Below the pieces are notes generated by a model. That model saw nothing but the letters and a program-made list of their open reading frames with translations, was not told the DNA's origin and ran no database searches. The translations under genes were made by a program, and so were the position numbers. A stretch of DNA of 45,023 nt from an uncultured bacterium. Its GTDB lineage: Bacteria; Atribacterota; Atribacteria; Atribacterales; Caldatribacteriaceae. The stretch is from assembly GCA_937922705.1 (NCBI GenBank), contig CALAIW010000024.1:1-45023 (forward strand), given 5' to 3'. Below are positions 1-45,023 of the stretch, piece after piece; positions within the stretch are counted from its first letter, which is position 1, and each line of letters begins with the position of its first letter.

Positions 1-1
1 G

Positions 2-151
2 GTGGGTGGTGTTCTCCTTCTCCTCCACCGCAAAACCCTCAAAGACCGCCTCCCTTTCGCCCCCTTTTTGAGCGCCGGGGCCATCTGCGCCCTCTTTTTC
101 GGCGACCGCCTCCTCTCCTTTTATTTCACCACCTTCCTCCCCACCCTGTAG
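2..151 (+). CDS. Prepilin peptidase (A24 family), C-terminal fragment
   Basis: Only the last 49 residues are present because the gene is cut by the left edge. The frame opens at base 2 and ends with TAG at 149-151. The fragment has a hydrophobic stretch, then a basic turn (HRKTLKDR), then LPFAPFLSAGA followed by a last hydrophobic helix. This 'PF-P-L--GA' signature near the C terminus is typical of type IV prepilin leader peptidases (PilD/ComC/GspO), inner-membrane aspartyl proteases that cleave and methylate prepilins. The catalytic aspartates lie outside the window, so the call rests on the tail alone. No other pilus gene is visible. Confidence 0.6.
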   Translation: MGGVLLLLHRKTLKDRLPFAPFLSAGAICALFFGDRLLSFYFTTFLPTL

Positions 152-290
152 TGCTCCCTTATTTTTCATCGCTGGGGCCAGGGTCTATGCTTGGATTCCT
201 ACTCAAAGCACGCAGGAATGACGGAGTAAGGGAGCATGCGGGGATAACCTCCTTTACTCGTCACTGAGTATTTTTCAAAACCAAGACCAA

Positions 291-342
291 GAATGCCCGA
301 TAGAGACACTCAGGCATGACGATCATTTTCCGTCATTCCGGC
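291..342. repeat. Compound intergenic repeat, copy 1
   Basis: This copy runs from TGCCCGA through CAGGCATGACGA to CGTCATTCCGGC. It matches copy 2 (487-539) along its whole length, allowing small changes. The left half is an imperfect palindrome (TGCCCGA/TCAGGCA). The right end is the first arm of the hairpin at 335-360. Confidence 0.55.
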
Positions 343-360
343 ACGTTTTTAAGCCGGAAT
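335..360. repeat. Palindromic repeat ATTCCGGC/GCCGGAAT
   Basis: The 8-bp arms are perfect (335-342 and 353-360) and flank a 10-nt loop. The first arm is preceded by CGTC, giving the CGTCATTCC motif that is common in dispersed bacterial intergenic palindromes. Confidence 0.6.
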
Positions 361-379
361 CTTTTTTTCATGACGTCAG

Positions 380-404
380 ATTCCCGCTTAAGACATGCGG
401 GAAT
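380..404. repeat. Palindromic repeat ATTCCCGC/GCGGGAAT
   Basis: The 8-bp arms are perfect (380-387 and 397-404) with a 9-nt loop, followed by GACGA. It has the same layout as the hairpin at 335-360 with changed arm bases, so the pairing is kept while the sequence drifts. A decayed relative lies at 195-219 (ATTCCT/AGGAAT). Confidence 0.6.
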
Positions 405-486
405 GACGAAGGGGAGCGTGCAAGAATGACCCCCTTTTCTCGTCACCCCTGAATGTAGTAATCAGGGGCCTACGTTTTTCACAATA

Positions 487-539
487 GGATGCCTGATACA
501 TACCTTCAGGCATGACGACCACTTTTCCATCATTCCAGC
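487..539. repeat. Compound intergenic repeat, copy 2
   Basis: This copy contains a perfect palindrome TGCCTGA-N9-TCAGGCA (490-496/506-512), then ATGACGA, then a CATTCCAGC arm. It aligns end to end with copy 1. Confidence 0.55.
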
Positions 540-565
540 GCACAGTTCAGCCGAAATCTGAGTGA

Positions 566-604
566 AGATACCCGATTCATACCTTCGGGCACGACGATTA
601 GGGA
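566..604. repeat. Compound intergenic repeat, copy 3 (partial)
   Basis: CCCGA-N9-TCGGG (571-575/585-589) is followed by CACGACGA, matching the left half of copies 1 and 2. A further hairpin, CCCCAGC/GCTGGGG with a 9-nt loop, follows at 612-634. Confidence 0.5.
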
Positions 605-832
605 AGGATCACCCCAGCGTGTATTTAGCTGGGGAGATGAGACTCCCAAACGAGAATCGGCGCAAGGCACTCTCCTCGAAAGCTCTCACTCCTTAAAGCT
701 AATCTCCTCGATGTACCCAAAGGGTGCAGAAAAGGACCTAGTCTGTGAACCACAACCCAAAAGGGCAAAAATTTTTGAGAAAACCCCTAAAGTTTTTCCA
801 CTCCATTCCGATACTTCGAGGTGAGGGAATGA

Positions 833-912
833 AAGGGCAAACTCTCCGAAAGGAGAGGGCGCAAAGCCACAGGCCTACGGCAAAACGCCACGGCGGCTGG
901 GCTGCCAAGTCC
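833..912 (+). promoter_or_regulatory. c-di-GMP-I (GEMM-I) riboswitch aptamer
   Basis: The aptamer core is recognisable in order. GGGCAAA (835-841) is followed by a stem CTCTCC/GGAGAG closed by a GAAA tetraloop (842-857). Next come the conserved CGCAAAGCC (about 860-868) and CAGGCCTA, which includes the expected tetraloop-receptor side. A short stem GGC...GCC follows, then the closing GGCTGGGCTGCC (894-906). GGCA at 836-839 can pair with TGCC at 903-906 to form P1. This order and the invariant CGCAAAGC block are those of the GEMM-I class that binds cyclic di-GMP. It lies about 50 nt before the GTG of the lipoprotein gene on the same strand, so it most likely controls that gene. Confidence 0.88.
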
Positions 913-916
913 CTTG

Positions 917-965
917 GCGCGTCTTCTCTCCTTGGAGAGGATGCCGAAGGGGTGAGAAGACGTGC
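917..965 (+). promoter_or_regulatory. Putative expression platform: hairpin enclosing RBS and start codon
   Basis: Bases 917-928 pair with 954-965 as a 12-bp stem with a single G-U. The GTG start (962-964) lies in the 3' arm and the Shine-Dalgarno GAAGGGG (946-952) is inside the loop. A competing hairpin CTCTC/GAGAG at 926-939 reuses part of the 5' arm and would free the start. This is a plausible translational switch. Which state c-di-GMP favours cannot be told from the sequence. Confidence 0.5.
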
Positions 966-1606
966 AACGCAAGATATACTTGGCCCTTTTGGGTATCCTC
1001 TTTCTTGCGGTCTTTATCGTCGGATGTTCTCCTGTCTCCTTTGAGACAAAGCCTCTTTCGCCTGCAAGCCAAATAGGCGGTAAATTCATTGAACGTTCTT
1101 CTGAGCGTGTCCTTCTTGATGTACCATTCCTTCCCCAGGTTCCCCCTGGAGATTGGTCAAACACCAGAAACTGTGGTGTGGCCTCAGCAGTTATGATCGC
1201 CGCATACGTCCATGGCGTTACGCCCACACCTGAAGACATCAGAGAGGCCAACGAGTGGCTCCACAATCGCTTCGGTCTTCCTATCAACGGCTACAACGGG
1301 GAATACACCAATGTCTTCCAGATTCGGGCGTACCTTGAGAATCGGGGAGTTCCCTCTCGCATCGGCATGGGGAACTTTGCCACTCTCCGAAAGCTTCTGG
1401 AAGAGGGAAAGCCAGTTCTTGTCGCCGTTTTTGCCAACATGAATGTGGCTCAGCCACGACACGCCATGGTAGCCGTAGGGATAGACAATGCCTGCATCTA
1501 CGTCCATGACCCAGGAAAACCAAATGGCGCCTACAATAACTACCCGCTTCCTCAATTCCTCTCCGCCTGGGAAAAACAGGGTAACTGGTACGTAACAATA
1601 GATTAA
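962..1606 (+). CDS. C39-like cysteine peptidase lipoprotein
   Basis: The protein has 214 residues. It starts with a basic N terminus, a hydrophobic segment and a lipobox IVGC (Cys22), so it is probably anchored as a lipoprotein outside the cytoplasmic membrane. The mature part resembles the Peptidase_C39_2 papain-like fold: a nucleophile region NCGVAS (Cys71), a PRHAMVAV block (His167) and VHDPG (Asp183), which together give a Cys-His-Asp set. The substrate is unknown. Proteins of this fold cut peptides or act as surface hydrolases. The GTG start is chosen because GAAGGGG sits 9 nt upstream and the signal peptide begins there. A c-di-GMP-I riboswitch precedes it, so its level should follow c-di-GMP. 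Its TAA overlaps the stop of the convergent thioredoxin-like gene. Certain as a gene; catalytic activity is inferred. Confidence 0.8.
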   Translation: MQRKIYLALLGILFLAVFIVGCSPVSFETKPLSPASQIGGKFIERSSERVLLDVPFLPQVPPGDWSNTRNCGVASAVMIAAYVHGVTPTPEDIREANEWLHNRFGLPINGYNGEYTNVFQIRAYLENRGVPSRIGMGNFATLRKLLEEGKPVLVAVFANMNVAQPRHAMVAVGIDNACIYVHDPGKPNGAYNNYPLPQFLSAWEKQGNWYVTID

Positions 1607-2109
1607 AGAATTTCCTTAAGGTACGCTTCAAAATCTGCTTCGGAAATTTCGCGCCGTTCCTCTCGAACGATGTTCCCCCGGCGGTTGAAAAAGACATTAT
1701 GGGGGACCCAGGAGACGTCGTAGAGTTTGACAACCTGCGTCTTTTGGGTATCAATGGCTACAGGATAGGTGAGTCCATTCTCTTCCACAAAGTGCTTTAA
1801 GGCTTCCTCTGTGCTTCCCCCAATGTACCCAACGCCAAGGACCACAAGTCCCCGATCTTTGTACTTACGGTACATTGCCTCAAGGACTGGTGCCTCACTC
1901 CAGCAGTGAGAGCAAGAGGGGGTAAAGAAGGTGAGAACAATAGGCCTTCCTCGGTACTGGGAGAGGCGTACTTCTCCACCCCCAAGAAGGGGAAGCGTAA
2001 AATCCTTCGTTTGTATATCCACAACCGTGAAGAGCTGATCCTTAGCAAAAGCCACAAAAATCGCCAATCCCGCACAGATAACAACAACAAGAAAAATCCA
2101 CCTCTTCAT
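1603..2109 (-). CDS. TlpA/ResA-like membrane-anchored thiol-disulfide oxidoreductase
   Basis: This 168-residue protein has an uncleaved-looking N-terminal anchor (about residues 4-22) and then a thioredoxin fold of the AhpC/TSA-Redoxin type. The redox motif is CSHC (Cys66, Cys69) and a VP cis-proline candidate follows at 135-136. Proteins of this family reduce disulfides outside the membrane, for example during cytochrome c maturation or in defence. No cytochrome genes are nearby, so the partner is unknown. The start codon overlaps the stop of the arsR-like gene (ATGA at 2106-2109), so the two are translationally coupled and probably one transcript. Confidence 0.82.
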   Translation of the reverse strand: MKRWIFLVVVICAGLAIFVAFAKDQLFTVVDIQTKDFTLPLLGGGEVRLSQYRGRPIVLTFFTPSCSHCWSEAPVLEAMYRKYKDRGLVVLGVGYIGGSTEEALKHFVEENGLTYPVAIDTQKTQVVKLYDVSWVPHNVFFNRRGNIVREERREISEADFEAYLKEIL

Positions 2110-2399
2110 TGTTTTTCCTCCTCACTTACGTAAACGGTATCTCCAGATATGGCTTCTGCAAGAGCAATGATTTCTAGGGCTCGCGGTTCCTTGAGGTACA
2201 TGCGCTTTGTTTGGCCTTCAACTTTATCCTCTATGATTCCCGCCATCCGGAGGACCTTTACATGGCGGGAGAGATTCGTTTTATCGATGGGGAGAAGCCC
2301 CATAATCTCGCACTGGCAAAGGGGTCTTTGTGCCACCATCTTGACAATGGCGATGCGCCACCGACAGGACAGGGCCTTGAGGAGATCTTCAATCTGCAA
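2106..2399 (-). CDS. ArsR/SmtB-family transcriptional regulator
   Basis: This is a 97-residue winged helix protein. The recognition region (about residues 35-55, DKTNLSRHVKVLRMAGII) and the wing (VEGQTKRMYLK) match ArsR repressors. A cysteine pair LCQC (Cys28, Cys30) lies where arsenic/metal-sensing members carry CVC, and Cys12 could be a third ligand. It may therefore sense a thiophilic metal or a redox state; this is inference. The start is TTG, supported by AGGAGGTG about 10 nt upstream. It is the first gene of a two-gene unit with the TlpA-like protein, and is likely to be autoregulated. I found no convincing operator in the 180 bp upstream. Confidence 0.8.
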   Translation of the reverse strand: MQIEDLLKALSCRWRIAIVKMVAQRPLCQCEIMGLLPIDKTNLSRHVKVLRMAGIIEDKVEGQTKRMYLKEPRALEIIALAEAISGDTVYVSEEEKQ

Positions 2400-2579
2400 C
2401 GGCTCTTTTCACCTCCTTCTTACTCGCCATCCCGAGGGGTCAAGCGACACTCTGCATATGAGGGCCGCGTCCTGAAAAAGCACCGTTACTACCGCAGGCC
2501 CTGGGGGCAGGAACCGATGCACCCTTTTTGGTTGTCCTCCCTTCGCAAACAACGTATCCCTCACCGCCTAAAAAAGACG

Positions 2580-4394
2580 CTATTCTACCGTTACGCTCTT
2601 TGCCAGGTTCCTTGGCTGGTCCACGTCACACCCCTTTTCCAAGGCCACATAGTAGGCAAAAAGTTGCAAAGGCACAATGGCAAGAAGGGGGCTACAGGGC
2701 TCAAGAGTCTTGGGAATCTCAAGGGTATAGTCTGCCTTTTCAAGAACTTCCACATCACCCTCATCACAAAGGGCAATAACTTTCCCTCGGCGAGCCTTAA
2801 TCTCCTCGATATTTCCAAGAACCTTGAGCCTTCGCTCTCCCTGTCCTACAAGGACAAAACTCGCCACATCAGGCTCAATAAGGGCAATAGGGCCGTGTTT
2901 CATCTCTCCTGCGGCAAGACCCTCAGCATGGATATACGAAATTTCTTTGAGCTTTAGCGCCCCTTCAAGGGCAAGGGGGTAGTACAATCCCCGACCAAGA
3001 TAGAGAAAGTCCTTAAAGAGGTAGAATTCTTTTGCCAGGGCGTGAACGTCGTTCTCCTTGGCAAGTAATGCGTGAAGCTTTCGAGGAATGGTAGGAATTT
3101 CAAAGAGTACCGAGGCCAGGGTTTCAGGCGAAACCGTTCCCCTTTTTCGCCCCCAAAAGAGAGCAAAAAGGAGCAGTACGGTCATCTGGGCAAGAAAGGC
3201 TTTCGTTGAGGCAACACCAATCTCAAGTCCTGCTCGGGTGTACACCGTCCAGTGGGCAAGGCGGGTGAGAGAGCTCCCCAAAACATTGCACACCGCAAGG
3301 ACCTGGGCTCCTTTTTTTCGGGCAAGCTCTACCGCCCGCAGCGTATCAGCAGTTTCGCCTGACTGGGAGATAGCCACAACGAGGGTTTTCTCGCCGACAA
3401 GAGGGTCGCGGTACCGAAACTCCGAAGCATATTCCACATCCACCGGGATGCGCACAAAGTCTTCAAGGTACATTTTCCCCAACATACCCGCATGGCACGC
3501 CGTCCCGCAGGCAACGACAACCACCCGGTTGTACTCTCCAGAGAAGTCTTCAAGTTCCTCAAAAGTAACCTCGCCTCGTGCCAGGTTTACCCTCCCAGCG
3601 ATGGTGTCCTCAAAAACCCTAGGCTCTTCGTGAATCTCTTTGAGCATGAAGTGTTTAAAACCCCCACGCTCAGCACTCACCGGGTCCCAGGGAACAACGG
3701 TTACGGTCTTCTCTTGTCTCTCTCCTTCCTCCGAAAAGACCTCCCACCCATCGTGGCTCACTCGAACAATCTCCCCATCCTCGAGAAATACGGCGTGCCT
3801 CGTATGCTCAAGAAAGGCAGGAACGTCTGAAGCAAGAAAATGTTCTCCTTCCCCCACCCCGAGGATGAGGGGGCTGAAGCGACGAACGCCATAGAGCACC
3901 CCTGGCTCGTCGGCAAAAAGGATGCACAAAGCATACGACCCCTCAAGGAGGGGAAGAACGTGAAGAATACGCTTAAGAGGAGGGCCACTCCCCTCAAGGA
4001 GGTGAGCGATGACTTCGCTATCGGTTTCAGAGAAAAAGCGATGTCCCTCGGAAAGGAGTTTTTCTCGGAGGGCCCGGTAGTTTTCAATAATGCCATTGTG
4101 AACCAGAGCAAGGGTCTTTCGGCAATCGGTATGAGGATGGGCATTGTGGTCAGCGGGAATTCCATGGGTTGCCCAGCGGGTATGGCCTATCCCACAGAAA
4201 GCCTCAAAGGTTTTTCCCGAAAGCTCTTCTTCAAGAAGAGCAATTTTTCCTGCCCTCCGAACCACACAGATGCCGCCTCTCTCAAGGAGCGCCACACCTG
4301 CCGAATCGTATCCCCGATACTCCAGCCGCTTCAAGCCCTGAAGAAGAATAGGAAGTGCCTTCCTTTTCCCCACATATCCGATTATGCCACACAT
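2580..4394 (-). CDS. glmS: Glutamine--fructose-6-phosphate aminotransferase (isomerizing)
   Basis: The 604-residue enzyme makes glucosamine-6-phosphate from fructose-6-phosphate and glutamine, the entry step to UDP-GlcNAc for peptidoglycan and glycans. The start is set at 4394 because the protein must begin Met-Cys-Gly-Ile-Ile-Gly. Cys2 becomes the N-terminal nucleophile of the class II glutaminase domain, and AAGGAGG lies 8 nt upstream. Glutaminase motifs (HTRWATHG, HNGIIENY) fill the first third. Two SIS sugar-isomerase domains follow (SQSGETADT and KELSYIHAEG-like blocks), and the protein ends in LAKSVTVE as expected. No glmS ribozyme fits in the very short 5' region. A possible -10 TATAAT lies at 4414-4419. 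Confidence 0.96.
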   Translation of the reverse strand: MCGIIGYVGKRKALPILLQGLKRLEYRGYDSAGVALLERGGICVVRRAGKIALLEEELSGKTFEAFCGIGHTRWATHGIPADHNAHPHTDCRKTLALVHNGIIENYRALREKLLSEGHRFFSETDSEVIAHLLEGSGPPLKRILHVLPLLEGSYALCILFADEPGVLYGVRRFSPLILGVGEGEHFLASDVPAFLEHTRHAVFLEDGEIVRVSHDGWEVFSEEGERQEKTVTVVPWDPVSAERGGFKHFMLKEIHEEPRVFEDTIAGRVNLARGEVTFEELEDFSGEYNRVVVVACGTACHAGMLGKMYLEDFVRIPVDVEYASEFRYRDPLVGEKTLVVAISQSGETADTLRAVELARKKGAQVLAVCNVLGSSLTRLAHWTVYTRAGLEIGVASTKAFLAQMTVLLLFALFWGRKRGTVSPETLASVLFEIPTIPRKLHALLAKENDVHALAKEFYLFKDFLYLGRGLYYPLALEGALKLKEISYIHAEGLAAGEMKHGPIALIEPDVASFVLVGQGERRLKVLGNIEEIKARRGKVIALCDEGDVEVLEKADYTLEIPKTLEPCSPLLAIVPLQLFAYYVALEKGCDVDQPRNLAKSVTVE

Positions 4395-4460
4395 GCCTTT
4401 TGCCTCCTTCCCCATTATATCAGGAGTAAGGAAAGAGTAGCCAGAACCCTCTTTTTCAGG

Positions 4461-4466
4461 TACAAT
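4461..4466 (+). promoter_or_regulatory. -10 element of the tRNA-Ser promoter
   Basis: TACAAT ends 7 nt before the first base of the tRNA, which fits a transcript starting close to the mature 5' end. The -35 is not clear. Confidence 0.4.
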
Positions 4467-4473
4467 ATTTCCT

Positions 4474-4565
4474 GGAGAGGTGGCCGAGCTGGACGAAGGC
4501 GCTCGACTCGAAATCGAGTAGGCAAGTGAGAGCTTGCCTCGTGGGTTCGAATCCCACCCTCTCCG
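4474..4565 (+). tRNA. tRNA-Ser (anticodon CGA)
   Basis: A full cloverleaf can be drawn. The acceptor stem is GGAGAGG/CCTCTCC (4474-4480 with 4558-4564), with discriminator G at 4565 and an encoded CCA at 4566-4568. The D arm is GCC...GGC. The anticodon stem CTCGA/TCGAG encloses the loop CTCGAAA, so the anticodon is CGA and reads UCG. A long variable arm (AGGCAAG/CTTGCCT) marks a class II tRNA. The T arm is GTGGG-TTCGAAT-CCCAC. It stands alone between the divergent glmS and the convergent glycosyltransferase gene. Confidence 0.95.
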
Positions 4566-4573
4566 CCACTAAG

Positions 4574-6574
4574 TTATTCCTCTTCTTTGAGCACCTTCTC
4601 AAGGTCTTCAGGCAAAATGACCCCCATGGTACAAAGTATTTCCCCAAGAGGCCGTTTTTCTATCGCTTGCACTCGAAGCGCCTCAACAAGGTGTCCTTCT
4701 TCGATTAAGCCTCTTTCGACAAGTTTCTCTCCAAGACGCAAAGAACGGAGCAACAAAGGCTTTTCAAGGGCATCAAGCCCCCGGGCAATGGCAGAGAAAG
4801 GAGCAAGAACCATGAAAACCTTCCTTTTTCCAAGCCTCGCTTGGATCTCCTCGATAACTCCTTGGGAAAGAGGCCTAGAAGAGGCGAGGATGAGAAACGT
4901 CTTACCACACGCCACAGGAAATACTCCAAGTCGCCTACATATCTCAAGGAGGCGCTCTTCAACCATGCCTTGGGGGAGAGAGAAATCACGTATCTCGAGC
5001 AAGCTACTCCTGAGGAGTTCCCCAAGACTGGCAAGAAGGTCTCTTTCTGTTACCACTCCCTTTTCCACAAGCTTCTCTCCCAAGGGCTTGTCATCTTTCT
5101 CCTGTAAAACGGTGTACAGCGTCTTTGGGTCAACGACCCCTTTTTCGAGCAAAAGATCACCAAGGCGTCGCCTGTACCGGGCAAGGACCTGAGGTAAAGG
5201 GTAGGAATGGTCGGTTTTTTGCCACCGAGGACGGTTCTTGGGAAAACCAAAAAGCGCCACTCTCCAAGCTCGAACCGCAGCCAAAAAATTCACGATGTTT
5301 CCCCAAACCATGCGTAAAGGCAAAAGCGGGGGTACAAAGCACCCAAAAAAGGCAGAACGCCACCCATACACACTCTTGAGAGCGGCTGCCCGCATAACTT
5401 GCCTCTCCACCATGAGAAAAGTGAGGAACACACTGAGCCAGAATGAGGGTGTTCCTCTTGGATACATCGGTGGAAGCGGCACGAAAAGGGAAAGGAGGAA
5501 GTAGACGAAGGCAATATACCCTAGGAAGGGAAGAAGATTGGCGTATTTTGCTTTCCAATCTCGATAGAGGCTATATTTCGCCATAGGGGGAAGACTGCGA
5601 TTCCTCAAGACATCTCTAAGAGAAAAGCTCTGGAAAGAAATTCCGTATATCCAGCGCGATTTTTGCCTTACTGCCTCTCTCAGGGTATTTGGGAAAATTT
5701 CTCGAATAGCGATGTACTCTACCACCACACGGCCGTCATCGAGTACTCGCTCAACCCCCTCGAGGAAGAAATGCGTGGGGATACCAAGCTGGGCAAAGTG
5801 GAGAGAAAGTTTATAGTCCTCGGTCAAGCTTCTTTCATCAAAGAGATCTTGCCACCCAACACGGTCAAGCACCGAACGGGCGATAACAAATCCCGTGCCT
5901 GCCGAAGGGACAAAGGCCTGGGCTGCCTCACGCGCCAGAAGACCCCGATAGTGGTTCTCAGCAAACTCATCGGCGTACGTCGAGGAAGTAAGATACTTGA
6001 AAAAGTTCTTCCAGGTGGGATAAAACTGGAGCGGAAACACTGGCAATTGGATAACTCCATGCTGGAAGGCGAGGTAATTAGCAAGCTTCAAAAGGGTAGG
6101 ATGCACAACGTCCTCTGCGTCGAAAATGACGTAACAAGCAAAGCGACAGCGCTTCTCTTCCTCAAAACGACGAATGAAACGGAAGACTTGATTCAGGTTC
6201 TGGGCCTTACTCGTTGGTCCTTCCTTAGAATTGACGACTGCATGGATATTGGGGTAGAGTCCTTCCAAACGTTTTACTTCCCTTTGTGTTTCCTCATCGT
6301 TTGGATACACTCCCACAAAGACGTGGAACAGTGAGAGGGGATAGTTTACCGAAGACATGAGGTTTTCGAGCATGGGACCTATGACCCGAGCCTCGTTCCA
6401 GGCAGGTATAAGAACTGCCAAAAGCCGTGCCGGAACACTGTCCAGATCGCTTAACCGAAGACGACTGCCAACCCTCTTCCTACCCCAAAGGTAGTAGAGA
6501 AGATCCCAGAAAAGGTCATCAAGGCTGAAAAAGAGAAAAAGGACTACAATAGTAAGTCCGAACCAGTATAGCAT
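4574..6574 (-). CDS. NfrB-like family 2 glycosyltransferase with C-terminal MshEN (c-di-GMP-binding) modules
   Basis: This 666-residue membrane protein has an N-terminal helix (1-22). It is followed by a processive GT2 domain with IPAWNEA (56-62), the DAED metal site (152-155), TED (251-253) and QKSRW (304-308), and then several membrane helices (about 335-450). From residue 470 a GspE/MshE N-terminal-type domain begins. It carries the tandem RLGxxL...LGxxL pattern of c-di-GMP-binding MshEN, and a second copy of that tandem motif closes the protein (613-664). E. coli NfrB has the same GT2 plus MshEN plan and makes a secreted polysaccharide under c-di-GMP control. By analogy this protein should polymerise or export a surface glycan when c-di-GMP is high. 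It is the last gene of the glycosyltransferase operon, 49 nt after tadA. No NfrA-like partner is visible. Confidence 0.87.
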   Translation of the reverse strand: MLYWFGLTIVVLFLFFSLDDLFWDLLYYLWGRKRVGSRLRLSDLDSVPARLLAVLIPAWNEARVIGPMLENLMSSVNYPLSLFHVFVGVYPNDEETQREVKRLEGLYPNIHAVVNSKEGPTSKAQNLNQVFRFIRRFEEEKRCRFACYVIFDAEDVVHPTLLKLANYLAFQHGVIQLPVFPLQFYPTWKNFFKYLTSSTYADEFAENHYRGLLAREAAQAFVPSAGTGFVIARSVLDRVGWQDLFDERSLTEDYKLSLHFAQLGIPTHFFLEGVERVLDDGRVVVEYIAIREIFPNTLREAVRQKSRWIYGISFQSFSLRDVLRNRSLPPMAKYSLYRDWKAKYANLLPFLGYIAFVYFLLSLFVPLPPMYPRGTPSFWLSVFLTFLMVERQVMRAAALKSVYGWRSAFFGCFVPPLLPLRMVWGNIVNFLAAVRAWRVALFGFPKNRPRWQKTDHSYPLPQVLARYRRRLGDLLLEKGVVDPKTLYTVLQEKDDKPLGEKLVEKGVVTERDLLASLGELLRSSLLEIRDFSLPQGMVEERLLEICRRLGVFPVACGKTFLILASSRPLSQGVIEEIQARLGKRKVFMVLAPFSAIARGLDALEKPLLLRSLRLGEKLVERGLIEEGHLVEALRVQAIEKRPLGEILCTMGVILPEDLEKVLKEEE

Positions 6575-6623
6575 CTTTACGATCTACTCTATCTCTGTCT
6601 TTCTTGAGCAAAACAAGGCGAAG

Positions 6624-7079
6624 TTAAGGGCATCGTTTCCTGCGGAAGTACTCCTGCAGGATGGCTCCGCATTCTGGAGCGCAAACTCCCCCGGTAACAG
6701 AAACAGTGTGGGGGAAAAGACCTGGAAGGAAGACGTTGAGGACGCTCCCGGCAACTCCAGCCTTGGGGTCAAAAGCCCCAAAGACCAGGCGGGCAATGCG
6801 TGCCTGGATAATGGCTCCAGCACACATAAGACAGGGCTCCAAAGTAACGTATATGGTGCATCCTTCAAGGCGCCAATCCCCAAGGACTCTCTGAGCCTTT
6901 CGGATGGCTTCGATTTCTGCGTGGGCGGTAACGTCATCCATCCATTCCCTTCGGTTCCGCCCAAGGGCTACGACAACACCATCCCGAACAATACAAGCAC
7001 CAACCGGGACTTCGTCCTCGAAAAAGGCCCTCTCCGCTTCTTTAAGGGCAAGGCGCATAAAGAATTCGTCCTGGGTCAT
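6624..7079 (-). CDS. tadA: tRNA-specific adenosine deaminase
   Basis: The 151-residue enzyme converts the wobble adenosine 34 of tRNA-Arg(ACG) to inosine. The zinc-deaminase motifs are intact: HAE (His53, Glu55) and PCLMC (Cys83, Cys86), with the typical VPVGACIV before and ARLVFGAFDPKAG after. ATG at 7079 is chosen because it overlaps the stop of the gtrA-like gene as ATGA. A TTG at 7097 is in frame but has a poor ribosome site. Its place between glycosyltransferase genes is probably an operon accident that gives constant expression, not a shared function. Confidence 0.95.
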   Translation of the reverse strand: MTQDEFFMRLALKEAERAFFEDEVPVGACIVRDGVVVALGRNRREWMDDVTAHAEIEAIRKAQRVLGDWRLEGCTIYVTLEPCLMCAGAIIQARIARLVFGAFDPKAGVAGSVLNVFLPGLFPHTVSVTGGVCAPECGAILQEYFRRKRCP

Positions 7080-7480
7080 CGTTCCCGAAAAACCCAAAGC
7101 TTATTCCCCAAGAAGTTCACCACCAGTGACCCAAAAGTGGCCAGGGCTTTGCTCTCTGCTGCTCCCATCTTCCCCTTCCCCCGGAAAAGGAAAAGGAGCA
7201 AAAGGGCAACACCCAAAGAGGCAAGGTTCACAAGGACAAACCGCGCTACCTCTTCAATATGCACCCGCCTTGTACTCTTAAAGGTCCAGTACTTATTCCA
7301 GAGGTAACTGTTGGTCATTCCACAGGAGTAAGAAACCACTTGGCTTAGGGAGTAGGCAAGACCTATCCTCCCGTGGAGGAGCATAAAGACTCCAAAATCT
7401 ATAGCGGTGTTCGCGATGCCTACAACACTGAACTTCCCAAGCTGCCAAAGATTCCCAAGAACCTCACGAAGATCTTTCAT
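7076..7480 (-). CDS. GtrA-family membrane protein
   Basis: This 134-residue protein has four predicted membrane helices (around residues 13-33, 40-58, 78-98 and 108-128) and the GtrA/DPMS-associated motif NSYLWNKYWTFKS. GtrA proteins are thought to flip undecaprenyl- or polyprenyl-phosphate-linked sugars across the membrane. It overlaps the preceding GtrB-like glycosyltransferase by 17 nt and the following tadA by 4 nt. This is the usual GtrB-GtrA pair, so it is likely to supply lipid-linked sugar to the extracytoplasmic transferases encoded upstream. Confidence 0.88.
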   Translation of the reverse strand: MKDLREVLGNLWQLGKFSVVGIANTAIDFGVFMLLHGRIGLAYSLSQVVSYSCGMTNSYLWNKYWTFKSTRRVHIEEVARFVLVNLASLGVALLLLFLFRGKGKMGAAESKALATFGSLVVNFLGNKLWVFRER

Positions 7481-8420
7481 TGCCTTTTTCCGACTCTACA
7501 ATCCGATCGACAATGTAGAGGGGGCGATTTTTCGCCTCGTCGTAAATACGTCCCAGGTACTCTCCCATAATACCAAGAATGATGAGGATAACCCCACTGA
7601 AAAAGAGGTTGATCACCGCAAGAGAGGCCCAGCCAGGAACGGTGCTTTTGCCAAGGAGCTTCGACACTACAATAACGAGAAGGTATATAAAGCTCAAAAA
7701 GGAAAGGGCAAAGCCAAGGTAGGCTGCTACCTTCAGGGGTTTATTGGAGAATGCAGTAATGCCATCCCAGGCGAGTTTGAGCATTTTCCGTAAGGGGTAC
7801 TTTGTTGTCCCCGCAAAACGCCTGTGGCGAACGTATTCCAGGGCCACCTGGCGAAAACCAACCCACGCCACCAGGCCCCGGATGAAGCGATTCTTTTCCC
7901 GAAGAAGCTTCATGACTTCGAGCACTTTCCGATCCACGAGGCGAAAGTCTCCCGTATCAAGAGGAATATCAATTTCAGTCACCACGCGCAGAAGACGGTA
8001 GAAGAAAGAAGCAGTAAAACGCTTGAAAAGGGTTTCTCCCTCCCGTTTTGCCCGCTTTCCGTAGACAACCTCATACCCCTCCTGCCACTTTGCCACCATC
8101 TGGGGAATAACCTCGGGAGGGTCTTGGAGATCCGCATCGATAACGATGACCGCCTCTCCCCGGGCGTGGTCCATTCCGGCGGTAATAGCTGCCTGGTGCC
8201 CGAAGTTGCGGGAAAAGTGAATCACCCGAACCCGGGGGTCGCGCCGAGCAAGGCCATCAAGAATTTCTGGGCTTTGGTCTTTGCTCCCATCATCCACAAA
8301 GACTATCTCATAGGGTGCGGCAAGCCCCTCCATCACCTCGGTGAGGCGACGGTACGTCTCTGGCAAAACCTCCTCTTCATTAAAGACCGGAACAACCACT
8401 GAAAACCGAATGCCTTCCAC
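7464..8420 (-). CDS. Polyprenyl-phosphate glycosyltransferase (GtrB/DPMS-like, GT2)
   Basis: The protein has 318 residues. An N-terminal GT2 domain carries VVPVFNEEE, the nucleotide site FVDDGSKD (41-48) and the metal site DADLQDPP (95-102). RNFGHQAA and RDKV-like segments also fit dolichol/undecaprenyl-phosphate glycosyltransferases. Two membrane helices follow (about 232-258 and 268-292). It should charge a polyprenyl phosphate with a sugar from a nucleotide sugar on the cytoplasmic face. The GTG start has GGGAGGGG upstream. It begins 1 nt after the PMT gene ends and overlaps the gtrA-like gene, which fits delivery of lipid-linked sugar to the PMT and GT-C enzymes. Confidence 0.9.
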   Translation of the reverse strand: MEGIRFSVVVPVFNEEEVLPETYRRLTEVMEGLAAPYEIVFVDDGSKDQSPEILDGLARRDPRVRVIHFSRNFGHQAAITAGMDHARGEAVIVIDADLQDPPEVIPQMVAKWQEGYEVVYGKRAKREGETLFKRFTASFFYRLLRVVTEIDIPLDTGDFRLVDRKVLEVMKLLREKNRFIRGLVAWVGFRQVALEYVRHRRFAGTTKYPLRKMLKLAWDGITAFSNKPLKVAAYLGFALSFLSFIYLLVIVVSKLLGKSTVPGWASLAVINLFFSGVILIILGIMGEYLGRIYDEAKNRPLYIVDRIVESEKGNERSS

Positions 8421-8421
8421 C

Positions 8422-10071
8422 TTACTCCCCTCCCGAAAAGAAGGTCCAGCTCGGGAACCAACGCAAAAACCTCAAGACATAGGCTTTACTTACCACGGCC
8501 CCCGAAAGAATGGGGTAAAAGAGCACAAAAAGACCTACTGCTCCACAGAGGAGTACCCACCTCCACACCTGAGCCGAAGGGTGCTCCCTCTCAAGCCAAG
8601 CGAAAAAGATCCCAAGGAGCACCGCAAGAAGGGGAACGCACCCATAGTAATGGTAAATGAAAGTAATGCGGGGAACAAGCATCCAAGGAACATACTGGGA
8701 AAAGAAGGCCACAAGAATCCAGGAAACTCCCTCTCTTCTGAGGAAAGCTGGTGTCACCAGGGCAAAGAGCACTACAATGCCTCCAACCCACCAAAGGGCT
8801 GGGTTACCAAAGGAGACGATGCTTGATATGTACCCCTTGGGAAGTCCTTCTCCCTTGTAGAGCCATATGGGTCGAGCCATGATGGGCCACTCCCACCAGG
8901 GTGAGGCAAAGGGGTGCGTTGCCTTCAAGTCGTGGTGGTAACGGTACATGGAAACCTGGAGGCGGAGAAGGTCGCGGAAGGAGTACCCTGGAACAAGAAG
9001 ATAGGGAAAGTACGAAAGGAAGTAGAGGAGAACCGGAACGAAAAGGAAAAAAACCATCGAAAGAGGAAGGATACGCCACAAAAACTCTCTAAGCGACACT
9101 GTACCTTCTTTGATTGCCTGGGAGTGGTAGGCGAAAAAGAGCAGGGCCATCCCTATCCCAGCGTATACCGCCGTCCACTTTGTCGCCGCTCCAAGGCCAA
9201 AAAAGAGACCAGAGAGAAACAGGGAAGACATGTCCTTGCGCTGGAAGTACCGGAAGAGGAAAAAGTAGGCCAGGAGGATGAAAAAGACTACATATGTGTC
9301 AATGGTGGCAATACGAGCCTGGACAAAGTGCATAAAGTCAAAGGTGAAAAGAGTGGCAGCAAAAAGGGCATATGCATCCTGCACAAAAAGGCGAGAAAAG
9401 GAGAATACTGCGGGAATAAGGAGCGTTCCAAAAACCACCCCCATAATGCGCCACCCAAAGGGATTCATCCCAAAAAGGACAATTCCCAGGGCAATGATGA
9501 GCTTTCCAAGGGGCGGGTGGGTCCACTCATACGGAGGGAGACGATGGAGGTGCTCAAAAGCAGTACGGGCATGGTAGATTTCGTCAAAGTACGTTCCGGT
9601 GAGGTACGAACCCTCGAATTGCGCGGTGTGTTGCTCATCAAAGAGACTTTGCGCATGAGGGGAAAAGGAGGCAACGGAAAGCAGACGAGAGGTCCTTGCT
9701 TCGAAGAAGGCAATTTCTCCCAGCATCCCCTGGGGCTTTTGCGCTGTAATGCGAAAGTACCGCGCCAGAAAGGGTCCATCCACATGTTCCCAGCGGAAAA
9801 CCCAGCGAGACTCAAGCTTTGGCCCTTTTTCCCAGCTCACCCCATCCTGAGAGTACTCAAAGGTGTAGGAGCTCCCCTGAGCCAGGGCAACAAAATACGA
9901 AACGCGCCCAACCGCATACACTCCCCCAAGGTCAACAAGGACTACCTCTTGCGCTTCTTGAGGTTCCCAGTACGTTTGGGGAACTTCTCGGGACCCCAAA
10001 CGGAAAAGAGAGAGGAACAGAAAAAGCAGAGAAAGCACAAGGACTCCAAAGAAACTCCGTTTCTCTCTCAT
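8422..10071 (-). CDS. Protein O-mannosyltransferase-like (PMT, GT39) with N-terminal discoidin-like domain
   Basis: This is a 549-residue multi-helix enzyme. After the first helix (7-24) comes an extracytoplasmic insert (about 30-128) that looks like a discoidin/F5-8C sandwich: VVLVDLGGVYAVGRVSY, YSQDGVSW, and ARYFRITAQ. The PMT core then starts with the acidic pair FDE (Asp163, Glu164) in the first large loop, HPPLGK (185-190), and about ten further helices. PMT enzymes use dolichyl- or polyprenyl-phosphate mannose to modify Ser/Thr of exported proteins. The real acceptor here is unknown. ATG at 10071 overlaps the upstream stop (ATGA), which makes it preferable to the longer TTG form at 10122. 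It is second in the operon. The added carbohydrate-binding-like domain is unusual. Confidence 0.85.
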   Translation of the reverse strand: MREKRSFFGVLVLSLLFLFLSLFRLGSREVPQTYWEPQEAQEVVLVDLGGVYAVGRVSYFVALAQGSSYTFEYSQDGVSWEKGPKLESRWVFRWEHVDGPFLARYFRITAQKPQGMLGEIAFFEARTSRLLSVASFSPHAQSLFDEQHTAQFEGSYLTGTYFDEIYHARTAFEHLHRLPPYEWTHPPLGKLIIALGIVLFGMNPFGWRIMGVVFGTLLIPAVFSFSRLFVQDAYALFAATLFTFDFMHFVQARIATIDTYVVFFILLAYFFLFRYFQRKDMSSLFLSGLFFGLGAATKWTAVYAGIGMALLFFAYHSQAIKEGTVSLREFLWRILPLSMVFFLFVPVLLYFLSYFPYLLVPGYSFRDLLRLQVSMYRYHHDLKATHPFASPWWEWPIMARPIWLYKGEGLPKGYISSIVSFGNPALWWVGGIVVLFALVTPAFLRREGVSWILVAFFSQYVPWMLVPRITFIYHYYGCVPLLAVLLGIFFAWLEREHPSAQVWRWVLLCGAVGLFVLFYPILSGAVVSKAYVLRFLRWFPSWTFFSGGE

Positions 10072-11267
10072 AAGACTTCTCCCTTTCTCCTTCGCAAAGC
10101 AAGGCTCAGGAAGAAGACCCAAAGCACAAGATTAGCTAAAGAGGTGCCAACAAGACGGATGTCATACCGGGGGAATTGGTACACCCCATAGAATCCAAAA
10201 AGAAGCACAATCCCTACGTTGACCAAAAAGGTGGCGCTCAAGCCCAGAAAAAGAGCAAGGACTCCACGATCCAATCGATGAGTATACCACCAGAGAGCAA
10301 AAGGAAGAGCAGGGAAAAGGTACCGCTCATGCATCCGATGAACAAAGAGAAAGACCGAAAAAGCAAGGAAAAACGCTACCATAGGAAACCGCTCCTCGTC
10401 CTTTCTTGAGAAAAAGAGAAGCGCCGAAAGAAAGACGATCACCCCAATGGCTACGTATCCCCATTCCCGAAAGGAGAGGAAAAGAATCCTCTGGGTGTCT
10501 GGCACCCAGTTTCCTCCAAGGAGGGCAAAAAAGTTAAAGGCGTTGAGCGTCGCATACTGGTACGACCCTATTGCTCCCCGGTATATGGCCAAAACTTTGG
10601 AAAGAGCAAAGGGAAGAGAAAGCCCCACAAAAGTGGCAAGACCTACCCCGATACTCTGGAGAAAGGTCATAGCGCTCCTTTTCTCAATCAAGGCGAAAAG
10701 CCAAAGAGGAGTAAAAATAAGGGTTTGGGGCTTCACAAGAAGCGCAAGGGCAAAAAAGAAAGCAGAAAGGGCAAACGCTTCCTTAGCAAGAAAGAATGTC
10801 CCTACTAAAAGGGGAAGCACAAAAACCGAGTCTACCTGACCCCACAAAGCGGAATCAAGACCAACTGCCGGATTCAGGGCAAAGAGGGCAAAAAGGGCAA
10901 GAGCCTTATCCTCTCCAAAACGTCCCCGGGTAAGCGTATAAAAAAGAGAGGCTATAGCAAGGTCGGCAAGAATAGCAGGAAGCTTCAAGAGGACGAGGAA
11001 CGCTGAAGAAGCGTCAGAAAGGCCAAAGAGATTTTTGAGCTTTCCAATACCCCAAAGGATGTAGATGTAGCCAGGGGGGTAATCAGCGTACATCTCACCA
11101 GAGTAAAAGCGGGAAGGACCAACCGCTGCTACCCGGTCTGCCCAGCCCTTGAAGCAAGCAATGTCAGGAGGAAAACCAGACACCGCAAAGGAGAAAAGCA
11201 CTCGCAAAGAGAGCGCTAAAACAAAAAGTGCCCAGAAGCTCCCCGAAAAAGCCAGCACCTTTGGCAA
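10068..11267 (-). CDS. GT-C family polyprenyl-phosphate mannosyl/glycosyltransferase (integral membrane)
   Basis: This is a protein of about 400 residues with ten or more hydrophobic helices. It shows the pattern of bacterial GT-C enzymes related to PIG-M/GT87 proteins: PDIACFKGWA, the acidic YADYPPGY loop, ALNPAVGLDSALWGQVD, KPQTL, and MHERYLFPALP near the C terminus. It should transfer a sugar from a lipid carrier on the outside of the membrane. It is the first gene of the six-gene minus-strand operon. TTG at 11267 is preferred because AGGGGG lies about 7 nt upstream. An in-frame TTG at 11273 is also possible. The -10 TATAAT at 11295-11300 lies just upstream on this strand. Confidence 0.8.
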   Translation of the reverse strand: MPKVLAFSGSFWALFVLALSLRVLFSFAVSGFPPDIACFKGWADRVAAVGPSRFYSGEMYADYPPGYIYILWGIGKLKNLFGLSDASSAFLVLLKLPAILADLAIASLFYTLTRGRFGEDKALALFALFALNPAVGLDSALWGQVDSVFVLPLLVGTFFLAKEAFALSAFFFALALLVKPQTLIFTPLWLFALIEKRSAMTFLQSIGVGLATFVGLSLPFALSKVLAIYRGAIGSYQYATLNAFNFFALLGGNWVPDTQRILFLSFREWGYVAIGVIVFLSALLFFSRKDEERFPMVAFFLAFSVFLFVHRMHERYLFPALPFALWWYTHRLDRGVLALFLGLSATFLVNVGIVLLFGFYGVYQFPRYDIRLVGTSLANLVLWVFFLSLALRRRKGEVL

Positions 11268-11290
11268 ATTCAAGCCCCCTTACGCGTTTT

Positions 11291-11319
11291 TTCCATTATA
11301 TACCAATTTATGGTATACT
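11291..11319. promoter_or_regulatory. Divergent promoters with a palindromic operator candidate
   Basis: On the plus strand TATACT (11314-11319) is preceded 17 nt earlier by TTCCAT (11291-11296). On the minus strand TATAAT lies at 11295-11300. The palindrome TATACC-N7-GGTATA (11299-11304/11312-11317) lies between and overlaps both -10 boxes. A bound regulator could therefore control the glycosyltransferase operon and the HD-GYP gene together. No regulator gene is adjacent. Confidence 0.5.
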
Positions 11320-11343
11320 TCTCCAAGGTGGGGGAGTGGCCGT

Positions 11344-13314
11344 ATGAGGGTTTTTTGCTGCATCTTTATAGCTACCGCTTTCTTCTGCATCCTTTCCCCC
11401 ATTTGGGCTCAAGAGCCTCGTGTCCTTCGTGTGGCCATTGACCAAGACTACCCACCCTTTTTCTACATCGACGAAAACGGGGAATTTGCCGGAGCGTCAG
11501 TAGACTTTTGGAAACTCTGGGAGAAGAAAACCGGCATTCCGGTAGAACTCCTTCCCCTCCCCTGGGAAAAAGCCCACGAAGCTATGAAGGCTCACGAAGC
11601 CGAGGTCATCGACACTATTTTCTGGACCCCAGAACGGGAAGGCTACCTTGACTTTGCCGGCCCCCTTTTTCCCGTAACCTCAAGCGTGTACTTTCGCCGG
11701 GGGCTTTCTGTCTCGTCCCTTTTTGACCTCACACCTCACGTTGTGGGCGCCAAATCTAGGGACGCCCTTGTGGATTACGCTTCCTCCCAAAACCCTGCCA
11801 TTCACTTTCGACTCTTTTTGAACTACTCTGAAATTGTCCTTGCCGCCAAACGGGGGGAAATCGGTTGCTTCCTTATGGATGACCCTCCAGCACACTATTA
11901 CCTTGTGAAATACGGTCTTCTTGGGGAGTTTTCCCGCCTTCCCCTCCCTATCCTCAACCACCTGCACCTTGCCACCTGGAAGGGGAATGCCGAAGTCCTT
12001 TCTCTCCTCAAAGAAGGGCTGGCCAAGTTTTCGAAGGAGGAAATTGACGCCCTTCTCAAGCCCTACATGATTGCAACCAGAACCTATCCTCCCTGGCTTT
12101 GGAAGGTTATTCTTGTTCTTGCCTTTGGTGCGGCGATGTTTGTCGGTATCCTCTTTGCCTTTAACCGCCTCCTTAAGTGGCGTGTAGTCCAGGCTACAGA
12201 AGAGCTCCTTTTGAAGACGAAAGCCCTTGAAGAGGCCGAACAGAAAGTCCTCAAAACTGTGGAAGTTGCGGCATCCCTTCCTCTTTTCTCTTTAAGCGAA
12301 ACGGAATTTCTCTCCGCAATGCTTGACCTTGCGCTTGAGCTTATCCCTAAAGCCCGTGCAGGAGGTGCGTTTCTCGTAGACCAGGATGGAGAAGGTACCA
12401 TCGTGGCTATCCGAGGACACAGCAAAGACCTCATAGGGTTCACCTTCAAGAAGGAGGACCTTATCGTCGCACACGAACCAAAGGTCTTTCGGGGGTTCCT
12501 CGACCCGGGGAGAAAGTTCTCTTCTCCGGAACGCTTCAAAACGCTCACCGAACTCTGTCTTCCTATCGCTGAGACACTTCTTATCCCCCTCCTCTGGAAA
12601 GAAAGCCTCTTTGGATTTTTGGGCCTCGATATCCTCAAGGGCGAAAGGGTACATTTTGGTGGGCAGGACCTCTACCTTGTGGAGCGTCTCTCAAGAATAT
12701 GCTTGGCTTTCCACGCTCTGCGGGAATACGCCCAAAAAGAAGAGGGACTCTTGAGAGGGCTTCTTTTTACCCTCTCCCAGGCGCTTGAGTACTATGACGG
12801 CTACACTCAGGCACACTCTGAGGCCTCCGCAGAGTACGCTTTGGAGATTGCTAAGCTCCTTGGGCTTGAAAGGGACAGGGCTCGAACCGTGCACTGGGCA
12901 GCGCTGGTGCATGATGTGGGAAAGATTTTCATTCCCCAATCGATTCTTCGAAAACCAGAAAGGCTCACCCCAGAAGAATATGCCCTGGTGCAACTCCACC
13001 CCATAAAGGGCGAGGAGCTCCTTTTGAAAGTCAAAGATCTTGAGCCTGTTGCCCGCATCGTTCGACACCACCACGAGCGCCTTGATGGAATGGGGTATCC
13101 GGACGGACTCAAAGGGGAAGACATTCCCCTTGAGTCACGAATCGTTGCCGTCGTTGACGCTTTTGAGGCGATGACGAGTGACCGCCCCTATCGAAAAGCA
13201 ATGAGTGTCGAAGAAGCCCTTGAAGAGCTCAAGAGATGCTCTGGAGGGCAATTTGACCCCCAGGTCGTCAGGATTATGGTTACTCTGGTGGAAGAAAAGG
13301 CCTTGCATACTTAA
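11344..13314 (+). CDS. Membrane HD-GYP c-di-GMP phosphodiesterase with periplasmic SBP_bac_3 sensor and GAF domain
   Basis: The protein has 656 residues. A signal peptide (1-22, ending WAQ) leads into a family-3 solute-binding domain (about 25-240; LRVAIDQDYPPFFYID is its typical start). Next come one membrane helix (about 247-272), a short coiled coil, a GAF-like domain (about 310-465) and an HD-GYP domain (about 480-650). The catalytic residues are present: HD at 523-524 (HDVGK), HHHERLDGMGYPDG with the GYP triad at 584-586, and DAFEAMTSDRPYR. It should hydrolyse c-di-GMP in response to a small extracytoplasmic ligand, perhaps an amino acid. ATG at 11344 is chosen for the signal peptide and GGGGGAG 7 nt upstream. 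It is divergent from the glycosyltransferase operon that ends with a c-di-GMP-binding enzyme. Confidence 0.92.
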   Translation: MRVFCCIFIATAFFCILSPIWAQEPRVLRVAIDQDYPPFFYIDENGEFAGASVDFWKLWEKKTGIPVELLPLPWEKAHEAMKAHEAEVIDTIFWTPEREGYLDFAGPLFPVTSSVYFRRGLSVSSLFDLTPHVVGAKSRDALVDYASSQNPAIHFRLFLNYSEIVLAAKRGEIGCFLMDDPPAHYYLVKYGLLGEFSRLPLPILNHLHLATWKGNAEVLSLLKEGLAKFSKEEIDALLKPYMIATRTYPPWLWKVILVLAFGAAMFVGILFAFNRLLKWRVVQATEELLLKTKALEEAEQKVLKTVEVAASLPLFSLSETEFLSAMLDLALELIPKARAGGAFLVDQDGEGTIVAIRGHSKDLIGFTFKKEDLIVAHEPKVFRGFLDPGRKFSSPERFKTLTELCLPIAETLLIPLLWKESLFGFLGLDILKGERVHFGGQDLYLVERLSRICLAFHALREYAQKEEGLLRGLLFTLSQALEYYDGYTQAHSEASAEYALEIAKLLGLERDRARTVHWAALVHDVGKIFIPQSILRKPERLTPEEYALVQLHPIKGEELLLKVKDLEPVARIVRHHHERLDGMGYPDGLKGEDIPLESRIVAVVDAFEAMTSDRPYRKAMSVEEALEELKRCSGGQFDPQVVRIMVTLVEEKALHT

Positions 13315-13451
13315 GAAAGAGACTGAAAAAGTTGACGCCTTCAGAACTACAACCCCAAAACGGGGGAGCACCAAGTCGGCACAAGCCTAGCCCCAAATCG
13401 TCCAGGTCAAGGAGTTGCGGCAGAAAACGCAGAGCTAGGGGACACAAGCCT

Positions 13452-14234
13452 CTAGAGTTGCAAAATCGCCTCGTCGACGTGCATCCCCGCAGTCCAGCCA
13501 CCATCAACGAGGACATTCACACCCGTGATATAACTTGACCGGGGAGAGACGAGAAAGAGCACAACCTCCGCAACCTCTTCAGGAGTTCCTGGTCGACCAA
13601 GGGGTGTACGAGTTCTGATAATTGCATCCCAAAGGGGATGGGACAACACTCTCTCCACCATAGGGGTCTTAATAAAAGCAGGAGAAACAGCATTGACTCG
13701 CACGCCGTATTCTGCCCACTCTACAGCCAAGGCCTTGGTGAGTTGCCGAACCCCTCCTTTCGTGGCGGCATAAATCGCCCGTCCAGACAAAACCTCCTCA
13801 CTCTGAAGAGAGGCGATGTTGACGATGGCACCGCTTCTTTGGGCAATCATCCTTTTGCCTACTTCAAGACAGGTAAAAAATACTCCCTTAAGATTCACAT
13901 CGACCATAAATTGCCATTCTTCCTCAGTGTATTCGAGCGCCGGTTTCCGCACATTCACTCCCGCACTGTTTACAAGAATATCAATTCGCCCAAACTGATT
14001 GATAACCGCCTCTACAAGCTTTTTGATGTCCTGAACCCTTGAAACATCCACAGGGAGGGCAACTGCTTTGTATCCTTCCCGGCACAGCTCATCGGCGTAC
14101 CCTTTTCCCTCCAATTCATTTCGATTGGCAATCACACCTATTGCCCCCTCTTCACACAATCGGCGCACGATAGCCCTTCCGATGCCCCTACTACCACCGG
14201 TAACAATAGCAATCCTGTCCTGTAACTCAGCCAT
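13452..14234 (-). CDS. SDR-family NAD(P)-dependent oxidoreductase
   Basis: This is a 260-residue classical short-chain dehydrogenase. It has TGGSRGIG (12-19) for the cofactor, NSAG (89-92), and the catalytic set Asn114, Ser142, Tyr155 and Lys159 (YAATK). The sequence is closest in style to gluconate 5-dehydrogenase or 3-oxoacyl reductase members, but the substrate cannot be read from motifs. ATG at 14234 has GGGGGG 8 nt upstream. It is the last gene of the TRAP transporter operon, 22 nt after the LarA homologue, so a sugar-acid or hydroxy-acid substrate is likely. The 137 bp beyond it to the convergent HD-GYP gene hold only a weak CCCC/GGGG hairpin (13353-13365). Confidence 0.88.
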   Translation of the reverse strand: MAELQDRIAIVTGGSRGIGRAIVRRLCEEGAIGVIANRNELEGKGYADELCREGYKAVALPVDVSRVQDIKKLVEAVINQFGRIDILVNSAGVNVRKPALEYTEEEWQFMVDVNLKGVFFTCLEVGKRMIAQRSGAIVNIASLQSEEVLSGRAIYAATKGGVRQLTKALAVEWAEYGVRVNAVSPAFIKTPMVERVLSHPLWDAIIRTRTPLGRPGTPEEVAEVVLFLVSPRSSYITGVNVLVDGGWTAGMHVDEAILQL

Positions 14235-14256
14235 GAGACTAACCCCCCAGAAGCGC

Positions 14257-15546
14257 CTAAATTGTCGGTAATGTGTCTCCACCACAATCAATAACGCCAA
14301 CCTTGGCTTCTCTACCCTGGGTTCTCAGGGCAATTTCAAGCGCTTCTTGAACTGTCCCCGCATGCTTGAAACCAAGCGCCTCTTTATCCTCCAAACTCAG
14401 ACCATCAGAGACACAAATGACCTCCCGAGAGTGTTCCATAATTTTCGCGTGCAAAAGAAGTGTAGCCGCACAGACAAGATCCTCAAAGGCTCCATCCTGG
14501 ACTATCTTTTTCAACTCTCGATAGGAGAGGGTGGCAAACTTTTTAAGATCGGAATGCACCGGAGAAATTCCCTCAGGGAAGGGGGCAACAAGTATCGAGC
14601 TCCCTCCTTTTTTAAGGCCCTTCTGGGCATAAGAAAGAGGCTTTATCCCCTGCCAATAGTCGATATCCGCTGGATAAGCACTCACTACAACGACATCAGC
14701 AAGGGCGGGAATCTTTCGTTCATATACCTTCTTAGCCACTTCCACTCCTTTTCGGTGGGCCACAACAGGATCCCCTGCCACAACTTGCAAAATCTCACCT
14801 CTATCGTTCACGACTACGTTGACTATGAAGCGCAATCCTACGGCCTCGGCCACCATTTCAATTTCACGCCGTACATCATTTTCCACCTGGCCGGCAATCT
14901 CAAGGTAAAGGTCCCTCTCCATGGGAAGGATGTGAGTCTTCCCCGTGGTTTCCCAGGAACATATCCCCGGCTGTATTGCCTTTCCTCCCCCGCCATATCC
15001 CGCGTAGCAGTGGGGAACGATGCTCCCCACAGCTATGAGAAAATCAGCCTCCAGTGCAAGCTTATTAACCTCGATGGGAATTCCCCCAGGCGTGGAGCCC
15101 ACCCGTATAAGATTTTGTGGCTCTTTCCACTCGTGGTTGAGAATCAAAACTCGTTCTTTTGTTTCCTTCCCAAAACACCTCTCAATCTCTTCCTGGGTCA
15201 TATACCTGTGGGTACCTAAACCGATAAGAACAGTGATATCCCTATCGGGGATACCACTTTTGTTGAGTTCATCAAGGAGTATGGGGAAAATCTTTTCCCG
15301 AGGAGTAGCTCTGGTGAGGTCATCCCCAACGATGACAACCTTCATACCCTTCTTTACCTGTTCACGGAGAGGCAGGGTAAAGATGGGATGCCGGAGCGAT
15401 TCCTGTATAACCTTTTTCTCTTCGATGACACCGGGAATGTCGTGGGGCTTTATGGCGTAAAGGAAATTCTTCTCGGGTACTTCCAAGAGAATCTTATGCG
15501 TACCATAAGTTAAAGCCACTCTTACTTTTCCCACACCATTCACCAT
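14257..15546 (-). CDS. LarA-family nickel-pincer-dependent racemase/epimerase homologue
   Basis: The 429-residue protein is of the lactate racemase (LarA, DUF2088) superfamily. The residues known to matter in Lactobacillus plantarum LarA appear at a constant offset of five: His113, His179, Lys189 (attachment of the pincer cofactor) and His205 (nickel ligand), in GLGTHR, PHCYAGYGGGGKAIQPGI and TGKTHI. It therefore should be an active nickel-pincer enzyme that epimerises the alpha-hydroxyl of a 2-hydroxy acid. Its companions (TRAP transporter, FGGY kinase, SDR) suggest a sugar acid such as an aldonate rather than lactate. The cofactor genes larB, larC and larE are not in the window. ATG start; 15 nt after the kinase gene. 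Confidence 0.88.
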   Translation of the reverse strand: MVNGVGKVRVALTYGTHKILLEVPEKNFLYAIKPHDIPGVIEEKKVIQESLRHPIFTLPLREQVKKGMKVVIVGDDLTRATPREKIFPILLDELNKSGIPDRDITVLIGLGTHRYMTQEEIERCFGKETKERVLILNHEWKEPQNLIRVGSTPGGIPIEVNKLALEADFLIAVGSIVPHCYAGYGGGGKAIQPGICSWETTGKTHILPMERDLYLEIAGQVENDVRREIEMVAEAVGLRFIVNVVVNDRGEILQVVAGDPVVAHRKGVEVAKKVYERKIPALADVVVVSAYPADIDYWQGIKPLSYAQKGLKKGGSSILVAPFPEGISPVHSDLKKFATLSYRELKKIVQDGAFEDLVCAATLLLHAKIMEHSREVICVSDGLSLEDKEALGFKHAGTVQEALEIALRTQGREAKVGVIDCGGDTLPTI

Positions 15547-15561
15547 CTCTAAAATACAAAT

Positions 15562-16878
15562 TTAAGAAACAAGTACTCGTTTTGCCATTTCCACACATCC
15601 CCAGAGAGAACAATCTTCCTTAACCTCTATGGAAAAATCCTGGAAAACCCTCCTTTTGTAATCCACCAAAGCCTTGACCCCTCCTCCAGTAAGGATGAGG
15701 GTCCGTGAAAGAGGAAGGCGTTCTGCCATCATGGTTAGAGTCTTTCGCATCCTGTTGACCATGGCCTCCACAAGGGCGTAAAGACAATCCTCCCGAGTAG
15801 TACTCAAAGTAAGCCCAAATAGTGCTCCGGTGCGCTGGCGCAAATCCGTTCTATCACCTGTAAGATAGGGCACAAAGCGTATCTTGTTTCCCTGGCCCCC
15901 AAGCACTCTCTGGAGATACGAGGTATAGAATTCTTCTCTTGTCATCTCCTTACAAAATTGCTCGAAAAACCAATCAAGAGCAAACCCCCCAATGACAATG
16001 TCGTACGCAAGCCATCTTCCCGGTAGGGGATGGGCCCTCAAGTAGTACTTCTCATGAGGAAGGGGCCTATCAAGGCATATAGTGATAATTTCCGAACTCC
16101 CCGAAATGTTTAAAACCTGCCCACTTTCTAAAAGACCCGCTCCTAAGGCTGCAGCAGAAGTATCATTTGAGCCCATAAGTACAGGTGTCCCCGAGGGTAT
16201 ACCCGTTACCTGAGCTGCTTCCTTCGTAACCTCACCAACGACTTCAAGACAAGAAAGGACTGGAGGCAATTTCTCAAGAGGAATTCCCAGCTCATAGGCA
16301 ATAGACTCACACCACCCTGACCTTCCTACAGTGTCATAAAGACCAGTGATAGAAGCGTTAGTAGGGTCGATAGCCCAGCGTCCTGTGAGTCTCTTGAGGA
16401 GGAAAGTGTTGAGGTGGCCGAATTGAAAGGCTCTGCGAAAGACTTCGCTCTCTTCTTCTTTTAACCAGAGAAGGCTGGTTACGGATATTCCTCCCGGATA
16501 AGGAATGTTCCCAGAGGTTCCTAGAAACCTCTCTTTCCCTATGAGAGAAAGCGCTCTCTTTGCTTGTTTTGTGCTTCTTCGGTCCCAGTGAATAATAGCA
16601 GGATAAAGAGGCTTGCCTTCTTCGTCCATGGCAATAAGAGCAGGGCTGAAAACACAGGGCACAACGAGCTCTAAGTTTCTAAAGTACCCCTCCTTCTGAA
16701 ACTTCCGCGTAACAGTTACAAGGGCATTCCATATCCTTTCCACGTCGATTTGCATTTTCAGGCCTTCGGCTTCATAAGTATACTCCACCTTCTCCTTCGC
16801 CACGGGCACAAAATGCTCGTCAAAGACAGCCGCTTTCAAGGAGGAAGTACCGACATCAAGAACAAGTACACAGCCCAT
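15562..16878 (-). CDS. FGGY-family carbohydrate kinase
   Basis: The 438-residue enzyme has the two-domain FGGY fold: an N-terminal DVGTSSLKAAVFD phosphate loop, central WDRRS and GGISVTSLLWLKE, then GSNDTSAAALGAGL and NISGSSEI, and the C-terminal LTGGGVKA adenosine motif. It belongs with xylulokinase/gluconokinase-type kinases, which phosphorylate a sugar or sugar acid after uptake. The exact substrate is not evident. ATG at 16878 is preferred because AGGAGG lies 7 nt upstream and the phosphate loop starts a few residues in. It lies between dctM and the LarA homologue, each within 20 nt, so it is part of the same catabolic operon. Confidence 0.88.
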   Translation of the reverse strand: MGCVLVLDVGTSSLKAAVFDEHFVPVAKEKVEYTYEAEGLKMQIDVERIWNALVTVTRKFQKEGYFRNLELVVPCVFSPALIAMDEEGKPLYPAIIHWDRRSTKQAKRALSLIGKERFLGTSGNIPYPGGISVTSLLWLKEEESEVFRRAFQFGHLNTFLLKRLTGRWAIDPTNASITGLYDTVGRSGWCESIAYELGIPLEKLPPVLSCLEVVGEVTKEAAQVTGIPSGTPVLMGSNDTSAAALGAGLLESGQVLNISGSSEIITICLDRPLPHEKYYLRAHPLPGRWLAYDIVIGGFALDWFFEQFCKEMTREEFYTSYLQRVLGGQGNKIRFVPYLTGDRTDLRQRTGALFGLTLSTTREDCLYALVEAMVNRMRKTLTMMAERLPLSRTLILTGGGVKALVDYKRRVFQDFSIEVKEDCSLWGCVEMAKRVLVS

Positions 16879-16897
16879 TGCTTGGCCTCCTCCAGCT

Positions 16898-18196
16898 TCA
16901 TTTCGGCGGACCAAAGATGAGATTGGGCAGGAAGGTGACAATCTGGGGAAATACTGTAATTATAGCCAGAGCCACAAGAAGCGGAATGAAGAACGGAAGG
17001 GAAGACTTAGCAATACGTAAAGGAGAAAGCCCGGTAATTTTACTCAGAATGAAAAGGTTCATTCCATAAGGAGGCGTAAGAAGCCCAATCATAAGGTTCA
17101 ACACCATGATGAGCCCAAAGTGGACAGGGTCAATACCCACCTTGGTGATTAAGGGTGCAAGAACAGGCACAAGAATGCATATCGCAGCCGTGGTATCCAT
17201 AAAACAACCAATGATGAGCAAAAAGAGGTTCAAAATAAAGAGTATAACCAGGGGATTGGTGCTCACACCGGTGAAGGCTTCAAGGAGAATAATGGGGACA
17301 CGACTCCGAATAAGAACCCATCCGTAAAACATAGCACACGCTATGATAAAGGTAATGATGGCCGTCTCCACCGCGGTTTCCTTGAGAAGCCTCCAGAAAT
17401 CCGATATCGTGATTTCACGATACACAAAGAAACTCAGAATGAAAGCATAAAGAACGGCAATCGCTGCCGCCTCAGTGGGGGTGAACATGCCGCTGAGCAT
17501 TCCACCAATGAGGATAAAAGGGGTTAGTCCAGGACCCAGGGCTTCCTTCAGGCCTGCCCATAGCTCCTTTCTTGAAGCCTTTTTGTTTACGGGATAGCCC
17601 CTTTTTGAAGCATAAAAAGCCACCATAGCCATAAGAAGAAAGCCAACCAGGATGCCTGGAATGAGCCCCCCGATGAGCAACCTCCCAATCGAGGCGTTAG
17701 CAAGAATTCCGTAAATTACAAGGGGAACGCTCGGAGGGATAATCGGTCCAACAGTAGAAGAAGCACCAGTGATTGCAGCGGAGAAGTCATCGTCATAGCC
17801 TGCGTCCCTCATGGCTTTAATTTCAACAATGCCCAGACCAGCAGTGTCAGCAACGGCAAGACCACTTGTGCCGGCAAAAATCATACTTGCCAGGACGTTA
17901 ACCTGACCAAGCCCTCCTCTCCAGTGTCCCACAAGAAGGTTGGCAAAACGAAAAATACGATTCGTAATTCCGCCAGTATTCATGAGTTTTCCCACAAGGA
18001 CAAAAAGGGGAATAGCCAGAATAACAAAGTTATTCACTCCATAAAAAAGCCTCTGAGCTATAATTCCCACATTTACTGAAGTTCCCCAAGCGAGTATCAT
18101 GCAAACAAGCCCAGTTATACCCAGAGCAAAAGCAAGAGGCAACCCTGTAAGGAAAAGGAAAATCAAAACGCCAACAAAAAGCGCAAATTGCAACAC
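16898..18196 (-). CDS. dctM: TRAP transporter large permease (DctM subunit)
   Basis: The protein has 432 residues with about 12 hydrophobic segments and family landmarks: LFVLVGKLMNTGGI, SMIFAGTSGLAVADTAGLG, ASSTVGPIIPPSVPLVIYG, GMFTPTEAAAIAVLYAF, and TPPYGMNLF near the end. It is the sodium-coupled translocation subunit of a tripartite ATP-independent transporter for organic acids. It starts with GTG preceded by GGGGG, 13 nt after dctQ, and is followed after 19 nt by the kinase. Confidence 0.95.
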   Translation of the reverse strand: MLQFALFVGVLIFLFLTGLPLAFALGITGLVCMILAWGTSVNVGIIAQRLFYGVNNFVILAIPLFVLVGKLMNTGGITNRIFRFANLLVGHWRGGLGQVNVLASMIFAGTSGLAVADTAGLGIVEIKAMRDAGYDDDFSAAITGASSTVGPIIPPSVPLVIYGILANASIGRLLIGGLIPGILVGFLLMAMVAFYASKRGYPVNKKASRKELWAGLKEALGPGLTPFILIGGMLSGMFTPTEAAAIAVLYAFILSFFVYREITISDFWRLLKETAVETAIITFIIACAMFYGWVLIRSRVPIILLEAFTGVSTNPLVILFILNLFLLIIGCFMDTTAAICILVPVLAPLITKVGIDPVHFGLIMVLNLMIGLLTPPYGMNLFILSKITGLSPLRIAKSSLPFFIPLLVALAIITVFPQIVTFLPNLIFGPPK

Positions 18197-18209
18197 TTGT
18201 CATCCCCCC

Positions 18210-18758
18210 TCACTTCTCTTTCGCTTCCTGGGAAACATGTTCTGGGCATTTAAGTTCCCTCAAGATTTCTATCGTCCATAGTGCAAGGTACAACACCATA
18301 AGCCCACACCCTAGAGGCACAAAGACGTAAACCCTTCCCACAGTGAGCCAACTGATGCCCGAGCCCACCGGTGTTCTCCAGGTGACGCGCATCATCGTCG
18401 TACTTCCAACAATTACGACCACCAGAAAAATCCCCATGACCACGATGAACACCAGGTGAAGAAAAAGCCGTGCCCGTGGAGAAACTTTATTAATCAGGAT
18501 GGGTATGGTAATGTGTTCCCTACGGCGCATGGCGATAGCCGCACCCCAGAAAGTAACAAAAATGAGAAGAAAGCGTGCCATCTCTTCTGTCCAGGCAAAC
18601 GAGACCACCCTCATAAGGTTAACGAAGTAGCGGACGAAAACCTGCAGAAGAACACAAAACACCATGAAGGCAAGGGCTATACCCCCAACGACATCCGCAA
18701 AGGTATCCACAAAACGAATAGCGCCTTTCTTCTCCAACACCTTCGCCACCATCCCCAT
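18210..18758 (-). CDS. dctQ: TRAP transporter small permease (DctQ subunit)
   Basis: The protein has 182 residues with four membrane helices. It shows the DctQ pattern: FVRYF, the conserved WTEEMARFLLIFVTFWGAA segment, and RRREHITI before the third helix. It pairs with DctM in the membrane. Its best ribosome site (AGGGGA) is the foot of the hairpin at 18770-18797, so translation may be weakened compared with dctP. ATG at 18758 or the Met two codons later could be the start. Confidence 0.9.
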   Translation of the reverse strand: MGMVAKVLEKKGAIRFVDTFADVVGGIALAFMVFCVLLQVFVRYFVNLMRVVSFAWTEEMARFLLIFVTFWGAAIAMRRREHITIPILINKVSPRARLFLHLVFIVVMGIFLVVVIVGSTTMMRVTWRTPVGSGISWLTVGRVYVFVPLGCGLMVLYLALWTIEILRELKCPEHVSQEAKEK

Positions 18759-18769
18759 GATAAGAGAAT

Positions 18770-18797
18770 CCCCTGGGAAGGCATCGCTTCCCAGGGG
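18770..18797 (-). promoter_or_regulatory. Intercistronic stem-loop between dctP and dctQ
   Basis: A perfect 11-bp stem CCCCTGGGAAG/CTTCCCAGGGG (18770-18780/18787-18797) has a 6-nt loop. No T-run follows on the minus strand, so it is more likely an mRNA-stabilising or partial attenuation element than a full terminator. Such elements let the binding-protein gene be expressed above the permease genes. Confidence 0.65.
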
Positions 18798-18825
18798 TAA
18801 AGGAGCAACACATCGTTACAGGAGA

Positions 18826-19803
18826 TTAATAGGAAAGGACTTCCCCCCAGGTGGTTACCGGCCACTCGGTCCTAAAGAGCTCTTCAACCGCAGGCTTTGC
18901 CTTTTCCCGGAAGGCATTGACATCAGGCTGGATGATTTGCATGCCTTTAGCCTCCAGTTCCTTAATAAGTTCCGCTTCTTTAGCCACAATAATGTTTGAA
19001 GCCCACTCTGTTGCTTCCTTCCCAGCCTGAAGGATGATATCCTGGTATTCTTTCTTAAGCTTGTCAAAGAAAGGCTTGTTGATGGTAAGTGCTCCGGTCT
19101 GTACGAGATGTCCAGTAAGCATAAGGTATTTTTGTACCTCGTACAGGCGGAAAGAGAGAATCTGGGTAACATCACCCTCCGAAGCATCAGCTACCCCTGT
19201 CTGCAAAGCGGTGAAAAGCTCGGTAAGGGCTATGGGAACAGTTGAAGCACCTATGGCTTCCCAAACCTTAACCCAGGTGGGAAGCTGGGGAAGCCGCAAC
19301 TTAATGCCCTTGAGGTCATCAGGAGTGTAAACGGGTTTATTTGCTGTAAGATGTCTCAGTCCCCGGTACACGATTCCCAAATACATAATGTTTCCATTTT
19401 TAATCAACTCTTCTCGAGCCTTTTCCCCAAGAGGGCTTGCCCAAACCCTCTGAAAGTGGCCCCAATCCTTCATAACGTAAGGAGAATCAAAGAAATAATA
19501 CTGCGGAGCAAAAGTTTTGATGGGCAATCCCCCTCCAGCCTGCATTTCCAAAGCACCAATGCTTACCGCCTCAGTACACTCTTCTTCTGAACCCATCACT
19601 CCTCCCAAAAAGAGCTGTACCTCAATCGCACCACTGCTCCTCTCCTCTACGAGCTCCTTAAATTTCTGCGCAGCCTGACACAAAATGTGAGCGGGCTCGA
19701 AAGCACTTCCTAATCGAATCGTCACTTCTGCTGCTTGAACAACCCCCACAAGAAGAACACTTAAAATTAGAATACCACCTATCCACCAGAGGCGACCTTT
19801 CAC
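18826..19803 (-). CDS. dctP: TRAP transporter substrate-binding protein (DctP family)
   Basis: The protein has 325 residues. A signal peptide ends at VVQAA (about residue 24-25). The mature protein has DctP landmarks: LGSAFEPAHILCQAAQKFKELVEE, GGVMGSEEE, the conserved arginine region KGIKLRLPQLPTWVKVWEAIGA (which should contact the substrate carboxylate), and PIALTELFTALQTGVADASEG. It binds an organic or sugar acid outside the membrane and hands it to DctQM. The GTG start has GGAGGG 7 nt upstream. It is the first gene of the operon. The promoter must lie in the adjoining 180 bp, but I could not choose one with confidence. Confidence 0.93.
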   Translation of the reverse strand: MKGRLWWIGGILILSVLLVGVVQAAEVTIRLGSAFEPAHILCQAAQKFKELVEERSSGAIEVQLFLGGVMGSEEECTEAVSIGALEMQAGGGLPIKTFAPQYYFFDSPYVMKDWGHFQRVWASPLGEKAREELIKNGNIMYLGIVYRGLRHLTANKPVYTPDDLKGIKLRLPQLPTWVKVWEAIGASTVPIALTELFTALQTGVADASEGDVTQILSFRLYEVQKYLMLTGHLVQTGALTINKPFFDKLKKEYQDIILQAGKEATEWASNIIVAKEAELIKELEAKGMQIIQPDVNAFREKAKPAVEELFRTEWPVTTWGEVLSY

Positions 19804-19986
19804 CGCCTATCCCTCCTTCACAAATTGATCCCCATGCTCCAAAGTTCGTGCTCTTGGAAATTCTAATTACCAGTTCCTTATGCCCTCTACCACCCCCAAG
19901 AGAGACCGATTCCTTCAGAAATTCTACCTTTCTTTTCTCTTGCCCGTCAATGTGCTACAAAGCCCCTGCTTTCCTCCAACAAAGCA

Positions 19987-20020
19987 AAGACGGTGCTTGG
20001 GTACACCCAAGCACCGTCTT
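19987..20020 (-). terminator. Strong stem-loop terminator after the PfpI pseudogene
   Basis: A perfect 15-bp stem AAGACGGTGCTTGGG/CCCAAGCACCGTCTT (19987-20001/20006-20020) has a 4-nt loop. On the minus strand it is followed by a T-rich tail (TTTGCTTTG). It lies 13 bp after the pseudogene's stop and shields the dctP promoter region. Confidence 0.65.
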
Positions 20021-20033
20021 GAGAGTTTTGCCA

Positions 20034-20395
20034 CTACTTCAAAAGAGCCGCAGTGCAGGCATCAAGAAACTCTGGAACCTCGGGAGGAGTACGTCCGCTG
20101 ACGACCCGCCCACAGATAGCTGCAGCCCACTCTGGTCTGAACGCTCCTCCCATGATACTCACCGAGTGTTCACAGGCAAGCCATCCGGTAAGACCCTTGC
20201 CGCCTACGATATCAGAGCTGCTGCCGAGATCGGACCGTGACAGATAACACCAATGATCTTGCCGGCAGCATGGGCGTCTCTCAGAAATTCCGATGCAATG
20301 CTGCAATGTGCAAAGGATTCATGGCTCCAGGAATCCAGAGCAAGTCAAAATCGCTCATTTTCAAATCCGGAAAATGGAACTCCTTCCACCTTCAC
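20034..20395 (-). pseudogene. Frameshifted DJ-1/PfpI family protein remnant
   Basis: Reading the minus strand gives three pieces in different frames. They are SDFDLLWIPGAMNPLH, then GKIIGVICHGPISAA holding the nucleophile elbow Cys of the DJ-1/PfpI fold, then DIVGGKGLTGWLACEHSV through SGRTPPEVPEFLDAC to a TAG at 20034-20036. The order and spacing match one DJ-1/PfpI protein with frame breaks near 20285 and 20205. The N-terminal third should lie at about 20400-20660, but no continuous frame remains there. Proteins of this family are hydrolase- or glyoxalase-like stress proteins. Two breaks in good-quality surroundings argue for true decay over sequencing error. The gap 19804-20033 holds only the terminator, and the gap 20396-20698 only this decayed part. 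Confidence 0.75.
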
Positions 20396-20698
20396 CTCCC
20401 CTCAATCTATGAATTTGCAACTATCTGCCAACTTAACACGAGTTAAAGGCACGCTAAAAGACAGACATTTTCTTCGTTTCCCAAAACTCATAAATTTTCA
20501 CAAAGGCACTGTTCCCAGCTCCAGACCGAAGGTCCAGCGCCACCCTCACCTGGGTTTAAGAAGTTCACGAGGGATTGCTTCGTCCTTCATGCAATGGGCT
20601 ATTGATGCCTCGAAGGCGGACAGGCAAAAACTCGGCCAGCTTACACCTTACCGACGAAGGGTCTTCAAACCCTGCTGCAAAAACTTCCGTGCCACATC

Positions 20699-20726
20699 TT
20701 GCCATTTTCCCTAAATGGAGTATAAT
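20699..20726 (+). promoter_or_regulatory. Promoter of the E1 alpha/beta operon
   Basis: TTGCCA (20699-20704) and TATAAT (20721-20726) are separated by 16 nt. Transcription should begin about 50 nt before the ATG. A small palindrome AATCTT-TT-AAGATT (20725-20738) covers the start site and could bind a regulator. Confidence 0.6.
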
Positions 20727-20781
20727 CTTTTAAGATTTTGGTCAAATGCAAATGAGAAATTGCTCAAAAAGGGGAGAGACT

Positions 20782-21735
20782 ATGCTCCTCCAAGAAGACA
20801 AACTCAAGATGTACTTCACCATGCTCCTTATACGGCGCTTTGAAGAAAGAGCCGAAGAACTCTACATGGCGGGAAAAATCTGGGGAACCTTTCATCTGTA
20901 CATCGGAGAAGAAGCGGTGGCCACTGGAGCGTGCTTTGCCCTGCGACCTGAAGACTACATCACCTCAACCCATCGGGGGCATGGCCACTGTATCGCCAAA
21001 GGAGCCGATGTGAAAAAGATGATGGCAGAACTTATGGGAAAAGCCACAGGGTATTGCTATGGCCTTGGGGGGTCCATGCACATTGCCGACCTTGAAGGTG
21101 GGAATCTTGGTGCCACAGGTATCGTAGGATCAGCCATTCCTATTGCCGTTGGTGCCGCTTTGGCTTGCAAACTCCAAAAGAACAACCGGGTAGTCCTCTG
21201 CTTTTTTGGGGATGGAGCGGCAAACACGGGGGCGTTCCACGAAGCAGTCAATATGGCTGCCGTCTTTAAGCTCCCTGTGGTTTTTCTCTGCGAGAATAAC
21301 CTCTACGCCATGTCCTTCCCCGTGCAGAAAGCCTTTGCCATTCCCGACATTGCCGAGCGGGCAAAGGGGTACGGCATCCCCGGAATCACCGTAGATGGGA
21401 TGGATGTCCTTGCAGTGTACGAAGCAACCAAAGAGGCGGTAGAACTCGCCCGTTCCGGTTTTGGACCAACCCTTGTAGAAGCCCGCACCTACCGTTTTCG
21501 AGGGCACTCCAAAAGCGACAAAGGAGTGTACCGAACCAAAGAGGAGGTGCACATGTGGATGGAACGCTGCCCCATTAAGCGTTTCCGAGCGCATCTTCTT
21601 GCCGAAGGCGTCCCTGAGGCGACTCTCAAAGACCTTGAAAAGAAAGCTGAAGACCTTATCGAAGAGGCAGTGCGTTTTGCTGCAGAAAGTCCTGAGCCGG
21701 ACCTTGAGAAAGCAAGGGGTATGGTCTATGCCTGA
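20782..21735 (+). CDS. 2-oxoacid/acetoin dehydrogenase E1 component, alpha subunit
   Basis: The 317-residue protein has the thiamine diphosphate site [15 protein letters not shown] (from 143) ending in ENN (171-173), the THRGHGH loop (63-69) and the [10 protein letters not shown] loop near the C terminus. It forms the heterotetrameric E1 with the next gene, which decarboxylates pyruvate, acetoin or a branched 2-oxoacid and passes the acyl group to a lipoyl E2. The best overall resemblance is to AcoA/PdhA. ATG at 20782 has GGGGAGA just upstream, and a longer frame from 20746 lacks such a site. The stop overlaps the beta subunit start region. No E2 or E3 gene follows. Confidence 0.9.
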
Positions 21736-22711
21736 GCGAGAAATTACCTATGCCGAAGCCATACGGGAAGCCCTTCGAGAGGAAATGCGCAAAGACCCTT
21801 CGGTGTTCCTCATCGGTGAGGACATCGGTGTGTATGGTGGAGCCTTTGGAGTCACCCAGGGGCTTCTTGAAGAGTTTGGTGCAGAACGGGTTATTGACAC
21901 TCCTATTTCTGAAACCGCTATCGTTGGTGCTGCCATTGGAGCGGCCCTTCTTGGGATGCGACCAGTAGCAGAAATCATGTTCTTCGATTTTATGACCCTC
22001 TGCGCCGACCAAATCGTAAACCAGGCAGCAAAAATTCGCTTCATGTTTGGAGGGAAAGCAAAGGTCTCCATTGTTTTTCGGTCTCCTGCCGGTTCTGGCA
22101 CCGGAGCTGCTGGGCACCATTCGGGAAGTTTGGAATCATGGTTTGCCCAGATCCCAGGGCTTCGAGTGGTTGCCCCCGCAACACCCTACGATGCCAAGGG
22201 CCTTCTCAAAAGCGCAATTCGCGATGACAACCCGGTAATTTTCATGGAACATAAGCTCCTCTACCGGGTGAAGGGTCCTGTTCCTGAAGAAGAGTACACC
22301 ATTCCCCTTGGGGTTGGAGAGGTCAAGCGGAAGGGGAAAGACCTCACCATCGTTGCATACTCGATAACGGTGCGGCGAAGCCTTGAGGCTGCAGAGCTTC
22401 TTGCCCGCGAAGGTATAGAAGCTGAGGTGGTTGATATTCGCACGCTCCGCCCTCTTGACGAAGAAATCATCCTTTCTTCGGTCCGAAAGACCAATCGAGC
22501 CCTGGTGGTGTACGAACCTCCCCGCTTTGGGTCTTTTGGGGCGGAGATTGCCGCCCTCATTGCCGAAAAAGCCTTTGATTACCTTGATGCCCCAGTCATG
22601 CGCCTGGGGGGTTTAGAGATGCCCCCACCATATAACCCGAACCTTGAGCGACGCATTGCGCCTCAGGTTGAGGATATCGTCAAAGCCTCTTGGGAACTTC
22701 TCCAATCGTGA
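21728..22711 (+). CDS. 2-oxoacid/acetoin dehydrogenase E1 component, beta subunit
   Basis: The 327-residue protein has the AcoB/PdhB pattern: [46 protein letters not shown], the [20 protein letters not shown] loop, EHKLLYR, and [13 protein letters not shown] of the transketolase C-terminal domain, ending in [11 protein letters not shown] at 21728 overlaps the alpha-subunit stop by 8 nt with AAGGGG upstream, so the subunits are coupled. About 200 bp of non-coding sequence follow before the next promoter, so the transcript ends here without E2 or E3. Confidence 0.93.
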
Positions 22712-22867
22712 AGTACTAAGTTTTCCCCTAAATCCCCAAGAGTGCCAGGGTCCCCAAACTCCCTGCAAAACTCCCCTTTTGGGAAGACTCCTCTAGGAGA
22801 GGAGCACAAAGATCCCTCCTAAGCACTACAACCTGTAAGCCGCTAGAGCACCTCTGTGGAAAACGCG

Positions 22868-22895
22868 TTGAGAAAAACCTAAGGAGGGGTATAAT
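22868..22895 (+). promoter_or_regulatory. Promoter of the bifunctional nuclease operon
   Basis: TTGAGA (22868-22873) and TATAAT (22890-22895) are 16 nt apart. The transcript should start near 22902, giving a short leader before the GTG. Confidence 0.6.
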
Positions 22896-22921
22896 ATAGG
22901 TGAAGAAAGGGCGTGAGCGCC

Positions 22922-23413
22922 GTGCTGAAAATGAAGGTTCAGGGTCTCATGTTTGACCAAAAAAGCGCCATGGCCGTCGTCATCCTCGTAGACGAAGAGG
23001 AAAAGCGGAGTCTCCCTATCTGGATTGGTCTCTTTGAAGCACAGGCAATCCTTCTTGGCCTTCAGGGAGTGCAAACCCCTCGCCCCCTTACCCATGACCT
23101 CATGGCCTCGGTCATCCGGAGCATGGGTGGAGAACTCGAAAAGGTCGTCATCACCAAAATCGTCGACAATACCTTCTACGCCCTTCTCTACCTCAAAATC
23201 GACGGCAAAGAAGTGACTGTGGATGCTCGTCCAAGCGATGGCATCGCCCTGTCGCTCCGCATGGGGGCTCCTATCTACATTTCTGAAGAAATTCGAAGCT
23301 CCACCACTGTCGCTATGGGTGAAATCGACGATAAAGAAATAGAGGAATTCCGCCAGTTCCTCGAGAACCTGAAACCCGATGACCTCAGGAAATACCTTGG
23401 CTACGAGACATAA
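22922..23413 (+). CDS. Bifunctional nuclease family protein (DUF151/BFN)
   Basis: The 163-residue protein has the conserved block KVQGLMFDQKSAMAVV, then LPIWIGLFEAQAI, the region RPLTHDLM, and DARPSDGIALSLRMGAPIYISEEI. BFN proteins occur widely in bacteria and plants. Some have been reported to cut RNA and DNA, but the cellular role is poorly fixed. GTG at 22922 is preferred because family members begin about five residues before KVQGL and AAAGGG lies about 11 nt upstream. GTG at 22913 is also in frame. It leads a compact plus-strand run of small genes up to rsmA. Confidence 0.88.
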   Translation: MLKMKVQGLMFDQKSAMAVVILVDEEEKRSLPIWIGLFEAQAILLGLQGVQTPRPLTHDLMASVIRSMGGELEKVVITKIVDNTFYALLYLKIDGKEVTVDARPSDGIALSLRMGAPIYISEEIRSSTTVAMGEIDDKEIEEFRQFLENLKPDDLRKYLGYET

Positions 23414-23888
23414 ATACTACATTGGTGTCCTTGGACAAAGTGTCCCAGAGGAGCCTATTCTTTCTTTTGCCTACCGCATTGGAAAGGGCATTGCAGAACG
23501 AGGTGGAGTGCTCCTCTGTGGGGGTCTTGGAGGGGTGATGGAAGCAGCCTGTCGGGGAGCAAAGGAAGCAGGCGGGATAACCATTGGGATTCTTCCCGGA
23601 GACTCCCCAAACGACGCAAACCCTTTTGTCGACTTTGCCATCGCCACTGGACTTGGAGAAGCCCGTAATTTCATTCTCGTTTCCGCCGCCTCTGCTCTCA
23701 TTGCCTGCGGAGGACAGGCGGGAACATTGAGCGAGATTGCTCTTGCTCTCCGGATGGGAAAAATCCTAGCGGGAGTATGCACCTGGACCATTGAGGACCA
23801 CCGGGGGAAAAGGGATTTCTTCCCTTCTTTTGCCAATCCTGAAGAGGCTGTGGAGTATGTTTTTTCCCAGCTTCGAGGAGTGTTCTGA
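23397..23888 (+). CDS. SLOG/TIGR00725-type Rossmann-fold protein
   Basis: A protein of about 163 residues. It starts with YYIGVLGQS and has GGLGGVMEAACRGAKEAGGITIGILPG, where GGGxxGxM-like signatures bind a nucleotide phosphate, then SAASALIACGGQAGTLSEIALAL, the LOG/DprA-like 'PGGxGTxxE' position. SLOG proteins include cytokinin-type phosphoribohydrolases and nucleotide sensors. No partner here reveals the substrate. TTG at 23397 with CAGGA 7 nt upstream is preferred. ATG at 23379 is possible but has no ribosome site. Either way it overlaps the nuclease gene by 17-35 nt. Its TGA overlaps the next ATG. Confidence 0.82.
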   Translation: MATRHKYYIGVLGQSVPEEPILSFAYRIGKGIAERGGVLLCGGLGGVMEAACRGAKEAGGITIGILPGDSPNDANPFVDFAIATGLGEARNFILVSAASALIACGGQAGTLSEIALALRMGKILAGVCTWTIEDHRGKRDFFPSFANPEEAVEYVFSQLRGVF

Positions 23889-24244
23889 TGGATACAAGCG
23901 GCACCATTCGCTTAAGTGGCACAACTATCGCGGAGATTGCTGCCCGGGCGGCGAGTGAAACCCATGGCGTACGCAGCGACTTTCAAAGCCTTCTTCGAAG
24001 CGTTGAGCTTCTCCGCAACGATACTGTTCTTTCCCTCGGAGAGAAAATTCCCCTGGATGCAAAGGGCCTTATCGTACGCCTGAAAATCACCGTGAGTCCC
24101 TCGTCTCCCTCGTTTTTTGCGGTTGCCCAGCTTGTGCAGCGCAACGTCTTCGAAGCCCTAAAGCACCGTCTTGGCCTTACGCCCCAGAGGGTGGACGTCG
24201 AGGTGGATAACGTGGATTGGTCAGAACTCGGGGAAAGGGGGTGA
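23888..24244 (+). CDS. Asp23/Gls24 family protein
   Basis: The 118-residue protein matches the Asp23/DUF322 family: GTIRLSGTTIAEIAARAASETHG at the start, a central beta segment (LIVRLKITVSP), and an amphipathic helix VAQLVQRNVFEALKHRLGL followed by VDVEVDNVDW. Family members are small cytoplasmic proteins linked to envelope stress, mostly in Gram-positive-type bacteria. The start overlaps the preceding stop (TGATG). Confidence 0.85.
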   Translation: MDTSGTIRLSGTTIAEIAARAASETHGVRSDFQSLLRSVELLRNDTVLSLGEKIPLDAKGLIVRLKITVSPSSPSFFAVAQLVQRNVFEALKHRLGLTPQRVDVEVDNVDWSELGERG

Positions 24245-24251
24245 GATAGCC

Positions 24252-24428
24252 TTGTACAATCCAGAGGGGCTATGCCAGGTGTGCCGTCACTGCGATCCAG
24301 AGTTGAAAAAGAAGGGGGTCTACCGTTGCCTTCTTGGAGAAAAGAAGGAGCGAACCCAACCGGTGGATCGCTGTGACTATTTCTTCCCGGACCACCTGGC
24401 ATCGGCAGAGAAAACCGCGGAAGCCTAA
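24252..24428 (+). CDS. Small five-cysteine protein, function unknown
   Basis: A 58-residue reading frame starts at TTG, with AAGGGGGTGAG about 9 nt upstream. It has Cys8-x2-Cys11-x2-Cys14, Cys26 and Cys41, arranged as CQVCRHC, YRC, and VDRCDYF. The CxxC...C...CxxF plan suggests a zinc knuckle or ribbon, or a small iron-sulfur site. It fits tightly between the Asp23 gene (7 nt) and rsmA (3 nt) on the same strand, which supports a real gene. I do not recognise a named family. It might help fold or bind RNA in this housekeeping string, but that is only a guess. Confidence 0.65.
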   Translation: MYNPEGLCQVCRHCDPELKKKGVYRCLLGEKKERTQPVDRCDYFFPDHLASAEKTAEA

Positions 24429-24431
24429 GCA

Positions 24432-25193
24432 GTGCGGCGAAAAAGGCTTGGACAACACTTCCTCGTTGATGCAGCAATTCTTGAGCGTATTGTGAGTGCG
24501 GGAGAGCTCTCCCCTCAGGACCTTGTCCTCGAAGTGGGAGTTGGTAAAGGTGTGCTTACCGAACGCCTTGCGCAGCATGCGGGATGGGTCGTGGGAATTG
24601 AGATTGATTCTGACCTTTTTACCTATGCCCAGGAACGTCTCAAAACCCTCACAAATGTCGTTCTTGTGAAGGAGGATGTTCTGAAAATTGATTTTCCGAC
24701 CCTTCTTTCTCCCTTCAAAGCGGAACGTCGCAAATGCATCGCCAACCTCCCCTACGGTATATCCACACCCTTCTTCTTCCGGTTCCTGGAGAGTACTCCT
24801 CAGGTACAGTGGGAGCGATTCGTGGTTATGGTGCAATACGAATTTGGGGAAAAGCTTCTCTCTCTTCCCCCACAGGGCAAGGGGAATCCTCTCTCCATCG
24901 GGATCGCAAAAGCCTTTTCGGTAGAGCGGCTCTGCGTGGTGCCGCCCTCTTCCTTTTGGCCAAACCCTAAAGTGTACTCCCTTTTGCTTTGTGGCAAGCG
25001 AAGGCCTGAAATTCGGGAGGATTTCCCTGACTTTTTACGCTTCGTCACCCGGGTTTTTCGTTCTCGCCGAAAAATCCTGAAAAACCTTATACCCGAGGTG
25101 ACGCTCCCCGAGGAGATAGCAAGAAAAAGGGCAGAGGATCTTACCCCTGAAGAGTGGGGAAAGCTCTGGGCAAGAGTCCGCGTTGCTCTTTGA
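24432..25193 (+). CDS. rsmA: 16S rRNA (adenine1518-N6/adenine1519-N6)-dimethyltransferase
   Basis: The 253-residue protein (KsgA) has the start motif RKRLGQHFLVD, the S-adenosylmethionine site LEVGVGKGVLTERL, the acidic GIEIDSD, and the catalytic NLPYGIST (N-L-P-Y). PPSSFWPNPKVYS is another family landmark. It dimethylates two adenines in helix 45 of 16S rRNA during late ribosome assembly. It starts with GTG 3 nt after the small Cys protein and has only a weak ribosome site, which suggests coupling. Confidence 0.95.
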   Translation: MRRKRLGQHFLVDAAILERIVSAGELSPQDLVLEVGVGKGVLTERLAQHAGWVVGIEIDSDLFTYAQERLKTLTNVVLVKEDVLKIDFPTLLSPFKAERRKCIANLPYGISTPFFFRFLESTPQVQWERFVVMVQYEFGEKLLSLPPQGKGNPLSIGIAKAFSVERLCVVPPSSFWPNPKVYSLLLCGKRRPEIREDFPDFLRFVTRVFRSRRKILKNLIPEVTLPEEIARKRAEDLTPEEWGKLWARVRVAL

Positions 25194-25211
25194 GAGAAGC
25201 AAGGATATAAT
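25183..25211 (+). promoter_or_regulatory. Possible promoter of the ROK regulator gene
   Basis: TTGCTC (25183-25188) and TATAAT (25206-25211) are 17 nt apart, inside the end of rsmA. If this is used, the transcript starts near 25218, which makes ATG 25228 the start of the ROK gene. Confidence 0.4.
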
Positions 25212-25227
25212 GGAAGAGGCGAGGCCT

Positions 25228-26454
25228 ATGCCAAAGAACACCTGGGTTGGTGACAATCTCACCGACGTTAAAATCAAAAACCGTTCCCTTGTCCTCCAGC
25301 TCCTGAAAAAGAAGGGGCCCCTCTCGCGTATTGAGCTCGCCCGGATTACCGGCCTCACCCAGCCCACCATCACCAATATCATCAATGAGCTCCTTGCTTC
25401 AAACCTTGTTCAGGAAGTCGGGACTTCCGACACTAAAGCTGGAAGAAAACCCATTCTCCTTGCAGTGAACGACCGGGCCTTCTATATTATCGCCATTAAT
25501 TTCACTCGCCAGGGTTTTTCTGTTGCCCTCACTGACCTTGGTCCGAATATCCTCTTCCGGCGTGACTCGCACTACAGCCTCCTTGAGGACACCGACATCG
25601 CCCTTTTAGAACTCCAAAAAGAGTTCATCCATGTTCTTGAGTACGCTACGCAATCCTTAAGCCTCATCCTTGGCATTGGGGTCAGTGCGCCAGGCCCAGT
25701 GGATACCGAGTCGTGCACCATTCTCGCCCATCCAACCTTCCTCATCCACCGAAGCCTTGACCTTCGCCGGTACCTCTGGGAGTACGACCTCCCCATCTTC
25801 ATGATGAGCAATGCCGACGCTGCCTGCCTCCATGAGACCTGGTGTGGCAGTGCTCGGGATATCCAGAACATGGTGTACTTCATGGTTGGAGAGAGTGTGG
25901 GGGCTGGGGTACTCATTGAAGGAAAAATCTACCAGGGGAAACATCGCAAGGCAGGAGAGGTAGGCCACACAAGCATCAACGTTTTTGGTCCGCGATGCGT
26001 ATGCGGGAACTACGGGTGCCTGGAGATGTACTGCAGTACGCAAAAAATTGTGGAGAAGGCAAGGGAAATTGGCTGGTTCGGGGGAGAACCGTATCTTCGG
26101 TCCTTTATCGAAAAAGGCGAACCCCTAACCTTTCGCCACATTGTCGAAGGAGCCCAAGAAGGAAATGGAGCGTGCCTTGAGCTTTTGCACCAACTTGGCC
26201 GCTACATCGGGGTTGGGGTTGTGAACCTCGTAAACCTCTACGACCCTGAGGCAGTGGTCATCGGAGGCGAGGCGTCTTTGGCCAAAGACTTCATCGATCG
26301 GCCTATCCGGCAGGTTCTCGAAGAGCGACTCCTCTATCGGGAGTACGTCGCCCCAAAACTCCTCTACTCCCAGTGGGGAGAGGATGTCACCCTCCTTGGT
26401 GCCGCCTCTCTCGTTCTTGACCACTTCATGGCTGGGGAACTGGGGCGATTCTAA
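25228..26454 (+). CDS. ROK-family transcriptional regulator (NagC/XylR type)
   Basis: A protein of about 408 residues. The N-terminal winged helix (LLKKKGPLSRIELARITGL-TQPTITNIINELL) is followed by a ROK sugar-kinase-like domain. It has VSAPGPVD, VGESVGAGVLIEG, and the zinc motif HRKAGEVGHTSI followed by CVCGNYGCLEMYC. The ATP phosphate loop DxGxT is not clearly kept (INFTRQ at that place), which fits a sugar-sensing repressor rather than a kinase. The regulated genes are not evident; no transport genes adjoin. ATG 25228 has GAGG 8 nt upstream. ATG 25210 is an alternative. It converges on the NusG-II gene with stops overlapping by 4 nt. Confidence 0.88.
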   Translation: MPKNTWVGDNLTDVKIKNRSLVLQLLKKKGPLSRIELARITGLTQPTITNIINELLASNLVQEVGTSDTKAGRKPILLAVNDRAFYIIAINFTRQGFSVALTDLGPNILFRRDSHYSLLEDTDIALLELQKEFIHVLEYATQSLSLILGIGVSAPGPVDTESCTILAHPTFLIHRSLDLRRYLWEYDLPIFMMSNADAACLHETWCGSARDIQNMVYFMVGESVGAGVLIEGKIYQGKHRKAGEVGHTSINVFGPRCVCGNYGCLEMYCSTQKIVEKAREIGWFGGEPYLRSFIEKGEPLTFRHIVEGAQEGNGACLELLHQLGRYIGVGVVNLVNLYDPEAVVIGGEASLAKDFIDRPIRQVLEERLLYREYVAPKLLYSQWGEDVTLLGAASLVLDHFMAGELGRF

Positions 26455-26804
26455 CGCCCCATCCGGATGAGCACCCGGTTGGGGATACAGGCAATAAAAT
26501 CCGTGTCATCGGGGATTTTGCCGGTCTTAATACAAACTTTATCGGGACAGGGTGAAGTCACCACAAAGACTTTCCCCCCGCGTATGGCCACTATTGTCAC
26601 CCCAAGAGGACCGGGGACGGCAATCTCCTCGTTTTTTTCCGGGGTAACAAGGACCTCCTGCGTCCCTTGAGCACTTTCGATAACCACGCTAAAGCGCTCT
26701 CGGTTCTGCGCCCCAAAGGGAACGTATCGGAAGAGGAGGAGAACGCCTAAAACGACACCAATGGCGCCAAGGGTAAACCAGTCACTCCTTCGAAAGAGGT
26801 ACAT
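26451..26804 (-). CDS. NusG domain II-containing membrane-anchored protein
   Basis: The 117-residue protein has one N-terminal membrane helix (about 8-28) and then an extracytoplasmic beta domain ending in VTSPCPDKVCIKTGKI and FIACIPNRVLI. The CPDKxC and CxPN signatures define the NusG_II (DUF1312) family. The two conserved cysteines may form a disulfide. Its role is unknown; relatives often occur beside FMN-binding or Gx-transporter proteins in anaerobes. ATG 26804 has GGGGGGAG just upstream and overlaps the end of rex by 23 nt, so it is probably co-transcribed with rex and under redox control. Confidence 0.82.
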   Translation of the reverse strand: MYLFRRSDWFTLGAIGVVLGVLLLFRYVPFGAQNRERFSVVIESAQGTQEVLVTPEKNEEIAVPGPLGVTIVAIRGGKVFVVTSPCPDKVCIKTGKIPDDTDFIACIPNRVLIRMGR

Positions 26805-27426
26805 GGTTCTCCCCCCACATCTTGTGCAGCAAAAGCAAAAGCCCGCTCTCCAAGCACTCATTGCGCACCGCCACATGCTTGGGGACCTGAAGAAGGGCGG
26901 AAGAAAAGTTCCAGATTCCCCTAATCCCCAAGGCAACAAGAGTGTCTGTAACCTCCTGAGCGCTGTGGGGAGGAATGGCAAGGATGGCCATCTGTACGCC
27001 GAATTGGGGAATGACCTCTTCAAGCGCCTCTACAGGGTACACAGAGACGCCGCTGATTTCCTTTCCCACCTTACTAGGATCCTTATCGAAAGCGCAAACA
27101 ATGCGCATTCCGTACTTGGCAAACCCAGGATAGTTCAAGAGGGCTTGTCCGAGGTTTCCCACCCCTACTAAAGCGGCAAGCTTCTCTACCCGAACGGCAA
27201 AGAGCTCCTCGAGGCGTTGTATCATGCGGTGTATGGGATACCCGCGTTTTTGCACTCCCCCAATACCCACTATGGCCATGTCCTTGCGGATTTGGGTCTC
27301 ATCAACCTGAAGGAGCACAGCCAGATCCTGGCTCCGCAGGTACATCTCCCCTCGGGCCAGGGCCCTCTGAGCCAGCGAATAGCAAAGGACGAGACGTTGT
27401 ACAGTGCTAGAAGGGATTTTCTGCAC
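26782..27426 (-). CDS. rex: Redox-sensing transcriptional repressor Rex
   Basis: The 214-residue protein has an N-terminal winged helix (TVQRLVLCYSLAQRAL, then LRSQDLAVLLQVDETQIRKDMAIVG) followed by a Rossmann domain with GVGNLGQALL and FDKDPSKVG, and a C-terminal helix for domain swapping. Rex binds NADH and leaves its operators when the NADH/NAD+ ratio rises, controlling fermentation and respiration genes. GTG at 27426 has GAGGGGGG 7 nt upstream. It is transcribed away from the origin. I could not find a clear Rex palindrome in its leader. Confidence 0.93.
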   Translation of the reverse strand: MQKIPSSTVQRLVLCYSLAQRALARGEMYLRSQDLAVLLQVDETQIRKDMAIVGIGGVQKRGYPIHRMIQRLEELFAVRVEKLAALVGVGNLGQALLNYPGFAKYGMRIVCAFDKDPSKVGKEISGVSVYPVEALEEVIPQFGVQMAILAIPPHSAQEVTDTLVALGIRGIWNFSSALLQVPKHVAVRNECLESGLLLLLHKMWGENHVPLSKE

Positions 27427-27470
27427 CCTTTCACCCCCCTCTTCCCGTGTATCTACCTAGGATTTTCTTG

Positions 27471-27725
27471 TGTCCACATATTCTGTGGATAGCAAAATTC
27501 TACTTCATTCGTGTTGCTTGTGCTACGCGCATTTTTCGCTGCACAAAGTTATCCACAGCTGTGTATAAGTTGTGGATAACTTGCTCTGCCCTGATTTTTG
27601 TGATTAAATGTAAGGGCGTAAGGTGCACAGGGGGAAGGGGAGAAGTATTCTCTTTCCTTTTTCTTTCTTGCGTTTTTCGATTGTGGAGGGGAATTGTGGA
27701 TAACTCTGTGGATGGTTGTGGATTT
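27471..27725. other. Chromosomal replication origin (oriC) with DnaA-box cluster
   Basis: The rex-dnaA gap holds several DnaA boxes (consensus TTATCCACA). Perfect boxes are at 27549-27557 (+), 27571-27579 (-) and 27695-27703 (-). One-mismatch boxes are at 27484-27492 (-) and 27560-27568 (-). Weaker TGTGGAT boxes are at 27707-27715 and 27717-27725. An A/T-rich stretch lies between the two groups (about 27585-27675) and may be the unwinding element. The last boxes overlap the expected dnaA promoter, so DnaA should regulate itself. The setting (rex-oriC-dnaA-dnaN-recF-gyrBA) is typical of an origin. Confidence 0.88.
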
Positions 27726-27741
27726 CGTAGGGGGTAAAACT

Positions 27742-29094
27742 ATGAAAATCTCATTCGAAGCCCTTCGGGAAATGTGGATAAAGACACTTGCTCTCCTTGA
27801 GAAGCAGATGACCACTCCAGAATACCGTTCCTGGGTAGAGACCATCCAGCCTGTGTCCCTCATAGAGAAGCGCCTTGTCCTAGCCGTCCCTACTGAGCTT
27901 TCTCGGGAAAAGATTGAGCAAAAGTACCTTGAGCTCATCCGGTATGCCTTCCAGAGAGCTTCAGGCCTCCCCTACAATAACCTTGAGATTGGACTCATTG
28001 TTGACCCATCGCTTCTTCGCAAGGGCCAGGAACCTCAAGACCTCTCTCCAAGCGCGGAGTGGGAACGTCCAAACCTCAATCCGAAGTACACCTTCGCCAC
28101 TTTTGTCGTAGGTAACAGCAACAAATTCGCTCACGCTGCTGCCATGGCAGTGGCTGAAAGTCCGGCCCGAGCGTACAACCCCCTCTTTATCTATGGGGGA
28201 GTAGGTTTGGGGAAAACCCACCTCATGCATGCCATTGGTCACTATATCCTCGATAAAAATCCCAGTATGCGCATCGTGTACGCTTCATCGGAGAAATTCA
28301 CCAACGAGCTCATCAACGCTATCCGCGACGATAAAACGGAAGAGTTTCGCCAGAAGTACCGCAATGTGGATGTCCTTCTCATTGACGACATTCAGTTCCT
28401 CGCCGGGAAAGAGCGAACCCAGGAAGAGTTCTTCCACACTTTCAACGCGCTCCATGAGGCCTCAAAGCAGATTGTTCTCACGAGCGACCGCCCCCCAAAG
28501 GAGATTCCAACCCTTGAGGATAGGCTCAGGTCGCGCTTTGAGTGGGGGCTCATTGCCGATATCCAACCGCCAGACCTAGAGACGCGCATTGCCATTCTCA
28601 GGAAGAAGGCGGAACTCGAGGAAATCGACATTCCCGATGAGGTCATCTTCTTTATCGCTAATCACATTCCCTCAAACATCCGAGAACTCGAAGGAGCCCT
28701 GGTACGGGTGAAGGCCTTCTGCCACCTCAATAGCGTACCTCCAAGTTTAAGTGTCGCTCAGGAAGTCCTCAAAGATGTCTTCCCAAAGAAGGAGACCCAG
28801 AAAATTTCCGTGGCCACCATTCAGCGGGTTGTCGCTGAGCACTTTGGTCTCAAAGCAAGCATGCTCAGGGCGCGAAAGCGCAGCAAAGACATTGCCTATC
28901 CTCGGCAGATAGCCATGTACCTCACCCGGGAGCTTACCGACCTTTCCCTTCCCTCAATTGGGGAAGAGTTTGGAGGAAGGGACCACACCACGGTTCTCCA
29001 CGCCTGTGAGAAAATCAAAGAAGACATAGCCAAAAACCCGCAACTTGCCCGGGAGATTGAGGAACTCATTGAACGGATTCGCTCAGAGAAGTAA
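27742..29094 (+). CDS. dnaA: Chromosomal replication initiator protein DnaA
   Basis: The 450-residue protein has four parts. Domain I is the N-terminal helix-rich part (MWIKTLALLEKQM). A short linker follows. Domain III is AAA+ with Walker A GGVGLGKTHLM (about 152-162), Walker B LLIDDIQFLAGK and sensor TSDRPPKEIP. Domain IV is the DNA-binding part with RKRSKDIAYPRQIAMYL and the signature GGRDHTTVLHACEKI. It binds the boxes upstream and opens the origin. ATG at 27742 is chosen for the start motif and GGGGG 7 nt upstream. A longer frame from 27694 runs into the DnaA boxes and is rejected. Confidence 0.97.
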   Translation: MKISFEALREMWIKTLALLEKQMTTPEYRSWVETIQPVSLIEKRLVLAVPTELSREKIEQKYLELIRYAFQRASGLPYNNLEIGLIVDPSLLRKGQEPQDLSPSAEWERPNLNPKYTFATFVVGNSNKFAHAAAMAVAESPARAYNPLFIYGGVGLGKTHLMHAIGHYILDKNPSMRIVYASSEKFTNELINAIRDDKTEEFRQKYRNVDVLLIDDIQFLAGKERTQEEFFHTFNALHEASKQIVLTSDRPPKEIPTLEDRLRSRFEWGLIADIQPPDLETRIAILRKKAELEEIDIPDEVIFFIANHIPSNIRELEGALVRVKAFCHLNSVPPSLSVAQEVLKDVFPKKETQKISVATIQRVVAEHFGLKASMLRARKRSKDIAYPRQIAMYLTRELTDLSLPSIGEEFGGRDHTTVLHACEKIKEDIAKNPQLAREIEELIERIRSEK

Positions 29095-29159
29095 TCGTCC
29101 ACATCTTGTACACAGAAGCCTAGACCTTATGGGAGGAGGAAGAGGAGGACTTTTCCACA
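29095..29159. other. Possible second DnaA-box group downstream of dnaA
   Basis: TCGTCCACA (29095-29103), TTGTACACA (29106-29114) and TTTTCCACA (29151-29159) each differ by one or two bases from TTATCCACA and lie in the same orientation. The rest of the gap to dnaN is a purine tract followed by a pyrimidine tract that could fold back. This could be the second half of a bipartite origin, but the boxes are weak. Confidence 0.35.
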
Positions 29160-29232
29160 GCTTTTCTTCCCCCTCCTACGACTCCTCCTAAAAAAGAATG
29201 TAAAGAGAGGAGAAGAGGAAGGAGGGCATTGT

Positions 29233-30318
29233 GTGGATATTCGGGTCAGCGCACCAGCGTTTCGGGAGGCTCTCAGCAAAGTCTACCGGGTCGTTTCCGC
29301 ACGTCCTGTAACCCCAGCTTTAGGAGGAGTTCTTGTGGATAGTTCTGGGGATAGGGTGAGGCTTTCTGCTACGGACCTTGAAGTGGGCATTACCTCAACT
29401 CTTGAGGGAGAAATCGTCGAAAAAGGGAGGATTGTCCTCCCTGGAAAAGTGCTGTACAACATTGTGCGGACCTTAAAAGGCGAGGTTCGCCTTGTGGCTG
29501 AGGGGGAAAAGGCGTATCTTTCCTCAGGACGGAGTCGTTTTGAGCTTTCGGGTTTTTCCCCTGAGGATTTCCCCTTTTTCCCCATTGTTGAGGCTCCCTT
29601 TGCAGTTGAGCTTCCTGGGGAAGCTTTAAAGGAAGCACTCCTTCGAACGTACTTTGCGGTCTCTCGAGATGAGACCCGACCAGTGCTCACCGGGGTGCTC
29701 TTCGCGTTTCTTGGGGATTCCTTTGAGCTTGTGGCTACCGATGGACACCGCTTGAGCCGAAATGTTCTTCCCCTTGCTGGAGTGGAGAAAACAGTCAAGT
29801 ATATTCTCCCACAAAAAGCCATTACCGAGCTCCTTCGCCTACTTGGGAAAGAGGTGGTGCGTTTCACTCCTCAGGATGGAAGCGTTCTCTTTCAGATTGG
29901 CACGACGGTGCTCTTCTCTACTCTCGTTGAAGGGGAATACCCAAATTACCAGGATGTCATTCCCAGGGAGTTCGTGAGTAAGGCTTCCGTTTCGCGAGGA
30001 GAGTTTCTCGAAGCTCTAGAGAGAATGACTCTTGTGACTTCGGGGGTTCCAGTGGTCGAAGTGTCCTTTGGCAGTGGAGTTCTCGGGCTTCGGTGTGGCG
30101 GTGACCTAGGGGTTGCGGAGGAGGAAGTGGAGGGGAGTATCGAGGGGACACATCTTAAGGTTGCTTTTAATGCTCGGTATCTTCTTGAAGCGCTTCGGGT
30201 TATGAAGGATGAACGCATTGAGATTGGCTTGAGTGGGGAACTTGCTCCTGCCAGGCTTTCTGGAACCTCGCAGGGCTTTGAATACGTGCTCATGCCTGTG
30301 CGGCTCCAGGGGGTGTGA
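29233..30318 (+). CDS. dnaN: DNA polymerase III beta subunit (sliding clamp)
   Basis: This is a 361-residue clamp protein with three repeated domains. It begins DIRVSAPAFREALSKVYRVVSARP. It has the second-domain segment ATDGHRLSRNVLPL (Dnan family: TDGHRL) and ends in YVLMPVRL, the usual C-terminal MPxR that forms part of the protein-binding cleft. As a dimer it encircles DNA and tethers polymerase III. GTG at 29233 has AAGGAGG 7 nt upstream. Its stop codon lies in the loop of a hairpin that abuts recF. Confidence 0.96.
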   Translation: MDIRVSAPAFREALSKVYRVVSARPVTPALGGVLVDSSGDRVRLSATDLEVGITSTLEGEIVEKGRIVLPGKVLYNIVRTLKGEVRLVAEGEKAYLSSGRSRFELSGFSPEDFPFFPIVEAPFAVELPGEALKEALLRTYFAVSRDETRPVLTGVLFAFLGDSFELVATDGHRLSRNVLPLAGVEKTVKYILPQKAITELLRLLGKEVVRFTPQDGSVLFQIGTTVLFSTLVEGEYPNYQDVIPREFVSKASVSRGEFLEALERMTLVTSGVPVVEVSFGSGVLGLRCGGDLGVAEEEVEGSIEGTHLKVAFNARYLLEALRVMKDERIEIGLSGELAPARLSGTSQGFEYVLMPVRLQGV

Positions 30319-30328
30319 CCACCCCTGG
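30306..30328 (+). promoter_or_regulatory. Hairpin at the dnaN-recF junction
   Basis: CCAGGGGGTG (30306-30315) pairs with CACCCCTGG (30320-30328) with one bulged G. The 4-nt loop begins with the dnaN TGA stop (30316-30318), and the GTG of recF starts at the last stem base. A ribosome ending dnaN would melt the stem, so recF is probably translated mainly by coupling. Confidence 0.5.
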
Positions 30329-31407
30329 TGCACTTTGAGGGAGTTGCCCTTTCGAACTTTCGAAACTTCAGAGAAGTTCGACTTCCCCTAGGAAAAGGAG
30401 TTTTGGTGCTCTTTGGAGAGAATGCCCAGGGAAAGACAAACTTTCTTGAGGCTCTCTTTCTTCTTGCCAGGGGCTTCTCTCCTTTTGCTTCTCGCGATGA
30501 GGAACTCATCACCTTTGGTGAGGACTTTGCTGTGCTCTCGGCTCGCCTTGTCGAAAGGGATGTATTTTTTGCGCGGCAGGTCATCCTGAAAAAGGGTGGA
30601 AAAAAGGAGTGGAGAAGGGACGGGAAGCTTGAGAGGAAGCGTGTTCCTCTTCCTTTGGTAGGGTTCTTCCCGGAAGACCTCGCTCTGGCTGAGGGTGAGC
30701 CAAAGAAGCGTCGCGATTTTGTTGATCAGGCGGTGCGCTTCCTCTCGCCAAAGTTTGCGAGGCTCCTTGGTGAGTACGAGTACGTCCTCGCCCAGCGGAA
30801 CTTCCTCCTTCGGGAGGGGAAAGAGGAAGGCCTCGTTCGTGTCTATGGGGAGCAGCTTGTGGCCCTTGGGGCAGAGGTTGTTGAGGAGCGGTTGCGGTAC
30901 CTTCGTCTCTTTGCCCCCTTTCTTTCCCAGGCGTATCAGAGGATTTCAGGGGGTAATGAGCCTCTTCGGGTGGTATACGAATCAAAAGGGTACAGCCTCA
31001 AAGAAGGGGTCCGTGCTGGTCTTGAAAAGGCTCTGAAAAGCCTTGAGAAAGAAGAGTGGGAGCGGGGGATGACCCTTTTTGGTCCTCACCGGGATGAGAT
31101 TTCCTTCCTTTTGGGGGAGCGGGAGGTTCGAGAATTCGCTTCTTTTGGGGAGAAAAAAAGTGTTGCCCTGGCTCTGCGCATGGCAGAGAAAGCTGTGGTA
31201 CAATGGATACGGAAAGAGAGTGCGGTGCTGCTTCTTGACGATGCGTTCCCCGGGCTTGATACACGAAGAAAGGGGCGTCTTTCTTCGTGTGTTTTCTCCG
31301 AAGACCAGGCTTTCCTGACCACCACGGAGGAAGACGTGGCCTGGGAGTTGCAAAAACGCGGAGCTCGGGTACTTAAGGTGTGCGAAGGAAGGATTCAAGA
31401 TGTTTAA
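30328..31407 (+). CDS. recF: DNA replication/repair protein RecF
   Basis: This is a 359-residue SMC-like ATPase that loads RecA at gaps. It has the N-terminal LSNFRNFREVRLPLGKG, Walker A GENAQGKTNFLEA, FFPEDLALAEGEPKKRRDFVD (the family's P-RR-FLD block) and Walker B VLLLDDAFPGLD. The ABC signature, usually SQGQQR, reads SFGEKKS, and the D-loop 'ELD' reads GLD, so the motif is diverged but in place. It starts with GTG at the foot of a hairpin, 9 nt after dnaN. It overlaps dciA by 8 nt. Confidence 0.93.
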   Translation: MHFEGVALSNFRNFREVRLPLGKGVLVLFGENAQGKTNFLEALFLLARGFSPFASRDEELITFGEDFAVLSARLVERDVFFARQVILKKGGKKEWRRDGKLERKRVPLPLVGFFPEDLALAEGEPKKRRDFVDQAVRFLSPKFARLLGEYEYVLAQRNFLLREGKEEGLVRVYGEQLVALGAEVVEERLRYLRLFAPFLSQAYQRISGGNEPLRVVYESKGYSLKEGVRAGLEKALKSLEKEEWERGMTLFGPHRDEISFLLGEREVREFASFGEKKSVALALRMAEKAVVQWIRKESAVLLLDDAFPGLDTRRKGRLSSCVFSEDQAFLTTTEEDVAWELQKRGARVLKVCEGRIQDV

Positions 31408-31699
31408 ACCTTCTCCTCTTGGAGAGGTTGTCACAGAGTACTTGAAAAAGAGCGGGCTTTTTCCTAAGGTTTGCGAGTACCAGGCGCTTGAGCACTTCAA
31501 GGAATGGTTTCCTGACCTTGCCTCTTTGTGCACACCTGTGAAGATTGTAAGGGGTGTTCTCTTTCTTGAAGTGGAAGACCCCCTGTACCTCCTTGAGGTT
31601 GAGAGTCGGGCGGGTGAAATCCTGGCTCTCTTTAGAGACAAAGGAGTTTCGGTTGCCATGGTAAAGGTTCGTGTGCGTCCGCGAGGTGACACAAGGTGA
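31400..31699 (+). CDS. dciA: DUF721 protein, DciA-like helicase operator
   Basis: The 99-residue protein has the DUF721 pattern: [15 protein letters not shown] after the first helix ([15 protein letters not shown]), then [25 protein letters not shown]. DciA is the ancestral loader or activator of the replicative helicase DnaB in bacteria that lack DnaC/DnaI. Its position between recF and gyrB is the conserved one. ATG has AAGGA 6 nt upstream. It ends in GTGA shared with the gyrB start. Confidence 0.8.
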
Positions 31700-33597
31700 C
31701 GAGAAAAGAATGTTACACTGCTGACGCTATCCAGGTCCTCGAGGGACTTGAAGCGGTGCGGAAGCGTCCAAGCATGTACATCGGGAACACCGATGTCGGT
31801 GGGCTTCACCACCTCGTTTTTGAGGTAGTGGACAACAGTGTCGATGAAGCCATGGCCGGCTTCTGCACCGAGATTACCGTCAGGATACACAAGGACGGAA
31901 GCGTCTCGGTTCTCGATAATGGGCGGGGCATCCCAGTGGATATTCACAGGGGAACGGGAAAGCCAGCCCTTGAAGTTGTCCTTACCACCCTCCATGCGGG
32001 AGGAAAATTTGAAAGTGGTGCCTATACCATTTCTGGGGGGCTCCACGGGGTTGGGATTTCGGTGGTGAACGCCCTCTCAGAATGGCTTGAGGTGGAGGTT
32101 AAGACTCAGGGAAGGGTGTGGCGTCAGCGCTACGAGCGGGGGAAGCCGGTAACCCCTCTCTGTGCTCAGGGAGAAACCGAGGAAACAGGGACCTATGTTC
32201 GTTTTAAACCCGACCCCTTAATTTTCCCGCAGACGGAGTTCCACTTTGATATTCTCGCCGAGCGCCTTAAAGAACTCGCCTTTCTGAATCCGGGGCTCAC
32301 CCTGTACCTCTTTGATGAGCGTTCCGGGAAGGAGAAGGTCTACGTCTCGAACTCTGGGATTCGCGAGCTTGTGGCGCATCTGAATCAGGGTAAGGGTATC
32401 CTCCATCCAGAGCCTGTGTACTTTTCCGGTATCCGAGATGGCATCCGGGCGGAAGTTGCCCTTCAGTACAACGATGGGTACCTTGAAACCATCCTTTCCT
32501 TTGCTAACAATATCCGCACCGCAGAGGGGGGAACCCATGTTACCGGTTTCAGGACCGCCCTCACCCGGGTGGTTACCGAGTACATGGAACGACATGGGTT
32601 GCTCAAGGAGAAAGATGAGCCACCCACAGGGAACGATGTCCGGGAGGGTCTATGTGCGGTTATCCATGTCCTTGTGCCCTCTCCACAGTTTGAAGGGCAG
32701 ACAAAGACTCGTCTTGGGAATCCTGAAGTTCGGAGCTTTCTTGAGGATCTCACGGGAACATTCCTCAGTGCCTTTTTTGAAGAAAATCCGGGTGTTGCCC
32801 GGGCAATTGTCGAAAAAGTTTTGGAAAGTGTGCGCGCTCGTGTTGCGGCGAGAAAAGCTCGGGAACTTGCCCGGAAGAGGGATAGCCTTGATTCCGTTTC
32901 CCTTCCTGGGAAACTCGCTGACTGTACTGAGAAGGACCCAAAAGTTGCCGAGATCTTTATCGTTGAGGGAGATTCGGCGGGAGGCTCGGCAAAGCAGGGA
33001 AGGGACCGAAGGTTCCAGGCAGTCTTACCCCTTCGAGGAAAGATTCTCAACGTGGAAAAGGCGAACCTCCACCGTATTCTCTCTAGCGACGAAATCCGGA
33101 ATATTATCGCTGCTTTAGGATGTGGCATTGGAGAAGACCTTGCCCTTGAGAAGCTCCGCTACCACAAGGTCATTATTATGACCGATGCCGATGTGGATGG
33201 TGCCCATATTCGAACGCTTCTTCTCACCTTCTTTTATCGGTACATGCGTCCTCTTCTTGAAGAAGGGCACATCTACATTGCCTTGCCACCCCTGTACCGT
33301 ATTCGGGTAGAAAAGAGTGACTACTATGCTTTCGACGACCGAGAGTTGGAGAGAATTCTTGAAGGCCTCCGAAACAAGAAGTACACTATTCAGCGGTACA
33401 AAGGTCTTGGAGAGATGAACCCCGAACAGCTCTGGCACACTACTATGAATCCCAAAACCCGCACTATTAAAAGGGTGACGATTGAAGATGCCCTTGAAGC
33501 TGAGGCAATTTTCAGTATCCTTATGGGGGATGCCGTGGAACCCCGCCGGGAATTCATTCAGGAACATGCCCTTGAAGTGGTGAACCTCGACATCTGA
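31696..33597 (+). CDS. gyrB: DNA gyrase subunit B
   Basis: The 633-residue protein has the GHKL ATPase domain ([45 protein letters not shown]). A transducer follows, then the TOPRIM domain ([38 protein letters not shown]) and the C-terminal [13 protein letters not shown]. With GyrA it introduces negative supercoils. Because the partner has a GyrA box, this is gyrase rather than topoisomerase IV. The GTG overlaps the dciA stop. Confidence 0.97.
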
Positions 33598-33608
33598 AGG
33601 TGGTGCCT

Positions 33609-36032
33609 GTGGACGAAAAGGGAAAGGTCCTCCTTGTCGATGTGAAAGACGAAATGAAGGAAGCGTACCTGAGCTACGCCATGAGTGTTATCGTGGGAAG
33701 GGCGCTTCCGGATATCCGCGATGGGTTAAAACCGGTGCAGCGAAGGATTCTCTACGCCATGCAGGAGATGCACCTTAGCCCTGAGGCACCCTACAGAAAA
33801 AGTGCCCGTGTGGTGGGAGACGTTCTTGGAAAGTACCACCCCCACGGAGACATGGCAGTGTATGAAGCTTTGGTGCGTCTTGCCCAGGATTTCACCTGCC
33901 GGTATCCTCTGGTGGATGGCCATGGGAATTTTGGGTCCATTGATGGGGATCCTCCGGCAGCGATGCGCTACACCGAGGTTCGCCTTGCTCCAATCGCCGA
34001 GGAAATGCTTCAAGACCTTGAAAAGGACACCGTGGACTTTATTCCCAACTTTGACGAGTCCCTCAAAGAGCCGGTAGTGCTTCCCGCGCGCTTTCCCCAG
34101 CTTCTGGCCAATGGCACTTCAGGCATCGCCGTCGGCATGGCCACAAACATCCCGCCTCACAACTTACGAGAACTCATCGATGGGCTCCTTTTCCTTCTCG
34201 ATCATCCTGAGGCGACTGCGGATGACCTCTTGCGGTTTATCCCTGGTCCTGACTTCCCCACCGGAGGGAAAATCATTGGACGCCAGGGGATTCACGAGTA
34301 TTTCCGAGAGGGAAAAGGCAAGATCGTTATCCGTGGTGAAGCCATGGTTGAGGAGATTGCCCGGGGAAGGAAAGCCATCGTCATTCGAGAAGTGCCATAC
34401 CAGGTTAACAAGGCTGCTTTGGTCGAGCACATCGCTCGACTCATAGAGGAGAAAAAACTCCCCGACGTCTCGGAGGTTCGGGATGAATCCGACCGGGATG
34501 GCATTCGGATAGTTCTCGAACTCAAGCGGGGTGCTAATCCGCAGTACATCCTCCGCTACCTCTACAAACATACTGCCTTGGAGACAAGTTTTGGGGTTAT
34601 CCTTCTTGCTTTGGTGGGAGGAAAGCCAGAGATTTGCAACCTGCGGGATGCGCTCTGGCACTTTCTTGAGTTTCGCAAGGAAGTGGTGCTTCGGAGAAGC
34701 CGCTTCGAACTTAAGGAGGCCGAAGAGCGAGCCCATGTTCTCGAGGGCTTTTTGAGAGCCCTGGACCTGATTGACAGAGTCATCGCCCTTATCCGTTCCT
34801 CTCAGAGTGTCCCCGAAGCAAAGGCCCGCCTTGTGGAGGAACTTGGTTTCACCGAGAGGCAAGCTCAAGCAATTCTTGAGCTTCGCCTGCAGCGTCTTGT
34901 TGCCCTGGAGCGGGAAAAGCTCAAAGAGGAGTACCAGGAAGTCACAGCGCGAATTGCCCACCTTCGGGACATTCTTGAAAAAGAGGAAGTCCTCAAAGAG
35001 TGTATTCGGGAGGAATTCCGCAAGGTCCAGGAACGCTACGGGGATGAGCGAAGGACTCGGATTATCGACGGAGAGGAGGAAAAAGAGGAAGAGGAGGAAC
35101 TCCTTGTCCGGGAGGAGGATGTGGTGGTCACCCTGACCCACGACGGGTATGTGAAGAGGGTACCGCTTGCGTTGTACCGGCGTCAAGGTCGGGGTGGGAA
35201 AGGGGTGAATGCCCTTACCCCGGGTGAAGAGGACGTGGTGCACACGATTCTTGTGACGACAACCCTTCACCGGATGCTCTTTTTCACCACTCGGGGGAGA
35301 GTGTTCCAACTCCCAGTGCATCGTCTGCCGGAGATGGGCCAGAGGTCTCGAGGTATGCATCTTGTGAATTTTCTCCCGCTTGAAGAAGGGGAGCGGGTTG
35401 TCACCGCGATTCCCCTTCGGGACTTTAAAGAGGGCAAGTACCTTTTCTTTGCGACTGCACAGGGGAAAGTGAAGAAGATGGACCTTCTTGAGTTCCTCTC
35501 CGTTACCCGCCGTGGGGTAAAGGTTATAGAGCTTGAAGATGGCGATACCCTTGAGGCCGTTTTTGTGACCGGAGGGAATGACCGGGTCTTTCTTGCCACT
35601 GCCTTGGGGTTTGGCCTGAGTTTTGAGGAAGATGAAGTTCGGCCTATGGGAAGAAGTGCCTCGGGGGTTCGGGGCATAGGTCTTCGAGGAGACGACCGGG
35701 TGGTAGGGGCTTGTCCGGTACGATCTTCTGAGACGCTCCTTGTTGTGACTTCTCTGGGGATGGGGAAACGGATAGACGTTTCTGAGTTTCCGGTGCACCA
35801 TCGTGCTTGTATGGGTGTCCGGATCCTCAAGGAGTCTTCCCGCACCGGAGAAATCACGGGGATTGCCCCGGTGCGAGGGGATGAAGAGATTCTCCTCTCT
35901 ACGCAAAACGGTCTTCTCATTCGGGTGCATACTGAGGAAATTCCCATCCAGGGACGGGTAACGCAGGGTGTTCGCCTTATTCGCCTTGAGGAAAACGACC
36001 GGGTAGCTTCCTTTGCCGTTGTACCCTCATGA
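33609..36032 (+). CDS. gyrA: DNA gyrase subunit A
   Basis: A protein of about 807 residues. The breakage-reunion domain has [24 protein letters not shown], the quinolone-resistance region [17 protein letters not shown], and the catalytic Tyr121 in AMRYTEVRL. The GyrA box QGRGGKG lies at about 526-532, followed by the beta-pinwheel with six blade repeats. It wraps DNA and works with GyrB. GTG at 33609 is preferred (AAGG 8 nt upstream). GTGs at 33600 and 33603 are in frame. An acidic stretch ([10 protein letters not shown]) precedes the pinwheel. The stop overlaps the cobD start as ATGA. Confidence 0.97.
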
Positions 36033-37060
36033 AAAGGGCTCTCCATGGCGGCCGGGCGATAGAACGGTTGAGAGAGGGAAAAAGGGGGTTGGATTTCAGC
36101 GCAAACACCAACCCCCTTGGTCCGCCGGAGGTACTCAAGAGCCGATGGAGCGAACTCTTCCCTTACGTTTCTCTGTATCCTCCCCTTGACCCCCTTTTTG
36201 CGAGTCCATTCATTGGAAAGATGTACGGTCTCCCTCAAGCCACCATCCTTCCCTGCAATGGGGCAACTCAGGGAATATACCTTCTTGCCCGGCATCTCCC
36301 AGGAAAGACAGTAGCCATTGTGGAACCCTCCTTTGGAGAGTACCGTGTGGCTTTTGCCTCTGCTGGGAAACGGGTCATTTCTTGGTTCACTTTTCCTGAG
36401 CGCAAAATCGGAGACCCTAAGGAGGTGGATATCGTTGTCTTTGGAAACCCTGGCAACCCCCTTGGGGATACGGAAGCTCTGGACCTGTACTTCTCCATCC
36501 GCAAGAGAGGATTGCCCACGGTTTTTGTGGTAGATGAGGCTTTCCAGGAGTTTATGCACGAGGAAACCTCGCTCACTGGGAGGGTGCTCGAAGACCGCAA
36601 CCTCTACATCGTTCGCTCTCTCACAAAGTACTTCGCCCTTCCCGGGCTTCGGGGAGGGTTTTTGGTGGCCCATCCTGAGAACATTCGGTACCTTGCCGAA
36701 CGCCTTGAACCCTGGAGTGTGAACGCCCTTTTGGTTCGCGTTCTTGAAATTCTTGCCGAAGAAAACCTTACCCCTTTTCGAGAGGCTACAGAGCGCTGGC
36801 TTAGGGAAGAAAAGGCTTTTCTTGAAGAAGCGTTCAGAGAATGTCCGTTTCTCTCCTTTTACCCCTCTTTGGTGAACTTCTACACCTTGTGGGTGACAGA
36901 AGGAAAGGGAGGCATTGTCCCTTTCCTCGAAGAGCGGGGAATTTTTGTCCGGAGCTTAGCCGATTTTGAGGGGCTTGGTGAGTGCTTCTTCCGTATAGCC
37001 GTGAGGACACGAGAGGAGAATGTACGCTTTCTTGAGGCGGTGAAGGAGTATGGACGTTGA
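36029..37060 (+). CDS. cobD: L-threonine-O-3-phosphate decarboxylase (CobD-like)
   Basis: This is a 343-residue fold-type I PLP enzyme. HGG at residues 6-8, [31 protein letters not shown] and the PLP lysine in [14 protein letters not shown] match CobD and its cousin histidinol-phosphate aminotransferase. The HGG start and the cob neighbours favour CobD, which makes (R)-1-amino-2-propanol phosphate, the linker of the cobamide nucleotide loop. The start overlaps the gyrA stop (ATGA) and has no ribosome site of its own, so its expression depends on gyrA translation. Confidence 0.9.
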
Positions 37061-37580
37061 ACGAGTCCTCGTTCTTGGGGGAGCACGAAGCGGAAAAAGT
37101 CGCTTTGCCTTAGAGATGGTGGAGGAGAAGAAAGTTCCAACGATTTTCTGTGCTACGGGAATCCCCACCGATGCAGAAATGGAGGAACGTATCCGCCGCC
37201 ACCAGAAAGAGCGCCCACCCCACTGTACCACGGTTGAAGTCCCCTATGGATTTGCTCCTCTTTTTTCTTTGAGCCTTTCAGGAAAGGCGGTACTCCTTGA
37301 CTGTGTTTCCTTCTTGGTGAGCAATATCCTTCTCCAAGAGGGAAGCGAGGAACAGGCCTACACAAGGGTGGTGGGTGAATTTGGGAGCCTTTTCTCCCGG
37401 CAAGAAAGGGAGAGATTCTTCCTTGTGCTTGTGAGTAACGAAGTTGGGATGGGTGTAGTACCGGAGTTTCCCCTTGGACGCGCCTTTCGGGACCTCCTTG
37501 GGCGGGTGAATCAGTGGCTTGCAGAGAGAGTAAACCACGTGTACTTTATGGTGGCTGGAATTCCGTGGAAACTCAAATGA
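37050..37580 (+). CDS. cobU: Adenosylcobinamide kinase/adenosylcobinamide-phosphate guanylyltransferase
   Basis: The 176-residue enzyme has the P-loop GGARSGKS (10-17), the FCATGIPTDAEMEERIRRHQKERP block containing the guanylylated-histidine region (RxxxHxxxRP), the Walker-B-like VLLDCVSFLVSN, and LVSNEVGMGVVPEFPLGRAFRD near the end. It phosphorylates adenosylcobinamide and converts it to the GDP derivative for CobS. It overlaps cobD by 11 nt and cobS by 4 nt. Confidence 0.94.
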   Translation: MDVERVLVLGGARSGKSRFALEMVEEKKVPTIFCATGIPTDAEMEERIRRHQKERPPHCTTVEVPYGFAPLFSLSLSGKAVLLDCVSFLVSNILLQEGSEEQAYTRVVGEFGSLFSRQERERFFLVLVSNEVGMGVVPEFPLGRAFRDLLGRVNQWLAERVNHVYFMVAGIPWKLK

Positions 37581-38311
37581 AGCGCGTGGTGCGGCTTTTT
37601 TGCCTTTCGGTGAGTTTTCTCACTCCCTTCCCCCTTGATCCAGGAGGCTACGAACCAGAAGACCTGGCAAGGTCAGCGGTATTTTTTCCTCTGGTTGGTC
37701 TTGGGATTGGGTGGGTGCTGTTCTTAACCCATTCCCTGGTTTTTTGGAGGACCCGCGATTCCCTCCTTTCGGCGTTTGTATCCCTTTTTCTTTGGGTCCT
37801 TCTTACTCGGGGTTTCCATCTTGATGGAGTGGCTGATGTGTGTGATGCCCTCTGGGCTCCAGGAGAAAAGCGCCAGGCTATCCTTAAGGACCCAAGGGTC
37901 GGGACCTTTGGGGTTTTAGGGATGTTCTTTGTACTTAGTGCCAAGGGATTGGTTCTTGCCCGTCTTTCAGGGAATGCTTTCCCCCTTATCTTTGCTCCCC
38001 TCTTTGGGAGGACCGTTGCCCTTCTTCTTGGTGCTTTCTTTTTTCCTCCTCCCCGGGAAGTGAAGGGGCTTGCCGAAGAGTTTGTGGGAAAGGTTCCCTG
38101 GTATGTTTTTTCCCTCTGGGCCTTGGGAATCGGTATTTCCAGTTTTTGGACCTTGGGATGGTCAGCGGTTTTGAAAACCCTGGCAAGCTTTGGTATTATG
38201 TTCACGCTTGGAAAGGGAATGGCTCAAGCTTTTGGGGGAATAAATGGAGACATGGTTGGTGCAGGAATAGAGTGGGGGGAGGTCGTGTGGCTTTTCTTTT
38301 GGAGGTTGTGA
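37577..38311 (+). CDS. cobS: Adenosylcobinamide-GDP ribazoletransferase (cobalamin synthase)
   Basis: The 244-residue membrane protein has about six to seven helices and the CobS signature GFHLDGVADVCDAL followed by KRQAILKDPRVGTFGVLG. It joins the lower-ligand riboside to adenosylcobinamide-GDP at the membrane. ATG at 37577 overlaps the cobU stop (ATGA). The end overlaps the pduX start region. Confidence 0.94.
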   Translation: MKRVVRLFCLSVSFLTPFPLDPGGYEPEDLARSAVFFPLVGLGIGWVLFLTHSLVFWRTRDSLLSAFVSLFLWVLLTRGFHLDGVADVCDALWAPGEKRQAILKDPRVGTFGVLGMFFVLSAKGLVLARLSGNAFPLIFAPLFGRTVALLLGAFFFPPPREVKGLAEEFVGKVPWYVFSLWALGIGISSFWTLGWSAVLKTLASFGIMFTLGKGMAQAFGGINGDMVGAGIEWGEVVWLFFWRL

Positions 38312-39186
38312 AAGGCGCAAGAGCGCTTTGTCCAGGAAGTGCTGGAGAGGTTATTCAGGGGATTATCGAGGGGCGAGAGGTTCTCGTTTCCTTGACCATT
38401 GACCGTTTCAGCGAAATGGAGGTTTTTTTGGGAAGCGAGAGGGAGGCCCCCCAAGAGCTCTGGAAAAGCAGGAAAGCTCTAGAACTTGCCCTTAAGCACT
38501 TCGGGGCAGAACACCTCAAGGGGCAAGTGACCTTTCGAAGGAGACGGTCTCTTCCTGAGGGAAAGGGTTTTGCCTCCAGCACTGCTGATATCGCTGCGCT
38601 TCTTGGGGCTTTAGCACGGCTTTTTGGAAAGAGCATTCGGGGTGAGGAAATTGCCCGTATTGCTCTGTCTGTGGAACCAACGGATGGAACGTTTTTCCGC
38701 GATTGGTGCCTTTTTGACCACCTTCGGGGGGAGACTTTTCTTTCTCTTCCAGTTCCCTCCTTTCTTGGTCTTGTGGTTGTGGAACCGCCAGAAAGCGTCG
38801 ACACCCTTTCAGTAGACCGGGAGAAACTCCGCCGCCATTTTGAGCGGTTTTCTCGGGAGACAGAAAAGGCCTTTCGGCTCCTTGAGCGAGGGCTGGAGGA
38901 AGGAGACCTTATTCTTGTGGGTAAAGCGGCACTGATAAGTAGTTCCATCATGGAGGAGTACAGGCGAAGCGCCTTGTTTTCTCGCCTTTCTTGGGCTTTG
39001 CGGGAGATTGGCGCTTTAGGGGTGAGTCGGGCTCACACCGGAAGCGCCTTTGGGGTACTCTTCGATCTTCGCCGCACAAATCTTAGAGAGGCTCTAAAGC
39101 GAGTGGCCGAAGTCCTTGAGGGAGAAAAGGTCACCCTCTGGACGGCTCGGGCTATCGGTGGAGGGGTGCGGGTGGTAGAGGGATGA
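38287..39186 (+). CDS. pduX: L-threonine kinase (PduX-like, GHMP family)
   Basis: A GHMP kinase of about 299 residues. RALCPGSAGEVIQG near the N terminus and PEGKGFASSTADIAA (the ATP-binding Ser-rich loop) are typical of PduX. The C terminus has SRAHTGSAFGVLFD. It makes L-threonine phosphate, the substrate of CobD encoded two genes upstream, so both linker steps are in one operon. The start is uncertain. GTG 38287 has GGAGG 4 nt upstream. GTG 38308 overlaps the cobS stop as GTGA but has GGAGG only 2 nt away. Confidence 0.9.
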   Translation: MAFLLEVVKGARALCPGSAGEVIQGIIEGREVLVSLTIDRFSEMEVFLGSEREAPQELWKSRKALELALKHFGAEHLKGQVTFRRRRSLPEGKGFASSTADIAALLGALARLFGKSIRGEEIARIALSVEPTDGTFFRDWCLFDHLRGETFLSLPVPSFLGLVVVEPPESVDTLSVDREKLRRHFERFSRETEKAFRLLERGLEEGDLILVGKAALISSSIMEEYRRSALFSRLSWALREIGALGVSRAHTGSAFGVLFDLRRTNLREALKRVAEVLEGEKVTLWTARAIGGGVRVVEG

Positions 39187-39782
39187 AGGAAATATGCCTC
39201 GTACGTCACGGTGACACGGATGCAACAGAGCGAGAGTATTTCGCTGGTTGGATGAACATTCCTCTTACGCATCGAGGGCGGGAGCGGATTCGCCGGGTTC
39301 GAGAGTTTCTTGGGGCAAGGACATTCGACTACGTTTTTGCCAGTCCCCTTGCTCGAACCATTGAGACAGCGCTTCTCCTTGCTGGAACAGAAGTTCCCCT
39401 TGAGGTCTGTGAAGACCTCAAAGAGCGGTCCTTTGGGAGCTGGGAAGGAGAGGGGTGGAGGAATCTTCGGGAGAAGTATCCCAGAGAGGTGGCTGAGTGG
39501 GAGAAGGACCCTCTTCGCTTTACCCCCCCGGGAGGGGAGAGTTTTGAGAAGGTCTTAGAGAGGGTTGCCCGTTTCTGGGAAAGGCTCAAAGGTTTCCCCG
39601 ATGGGCGGTACCTTGTCGTCACCCATGCAGGGGTTTTGCGGTGTTTCCTTGTGCACCTTCTTGGAATACGTTTTGAACAGACCTTTTCGCTTCTCCTTGA
39701 CCCGGGAGTGCTCATTGTGGTTCGGGAAAATAACGGGTTTACCCAGGTGACAGAACTCGTGAACTTTGAGGTGGAACCATGA
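39183..39782 (+). CDS. cobC: Histidine phosphatase, probable alpha-ribazole phosphatase (CobC)
   Basis: The 199-residue protein of the phosphoglycerate-mutase-like superfamily has LVRHGDTD (catalytic His9), ASPLARTIETA, ERSFGSWEGEG and VVTHAGVLRCFL (second His). In a cob operon it most likely removes the 5'-phosphate from alpha-ribazole phosphate or from adenosylcobalamin phosphate. General phosphatase activity cannot be excluded by motif alone. The start overlaps the pduX stop and the end overlaps the cbiB start, 4 nt each. Confidence 0.88.
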   Translation: MKEICLVRHGDTDATEREYFAGWMNIPLTHRGRERIRRVREFLGARTFDYVFASPLARTIETALLLAGTEVPLEVCEDLKERSFGSWEGEGWRNLREKYPREVAEWEKDPLRFTPPGGESFEKVLERVARFWERLKGFPDGRYLVVTHAGVLRCFLVHLLGIRFEQTFSLLLDPGVLIVVRENNGFTQVTELVNFEVEP

Positions 39783-40732
39783 TTGGGCTTTTCCGAATGC
39801 TCTTTGGGGTGGGGCTTGACCTTGCCTTTGGGGATCCGCAGGTGGTCCATCCTGTTGTGGGAATAGGGCGTTTCATCGCTTTTCTTGAGCGACTCCTTTT
39901 CCCTAAAGAGCGAAACTTCAAGCGCGAGTTTGTCCTGGGATTTGTGGTTTTGGGAGTTGTGGTTGGAGGCCTTGGGGTAGGGTACTACCTTCTTCGTCGT
40001 TGGCTTGCCCAAGTTGCCCCGGTCGCCTTTCTGGCGGTGGAGGTATGCCTTATCTTTTACTTTCTGGCCATTCGAACGCTTCTTTCCCGGGGGAAAGAGG
40101 TGGAAGAAGCTCTGGAGTCCAAGGACCTTCCCAGGGCACGGGAAGCCCTAAAGCACCTTGTGGGAAGAGACACGGAGCACCTTTCAGAGTGGGAAATCGT
40201 GCGGGGATGTGTGGAATCCCTTGCTGAGAACTTTAACGATGCCATTGTTGCTCCCCTTTTGTACATTTCCCTTTTTGGAGCCTTAGGGGGGTTGGTGTAC
40301 AAGGCGGTGAATACCCTTGATTCCATGCTTGGGTACAAAGATTTTCGGTACTACTTTTTCGGCTTTGCTTCTGCCCGGGCTGACGATATCCTGAACTTTG
40401 TTCCTGCCCGTTTGAGTGCCCTCTTTATCGTCCTTTCTGCCCTGTTCTGCGGTCGTTTCTTCAAGGGAGCGCTCCTTTGTGCCCTTCGGGATTCTCGAAA
40501 ACACCCAAGCCTCAATGCCGGTTGGCCAGAAAGCGCCATGGCAGGAGCCTTAGGGGTACGCCTTGGTGGAGTGAACTACTACCGGGGAAAGAGGGAAGAG
40601 CGACCCTTTCTTGGGGACCCCCTTCTTGATCTTGTTCCGGCTCGCATTCGGGAGGCCCGTGTTCTTGTTGCCGTGGGAACAGGAATAGCCCTTTTTGTTT
40701 TTGCCTGTGTTGCCCTTTTTGTCTCTCTTTAG
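39779..40732 (+). CDS. cbiB: Adenosylcobinamide-phosphate synthase (CbiB/CobD type)
   Basis: The 317-residue membrane enzyme has GVGLDLAFGDPQVVHPVVGIGRFI, LVGRDTEHLSEWEIVRGCVESLAENFNDAIVAPLL and YKAVNTLDSMLGYKD, all landmark blocks of CbiB. It attaches aminopropanol phosphate to adenosylcobyric acid. GAGGTGG lies 4 nt before the ATG, which overlaps the cobC stop. It is the last cobamide gene of the operon. Confidence 0.95.
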   Translation: MIGLFRMLFGVGLDLAFGDPQVVHPVVGIGRFIAFLERLLFPKERNFKREFVLGFVVLGVVVGGLGVGYYLLRRWLAQVAPVAFLAVEVCLIFYFLAIRTLLSRGKEVEEALESKDLPRAREALKHLVGRDTEHLSEWEIVRGCVESLAENFNDAIVAPLLYISLFGALGGLVYKAVNTLDSMLGYKDFRYYFFGFASARADDILNFVPARLSALFIVLSALFCGRFFKGALLCALRDSRKHPSLNAGWPESAMAGALGVRLGGVNYYRGKREERPFLGDPLLDLVPARIREARVLVAVGTGIALFVFACVALFVSL

Positions 40733-40743
40733 GAGGTGGTTTT

Positions 40744-41853
40744 GTGGGAACAAAGCGGTTTACCGCACCCCCGTATGACCCTTCACGACTCAAGCGTCAG
40801 ATTCTCGTTGCAATCTTTTTGAGCCTTGGAACCATCTTTCTCGTGTTTTCTCTTGGATCTTTTCGCGGGGTTTCGGTGACCGAGATCGACGAAGTGCTTT
40901 TTCAGCCCTATTTTCTCATTTTTGCTCTTCTCTGTGTTGTGGCGGGGTGGTTTGTGGATGGGACGCGCATTTTCCTCACCGCCCGGGCATGGGGACGAAG
41001 GATTCGCTTTCGGAATGCTATGGCAGCAGCTCTCTCTACCTATTTCATGTCGGCCATTACGCCCTTCCTCACCGGTGGAAGCCCAGCGCAGCTTTTCGTC
41101 CTTGCTCGTTCAGGCCTCTCCTGGGGTGAAGCGGGGAGCTTTGTGGTTATTTGCGGGATTCTCTACCAGGTGGGGCTTTTAGTACTGCTTGTTATCTTTT
41201 TTACCCTTTTTGGAGCGGCTATGAGCCTTCGGGGCGTGCTCCTTGGACTTTTGTACTCCTTTGCCGTTTTTTACAGCGTGATCATGTTTCTCCTCTTTTT
41301 CTTCCTTTTTCGGCCCAAGGTGCTTTTCCGCCTTGTTGACTGGGGCATTCGCTTTGTTCGCCGCCGCTTTCCAAGGGCAAAGTTTTCTGAAGAAGCAGTG
41401 CGTCAGTGGATAGAGACCTTTTTTGACGAATTCCGGGAAGGGTTTGCCACTCTTTTTCTTCACAAACCTCAGTATCTCCTCTGGAACGTAGGGTGCTACA
41501 TCACTCATTTCCTTTTCACTTTTTCCGTGGCGTACTTTATCCTCCGGTCTTTCGGGCTTTCCTTTTCCTACTTTCGGGTGGTGGGGGTGCAAATCCCCCT
41601 CTTTTTTGTCTTTTCCTTTATCCCTTCTCCCGGAGCAAGCGGAGGCGTAGAGCTCTCTGTTGCTTCCGTTTTTCGGGGATTTGTCGGGTCGTATCGTCTG
41701 GGGAGTTTTGTGCTTCTTTGGCGAACAGCAACGTACTACCTTCCTCTCCTTGTGGGAGGGATTGTCTTTTTCCGGGTCTTGCGTGGTCTCTCCCAAAACA
41801 CTAACCATGAACGGAAAGAACTTGCGAAGGAGCATCCTCTCCCTCCTTCTTGA
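40744..41853 (+). CDS. Flippase-like integral membrane protein (LPG synthase TM/UPF0104 family)
   Basis: This 369-residue protein has about eight membrane helices. It shows the family signs: SAITPFLTGGSPAQLFVLARSG after the second or third helix, PSPGASGGVE near the seventh, and a C-terminal LLWRTATYYLPLLVGG. Relatives include YbhN and the membrane half of lysylphosphatidylglycerol synthase, thought to move lipids or lipid-linked sugars. No link to cobalamin or biotin is known. GTG has GGAGG 7-8 nt upstream, 11 nt after cbiB, and its end overlaps birA by 47 nt. Confidence 0.85.
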   Translation: MGTKRFTAPPYDPSRLKRQILVAIFLSLGTIFLVFSLGSFRGVSVTEIDEVLFQPYFLIFALLCVVAGWFVDGTRIFLTARAWGRRIRFRNAMAAALSTYFMSAITPFLTGGSPAQLFVLARSGLSWGEAGSFVVICGILYQVGLLVLLVIFFTLFGAAMSLRGVLLGLLYSFAVFYSVIMFLLFFFLFRPKVLFRLVDWGIRFVRRRFPRAKFSEEAVRQWIETFFDEFREGFATLFLHKPQYLLWNVGCYITHFLFTFSVAYFILRSFGLSFSYFRVVGVQIPLFFVFSFIPSPGASGGVELSVASVFRGFVGSYRLGSFVLLWRTATYYLPLLVGGIVFFRVLRGLSQNTNHERKELAKEHPLPPS

Positions 41854-42775
41854 GGCATTCCCTCAGGATGTCTCTGGAGAGCATATCGCTTCTCTCGCTG
41901 GGGTAAGTCGGGTTGCGGTGTGGAAAGTAGTCCAAGAACTCAAAGCGCAGGGTTTTCCTGTGGCCGCATCCCGCAAGGGGTATCGTCTCCTTACCATTCC
42001 TGACTCTTTTGACCCCGATGTTCTTGAACCGTACCTTGCCCAAGAAGTCCAGGGTATCCAGGTGGTGTATGAGGAAGAAGTGGACTCAACGAATACCCGC
42101 CTTAAGACTCTTGCTGAGGGAGGCGCTCCAGAGGGGACGCTCTTTGTGGCGGAGTCGCAAACGAGAGGACGGGGAAGGCGGGGGAGGAGCTGGTTCTCCC
42201 TCCCAGGGAAGAGCCTTACCTTTTCCCTCCTTCTTCGACCCTGCCTTTCTCCTGAGGTGTGTCCTTCTTTGGCGCTTTTGGCTGGTATTGCCCTTTCTAA
42301 AGCCTTAGAAGACCTTGGATTTTCGCCGAAGCTCAAGTGGCCCAATGACCTTCTCCTTGCGGGGAAAAAGGTTGCCGGCATCCTCCTTGAAACCGCTACC
42401 GACCTTGATGAGGTACCCTGGGTAGTCCTCGGGGTTGGGGTCAACGTAAACCTCAAAGAGGAAGAAGTGCTCCCCCTTCCTTTTCCGGCTACCTCACTCC
42501 GGATGGAGCGAGGAGAGCCCGTTTTGAGGGTTCTTGTGCTCCGCCGCTTTCTTGTCCATTTCTTTGAGGACTACAGAGAATGGAAGCAATCTGGAGACTT
42601 TTCCCCCTGGGTTGCAGAGTACAACCACCGCTTTGCGTTCATGGGGAAAAGCGTAACCGTTTCGGGGGGCAGGGAGCTCGTTTCTGGCGTTGTCCGGGGT
42701 GTCGATGCGCGGGGGGCTCTTCGACTTGAGAAGGATGGGGAAGAGGTTGCTCTCACCTGGGGAGAGATTGCGTGA
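41807..42775 (+). CDS. birA: Biotin--[acetyl-CoA-carboxylase] ligase and biotin operon repressor
   Basis: The 322-residue bifunctional BirA has an N-terminal helix-turn-helix (SGEHIASLAGVSRVAVWKVVQELKAQGF) and a ligase domain with VDSTNTR, the biotinyl-AMP loop GRGRRGRSW, KWPNDLL, KVAGILLE and VGVNVN. A C-terminal SH3-like cap (SVTVSGG...GVDARGALRL) closes the protein. It biotinylates carrier proteins and represses biotin genes when biotin is plentiful. Its likely operator lies in front of bioY 660 bp downstream. ATG 41807 lacks a ribosome site. TTG 41822 could be the true start. Confidence 0.95.
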   Translation: MNGKNLRRSILSLLLEAFPQDVSGEHIASLAGVSRVAVWKVVQELKAQGFPVAASRKGYRLLTIPDSFDPDVLEPYLAQEVQGIQVVYEEEVDSTNTRLKTLAEGGAPEGTLFVAESQTRGRGRRGRSWFSLPGKSLTFSLLLRPCLSPEVCPSLALLAGIALSKALEDLGFSPKLKWPNDLLLAGKKVAGILLETATDLDEVPWVVLGVGVNVNLKEEEVLPLPFPATSLRMERGEPVLRVLVLRRFLVHFFEDYREWKQSGDFSPWVAEYNHRFAFMGKSVTVSGGRELVSGVVRGVDARGALRLEKDGEEVALTWGEIA

Positions 42776-42865
42776 CCTTATCGGGTCGCATTACCTCAAA
42801 ATCGTTCTGAGAAAGGAATAAGGATGCCTCTTGAGGGTTGTTCCTCCTTGGAAGGAGGGAGAAAA

Positions 42866-43321
42866 GTGGCCGGAGAGATGGAAAGACTTGGGAGGCTTGA
42901 GGCGGAAAACCGTTGGTTGCGGAAAGCGTTTGTGTTTCTTGTTTTCGCCCTATGTGCCCTTTTGTTCTTTGGGGCAACCCGCTGGAATAGGGAAGTGGTG
43001 GCGGAGCGATTCGTGCTTGTTGATGGCAAGGGAAACCCCAAGGTGACTTTGTCTGCTGGTCCTCTGGGGCCGGTGCTTGCCTTTCTTGGAGACAATGGGA
43101 GGGCACGAATCGTTCTTGTTTCAGGAGAGGATATGGCAGGAATTGCCTTCTGCGATTCCCAGGGGGTGCCGCGGATGGGCATTGCCCTTGTGGGGAGCAT
43201 TGCTGGGATTGCCTTTGGAGACCCAAAGGGAATCCTTCGCATGGGTATGGCTCTAACCGAAAAGGACCCAGTTATTGGGTTTTACGACTCTCAGGGGAAC
43301 CTTATCCGCCAGCTACCTTAG
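42866..43321 (+). CDS. Single-pass membrane protein with five short beta repeats
   Basis: This 151-residue protein starts at GTG with AAGGAGG 7 nt upstream. A short charged coiled-coil N terminus (EMERLGRLEAENRWLRK) leads into one membrane helix (about 20-37). The rest is five tandem repeats of about 20 residues with the plan hydrophobic-x-F-x-D-xx-G-xx-R-x-x-hydrophobic, such as FVLVDGKGNPKVTL, LAFLGDNGRARIVL, IAFCDSQGVPRMGIA and IAFGDPKGILRMGMA. These predict a small beta solenoid or propeller-like extracytoplasmic domain. I do not recognise a named function. It sits alone between birA and bioY. Confidence 0.75.
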   Translation: MAGEMERLGRLEAENRWLRKAFVFLVFALCALLFFGATRWNREVVAERFVLVDGKGNPKVTLSAGPLGPVLAFLGDNGRARIVLVSGEDMAGIAFCDSQGVPRMGIALVGSIAGIAFGDPKGILRMGMALTEKDPVIGFYDSQGNLIRQLP

Positions 43322-43436
43322 CTCATATGCCTTTTGCAAAGGCGCGTGTGGGGCTAAAGACATACGTACTTAGGGGTTTTTGCTCAAGGACTTTCGGCCT
43401 TTGGAGCCCGAGGGATAGTATCCGTTAGGTAATTCG

Positions 43437-43488
43437 CTTCCTCTTTTCGTTAACTTATTTTATAATTATTGTTAACGAAAAGAGGAAG
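43437..43488. promoter_or_regulatory. BirA operator overlapping the bioY promoter
   Basis: Two perfect 18-bp inverted arms (43437-43454 and 43471-43488) end inward in GTTAAC and are separated by 16 bp. GTTAAC-N16-GTTAAC is the core of the BirA site known in Gram-positive-type bacteria. The -10 TATAAT (43461-43466) lies in the spacer, so bound BirA would block RNA polymerase. The rest of the gap 43322-43436 has only minor hairpins. Confidence 0.85.
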
Positions 43489-43499
43489 GAGGAATACTT

Positions 43500-44057
43500 A
43501 TGTCCCTTTCTCCCTTTTCTATGACTCGCGTAGCTCTTTTTGCTGCCCTTTGCGTTGTTGCCGCGGTGACTTTTAGGTTCAGCTCAGGCGTTGTTCCTTT
43601 TAGCCTTGTTCCTTTTGTCGTTTTCCTTGCAGGGTTTCTTTTGCCGCCCCTTGAGGCGTTCTTGAGTATGCTTTTGTACCTTCTCCTTGGGCTTTCTGGA
43701 CTTCCTGTTTTTGCTACCCCTCCCTTTGGAGGGCCCTTGTATGTTCTCCGGCCCACCTTCGGTTTTCTTTTAGGCTTTGTCCTTGCTGCCCCAGGTGTGG
43801 CTTTCCTCTCAAAGGGGAAAACCGCGCGAAGGATTGCCCAGGCTATAGGCGCTGGAATGGCACTCCTGTACCTTCCGGGGATTCTCTACTTTTTCTTTGC
43901 CATGAACGTGTTTCTTGGAAAACCTGTAGGTCTTTGGGACACTGTACGAATTGCCTTTATTCCCTTTGCCGGACCAGATTTGGTGAAGGCCTTTTTTGCC
44001 TATCTTCTTGCCCGCCAAATTCTACCCAGGTTGAGGCAAAGTCTTCACAGCAAGTAG
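43500..44057 (+). CDS. bioY: Biotin transporter BioY (ECF S component)
   Basis: The 185-residue membrane protein has six helices and BioY landmarks: GVVPFSLVPFVVFLAGFLL, LLLGLSGLPVFATPPFGGPLYVL-PTFGFLLGF, and a C-terminal GPDLVKAFFAYLLA. It binds biotin with high affinity and works with an ECF energising module, or alone. AAGGAGG lies 7 nt before the ATG. The BirA operator directly upstream fits repression by biotin. No biotin synthesis genes are in the window. Confidence 0.95.
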   Translation: MSLSPFSMTRVALFAALCVVAAVTFRFSSGVVPFSLVPFVVFLAGFLLPPLEAFLSMLLYLLLGLSGLPVFATPPFGGPLYVLRPTFGFLLGFVLAAPGVAFLSKGKTARRIAQAIGAGMALLYLPGILYFFFAMNVFLGKPVGLWDTVRIAFIPFAGPDLVKAFFAYLLARQILPRLRQSLHSK

Positions 44058-44161
44058 CGTGCGGTTTTCTGAGGGGTCATCCTCTGCGCCTTTTTCATCG
44101 GGAATACTCTGCCCGTCTTCTGGTTACCAAACACAAGTAGCTCAGAAAGGAGGTTTCTCCT

Positions 44162-44620
44162 GTGCCTGAGGTTGGAAACTTGGCTCCCGATTTTGCCCTG
44201 AAGGACCAGCACGGGAAAGAACAAAGGCTGAGTGATTTTCGTGGTAAAAAGGTAATTCTCTCTTTTCACCCCCTTGCTTTTACTAGAGTATGTACCTACC
44301 AGATGCAGGATCTGGAGGCCAAAAAGGCGGAGTTTGACGAGCTCGGGGCTGTTGCCTTAGGCTTGAGTGTGGATCCAGTACCCGCCAAGCACGCCTGGGC
44401 GAAAGAAATAGGGGTGAAGGAAACGCTTCTCCTTTCGGATTTTTGGCCCCACGGCGAGGTAGCACAAAGATACGGTGTCTTTGATGCAGAAGAGGGCTTT
44501 TCGAAACGTGCGGTTTTCGTTATTGGGGAAGACGGCACAATTATCTGGAAAAAGGAATATCCCTTGAAGGAGCGACCAGATATTGAGGAGGTTTTGGCGG
44601 TTCTGAGGGGTAACGTGTGA
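44162..44620 (+). CDS. 1-Cys peroxiredoxin (AhpE/AhpC-TSA family)
   Basis: The 152-residue thioredoxin-fold peroxidase has the peroxidatic site PLAFTRVC (Pro37, Thr41, Cys44), the PxxxTxxC signature. Cys44 is the only cysteine, so it must be a 1-Cys enzyme reduced by an outside thiol. It reduces hydrogen peroxide or organic peroxides. GTG has AAGGAGG 8 nt upstream. It stands 104 bp after bioY and may have its own promoter. A hairpin follows the stop. Confidence 0.92.
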
Positions 44621-44665
44621 CGTTTTGGGTAGTGTTTCTCTTTTTCGTCGGAGGGTGTTGTGAAA

Positions 44666-44715
44666 GGGCCTTCTCCCGGGATGATTACCCAAAGAATTGT
44701 CCCAGGAGAAGGTCC
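44666..44715 (+). terminator. Long hairpin after the peroxiredoxin gene
   Basis: Bases 44666-44686 pair with 44695-44715 as a stem of about 20 bp with a few mismatches or G-U pairs and a loop of 8 nt (GGGCCTTCTCC and GGAGAAGGTCC at its base). The tail TAACTTTTGG is only modestly T-rich, so it may end transcription with reduced efficiency. Confidence 0.5.
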
Positions 44716-44980
44716 TAACTTTTGGAACAGGATTTCCTGGTAGCACTCTGGATCTTCTGGACACAATGTGCTGCCAGGATTGCATAGTTTTTAAAGTATA
44801 CGAATTGCAAGGAATGGTTGGTGTTGCCCTTTTTATTCCTTCTATGGTGATTTTCCCTTGGGGAGTACGTCTTGTCCTCCTCACTTTGCCCCCTTTTCGC
44901 GCCTTTACACATTAGTATCAACTTTTTTGATATAAATGAAAAAATTTACGTTTTCCACCCTCCAAGGTAAAGATATTCTC

Positions 44981-45009
44981 TTGACAAAGAAATGGGGAAA
45001 AGTTATTCT
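44981..45009 (+). promoter_or_regulatory. Promoter at the right edge
   Basis: A perfect -35 TTGACA (44981-44986) is followed after 17 nt by TATTCT (45004-45009). The gene it serves lies outside the window. Confidence 0.55.
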
Positions 45010-45023
45010 CTTTTCAGAAGGTT

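Follow-up and report, generated by a model that had tools for sequence, protein, structure and literature searches.

A c-di-GMP-I riboswitch in front of a C39-like lipoprotein peptidase of Atribacterota, with a predicted switch antisense to its P2 arm

We have analyzed a 45,023 nt stretch of DNA from an uncultured bacterium of the Atribacterota (Caldatribacteriaceae; GenBank assembly GCA_937922705.1, contig CALAIW010000024.1), referred to here as the window. Near its beginning lies a complete c-di-GMP-I riboswitch aptamer of the GGC variant, followed on the same strand by the gene of a lipoprotein that is, by family and modelled fold, a C39-like peptidase of the papain fold (Table 1). The GTG start codon of this gene is found 52 nt past the end of the RF01051 match. 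The gene appears to stand alone, because a convergent ResA-like gene (1603-2109, minus strand) begins where it ends. Upstream of the riboswitch, the intergenic region at about 150-620 contains several short palindromic-looking repeats (cattcccgc..., aagccggaatct).

Table 1. Coordinates of the riboswitch, its leader and the peptidase gene in the window
Feature	Position	Strand	Basis or remark
P1 helix, 5' strand	822..828	+	pairs with 910-916, 7 bp including wobbles; from sequence
c-di-GMP-I riboswitch aptamer	827..910	+	RF03167 / RF01051
Aptamer P2 arm, GGGCAAACTCTCCGAAAGGAGAGGGCGC	835..862	+	target of the antisense leader; includes G836, equivalent of G20
P3 arm	865..903	+	followed by J1/3 G904-C905; C905 equivalent of C92
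Hairpin over ribosome-binding site and GTG start	917..965	+	mutually exclusive with the anti-P2 duplex
Anti-P2 segment, GCGTC..CTCTCC..GGAGAG..TGCC	919..945	+	near reverse complement of 835-862
Shine-Dalgarno GGGGTG	949..954	+	7 nt 5' of the start; from sequence
C39-like lipoprotein peptidase, 214 aa, GTG start	962..1606	+	Pfam, alignment, AlphaFold2 model
Lipobox I-V-G-C, residues 19-22, Cys22 lipidation site	1016..1027	+	G21 and C22 invariant in 14 sequences
Gln59, putative oxyanion-hole residue	1136..1138	+	invariant in class
Cys71, putative catalytic nucleophile	1172..1174	+	invariant
His167, putative catalytic His	1460..1462	+	invariant
Asp183, putative catalytic Asp	1508..1510	+	invariant

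The GGC variant of c-di-GMP-I was reportedly described by Weinberg in 2017. Using Rfam cmscan, the model of this variant (RF03167, c-di-GMP-I-GGC) matched at 827-910 with 65.9 bits (cut-off 59, E 1.7e-13) and the general c-di-GMP-I model RF01051 at 826-909 with 73.9 bits (cut-off 35). The initial annotation had claimed a full GEMM-I core, to be checked with RF01051, and both points hold, with the GAAA-capped stem (842-857), CGCAAAGCC and GGCTGGGCTGCC all found in the aptamer. It had also set the start at position 833; the riboswitch itself is real, but the RNA begins at 822-827, and the leader as far as 965 is part of the switch. The three ligand contacts of Vc2 (G20, A47 and C92) correspond to G836, A863 and C905, which are of the c-di-GMP type, and the combination G-A-C at these positions is common to 82 of the 86 Atribacterota aptamers. 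The position of G20 is a selectivity factor (PMC9262584), and the G at 836 led us to reject a cGAMP-type GEMM-Ib riboswitch, which has an A at position 20. With two Rfam models over their cut-offs, contacts of the c-di-GMP type and eight GGDEF genes in the same genome, the aptamer is predicted to bind c-di-GMP, and as far as can be read from its bases it almost certainly does. Elsewhere in the phylum, three c-di-GMP-I aptamers from a second group of families (L124, L143 and L149, in G039, G031 and G033) have position 20 occupied by A in place of G, as is characteristic of cGAMP sensors, and each precedes a similar secreted protein of about 130 aa. A further c-di-GMP-I aptamer (L045, G011:C19:14838-14924) is degenerate, with 44.5 bits and the C92 equivalent apparently lost; the gene behind it codes for a protein with two HD domains, similar in appearance to an HD-GYP phosphodiesterase.

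The protein behind the riboswitch has the N-terminal hydrophobic stretch and the lipobox with its cysteine that are characteristic of bacterial lipoproteins. It matched PF13529 (Peptidase_C39_2) in Pfam with 53.2 bits (threshold 24, E 6.4e-14), covering positions 1-142 of the 143 in the profile. The closest solved structure by sequence was the C39-like peptidase 3ERV, with which C71, H167 and D183 align. An AlphaFold2 model built from 14 relatives (pLDDT 81, pTM 0.74) also matched 3ERV in Foldseek with E 4.4e-9, a comparison at the level of the fold. Gln59, Cys71, His167 and Asp183 were invariant across the 14 relatives. The lipobox protein with a C39-like Cys-His-Asp set anticipated by the initial annotation is thus recovered down to single residues (IVGC, Cys71-His167-Asp183 and Gln59), and so are the C39 family and the papain-like fold. 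Judging from the conserved residues and the model, the peptidase is probably active. Its fold neighbours are diverse, including the C39 domains of PCAT1 and ComA, staphopains, phytochelatin synthase and the pseudomurein endoisopeptidase PeiR, and NCBIfam gave no family for the 214 aa protein. Both observations would suit a C39-fold enzyme whose targets are small peptides, bonds of the cell wall or isopeptide bonds, or a binding protein without enzymatic function, instead of a protease of surface proteins. We consider this unlikely, given that 3ERV was the best match by sequence and by fold and that all the catalytic residues are invariant. Three known families were discarded: LapG (no PF06035 match at E<=1 in Pfam), transglutaminases (no Pfam match) and the zinc Pro-Pro endopeptidase PPEP-1 (no HExxH zinc site in the 214 aa sequence).

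The genome to which the window belongs (1.85 Mb, 99% complete) has three riboswitches of the c-di-GMP-I type. The second precedes a lipoprotein with a CarboxypepD_reg domain and a metzincin-type HExxHxxGxxGH motif, and the third a Cache-type chemoreceptor; domains were called on the metzincin and on chemoreceptors related to this one. Within the class, the riboswitch was detected in 22 of 25 genomes, including all 12 of the best-quality ones. The C39 lipoprotein gene was present in 16 class genomes and always had the riboswitch directly upstream (16/16; one of these genes is split over two contigs and the copy in G004 has an internal stop). Most of the other targets in the class are metzincin lipoproteins, chemoreceptors or a MannoseP_isomer cupin. 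Outside the class, the phylum has up to 15 riboswitches per genome, often in tandem, and the second group of families has a diverged C39-like lipoprotein (PF13529, 1e-17), related to that of the first group with 97% profile-profile probability at 22% identity. It was found in 13 genomes, with the riboswitch upstream in 12. The pairing thus recurs in 28 of the 29 Atribacterota genomes with such a gene, while the same riboswitch model gave zero matches in 14 control genomes, which excludes chance. The association of riboswitch and peptidase is a phylum-wide regulon. Close relatives of the protein appeared only in Atribacteria, besides two remote ones at 24-25% identity, in a pattern-based, non-exhaustive scan of 84,980 species; the named relatives are Candidatus Atribacteria MAGs.

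Other genes are of possible interest as well. The metzincin-type lipoprotein (L001, G000:C8:25124; relatives L012, L018, L022, L030, L032 and L034) combines its HExxHxxGxxGH motif with a Met-turn-like VMD and is a second peptidase-like target of the same riboswitch. It was matched by no Pfam peptidase model, and comparison of its metzincin domain with solved structures gave a match for the CarboxypepD-like part only. In the second group, one riboswitch (L135, G036:C236:6530-6616) stands before a lipoprotein that by eye resembles a subtilisin-type protease, a third catalytic class. The window also contains, about 3 kb from the riboswitch (4574-6574, minus strand), a family 2 glycosyltransferase with a C-terminal MshEN domain (PF05157, 3.8e-7). 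Domains of this kind are known elsewhere to bind c-di-GMP, and the protein is a second possible effector of this messenger.

Between the aptamer and the start codon lies a leader, one segment of which can pair with the P2 arm of the aptamer over 23 pairs (-40.4 kcal/mol), a value matched by one of 10000 dinucleotide shuffles, and 31 of 2000 stem-shuffled hairpins of equal composition reached the leader-P2 complementarity of the window. This complementarity is beyond chance. The hairpin that alternatively covers the start region has -29.4 kcal/mol (z -2.6). The anti-P2 signature (p<=0.01) was found in 13 of the 16 class leaders of the peptidase gene, being absent from the orthologues L021, L037 and L041. 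The cupin leaders have the same design in six of seven cases over a different P2 sequence, and one metzincin leader has the signature too (L034, p 0.007). Most metzincin leaders, every chemoreceptor leader and some 35 leaders of the second group lack it (L114, one of these, had p 0.015), so that it cannot be a general property of c-di-GMP-I riboswitches. In Cd1 (c-di-GMP-I) and pilM (cGAMP), switching uses the P1 strands and P2-P3 is a stable scaffold (PMC9262584). The window has the same aptamer fold as Cd1, Bc1 and pilM, and again an alternative pairing between aptamer and platform, but its platform is complementary to P2 over the full length of the arm, unlike in Cd1 and pilM. Invasion of a helix other than P1 is known from ZTP riboswitches (PMC10907184); a platform antisense to the whole P2 arm was not found described for c-di-GMP-I in the literature examined. 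Four leaders of the second group (L126, L140, L146 and L148) have TGCCTTTCAACT-like segments antisense to the 5' strand of P1 and J1/2, with a U-run directly after P1, a platform design unlike that of the window class.

The antisense leader could be a by-product, a pyrimidine-rich segment kept for the purine-rich start region, whose pairing with P2, a purine-rich strand too, would involve no functional exchange. Both targets are indeed GA-rich, the P2 arms are nearly invariant within a family and three orthologues do without the feature. We find this doubtful for several reasons. Both halves of the P2 arm add to the complementarity, and the leader bases that face its 5' half lie mostly in the loop of the start hairpin. 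In 13/13 leaders a GCGUC/GCGCC complementary to the aptamer core GACGC/GGCGC has been retained, the cupin leaders show the same arrangement in another sequence, and few hairpins of equal composition reach a match of this quality (see above). Some five of the paired positions have two-sided changes, for the most part between gene families. The pair counts are biased towards pairing, as duplexfold looks for the best one, and within a gene family P2 shows little variation.

The direction of the switch was derived from the two competing folds. In all 13 leaders the anti-P2 state left the start region more open than the aptamer state did, both at 37 and 60 C. For the window at 60 C, the openness was 0.47 in the free leader, 0.14 in the aptamer-locked one and 0.81 in the anti-P2 state. 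In the unliganded equilibrium at 37 C the start region of the window was already mostly hidden (0.15-0.20 unpaired), and the modelled switch is predicted to be visible only at 60 C or with an anti-P2 state reached kinetically. Because the anti-P2 and start-hairpin folds exclude each other and the start is more open in the former, an OFF switch is predicted, and in this model c-di-GMP probably acts by closing translation. An alternative would be a riboswitch and a peptidase that are equally real, with an ON or transcriptional switch and a ligand-stabilised P1 or other pairing controlling RNA polymerase or exposing the start codon. The peptidase would then serve the sessile state, in matrix remodelling or extracellular nutrition. 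Near the Shine-Dalgarno there is an AAGGGG to which the P1 3' strand CCCUU could pair, a U-run directly follows P1 in many related leaders, and Bc1 is a c-di-GMP-I riboswitch that combines transcriptional and translational control (PMC11218506). The window itself lacks the U-run after P1, and its sole terminator-like pattern is weak and near chance level. Besides, P1 and the sequestering hairpin can coexist, which leaves ligand binding without an obvious way to open the hairpin. We regard an ON or transcriptional switch, and with it a role in the sessile state, as improbable.

Our preferred explanation is translational repression at high c-di-GMP. Without ligand, the leader segment would invade the aptamer and pair with its P2 arm, freeing the Shine-Dalgarno and the GTG, and the gene would be on. 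With c-di-GMP the aptamer would be locked, the leader would pair with the start region and the gene would be off. At low c-di-GMP the exported, lipid-anchored C39-like peptidase would be made, trim or release surface lipoproteins and help the cells to leave the surface. Aptamer, gene, domain and fold, and their conserved association are observed; that the riboswitch controls translation of the peptidase in this direction is reasonably likely, and that its task is to release a surface protein has a somewhat less than even chance. In 9 of the 16 class genomes the peptidase gene is directly followed by a member of one adhesin-like lipoprotein family, which is united by a conserved N-terminal domain, its longer members bearing SdrD_B, SpaA, divergent InlB or PKD domains. 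Three of these nine neighbours (in G011, G016 and G017) consist of the N-terminal domain only, with about 200 aa. The window gene has no adjacent member, and two homologues are located on another contig (G000:C36). The adjacent repeat lipoprotein is a tentative candidate for the substrate in these relatives.

Protease systems tied to c-di-GMP are known in other bacteria. In the LapG-LapD-LapA system of proteobacteria, LapG is a periplasmic cysteine protease (C93/BTLCP) and low c-di-GMP favours release. The peptidase described here would likewise be a cysteine protease tied to c-di-GMP, with release again favoured at low c-di-GMP, but it belongs to another family and is placed under a riboswitch, whereas LapG is controlled by protein sequestration. 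In Clostridioides difficile the exported protease PPEP-1 (ZmpI, CD2830) lies behind a class I c-di-GMP riboswitch and is negatively regulated by c-di-GMP (PMC6366702), and its gene adjoins that of its adhesin substrate CD2831 (PMC6447587). The predicted OFF switch and the adhesin-like neighbour in 9/16 genomes, the window not among them, resemble this case. PPEP-1, however, is a zinc protease secreted by a Gram positive, and not a lipid-anchored peptidase of the C39-like cysteine type, and the neighbouring repeat lipoprotein had no riboswitch of its own in Rfam, class II included. The pairing is not without precedent, since tandem c-di-GMP-I riboswitches upstream of a putative cysteine protease of the transglutaminase-like COG1305 are already tabulated for Bacillota (PMC12452182). 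There too a c-di-GMP-I riboswitch lies upstream of a putative cysteine protease, and some Atribacterota C39 leaders also have tandem aptamers, but family and phylum differ and the COG1305 protein is not known as a lipoprotein. No paper joining Atribacter and riboswitch, or c-di-GMP riboswitch and C39 peptidase, was found in the literature searched (the original description of the GGC variant lies outside it).

Atribacterota are a poorly known and barely cultured phylum. The initial annotation had suggested a c-di-GMP-switched surface protease. Its regulatory half, a switched lipoprotein peptidase, is strongly supported by the phylum-wide conservation, and the reading as a whole is supported in part. 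Its idea of an independent version of the same logic seems apt for a protein that is neither LapG nor PPEP-1; by analogy, the logic known from these two would be built here from unrelated parts. The most far-reaching reading is that Atribacterota evolved their own c-di-GMP-governed surface shedding, in which a C39-like lipoprotein peptidase, repressed through P2-antisense pairing, cleaves a neighbouring repeat-bearing surface lipoprotein. Taken with all its parts we consider it speculative and rather unlikely. A single RNA would be enough for an in vitro test of the P2-antisense platform. If the shedding model is right, c-di-GMP-controlled protease release of surface proteins has at least three separate origins in unrelated components (LapG, PPEP-1 and Atribacterota), protease-based release would be a general solution for leaving surfaces, and we would have the first concrete view of c-di-GMP output in Atribacterota.
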